Shown here one piece after another: positions 1 to 19,278 of a stretch of 19,278 nucleotides of DNA; position 1 is the stretch's first letter, and every line of letters starts with the position of its first letter. The stretch covers positions 1-19,278 of the forward strand of contig OMIW01000074.1 in NCBI GenBank assembly GCA_900299205.1, read 5' to 3'. Source of the stretch: Pseudomonadota bacterium (lineage in GTDB: Bacteria > Bdellovibrionota_C > UBA2361 > OMIW01). Position numbers and translations under genes: made by a program. The notes under the pieces are model-generated. The model made no database searches, was not told the DNA's origin, and saw only the letters and a list, made by a program, of their open reading frames with translations.

Positions 1-598
1 AGACCACGAGCTTTGGATCGAGAAGCTCTCGAAGGGCCCTCTTCACATACTTCGACCCCATCCGGGTCTTCCTATCCCTCCGGTCTAGAAAGCCACGGGG
101 TGGCTCATGGACGAGCACCACGTCTACCGGTATCGGCGGGCCAACTACATTCAGCCGCCGGCGGAGAGTAGATATTGCCTCGTCTTCTTCCCCCTTTTTT
201 GGGCGACAGAAGCCGAGGCCAGCCACGGTAAGGTCGCCGATTCGAACCACTTGGTCTCTCAAGAGAGTGACCTTGCCGGCCCGGCACCGATGAGGAAATA
301 TCTCTCGGCTCAACTGGGCCCCGTTTTCGATAGGGGGCTCGTCGTGGTTGCCTGCGACCACCATGATGGGGGCCGAAACAAGTCCGTTCAGTTTTCGGAA
401 GAACTCGGGAAGGATAACACCATCCCGAGGCGTGTTCGCTAGATCCCCAGCGATTAACACGCCCTCCACGGGTCCCTCAGTCAGGACCGACTCTACGGCC
501 TTCAGCACCTCACGAGATGCCATACCGCCCGGTACCCTTTGGTGCCCTCCTTGATGGAGAGCCGCCAAGTGGAGATCGGACATCACTAGCAGTTCCAT
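1..598 (-). CDS. Calcineurin-like metallophosphoesterase (C-terminus beyond left edge)
   Basis: The frame read leftward from an ATG at 598 is open for 199 codons to the window edge, so the 3' end is missing. It begins MELLVMSDLHLA and carries the metallophosphoesterase signature in order: SDLHL (Asp8, His10), AGDLAN (Asp52), AGNHDE (Asn84, His85) and a later VLVHEP (His164). These are metal ligands and catalytic His of calcineurin-like phosphoesterases; the last GHxH motif would lie past the edge. The substrate (nucleotide, lipid or phosphoprotein) cannot be told. A stop (TAA) lies 11 codons upstream of the ATG and a short AAGG sits 4 nt before it; a TTG directly before the ATG is an alternative start. 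cysE lies upstream on the same strand across about 160 bp. An ATTATA at 703-708 (TATAAT on the minus strand) could be a -10 box, but no matching -35 is visible. Confidence 0.85.
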   Translation of the reverse strand, partial: MELLVMSDLHLAALHQGGHQRVPGGMASREVLKAVESVLTEGPVEGVLIAGDLANTPRDGVILPEFFRKLNGLVSAPIMVVAGNHDEPPIENGAQLSREIFPHRCRAGKVTLLRDQVVRIGDLTVAGLGFCRPKKGEEDEAISTLRRRLNVVGPPIPVDVVLVHEPPRGFLDRRDRKTRMGSKYVKRALRELLDPKLVV

Positions 599-758
599 CA
601 AACCTTCGTTTGTACGCGAGAGGATATCTTACTCCTCGGCGTAAGTCTAACCTCGCCTCCCCTCAACCGTGTCGGTTATTCATCAACCCCTTGAACTCTT
701 TAATTATAAATTTTCGCTCCTGTGGCGTGCATCTACAAGACGTTCCCCTTCAAATTCT

Positions 759-1556
759 TTACCTTGACCCATCCTCCTCGTCTTCAATCTCCACCCACTG
801 ATCCATTTCATCTGCTGGTCGCCCGCAGGAACAGTTGCCAACGACCCGAGCCGGCACCCCTACCGCCGTAGAGTGCGGAGGGATTGATTGAAGGAGGACA
901 CTCCCCGCGCCGACCTTCGAGTATTCGCCTAGTACGACGTTACCGAGAACCTTTACCCCCGCCCCAATCATAACCCCACGTTGCACCTTAGGGTGTCGAT
1001 CGCCGCCATGCTTGCCGGTGCCTCCGAGGGTGACCTCGTGAAGAATCGACACATCATCCTCTACTACCGTCGTCTCGCCGATAACCACACTCGTTGCGTG
1101 ATCAATAAAAATACCGCTCCCGAGATGGGCTGCGGGGTGAATATCAACCCCGAACACTTCACTGCTGCGGCTCTGGAGCCAGTGAGCGAGGTGAGACCGG
1201 CCAACCTGCCAGAGGTGGTGGCTGAGCCGATAGCTTTGAAGTGCGAGATATCCTTTATAGAAAAGCACGACCGAGACTCGGTCTCGACACGCAGGGTCGC
1301 GTGCGAGCGTCGCCGCGATATCGCGATCAACCTGTTGAGAGAACTCAGTGAGACCGCTTGCGAGCTCTCCCAGAAGTCTCTGAAGGTCGCCGGCTTCAAA
1401 TCGGGCACACGCAAGTTTTGCCGCTATCATCCAGAGGGTCATCGTGACGGGGGATGCCGGCCGAGGCCGGTCACTAAGAATGCGGGCAAGGGTTGGTTCT
1501 GCCTGTTCCACCACGAGGAGTTCATCCTCGAAGGATATTGTGCGCTGGGTACTCAT
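759..1556 (-). CDS. cysE: Serine O-acetyltransferase
   Basis: Makes O-acetylserine from L-serine and acetyl-CoA, the first step of cysteine synthesis, in the cytoplasm. The 265-residue protein has the helical N-terminal SAT domain (about 1-130), then a left-handed beta-helix of hexapeptide repeats (about 135-240). Active-site elements are visible: VDIHPAAHLG (Asp138), FIDHATSVVIGE (Asp152-His153), TLGGTGKHGGDRHPK (His188) and the closing GVPARVVG. The C-terminus keeps a DEMDQ stretch but ends acidic with ...EDGSR, without the terminal Ile that anchors cysteine synthase CysK in Escherichia coli, so assembly of that complex is not expected. The ATG is supported by AAGGA 6 nt upstream. Transcribed divergently from the DoxX-like gene. 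Family assignment is secure; free serine rather than a related acceptor is inferred from family. Confidence 0.95.
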   Translation of the reverse strand: MSTQRTISFEDELLVVEQAEPTLARILSDRPRPASPVTMTLWMIAAKLACARFEAGDLQRLLGELASGLTEFSQQVDRDIAATLARDPACRDRVSVVLFYKGYLALQSYRLSHHLWQVGRSHLAHWLQSRSSEVFGVDIHPAAHLGSGIFIDHATSVVIGETTVVEDDVSILHEVTLGGTGKHGGDRHPKVQRGVMIGAGVKVLGNVVLGEYSKVGAGSVLLQSIPPHSTAVGVPARVVGNCSCGRPADEMDQWVEIEDEEDGSR

Positions 1557-1572
1557 ACATCGTCCTTAGAAA

Positions 1573-1599
1573 TTACCGCGGAACTCATCCGCGCGGTAA
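1573..1599. promoter_or_regulatory. Perfect inverted repeat in the cysE leader
   Basis: TTACCGCG (1573-1580) and CGCGGTAA (1592-1599) form a perfect 8-bp inverted repeat with an 11-nt spacer. In the cysE direction it would be a hairpin in the leader, ending a few bases before the AAGGA Shine-Dalgarno. It may be an operator for the divergent genes or an RNA element that hides or exposes the cysE start. The symmetry is seen; the role is inference. Confidence 0.45.
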
Positions 1600-1765
1600 A
1601 AATAATCGCCACCGAATCATCTCCACACAATTCCTCTTTGCATCCGAGCGAAAACCGAATAGGCTCGGCGTCATGGCGCGTGGCATACGCGCGTGGCTCA
1701 GCGGATTCATCGTGGCTGAGGTTTTTGGTGACGAGACAGTTTTTTCGGGGAGAGGAGCGCTTGCA

Positions 1766-2173
1766 ATGATCGATTTCAAAAAACCGGTCGGCGATACGGC
1801 GTGGGGGCCGACGATTTTTCGGATAGCTCTCGGAGGGTATTTTATCATGGCGGGCTTGATGAAGCTCGATAATATGGGGGTATTCATCAAACACGTCGTT
1901 GATTTTGGTATTCTTCCGCGCCAGATGGCGATTTTATACGGGACGGGACTGCCATATACTGAGATCATCGTCGGATTTTTGCTCTTGGTGGGATTCTGGA
2001 CCGTCCTTATGTCGATCATCGCATCGCTCATGATTCTGTCGTTCGTGATTGCCCTCGGGTTCTTTCCCAACGACCCCCGACTCTTCAATAAGGATATTAT
2101 CCTCTTGGCTGGGGCTGTCGCCCTCATGTTTAGTGGGGGGGGAAGGTATAGCATTGACAATATGAAGTCTTAG
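1766..2173 (+). CDS. DoxX-like integral membrane protein
   Basis: A 135-residue hydrophobic protein with about four membrane segments: residues 15-32 (TIFRIALGGYFIMAGLMKL), 62-80, 82-99 and 110-124. The N-terminal pattern of an early Gly-rich helix followed by a conserved Lys (GLMKLDNM) and the size match the DoxX/DoxD-type quinone-oxidoreductase-like membrane family. Substrate and partner are unknown for most members. I chose the ATG at 1766 because GGAGAGGAG lies 6-7 nt upstream and hydrophobic coding starts there; the frame stays open upstream to 1493 (another ATG at 1674), but that part overlaps the control region and the opposite cysE gene and looks non-coding. A G8 run (2135-2142) falls near the C-terminus. 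Role in redox or sulfur metabolism next to cysE is only a guess. Confidence 0.75.
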   Translation: MIDFKKPVGDTAWGPTIFRIALGGYFIMAGLMKLDNMGVFIKHVVDFGILPRQMAILYGTGLPYTEIIVGFLLLVGFWTVLMSIIASLMILSFVIALGFFPNDPRLFNKDIILLAGAVALMFSGGGRYSIDNMKS

Positions 2174-2280
2174 TAGATTTGCATGTCGTGAAGAGGTGTT
2201 TCCCGTAGAATCATCCAGCGAGTAGGCTTTGGAAGTGAGCAGGGGTAGTCTGTGGGGCGTTCCGTGGTGGGGGGTAAAAG

Positions 2281-2310
2281 GAGAGGGAGTCAAAGGAGAG
2301 GGAGTCAAAG
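2281..2310 (+). repeat. 15-bp perfect tandem duplication
   Basis: GAGAGGGAGTCAAAG occurs twice head to tail (2281-2295 and 2296-2310), with a partial third copy (AAAG) just before. It lies upstream of the preferred tilS start. If the farther GTG start were used, it would encode two copies of a five-residue unit (RGSQR), which is unlike any TilS N-terminus. Confidence 0.8.
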
Positions 2311-2425
2311 GTCCGGACAGAGTCAGAGATTGACCCACTCCGGAAACCTCAGCGCCTCTTCCGATTACTCCGATCCGTCTGTTAGTTGCCCTCGCTCCTC
2401 AGGCTGTGATTCAGGGATATCAAGG

Positions 2426-3421
2426 TTGGGGCCAGGTTCATCACCTGCAACTTCTCTTGCGTCCCAAACAACCCTTCGAGCGATCATTCATACAATACCG
2501 AGAGGATCACGCCTCCTTGTCGCAGTATCTGGCGGAGTAGACAGCGTCTGCCTTCTTACCGGTCTCGTTCGACTCGCCACTAAGAGAGCATACTACATCG
2601 AGGCAGCTCACGTCGATCACGCTTCGCGACAAGAGAGTGGTGCTGATGCTGTGTTTGTCGAGGCGCTCTGCGCGCAGCTAGGGGTTCGTGCATGTCACCT
2701 TCATCGTCTCGGATCGGTTCCCAGCGGAATGAATAAGGAGGCCTGGTGGCGGAACGAGCGATACCGTTTTTTTGGAGAGGTAGCCGCTCAACGGAGCCTC
2801 GAGTTTGTTGTTACCGCGCACCACCGTGACGATCTGGTGGAGACGATTCTCTCCCGTTTGATCATGAATCGTGAAGTAAATGGGCCCGAATACGAGGGTG
2901 GGGAGGGGTGTCTCTGCCCATCGCCAATTCGGCGGCCATTCCTCTCGGTCCCCAAAGAGACTTTGGTTGCGGCAGCGAGGGAGTGGGTAGTGCAATGGCG
3001 CGATGATCCGACGAATAGTGAGGTGACCTACACACGAAATCGGGTGCGTCACCGATTAATTCCCTACCTTTCACAGGAGTTCGGAGTCACGACGGAGGCC
3101 CTCGCAGAACAATCGACCCGACTCTCGGAGGATGCCCAGTTTCTGTGGTCGCTCTCGGCAGATCGGTTGGCGCCGTTGGAACAGATGGAGGCAGGGGGTA
3201 TTGCCTGGACGCGAGAGCTTCGAGCCCTCGTTTCAGGAGCCCCCTCCGCTCTTCAATGGCGGATTGCCTCGCTTGCCCTTCTCCCGCTGGTTGGCTATCC
3301 CTTGGGCCCCCGTCACGGTGCTCGATTTGTGCGGTTCCTTCTCGGGAGTCGTCGTGAATTTCAATGTGCGGGAGGGATTGTCATCGTTCGCCAACAGGGA
3401 TGCCTCATTCGAATAGCTTAA
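2426..3421 (+). CDS. tilS: tRNA(Ile)-lysidine synthase
   Basis: Attaches lysine to C34 of the CAU-anticodon tRNA-Ile using ATP, so that it reads AUA codons; an essential cytoplasmic enzyme in most bacteria. The PP-loop SGGVDS, the VDHASR, TAHHRDD and RRPFL motifs and the DPTN..YTRNRVRHRLIP segment are all TilS hallmarks. The start is uncertain. A TTG at 2426 has AGGGA 8 nt upstream and places the PP-loop near residue 35, as usual; this gives about 331 residues. The same frame is open back to a GTG at 2252, which would add 58 residues of Ser/Gly/Arg-rich sequence with no TilS similarity. The C-terminal part is short, so the optional TilS C-terminal domains look reduced. First of a rightward run; a 216-bp gap separates it from ftsH. 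Confidence 0.88.
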   Translation: MGPGSSPATSLASQTTLRAIIHTIPRGSRLLVAVSGGVDSVCLLTGLVRLATKRAYYIEAAHVDHASRQESGADAVFVEALCAQLGVRACHLHRLGSVPSGMNKEAWWRNERYRFFGEVAAQRSLEFVVTAHHRDDLVETILSRLIMNREVNGPEYEGGEGCLCPSPIRRPFLSVPKETLVAAAREWVVQWRDDPTNSEVTYTRNRVRHRLIPYLSQEFGVTTEALAEQSTRLSEDAQFLWSLSADRLAPLEQMEAGGIAWTRELRALVSGAPSALQWRIASLALLPLVGYPLGPRHGARFVRFLLGSRREFQCAGGIVIVRQQGCLIRIA

Positions 3422-3501
3422 TCCTAACGCCGTTTTGCGATATCCTTAGAGCTCCTGCGCGTCAAGACTCAGGTTCGCGCATCCTATCTTGAGGATAAGG
3501 T

Positions 3502-3518
3502 GCCCCCCCGCAGGGGGC
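3502..3518 (+). other. GC-only hairpin between tilS and ftsH
   Basis: GCCCCC (3502-3507) and GGGGGC (3513-3518) can form a 6-bp stem around a 5-nt loop. There is no T tract directly after it (only a short T5 about 20 nt on), so it is not a standard intrinsic terminator. It could pause transcription or stabilise the tilS 3' end. Confidence 0.25.
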
Positions 3519-3623
3519 CGTGCACTTACTGAGGCTCTATTTTTCCGGATTCCGTTGCGGGTTACTGGGGGATTGGGTCACTATGAGGAGCTATCGTGGA
3601 GTCGAACCGCGAGCTGTGACTTG

Positions 3624-3631
3624 TAAGGAGG
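3624..3631 (+). promoter_or_regulatory. Strong Shine-Dalgarno that decides the ftsH TTG start
   Basis: TAAGGAGG is a near-perfect anti-16S match and ends 6 nt before a TTG. No ATG lies between it and the conserved FtsH N-terminal membrane helix, so TTG is the likely start codon. Confidence 0.75.
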
Positions 3632-3637
3632 AAGAGC

Positions 3638-5512
<1,875 letters not shown>

Positions 5513-5551
5513 GACCGTTTTCCGCTTTGAAGGTATTCATAGACTGGCTAT

Positions 5552-6376
5552 GTGGGTCTGGATATGGTTCCCGTACAAATTGGAGAATGGGAGATCATTA
5601 TCCGCTCGGTCATCGATATTCTTTTGGTGGCGGTACTTCTTTACCGAGGCCTTCTTATTATTCGGGGTACGAGAGCGGTCCCGATGTTATGGGGGCTGAT
5701 CATCGTCGTCGCCGTTCATCTGTTGGCAACTCATCTCCATATTTTGACCCTGGCGTGGGTACTGGGTCGATTTCTCGATGCTATAATCATTGTGGCGGTT
5801 ATCCTCTTCCAGGATGAGATTCGGCGTGCTCTCACGAAGGTGGGGCTGCAACAGATATTCGCTGGTGAGGTGAATGCCGGACCAGATCAGCTGCTTGATG
5901 ATCTTGTGGTCGTCTGCGGCAAGTTCTCCAAGAGTCGCACCGGAGCGCTCATCGTCATTCAACGCACGATTGGCCTGGATGATCTTGTTGAGGATGCTGT
6001 TGTTCTCGATGCCATAGTGAGTAGAAAGCTGCTCAGTGCTCTTTTTATTAAAGATAGTCCTCTTCACGATGGCGCGGTGGTAATACATCAAGGGCGTATC
6101 AAAGCAGCGGGGTGTGTGCTTCCTCTGACCTCGAATCCAGATCTTGATCCCAATCTGGGCACCCGCCATCGGGCGGCGGTGGGTATATCCGAACGGAGTG
6201 ACGCGGTTATCGTGGTTGTATCTGAAGAATCTGGGGCGGTTTCAGTTGTTTGTGAGGGGAGAATCGTTCGCAATCTCGATGCCCCTGCACTGAAAAATAT
6301 TCTTACCACTCACCTGAACGGGGAAAAGGAACGGAATTCGGAGATCTTTCTCAGGAGGTCGCAGCAGGTATCATGA
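5552..6376 (+). CDS. cdaA: Diadenylate cyclase CdaA (DacA)
   Basis: Joins two ATP molecules into cyclic di-AMP at the inner face of the membrane. The 274-residue protein has three N-terminal membrane helices (about 16-36, 43-62, 66-86), a short coiled linker and the DAC domain, with catalytic DGA (Asp173-Gly-Ala) and RHR (205-207 in GTRHRAAVG) motifs intact. The next gene, cdaR, overlaps its stop by 4 bp (ATGA), and glmM follows: the conserved cdaA-cdaR-glmM order, in which CdaR and GlmM bind CdaA and tune its activity. Start is either GTG at 5552 or the in-frame ATG at 5564; neither has a good Shine-Dalgarno, and the 39-bp gap after ftsH suggests cotranscription. Identification is secure from the two motifs plus context. 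Confidence 0.95.
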   Translation: MGLDMVPVQIGEWEIIIRSVIDILLVAVLLYRGLLIIRGTRAVPMLWGLIIVVAVHLLATHLHILTLAWVLGRFLDAIIIVAVILFQDEIRRALTKVGLQQIFAGEVNAGPDQLLDDLVVVCGKFSKSRTGALIVIQRTIGLDDLVEDAVVLDAIVSRKLLSALFIKDSPLHDGAVVIHQGRIKAAGCVLPLTSNPDLDPNLGTRHRAAVGISERSDAVIVVVSEESGAVSVVCEGRIVRNLDAPALKNILTTHLNGEKERNSEIFLRRSQQVS

Positions 6377-7308
6377 GGTTTTTTCGCTCGCTTGCTTTTT
6401 TGAAGGTCATATCGTTGGCGGCTGCCATCGCACTTTGGTTCGTCGTCAATACCGATATGAGTTCTTTGACAGTTACTCTTCCGGTAGAGGTCCGTAATGT
6501 CCCTGACGATACGTTGCTCCTTTCGCAAAGTGTTACTCAGGTCTCGGTCCGGGTACGCGGGCCCTCATTTTTGCTTAACTCGGGCCTTGATGGTCTGAAA
6601 GCGATTCGGGTAGCGGTTCCGAAAGATGCTCCGAAGCGGTACGTCGTTCCTGTTGCTTCATCAGAGCTATCTCTTCCCTCTGGCCTCTCGATTGCGAGTG
6701 TTGATCCCGCCGAAGTTGAGCTCCGATTCGACAAGAAGGCCACCAAGGTGGTGCCGATCGAGGTGCCCCGATTGGGGCGTATTGACGATGCGTACCGACT
6801 CGACAGTATTTCATGGCAGCCGGAGGCCGTTGTCGTTGAAGGCCCCTACGAGCTAGTTCGTGAGCTTCGCCAGCTTGAAACCTATCCGATTGATATCCGT
6901 GCCTTTGACAGTACCACCAAAAAAGAGCTTCCCATTCGAAAACCTGCGAGCAGCATGACACTTTCAGCTGATGAGGTTTCGGTTGTTGTTGCCATATCGC
7001 CTGTGCCTGTTCGGAAGACCTTTCGGCGAAGGGGAATAGAGATTCGGCTTGCCGGCGGGGAGGCCAGAACGGTAAACCCATCTCAGGTCCGGGTGGTTGT
7101 AACGGCTCCCCGACCCGTGCTAGAGGGGCTTTCCGACGGCGATGTCGTTCCATACGTACGTCTTTCGCAATCCGATCGGCCCGGAGCCTCGGTTCCAGTT
7201 GGGGTAGATCTCCCGGAAGGGGTGGGTGTTGATGTAATCGAACCGGCGACGGTTGAAGTAGGAGAGAGTGTGGGGAAAGATCGTAAGACAATTGTGCCCC
7301 GAAGGTGA
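6373..7308 (+). CDS. cdaR: YbbR-domain protein, CdaA regulator
   Basis: A 311-residue protein with one N-terminal membrane helix (about 8-24, LKVISLAAAIALWFVVN) followed by about three tandem YbbR domains, each a beta-rich unit; recurring elements are LPVEVRNVP, VPIEVPRLG and IEIRLAGG. The domains would face outside the cytoplasmic membrane and regulate the diadenylate cyclase next to it. The ATG overlaps the cdaA stop (ATGA), so translational coupling is likely; AGGAGGT (6353-6359) and a closer CAGG precede it. The short basic C-terminus (..KTIVPRR) ends 95 bp before glmM. Symbol is based on YbbR architecture plus the cdaA-cdaR-glmM order. Confidence 0.9.
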   Translation: MRFFRSLAFLKVISLAAAIALWFVVNTDMSSLTVTLPVEVRNVPDDTLLLSQSVTQVSVRVRGPSFLLNSGLDGLKAIRVAVPKDAPKRYVVPVASSELSLPSGLSIASVDPAEVELRFDKKATKVVPIEVPRLGRIDDAYRLDSISWQPEAVVVEGPYELVRELRQLETYPIDIRAFDSTTKKELPIRKPASSMTLSADEVSVVVAISPVPVRKTFRRRGIEIRLAGGEARTVNPSQVRVVVTAPRPVLEGLSDGDVVPYVRLSQSDRPGASVPVGVDLPEGVGVDVIEPATVEVGESVGKDRKTIVPRR

Positions 7309-7403
7309 CAGGAAGACGACCGACGATGACATTTGATCGGTTTTTGGTGTATTGAACGAGCGGTGATGGGTGAGGTAATTCAGCCCGTGGTATCGGAGGT
7401 GGT

Positions 7404-8774
7404 ATGAACAACGCGCAAGAACGGAAGTATTTTGGTACTGATGGGATTCGGGGTGTCGCAGGGGTGGCTCCGCTTAACCCCGAGATGCTTGTGCTCCTCG
7501 GAAAGGCAATCGCTAAGATATTCATGAAGAGGGCGGGGCGCCACCGTATCCTCGTGGGGAAGGACACCCGCATCTCAGGGTATATGATTGAAACTGCGCT
7601 GACCTCCGGTATCACAGCGATGGGGGGAGAGGTAATGCTCGTTGGGCCTCTGCCGACCCCAGGAGTGGCGTATCTCACGCGAAGTATGCGAGCCGATGCA
7701 GGTATCATGGTTAGTGCATCGCACAATCCCTTCTCAGATAACGGCATCAAGATATTTGCTGCGGATGGCTATAAGCTTCCTGATGAGGTGGAGTGCGAGA
7801 TCGAGGCACTCCTTGACGCTCCGCATGAGCTGGGACAAAACGCTGAGCCTTGTAAGCTCGGCAAGGCTACCCGAATTCCCGATGCTGTTGGTCGCTATAC
7901 GGTATTCCTCAAGGGAGCATTCCCGCGAGAAATGAGCTTTGAGGGGCTTCGGGTTGGCCTCGATGCAGCTCATGGAGCGGGATATACGGTCGCGCCGCAA
8001 GTACTCACTGAATTGGGTGCTGAGGTCATATCCCGAGGTACCGCCCCCAACGGAAAAAACATTAACGCAGGATTCGGAAGCCTCTACCCTGATGTCGTAA
8101 AGAGTCTGGTTCTTGAGAACAGTCTCGCACTCGGCATCTCGCTTGATGGTGATGCGGACCGGTGTATCCTCGTCGATGAGCGGGGTTCTGTTGTTGATGG
8201 AGACATGGTTTTAGCTTTGTGCGCCGCCGATCTGAAGGAAAGAGGGCTTCTACCGAGCAATAAAGTCGTCGCAACGGTGATGTCGAATGTCGGCCTTGAG
8301 CGCTTTCTTTCCGCTCGGGGGATAGAATTGGTTCGGACTCAGGTAGGAGATCGGTATGTCTTGGAAGAAATGCTGAGAACGGGATGCGAGCTTGGGGGAG
8401 AGCAGTCGGGTCACACTATCTTTGGGGCCCATTCAACGACCGGGGATGGCATCTTCACCGCGCTCAAAGTGCTATCAATTATGGTTCGTCGAGGGAAGCC
8501 CCTGTCAGAGTTACTTGCCGATTACCAAAGATTTCCGCAGCGACTCGTTAATATTCCAGTAGCGCAGCGGATCCCGATTGAATCGGTCCCCCCTCTTGTA
8601 TCGGCGATCAGATCGAAAGAAGAGGAGTTATTGGGAAGAGGACGGCTACTTGTCCGATACTCAGGAACAGAGAATAAAATCCGCGTTATGGTGGAGGCCG
8701 AATCAGAGGATCAGTGCAAAAAGCACACGACTGATATTGCGGCGGTTATCGAGCGAGAGCTGGGGGTCGTGTAG
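7404..8774 (+). CDS. glmM: Phosphoglucosamine mutase
   Basis: Converts glucosamine-6-phosphate to glucosamine-1-phosphate for UDP-GlcNAc, the precursor of peptidoglycan and lipopolysaccharide. The 456-residue protein starts with KYFGTDGIRGVAG and has the phosphoserine loop SASHNPF (active Ser106), the Mg-binding DGDADR (248-253), the sugar-binding GEQSGH and the C-terminal phosphate-binding RYSGTENKIRVMVE, all in family order and length. GGAGGT lies 3 nt before the ATG, within GGAGGTGGT. Last gene of the rightward run; only 42 bp separate its stop from the convergent gene on the other strand, and no clear T-tailed terminator is visible there. In other bacteria GlmM binds CdaA and inhibits it, tying c-di-AMP level to wall synthesis; the same is inferred here. 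Confidence 0.97.
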   Translation: MNNAQERKYFGTDGIRGVAGVAPLNPEMLVLLGKAIAKIFMKRAGRHRILVGKDTRISGYMIETALTSGITAMGGEVMLVGPLPTPGVAYLTRSMRADAGIMVSASHNPFSDNGIKIFAADGYKLPDEVECEIEALLDAPHELGQNAEPCKLGKATRIPDAVGRYTVFLKGAFPREMSFEGLRVGLDAAHGAGYTVAPQVLTELGAEVISRGTAPNGKNINAGFGSLYPDVVKSLVLENSLALGISLDGDADRCILVDERGSVVDGDMVLALCAADLKERGLLPSNKVVATVMSNVGLERFLSARGIELVRTQVGDRYVLEEMLRTGCELGGEQSGHTIFGAHSTTGDGIFTALKVLSIMVRRGKPLSELLADYQRFPQRLVNIPVAQRIPIESVPPLVSAIRSKEEELLGRGRLLVRYSGTENKIRVMVEAESEDQCKKHTTDIAAVIERELGVV

Positions 8775-8816
8775 GTTCTTTTCGGGAGGACCATTTCGAC
8801 TACGAGGCGATACTAA

Positions 8817-10346
8817 TCAGAATGTCGAAAAAGCCTCATTCTCTGCTGCCGAGGCTGCATCACCCCTTTTAAGGCCCTTTTTCTGTGAACGCAGAACGCG
8901 GAGGGACTGAATACACCGGGGAGAGTACATCCCTCTCTCTGCACACGCGAGAAAGGGAAGGGTCGGATCAAAGGAGCGAACAGCAGTCAATGCCGAGGTA
9001 CATTCAGACGGCACGACGTTTACGAGACCAAGAGGTTGAGGTGCTGACGGGTCTTTTTGCCCCTGTTTTTCATTTGCCGCCTGTTGGCCGATGCCACTCT
9101 GACCTGCTCCCGGACTCGACGGGGCACGAGGGGGGAGCTGAGCCCTGAAACCCTCGTCGTCATCTATTTTGCCCCGACCCGATCTTTTTGCATTTCTTTG
9201 TTCGTGCTCTCGAGCCTTTTCCTGTTCTGCGAGAAAGGAGTTTATGCCGTAGGGGTCATCCTTTTGGCGGAAATCTCGCGTCTGGACCGAGGGACGTACC
9301 CGAACCGATATCTGTGTTGAGGCACACGCTGTTCTCAACAATTTATCCGCTAAGTTTGTCATCTCTGACCGAAGATTTTCTCTCTTATCCTCGGTGGCGG
9401 TACGAACCACCTGTTGATAGGTCTGCATGCTCGACGAAAATTGCGCTCTCAGCGTTTCTGATTCTGATTGAGTCCTCGATTTTTCCCCACGCTTCGAGCT
9501 CAATGAGCTGGTCGACTGAAGGGTGGTATCAGCATCAGCCGAATAGCAAGAGGGTGAGTCAATCCCATCGCGGGCACAGGTAGCAGAGGTACTTCCCGGA
9601 TTCAGCTTCAGAAGTCTCTCAATCGCGGCTTGGCATAGCAGGTTGTTCGATGATGCCGGGTCGCTTTGACCGCGGAACGATAGAGAGCGCAACATGCCCT
9701 GCATGCAAGCCACCTGGGTAAGTCTCTCGAGGGCGGCTATTCTCTCGATGTTGCGTTGCTCGGTGGGATCGCTCTCATAGCCTGAAGAGGCGAGAACGAA
9801 GCGGTAGTGAGCAAGCCTGACCGGAGTATTAGAATTGCCGGCGGGCACCTCATCAAGAAGGGAGTGAGGCAAGGTTTCGGCTTTTGTCGGAGAGGGTGAC
9901 GCTTCTGGGGGTGGATTTCCTGCTGTCTTTATTGCGGTTGAAAGTGTGCTCGGCTGCTTCGGATTGTTTGCTGAGTTTGGGTAAGGATCGTTTTGTTTTA
10001 AACCATCCGCATCGATTAGGCCCGGCGGGGGGGGGGCATTACCCGCCGATGTTGTCGAGGAATCTCCCGAATGCAAGGCAGGGGCTGTGATAGTATCCTC
10101 TTCAATAATCAGAGCCGAAGGAACCTTCTGACGGGGTTGCGGAGGTGATTGCTCGGCACTCGGGGCCGATTTTGGAAGAGGTGCCTCCTGGAGGTCCATC
10201 GCAATCGAGGACCTCTGGTCTGAGGACTGCGACCGATTTGACAGCTTAAGCAGCGCCACACCGACCATGCCGAGGAGAAGAATAACAAACCCTACCCGCA
10301 CCCGGGGTGACAGAGAAATCCATCGTTCAAAGAGGGGGTCGCGCAT
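8817..10346 (-). CDS. Hypothetical membrane-anchored protein with paired Cys modules
   Basis: Not recognised. The 509-residue product has a short basic N-terminus and one membrane helix (about 17-35, VRVGFVILLLGMVGVALLKL). A long Pro/Ser/Thr/Asn-rich stretch (about 40-175, including PPPP and PPPEASPSP) is probably disordered and outside the cytoplasm. Two modules follow with identical cysteine spacing: Cys238-Cys257-Cys267 and Cys449-Cys468-Cys478, both with CAxxGxxSPxC at the end. A charged helical stretch (about 296-340) and a Lys/Arg/Asp/Gly-rich linker lie between them. AGGA is 6 nt before the ATG. An extended -10 box lies about 113 bp upstream. A C10 tract in the coding strand (10027-10036) encodes part of the PPPP. 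It is convergent with glmM and divergent from psd, so context gives no function. An envelope spacer or scaffold protein is a guess. Confidence 0.7.
   Translation of the reverse strand: MRDPLFERWISLSPRVRVGFVILLLGMVGVALLKLSNRSQSSDQRSSIAMDLQEAPLPKSAPSAEQSPPQPRQKVPSALIIEEDTITAPALHSGDSSTTSAGNAPPPPGLIDADGLKQNDPYPNSANNPKQPSTLSTAIKTAGNPPPEASPSPTKAETLPHSLLDEVPAGNSNTPVRLAHYRFVLASSGYESDPTEQRNIERIAALERLTQVACMQGMLRSLSFRGQSDPASSNNLLCQAAIERLLKLNPGSTSATCARDGIDSPSCYSADADTTLQSTSSLSSKRGEKSRTQSESETLRAQFSSSMQTYQQVVRTATEDKRENLRSEMTNLADKLLRTACASTQISVRVRPSVQTRDFRQKDDPYGINSFLAEQEKAREHEQRNAKRSGRGKIDDDEGFRAQLPPRAPSSPGAGQSGIGQQAANEKQGQKDPSAPQPLGLVNVVPSECTSALTAVRSFDPTLPFLACAERGMYSPRCIQSLRVLRSQKKGLKRGDAASAAENEAFSTF
8913..9002 (-). 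repeat. Cys module, copy 2 (residues 449-478)
   Basis: Cys449, Cys468 and Cys478 with Ala452, Pro461, Ala469, Gly472 and SerPro475-476 match copy 1 position for position at an offset of 211 residues. Confidence 0.65.
9546..9635 (-). repeat. Cys module, copy 1 (residues 238-267)
   Basis: Cys238, Cys257 and Cys267 with Ala241, Pro250, Ala258, Gly261 and SerPro264-265. Spacing of the three cysteines (19 then 10) is the same as in copy 2. Confidence 0.65.
10027..10036. repeat. G10 homopolymer inside the 509-residue gene
   Basis: Ten consecutive G on the + strand, read as C10 in the leftward gene within a Pro-rich linker. A tract of this length is prone to slip by one base, which would shift the frame and remove both Cys modules. 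Confidence 0.7.
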
Positions 10347-10458
10347 TTCTTATCCTGCCGAGAGTGGCGTATTCAATTCAAGGGTTGGTACGGATCCGTT
10401 TTTAATTTCATTCCAATCACCCGCGAGATTCTTCGGGGCTCATTGAGGAATCCCCCCT

Positions 10459-10467
10459 ATTATAGCA
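10459..10467 (-). promoter_or_regulatory. Extended -10 promoter element for the leftward gene
   Basis: Read on the minus strand the bases are TGCTATAAT, a perfect extended -10 (TGnTATAAT). The hexamer 17 bp farther upstream (GGAGCA) does not resemble a -35, which extended -10 promoters can do without. It is about 113 bp before the start at 10346. Confidence 0.5.
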
Positions 10468-10614
10468 CCCCCTCTTTTTGATGCTCCACAGATAACCGAC
10501 GGATGAATGAGCCAATTCATTATTCATAGGGAATCCCGAAAGAGTAGGGGCCTTTGCATCCCCGTCCGAGAAGCGGTACCTTCTCCGAGGAGCTTCCTGG
10601 GGGTGTTTTTCCCC

Positions 10615-10647
10615 ACAGTGTTTCCCCATAGACAGTGTTTCCCCATA
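10615..10647 (+). repeat. Tandem 17-bp repeats upstream of psd
   Basis: ACAGTGTTTCCCCATA occurs at 10615-10630 and 10632-10647, separated by one G (17-bp period). A degenerate third copy (GTGTTTTTCCCCA) lies just upstream from about 10603. The array ends 28 bp before the psd ATG, so it falls in its leader or promoter. Confidence 0.7.
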
Positions 10648-10675
10648 ATAGACTCACCAATCCATTTCTCCCATC

Positions 10676-11521
10676 ATGTCTTTTTCACAGATCACCACCA
10701 TACTCCCCAAACGACAGCTGAGCTGGTTGTGTGGCACGCTGGCGCATGTTCCTCTTCCTCCTGTTCTGCGAGCTCCGGTGCTCCGAGCGTTCTCTCAGCT
10801 TGTCGGGATTGATGAATCCGAGGCTGAGCTTGCCCTCTCGGAGTACCCCTCTGTGGGGGCATTTTTCTCTCGCAAACTCAGGCTGGGAGCCCGTCAGGTA
10901 GACCCCGCGGTTCTAACCTGTCCTGTTGATGGTACGTTGCGTGAGATTGGTCAGGCCTCGCCCGAGGGAAAACTTTTGATAAAAGGGGTCACTTATACCC
11001 TCAGAGATCTATTGGGTGACGAGGAGGCCATCGCGGCCGCACACGGGACTCAGGTATGGAATGTATACCTTTCGCCCCGTGATTATCACCGAGTGCACGC
11101 CCCTGTTGATGGGATTCTGGAGCGGATTATTCATATACCCGGTTCGCTGTGGCCCGTAAACGATTGGTCTCTAGCCACCATCGACAAACTTTTCAGTAGG
11201 AATGAACGAGTCATCTTCGTGTTTCGTCAGGAGGATAGGTGCACCTTGATGGCGATGGTGGGGGCAACTAATGTAGGTTCGATTAGATTGACGGACGATA
11301 GCTCCTTCACAACGAGCCGATTTCTCTGCGGTTCTAATCGAAGACCCCGTTCGTTACCTATCGGTCAGAAGGTGAAAAGAGGGGACGACGTCGCTTATTT
11401 CACTCTAGGGAGCAGTGTCCTTCTCTTTTGGCATCACCTCTGCCCAAGACATGAGCTCCCTTCCCTGATTGAGCCTGGGTCTCATGTCTTGATGGGCCTC
11501 CCCCTGGTGACGAGGGCTTGA
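10676..11521 (+). CDS. psd: Phosphatidylserine decarboxylase proenzyme
   Basis: Converts phosphatidylserine to phosphatidylethanolamine on the inner membrane. The 281-residue proenzyme has CPVDGTL (Asp85), the YLSPRDYHRVHAP motif (His138, His141), a GATNVGSI-type segment (196-203) and, near the C-terminus, the self-cleavage site LGSS (244-247). Cleavage between Gly245 and Ser246 would yield the beta chain and a pyruvoyl-bearing alpha chain; the Asp85/His141/Ser246 triad is complete. LGSS replaces the commoner LGST. Length fits the proteobacterial type I enzyme. No Shine-Dalgarno is visible before the ATG (upstream bases are pyrimidine-rich, TTTCTCCCATC), so initiation may be leaderless or weak, or another start may be used. 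It is divergent from the 509-residue gene and convergent with cheY. Confidence 0.93.
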   Translation: MSFSQITTILPKRQLSWLCGTLAHVPLPPVLRAPVLRAFSQLVGIDESEAELALSEYPSVGAFFSRKLRLGARQVDPAVLTCPVDGTLREIGQASPEGKLLIKGVTYTLRDLLGDEEAIAAAHGTQVWNVYLSPRDYHRVHAPVDGILERIIHIPGSLWPVNDWSLATIDKLFSRNERVIFVFRQEDRCTLMAMVGATNVGSIRLTDDSSFTTSRFLCGSNRRPRSLPIGQKVKRGDDVAYFTLGSSVLLFWHHLCPRHELPSLIEPGSHVLMGLPLVTRA

Positions 11522-11545
11522 TAGTCGATGGAAGAGGAAGGGGCT

Positions 11546-11986
11546 TTATGATTCCGCAGCCGGCGCCGCAGGAGCGGCCGCTGCTGTTTGCTGCTGCTTT
11601 ACGATGATTAACTCTATCTTCTTTTGGAGGTCCTCGGCGGTAAACGGCTTTGTTATGTAGTTGCTGACTCCCGCTTTTGCGGCTTCCAGCACGTTGTCCT
11701 TCCGTGCTTCGGCGGTCACCATAAGGAATGGAATGTGTTTATATTTATCATCGGCTCTAACCCGCCGAAGGAAGTCGATGCCCATCATGTTGGGCATGTT
11801 CCAATCTGAAATTATCAACCTAAAGTCTTTTAACTTCAGCTTTTGCAAAGCCATTTTTCCGTCTTCGGCTTCGGTAATATCTTCGATGCCCATCTGTTTC
11901 AGGGCAGTTTTGATTATCCGGCGCATCGTGGAGAAATCGTCGACCACGAGCACAGGGTAATTTTTATCTTTAAGCAAAAAGGTCAT
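11546..11986 (-). CDS. cheY: Chemotaxis response regulator CheY
   Basis: Single receiver domain that, when phosphorylated by CheA, binds the flagellar switch. The 146-residue protein has acidic pair Asp16-Asp17 (VVDDFSTMRRI), phospho-acceptor Asp61 (ISDWNMPNMMG), Thr91 (MVTAEA), the aromatic switch Tyr110 and Lys113 (YITKPFTAEDL). The DFSTMRR, DWNMP and TKPF wording is that of true flagellar CheY rather than a generic regulator. There is no output domain, only an Ala/Pro-rich tail (about 134-146). No clear Shine-Dalgarno precedes the ATG. It faces away from cheX across a 346-bp region and converges on psd with 24 bp between. Confidence 0.95.
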   Translation of the reverse strand: MTFLLKDKNYPVLVVDDFSTMRRIIKTALKQMGIEDITEAEDGKMALQKLKLKDFRLIISDWNMPNMMGIDFLRRVRADDKYKHIPFLMVTAEARKDNVLEAAKAGVSNYITKPFTAEDLQKKIELIIVKQQQTAAAAPAAPAAES

Positions 11987-12332
11987 ACCAAACCCATTCG
12001 AACAATTACCTGATTATTGAAGAACGAGGTCCTTCACTTACCTCAATCATGTCGTCAGGTAATCGATGATACTTGAGGAAAAAAGGGGGCGCGCGGGCAT
12101 CGCATTTTTTTGAATGGAGTCAGAGCTTTATGTCAAAATCAAGTTCTGCATTAAAAAGAGCTGAGCTGATCACAGAATATGCTCTGGGCGCGATTCGACC
12201 TGTTTGATATCATCATCATATTGGTGCAGGAGTCTTCCTCTCAACGGGGGCCACGACCACATCTCGAGTGTGTAGTCGAGTAACTCATCGTAATCATACC
12301 GGAACTTAGTCTACTTTTTGGTAATCGACCCC
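11987..12332. other. Divergent control region between cheY and cheX
   Basis: 346 bp with no recognisable gene but much symmetry: ATTACCTGA (12005-12013) with its exact complement TCAGGTAAT (12055-12063); CCTCAATCAT (12041-12050) against ATGAT..TTGAGG (12066-12078), a 10-bp stem with a 3-nt bulge; and CTCGA (12263-12267) with TCGAG (12276-12280). A 25-codon reading frame lies at 12130-12207. No clear sigma70, sigma28 or sigma54 promoter pair was found by eye. Confidence 0.5.
12130..12207 (+). CDS. Possible 25-residue small ORF
   Basis: ATG to TGA, encoding a peptide that begins MSKSSSALKRAEL and ends GAIRPV. GGAG lies 10 nt upstream. It is too short for similarity to mean anything and may be chance. 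Confidence 0.15.
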   Translation: MSKSSSALKRAELITEYALGAIRPV

Positions 12333-12809
12333 ATGAAGGCTGAATACATCAACCCATTTATCAATGCGGCCATAAACACAATCAGCACCATGGCGTCGAC
12401 GGTTCCTACCCCGGGGCAACCTTTTCTCAAGCCGGATAAGAAGACGTTCGGCCCCGCGACTGGTGTGATCGGAATGGGGGGGGCAGCCGTTGCCGGCAAT
12501 ATGGCGATTAGTTTTGACGAGCCCTGCATTCTTGGTATCGTCAGTAGAATGTTCATGGAGGATATCGCCACCATCGATGACGATATACTCGACGCGGTGG
12601 GTGAGCTTACGAACGTGATAGCTGGCGGGGCGAAGGCGGAAATGTCCGAGCGTGGTCTTGTTTTCGACATGGCGACACCCTTCATGCTCCGTGGGCAAGG
12701 GGTAGAAATCGCCCAGTTCGCGAAGGTCCCCATTGTTGTGATTCCTTTCAAGACCGAGTTTGGAAACTTTGTTGTTGAGTCTAACCTCGCGCCGGTCGAG
12801 AAGAAGTGA
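12333..12809 (+). CDS. cheX: Chemotaxis phosphatase CheX
   Basis: Dephosphorylates CheY-P and so ends the motor signal. The 158-residue protein (from the ATG) carries the CheC/CheX/FliY-family catalytic signature in GELTNVIAGGAK, with Glu91 and Asn94 placed as E-x2-N. Before it are GNMAISFDEP and a DDDILDAVGE helix, typical of CheX. There is one such signature, as expected for CheX rather than two-site CheC. An in-frame TTG at 12318 is an alternative start; neither has a good Shine-Dalgarno. G8 at 12476-12483 lies within the coding sequence. Its place next to cheY, on the opposite strand, fits substrate pairing. CheX usually works as a dimer; here that is family knowledge. Confidence 0.9.
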   Translation: MKAEYINPFINAAINTISTMASTVPTPGQPFLKPDKKTFGPATGVIGMGGAAVAGNMAISFDEPCILGIVSRMFMEDIATIDDDILDAVGELTNVIAGGAKAEMSERGLVFDMATPFMLRGQGVEIAQFAKVPIVVIPFKTEFGNFVVESNLAPVEKK

Positions 12810-12928
12810 TTGGGCCAAGCTCTCAGGATCGCCAAGGCAGTTATGATCCTGTCATTCTTGGGACGGGGTGGGTGCTCCAACGTCACGGGCTCTGCGTAAG
12901 CCCGGCCGTTTTCCCATCCATGTTTTGA

Positions 12929-12952
12929 GGGCCGACCTTGATCAAGGAGCCC
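12929..12952. other. Palindrome between convergent cheX and cheW
   Basis: CCTTGATCAAGG (12936-12947) is a perfect 12-bp palindrome, flanked by GGGC (12929-12932) and GCCC (12949-12952). It could act as a weak bidirectional terminator for the convergent genes, but there is no T tract on either side. Confidence 0.3.
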
Positions 12953-13029
12953 TGTTCTGATCATCGTTCAAGTACCCCCCGATACTGCAGATGGGGAATC
13001 CGCTCAGAGCGGGGGGGGGATGGCGAGAG

Positions 13030-13536
13030 TTAATGGGGAAGCTCTGCTGGATCCTCGGGGGCTAGGTCTGCCACAACTCCGAGCAAAATCTGTGCGTCGA
13101 GAAGGATGTTGACAATATTCCCCTTGCGTCCCAGACCCAAAATTGAGCTTGAGTCAAAACTCGTACCGTACGCTGGTGATGGTTCTATCTCCCTTGGCTC
13201 AAAGTCGAGCACCTCGAGGACGGTATCGACGACGAGGCCTATCGGAACAGTTGTCGCCCCTCGTTTCATGTGTACCACGATGATACAGGTCCTCTCGTTG
13301 TAAGGGATCTCTGCCAGCCCGAACCTTCCTCTCAGGTCAATCACTGGAATAATTTTCCCTCGGAGGTTGATGACCCCTTTGGTGTGCTCGGGGCTTTTCG
13401 GGACCCGGGTTAACTGCGGTACCTGGATTATCTCCTGAATAGTCAGGATTTCGATGCCGTACCGCTCTTTCGATACCGCAAAGGTCAGGTATTTGCCCGC
13501 GAGCTCTTGCAAAGTCTTAATCTGAGTTGTGCTCAT
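13030..13536 (-). CDS. cheW: Chemotaxis coupling protein CheW
   Basis: SH3-like adaptor that links chemoreceptors to CheA. The product (168 residues from the ATG at 13536) reads YLTFAVSKERYGIEILTIQEII, then PEHTKGVINLRGKIIPVIDLRGRFGL and VDTVLEVL, the standard CheW core. A second ATG three codons upstream (13545) is possible, but AAGGGAG is 9 nt from the inner one and abuts the outer one, so I prefer the inner. The chemoreceptor gene is upstream on the same strand across 222 bp, which favours a shared transcript. A G9 run (13011-13019) lies just past the stop. Confidence 0.93.
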   Translation of the reverse strand: MSTTQIKTLQELAGKYLTFAVSKERYGIEILTIQEIIQVPQLTRVPKSPEHTKGVINLRGKIIPVIDLRGRFGLAEIPYNERTCIIVVHMKRGATTVPIGLVVDTVLEVLDFEPREIEPSPAYGTSFDSSSILGLGRKGNIVNILLDAQILLGVVADLAPEDPAELPH

Positions 13537-13758
13537 ACCTCTCATCTCCCTTCCTGCTGCACACTCTCTTCATCGGTACGGAGCGCTCGTTCACGAAGAA
13601 TCAGAAAGCCCATGTTGGCGCGACGAAGCCCCTTCCTAGCCATTAAAACCTACTACTCCCTCCCGAATAACCCGAACCTTTTTCGGCTCATGCCGAGACG
13701 ATGATGGCGGCCCCCCAGATGGAGGGGGACCTGACCGTCACCCCTTTCTTCGCTGACG

Positions 13759-15792
13759 CTAGAACCCAGCAAAATTGTCGTCGTCAAAGGGAATCACCGA
13801 TGATGCGTGCGAATCTTTCGGCATCACCGCTGACGTCGCAACTGTTATCGGTGCAGCCTTCTTGACGAATACGTCACTTTGACCAACATCTTGACGATGG
13901 GAATGGTGGGTTCGCGACCGACCGCCACGGTGCCCTACAATCCCCATGAGTCTCGCGATAATCTGGTCGAATGCGGATGCTTGAGCGGTCAACTCCTCGG
14001 CCGCGGAGCTCGTTTGTTGAGACACCGCTGTTGCACGAGCCGTCACCGTCGTTAGCTCCCCAATCGCACCATTCACCTGATTGATACCCGCTGACTGCTC
14101 GCGACTGGCGGCTGCGATCTCTTTAACAAGGGACGCAGATTGGACAACCTTCTGCCGAATGTTGTCGAGGGCACGTGCCACCTCTTCTGCCACATCCACC
14201 CCTTCCTGGGCGAGCTGCTTGGAGTGGCGGATCTTATCCCCGGTTTCGCGAGCTGCGTTAGCGCTTCGTTGGGCAAGATTTCGCACTTCTTCAGCGACCA
14301 CCGCAAACCCTTTACCCGCATCGCCCGCTCGCGCAGCTTCAACCGCAGCATTAAGGGCAAGTAAGTTAGTCTGGAATGCGATTTCATCAATTATCTTGAT
14401 GATTTGTGCCGTCTCGTCGGCAGCTTGACGAATCGAGTGCATCGCAGTCATCAAGCTATCGGTCGACTTCACACTCGATTCCGACGCCTCTCGGGCCGCG
14501 TCAGAGAGAGCAAATGCCTGCTGAGAACTGTCTGTGTTCTGACGCGACAAGGCAGATATCTCTTCGAGCGACTGAGAGGACGACTGGAGCGAAGCAGCCT
14601 GTTCGGTTGCTCCCTGAGCAAGCGATATGGAGCTCGTCGATACCTGACCCGCTGCGTTTCGAAGTTCGCCCGATCCAGTGTGAAGGTCGACCACAGCGCG
14701 CTCGATAGGAGATACCAACGCCTTCAGAACCCACCATATCAACCCCGTGAGCACTAACGCGAGAGCGATTGAAACCACTGCTCCCCACCAGACAGCCTCC
14801 GTCGCTGCTGAGGTAATTTCCGAATCGTCCACCGAAACTGCCACCGTCCAAGGCATCCCCTTGAACCCGAGTGCCCCTCGGAAATGGTAGGCTGCGACTG
14901 CCCGCCCGTTATCGAGGACCTCTGCAAGTGGATCTGACCCTCGGCTTAGCTGACGAGTTAACTTACCCTCGTCAAAAAGTCGAGCAGGAGCGGGTACTTT
15001 GGAGGGCTCTGGATCTTTCCCATGCCCTTGCTCTAGGTTATGGGAGACGATCGTCTCACCCTTCGTATTGACAACGGCGACCGCAGTCGACTCCATCCCT
15101 GTATTTGCCTGAACTTCCTTGAGGAACTGTCCCGCGATTTCAGAGACCAAACTCATGTCAGCGAGGTTATGCCAAACTGCGATCGTCTCCCCGGTCACCG
15201 CATCCTTGACGGGCGCGGTGAACCCCATTACTCGTCCAGAGTGACCTGAGTATGCGGACGTAACCTCTGGGCTAACGACGAGGTCCTCAACTACCGTTCC
15301 CGTCAGAGCACCTGCCTGCTCGGCCGTGTAGAATCGGCCGTCGATGGCGTCTCTGAACCACGATGCGCCGCTGTATTCACGTTTATACAACCCACTCGTA
15401 CTGATGGAATCTCCACTGAGAGTCTTATCGTTGACTGCTATCACCTTCCCGCTGGTATCCACCAGTATCATTATCGGGTAGATACCATAGAGAGCGACAT
15501 ACTGATTCATCGCCGCCACTATCGCGTTCTGCTCCGACCCGACACGATACCAGTTTGTTCTGTCCTGCACCGCAGGATTAATACCGAACGCCTGGACGTC
15601 GCCGTACCGCTCGAATAAATTTCTATCGATTTTATCCGCGACATTCACTGCGTGAACTTTCGTTGAGTCCCGCAGATTCCCGGCTATCTTATCGAGAGCA
15701 AAGTAATTCACGCCGCCGATAACAAGCGCTGGTATGAGACCGACCGCAAGAAATGCTCCGGTCAATGACTGTTTAATCGTCAGACTTCTCAT
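13759..15792 (-). CDS. Methyl-accepting chemotaxis protein with dCache sensor
   Basis: Transmembrane chemoreceptor of 677 residues. Membrane helix 1 (about 11-32), a periplasmic double-Cache sensor (about 33-333, two Cache-like strands [10 protein letters not shown] at 112-121 and [10 protein letters not shown] at 241-250), helix 2 (about 334-357), then the coiled-coil signalling domain with hairpin tip [21 protein letters not shown] (470-490) that contacts CheA/CheW. Between helix 2 and the coiled coil there is only a short [11 protein letters not shown] stretch and no full HAMP domain. The C-terminus is a His/Arg-rich linker then FDDDNFAGF, an acidic-aromatic tail rather than the NWETF-type pentapeptide of enterobacteria. 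Start at 15792 is chosen because AGGAGAG is 9 nt upstream and the basic-plus-helix signal follows; the frame is open 39 codons farther but looks non-coding. Ligand unknown. Confidence 0.92.
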
Positions 15793-16245
15793 GGTTTTCG
15801 TCTCTCCTGAATCGATCGTAATTTCGCATATCCACCCAAGCCACCGCCCGCCCACCAATCCCTTCGAATGGGAGGCCTGACATCGAACTTTGAAAACAAG
15901 ATTCACCAAAGTCCGGTCTTGCCGCTTCCGACGCGAACGCGCCGAACCATGAGGCTGGTATCGGCCACAACCGATCCGAACTTGAGAGAGAAGAACTTTC
16001 CTTTTTCGAGAAACCAGTTTTTCAGGGATTTAATTTGACGAAGCCTCGTTAATCTTCGCGAGATTCATGCGAATGGCGTTATAATTTCACCCTTCGGGAA
16101 TGACTATGAGGCTAAACCCGAATATGAGGACAAGGGGTCCGTGAAATCTTTAGGAGAGAGATTCCGATTTGAGAATTTACTCAAGAAATGTGGGGTGAGA
16201 TCCGACCTTACGTCCATTGTACTTTCGGACGAACTGTCCACTTTA

Positions 16246-16274
16246 GTTGATAGACAGAGAGACTGAGTATCAAC
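16246..16274. promoter_or_regulatory. Inverted repeat upstream of cheA
   Basis: GTTGATA (16246-16252) and TATCAAC (16268-16274) form a perfect 7-bp inverted repeat around 15 nt. It ends 22 bp before a TATAAT box, an operator-like position. Confidence 0.35.
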
Positions 16275-16291
16275 CCCGTCGAGGAAATATA

Positions 16292-16313
16292 CCCAGTATA
16301 ATCTAAAACTGGG
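16292..16313. promoter_or_regulatory. Hairpin overlapping a TATAAT box
   Basis: CCCAGT (16292-16297) and ACTGGG (16308-16313) are exact complements; the enclosed 10 nt plus the last T of the left arm contain TATAAT (16297-16302). It may be a repressor site over the -10 or a chance hairpin. Confidence 0.3.
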
Positions 16314-16423
16314 ATGTCGGCAGTGCATCGAATGAAGTTGTTGGACGATGCGGTTTGACGGAGATCGCAAGGGGATGGTCCGGAGGTTGTCCGGTCAGGC
16401 GAAGCTAATAATAGTGACGGATT

Positions 16424-18082
16424 ATGGCACTACTATCTGACAAAGTATCCGAGCTCCAGCTGATGGTGGAGATGACGTATGAAGGCGATACGGTTGGTAT
16501 ATCACTCCTTGAGGAGTTGGTTATTGATCTTATTGCCTCGGCGAAAGGAGATCCGATAGAGGTAGACCTCTTGGATATAGTTCGCTCGAGTCAGTCTCCT
16601 GATTTCATACCCAGAATACGGAAGTTTATCGCGGAATATCAGGGCTCTCCTCAGGACGCGAGCAGTAAGGAAGAGCAACCTCAGACTAAGCAGCACAATC
16701 TTCTTGAAGGTATTCCTCAGGAGAAGATTCAGGAACTTCAGCTTCTCGTTGACATGACCCATGAAGGGGACAGTATCGGCTGCGTTCTCATTGCTGAGCA
16801 ATTGAAGGAACTGGCTTCGCTTGCAGGCGGTCGTCCGGGTGAGGGGGAGATTAAACGGCTTGTCGATTCCGCCGGCGATCCCAATTACCTGAACCAAGTG
16901 AGGAGATTTTTAGGAGTCGATCAAGGGGGCAGCGGATCGCAAAGTCTTCCATCAACCGCTCAATCGTCAGGCTCGGATGACGGGGTGGGGCCTGTTTCTG
17001 GGGAAAACGTCACCGCCGTAAGTGAGTCGAAAACAGAGACTGATGATGTAAGCGCTCCAATCGGAGACTTCGAGCCACTAGCGGTTCAGGTGGACGAATC
17101 CTCTCCATTTGTTGACCTTCTTCCTCAAGACTTTCTGGACCAACTTCTGATGGGGGGAGGACCAAGTCCAGCCGCGGTCACCGCTGAACCTCAGATGAGC
17201 ATGGGTGAAGAGGAGGTACAGCAGGCAGAGGATGCAGAGGGCGACAGTGCCGAATCGGCTCCCGAGGAGGAGGGTCCCGAGGTTCTTGAGGACCTAGGCG
17301 ATATAGCCCCCCAGTACGCGATTGAGGGGGACCTCGACATCTTACAGGAGTTCGGCACAGAGTGCGAAGAGCATATAAACGCGATTGAGCAGGTCATTCT
17401 TGAGGCAGAGGGCCAATACGCTAAAGATGCTATTGATACAATTTTCCGGGGTATTCACTCCATTAAGGGGGGGTCAGCCTATTTCAATCTTCAGGAGATG
17501 AAGAAATGTTCACATCTCTTGGAGGATATGCTGCATGAAGTCCGGGACGGTCACCGACCGATGGACTATCGACTCGAGCAGCTTTGTCTCTTCTATCTTG
17601 ATTGTCAAAAGGATGCTCTCAAAAGATATCGGGATGCATCGGCCTCAGGTGCACTGGTCAAGCGATCTGACGATTCTTTGCGTCTCCTCCAACTTATCCG
17701 AGCTTTTGATAAAGGAGGTCCAATCAATCGAGATGCAATAGGGGCTAAGCCAGTGCCCTCGGCATCGAACCCGAGTGAGAAAGAGGAATTTGAGGACGAG
17801 TCGACCTTATCCGAAGATGACGTCGATGTGAGCGAAAGTGAGCAAGGAGAGCCTCGGCACGAGCAAAGGGCTCAACCTGACCGGTCTACAGGCCAAGATG
17901 CGCAACAGGCTGCCCATCGTTCGGCCTTTCCAGGAAAAGTGCGGGAGAAAAAAGTAGCACCGCCCCCGCACCGGCTGATAAAGGTCCGAAGAAGGCTGCG
18001 GCTGAGCCTAAGAGGGGTCAGCAGCTTGCAAAGAAGATCGCAAACGAAGCGGCGGAGGCTTCGAAGAAGTTCGTTAAAGTAG
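16424..18082 (+). CDS. cheA: Chemotaxis kinase CheA, N-terminal and HPt part (frame breaks in linker)
   Basis: Begins at an ATG with only a weak ribosome site. Residues 7-74 and 101-168 are two copies of one module (see repeats), function unknown. An acidic Ser/Glu/Asp-rich linker (about 170-295) follows. The HPt domain (about 300-430) carries the phosphorylated His345 in FRGIHSIKGGSAYF. After about residue 435 comes a second acidic linker. In this frame the protein ends at 18082 with an Arg/Leu/Ser-rich tail from about residue 512 that is clearly out-of-frame sequence, because the kinase core continues in the -1 frame. The true reading probably leaves this frame near the A6 run at 17948-17953. 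CheA autophosphorylates the HPt His with ATP and passes phosphate to CheY. No P2-type CheY-binding domain is obvious between HPt and core. Confidence 0.9.
   Translation: MALLSDKVSELQLMVEMTYEGDTVGISLLEELVIDLIASAKGDPIEVDLLDIVRSSQSPDFIPRIRKFIAEYQGSPQDASSKEEQPQTKQHNLLEGIPQEKIQELQLLVDMTHEGDSIGCVLIAEQLKELASLAGGRPGEGEIKRLVDSAGDPNYLNQVRRFLGVDQGGSGSQSLPSTAQSSGSDDGVGPVSGENVTAVSESKTETDDVSAPIGDFEPLAVQVDESSPFVDLLPQDFLDQLLMGGGPSPAAVTAEPQMSMGEEEVQQAEDAEGDSAESAPEEEGPEVLEDLGDIAPQYAIEGDLDILQEFGTECEEHINAIEQVILEAEGQYAKDAIDTIFRGIHSIKGGSAYFNLQEMKKCSHLLEDMLHEVRDGHRPMDYRLEQLCLFYLDCQKDALKRYRDASASGALVKRSDDSLRLLQLIRAFDKGGPINRDAIGAKPVPSASNPSEKEEFEDESTLSEDDVDVSESEQGEPRHEQRAQPDRSTGQDAQQAAHRSAFPGKVREKKVAPPPHRLIKVRRRLRLSLRGVSSLQRRSQTKRRRLRRSSLK
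16442..16645 (+). repeat. CheA N-terminal module, copy 1 (residues 7-74)
   Basis: Starts KVSELQLMVEMTYEGDTVG and ends RKFIAEYQG. It aligns without gaps to copy 2 at an offset of 94 residues. Shared positions include ELQL, V, MT, EGD, G, and a C-terminal R-x-F-x4-QG. Confidence 0.8.
16724..16927 (+). repeat. CheA N-terminal module, copy 2 (residues 101-168)
   Basis: Starts KIQELQLLVDMTHEGDSIG and ends RRFLGVDQG. The two copies are separated by a 26-residue polar linker. The nucleotide sequences have diverged, so the duplication is old and kept at protein level. Confidence 0.8.
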
Positions 18083-19278
18083 ATACTGAACGGCTTGATA
18101 ATCTGATAGACCTCATCGGTGAAATGGTGGTCTTCTCATCGGTCCTTGTCAGGTTCTGCAAACTTCATATGTCCGATCATAAGGATGTTATGGATGCCGC
18201 CCATCGTGTCGAAAAGTTCTCGAAGGAGCTGCAGGATGTCGGGATATCGATGCGGCTTGACCCAATCCGGGGGCTTTTCCAGAAGATGCAACGTCTGGTG
18301 TGGGATACAAGCAAACGGCTCGGGAAGGATATCGTATTCCAGATGGAGGGAGAGGATACCGAGCTCGATAGAAACCTGATCGATCGGCTCGCCGATCCCC
18401 TTATGCACATGGTTCGTAATTCTCTTGATCACGGTATCGAGCCGAACGATGAGCGCGATTTGGCCGGTAAACCTCGAAAGGGGACGATTAAACTGTCGGC
18501 CTACCACTCCGGAGGTAACGTTCACATAAAAATACAGGACGATGGCCGTGGGCTTGATCCGGCAAAACTGATAGCGAAAGCGATTGATAAGGGGATTATC
18601 GAGGATGGGAAGAGAATTTCCAACGACGAGGCATTCCAGCTCATCTTTGCACCTGGTTTCTCAACTGCTGCTCAGGTGACGGACCTGTCGGGGCGAGGCG
18701 TTGGCATGGATGTAGTTCGGCGAAATGTCGAAGACCTGAGAGGGAGGATTCACATTCAGTCCAGTGTCGGTAATGGGGCGGCTTTCATTATCGAGCTCCC
18801 TCTCACTTTGGCAATCATAGAGGGGATTCAGATCTCAGTAGGGGCGGAAAACTTCATTATTCCGAGTCTCTCGATAGTTGAATTTCTCCGACCGCGTCGA
18901 GGGATGATTTCGCGTGCGATGGACAGTGCAGAAACCTTCTTCTTCCGGGGGAAATATCTTCCTCTCTTCCGTCTCTCCGAGGTTTACAGCATTGATGGAG
19001 CGATAGAGGATCCGGAGCGCGCGTCGATAGTGGTCCTCGAAGAGAACGGGGATCAATTCGCGTTCCTCGTTGATACGATTGAAGGGGAGTGTTCAACAGT
19101 AATTAAAAGTCTTGGCGAGGTGTTCGAAGAGGTCAAGGGAGTATCGGGGGGAGCTATCATGCCTCAGGGTAACGTGGTGCTTATTCTCGATGTCAAATCG
19201 CTCGTCCGGTTGGCCCAAGAATCTTACACGCATGTCGACAGAAGTAGAGAATATCAGGCTGATGGAAATGGGCCAGTC
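17881..19278 (+). CDS. cheA: Chemotaxis kinase CheA, core part in -1 frame (runs off right edge)
   Basis: This frame is open from 17881 (after a TGA at 17878) to the window end and encodes the rest of CheA. After an Ala/Lys/Pro linker come the dimerisation helices (from about 18073, VDTERLDNLIDLIGEMV), the GHKL ATPase with N box HMVRNSLDHG (18394-18441 region), G1 DDGRGLD (18538-18558), F box FAPGFST and G2 GRGVGMDV (18691-18714), then the CheW-like domain from about 18790. All ATP-binding motifs are intact. There is no ATG, GTG or TTG in this frame before the ATG at 18124, which lies inside the dimerisation helices, so separate translation of a working core is unlikely. It is best seen as one gene with the upstream part, interrupted by a -1 shift. 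The stop is not in the window. Confidence 0.9.
17948..17953 (+). other. A6 run at the probable cheA frame switch
   Basis: GAG AAA AAA GTA in the upstream frame becomes GAG AAA AAA AGT AGC ACC if one A is added, which joins the two CheA halves with a smooth Lys-Ser-Ser-Thr-Ala-Pro linker. Both frames are open only between 17881 and 18079, so the switch must lie there. Confidence 0.5.

Follow-up and report, generated by a model that had tools for sequence, protein, structure and literature searches.

A single frame break in the linker of cheA in a draft Bdellovibrionota_C genome is probably a homopolymer-length error

Introduction

CheA proteins with multiple HPt domains have been described (PMC10782961), and the cheA gene analysed here shares with them the HPt, P3, P4 and P5 domains; its orthologues in related bacteria have one or two HPt domains. 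It differs from these proteins in keeping only the second HPt domain and in having a duplicated N-terminal segment. There is also a superficial likeness to CheA3 and CheA4 of Rhodobacter sphaeroides, in which the HPt domain and the kinase core are located on separate polypeptides. However, CheA3 and CheA4 are encoded by two proper genes, whereas no start codon precedes the dimerisation domain in the core analysed here.

In the GeneTack survey, sequencing errors or indel mutations were considered the likely cause of unclustered frameshift genes that BLASTP and Pfam had confirmed (PMC3711429). The present cheA resembles these singletons in its one break, the lack of a conserved frameshift site, and halves that match one family. 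Unlike them, it is on a contig from a fragmented draft genome in which other genes also show homopolymer breaks. We searched the open-licence literature for cheA together with frameshift, phase variation or recoding, and found no paper plainly on a recoded cheA.

The window, by which we mean the whole 19,278-nt stretch of DNA analysed, is the entire contig 74 (OMIW01000074.1) of a draft genome of a Pseudomonadota bacterium (GTDB Bdellovibrionota_C, UBA2361, OMIW01; GCA_900299205.1). The draft consists of 2.45 Mb in 206 contigs and is approximately 90% complete. For controls, a 0.94 Mb portion of the genome was sampled in pieces.

Results

The CheA domains are divided between two reading frames

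The 5' part of cheA (16424-18082, forward strand) encodes N-terminal repeats, an acidic region, an HPt domain and the start of the linker, and is read in a single frame from an ATG at 16424 to a stop codon at 18080. Its HPt domain (17336-17581, forward strand; residues 305-386; Pfam PF01627, E 1.4e-13) carries the phosphorylation motif HSIKGG. The 3' part (18067-19278, forward strand) encodes the P3 dimerisation, P4 ATPase and P5 CheW-like domains (PF02895, PF02518 and PF01584) in the -1 frame relative to the HPt frame. From 17881 onwards this core frame has no stop codon and stays open until the contig ends at 19278; the 3' end of the gene is beyond the contig end, and the last residues and the stop codon are outside the sequence. 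Pfam matches were to one Hpt domain upstream and to H-kinase_dim, HATPase_c and CheW downstream, and the functional CheA domain set is complete when both frames are combined.

An earlier note on this DNA, made from the letters and open reading frames, had described the HPt half (start 16424) and the ATPase core as being in different frames, with the core in -1, and our ORF and stop positions agree. It had further given 17881-18079 (forward strand) as the sole interval that is open in both frames, and this matches the stop positions exactly. The break therefore lies within this interval, as judged from the stop positions and a coding-frame crossover near 17958, and the cheA domains are not on one open frame as they are in the orthologues. 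In an open-frame scan of the 0.94 Mb sample, the cheA overlap was the longest same-strand overlap of coding frames without an internal start codon. In the portion of cheA that was sequenced, the stop listing revealed no further stop or frame break, and additional disabling mutations of the pseudogene type were absent; the domains and motifs on both sides are whole, as the earlier note had also reported for the catalytic motifs.

The N-terminus of CheA (16424-17059) consists of two tandem copies of a segment of approximately 90 residues (30 of 87 residues identical, E 8e-18). Orthologues appear to have one copy of this segment, and in most of them a first HPt domain comes next, which is absent from the protein encoded in the window.

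The position of the frame change is broad

Codon statistics, for which 487 long open frames from this genome served as the training set, favoured the upstream frame as far as about 17940 and the core frame after about 17970. The coding optimum for the frame change was 17958-17961, with only approximately 45% of the weight within 17940-17962, and a hexamer Viterbi scan placed the switch at 17958. Beyond the switch, the tail of the upstream ORF is arginine-rich and has a non-coding score, as out-of-frame sequence does. Of the homopolymers close to the frame change, the strongest suspect is a run of six A residues (A6) at 17948-17953 on the forward strand. The earlier note had placed the change at this run, where adding one A would restore the frame; the run is indeed close to the coding crossover, but this siting is finer than the data support. 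Because the spread of the crossover is wide, A6 is a good suspect for the break site and is unproven as such.

Orthologues of cheA are continuous

A comparison with relatives, which the earlier note had suggested, identified 14 orthologues with 50-61% identity in the core, each of which is one open frame through the linker and needs no shift. These relatives are of the same order and class, the nearest being of the same order; one orthologue (L005) is truncated, its 5' end lying beyond the contig. Since all 14 carry the same domains in one frame, chance overlap of two frames was ruled out as the origin of the arrangement in the window. The longest A-run in the 180 nt before P3 ranged from 0 to 6 bases across the orthologues, and the tract is thus not common to them. 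A scan of GTDB-based contigs for a closer match returned only a distant Psychrobacter match.

A double-HPt orthologue on contig 82 of G035 (L174) showed several frame changes and in-frame stops, and is followed by cheR-like and cheD-like genes. Broken copies of cheA thus do occur in drafts of this class, through decay or noisy sequence.

No second gene with an H-kinase_dim (CheA dimerisation) domain was found in the genome, which gave one match to this domain. Open frames in the genome include two MCP genes, one CheR-domain gene and five flagellin-domain genes, and the window also encodes CheY, CheX, CheW and an MCP. As the sole CheA found in a flagellin-bearing genome, this protein is not an expected target for loss.

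Homopolymer-associated breaks occur in other conserved genes

We compared 86 conserved genes of the 0.94 Mb sample with the proteins of two relatives (30,263 aligned residues), and only two were frame-broken: cheA and a sensor kinase. The latter, a PAS-HisKA / HATPase-REC hybrid (L082, contig 49, approximately 19374), is broken at an A7 run, with the same sign as the break in cheA. An ab initio scan with domain confirmation identified a break in dnaX (L158, contig 86, complement strand, approximately 2443-2504) at a C9 run inside the AAA+/ATPase domain. Here, TIGR02397 positions 1-150 are matched in one frame and 143-354 in another; the PF13177 match is likewise divided, into positions 2-131 and, in the next frame, 127-159. 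A BrkB/YihY-family gene (L173, contig 101, approximately 11019) is broken at a G9 run, with profile positions 3-197 followed by 199-257 of 259. In the kinase, dnaX and BrkB/YihY genes, the break falls within a domain or at its edge. Breaks similar to that in cheA are therefore present elsewhere in the draft, including in an essential gene.

The essential gene dnaX encodes the clamp-loader ATPase. A search of the genome itself found no second complete dnaX; the next match, on contig 170, covered only positions 22-219 with a far lower score, and is probably holB, encoding the delta-prime subunit. Amongst the relatives searched, dnaX was mostly a long open frame, with a few matches that had an internal stop or were fragmented. 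A fixed break in dnaX should be lethal, so the consensus is wrong at this site or at best represents a minority allele. Since dnaX is essential and no other copy was found, at least one break of this kind cannot be fixed in living cells.

Candidate frame switches in the Viterbi scan occurred at 1.3 per 100 kb here versus 1.9 and 0.6 per 100 kb in the two relatives, which means that this genome has no excess of them in raw terms. The argument for an artefact rests on the domain-confirmed homopolymer breaks and not on this rate. Several Viterbi candidates were discounted as ordinary overlapping genes (for example at 6314 in the window) or chance, and two (L172 and L105) were left uncounted as the upstream side had no domain match. 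The L105 candidate (contig 72, complement strand, approximately 4236-4449) is a possible break with a weak match to the hydrazine synthase alpha middle domain (PF18582, E 4e-10).

G/C runs of at least 8 bases were found 48 times in 784 kb of long open frames here, versus 3 times in 272 kb in the relative G007. Long G/C runs are frequent, as at 10027 (G10) and 13011 (G9) in the window. These runs could be contingency tracts, or could reflect weak selection or length errors, and their abundance offers more sites for length errors or for real slippage. The sampled part also contains 174 A6 runs in long open frames, nearly all without a detected break, and A7 runs are likewise common.

Discussion

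The earlier note had offered four explanations for the split cheA (a homopolymer miscounted in sequencing or assembly, a real inactivating mutation, phase variation, and -1 recoding or transcript slippage) and chosen none of them. The first is best supported, as the same draft is broken at C9 in dnaX, at G9 in the BrkB/YihY gene and at A7 in the sensor kinase. We consider it likely that the break in cheA is a homopolymer-length error in the draft consensus and that the gene is continuous in the living population. The wrong run length would probably be at A6 or a few tens of bases away at most, and the cheA break probably shares its technical origin with those in the other three genes. The simplest reading of all these breaks is a draft with homopolymer-length errors, of which cheA is one more. 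Consistent with this are the 14 continuous orthologues, the intact flanking domains and the lack of any other break in cheA. Consensus error would also account for a broken copy of the only H-kinase_dim gene in a genome whose flagellin-like, CheR and MCP genes are open, and for three more homopolymer breaks in conserved genes, amongst them dnaX with no intact copy found. However, A6 is short, and nearly all of the 174 A6 runs in long open frames are unbroken. Short-read consensus is seldom wrong at runs of this length. Runs of 9 bases, such as those at the dnaX and BrkB breaks, are more prone to error than A6, and the raw rate of frame switches does not exceed that of both relatives.

Because A6 is much shorter than C9 or G9, an appreciable though clearly smaller probability remains with a recent, real single-base indel that inactivated cheA in the strain sampled or in a fraction of the population, with no time for further decay. 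Intact domains and motifs on both sides and the lack of a second stop or break are what such a recent event would leave, and the orthologue on contig 82 of G035 is broken too, though possibly through noisy sequence. An indel of this kind would nevertheless remove the only CheA found while flagellin-like and chemotaxis genes stay open, and would offer no shared cause for the similar breaks in the kinase, dnaX and BrkB. A tract that changes length by slipped-strand mispairing could instead switch CheA on and off, and the position of the homopolymer in a dispensable linker, together with the many long coding homopolymers of this genome (the excess of G/C runs over G007 described above), would suit such phase variation. 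We regard it as improbable: A6 is not a long repeat and is below the 7-nt minimum for poly-A/T tracts of the frameshift survey (PMC3711429), A6 and A7 runs are common in the genome and nearly all are in unbroken frames, and the tract is not common to the orthologues.

Joining of the two halves during expression, by -1 ribosomal frameshifting or by transcript slippage at the A-run, possibly with an HPt-only protein as a second product, is very unlikely. The required shift is -1, the stretch in which both frames are open is long, and an A_AAA tetramer, a known but weak -1 motif and among the less efficient ones (PMC4066793), is present at the site. However, the zero frame reads GAG AAA AAA GTA, so that the register is G AAA AAA G, out of step with an A-AAA-AAG heptamer as the earlier note had observed, and there is no X_XXZ_ZZN heptamer. 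The downstream RNA fold is ordinary (z -0.69; 52 of 200 shuffled sequences gave an equal or better fold), and the site is not conserved, with all 14 orthologues in one frame. The doubts about recoding voiced in the earlier note are thus borne out by the heptamer, the fold and the conservation alike. For slippage by E. coli RNA polymerase, detectable restoration needed more than 7 consecutive A or T (PMC6260861). In E. coli and Buchnera alike, A/T runs were the only runs with transcript insertions (PMC5574713), and slippage would therefore not rescue the breaks at C9 and G9. A generally slippage-tolerant organism accordingly fails to explain the set of breaks, as C9 and G9 are not A/T runs. Least credible of all, and close to negligible, is that the HPt domain and the kinase core act in trans as two proteins, like CheA3 and CheA4 of R. 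sphaeroides, although split CheA systems of this type have been described (PMC6829392, PMC10782961). The core frame has no ATG, GTG or TTG before 18124, and no clear Shine-Dalgarno sequence precedes that codon. As this first start codon is inside the P3 dimerisation domain, an independent CheA4-like core is unlikely, and the end of the HPt ORF, which is out of frame, has a non-coding score. We rejected both a stimulated frameshift and independent translation of the core.

The split in cheA is probably an ordinary artefact and not a real feature of the gene. Should A6 be real and fixed, a weak -1 event could give a little full-length CheA and an excess of the HPt fragment, or the tract could toggle chemotaxis, an outcome to which we assign a low probability; a real A6 would represent a rare, frame-dependent control of a central chemotaxis kinase. 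If instead the break is a homopolymer-length error, as we favour, split genes in this draft, cheA and dnaX included, are not to be read as gene loss or recoding.
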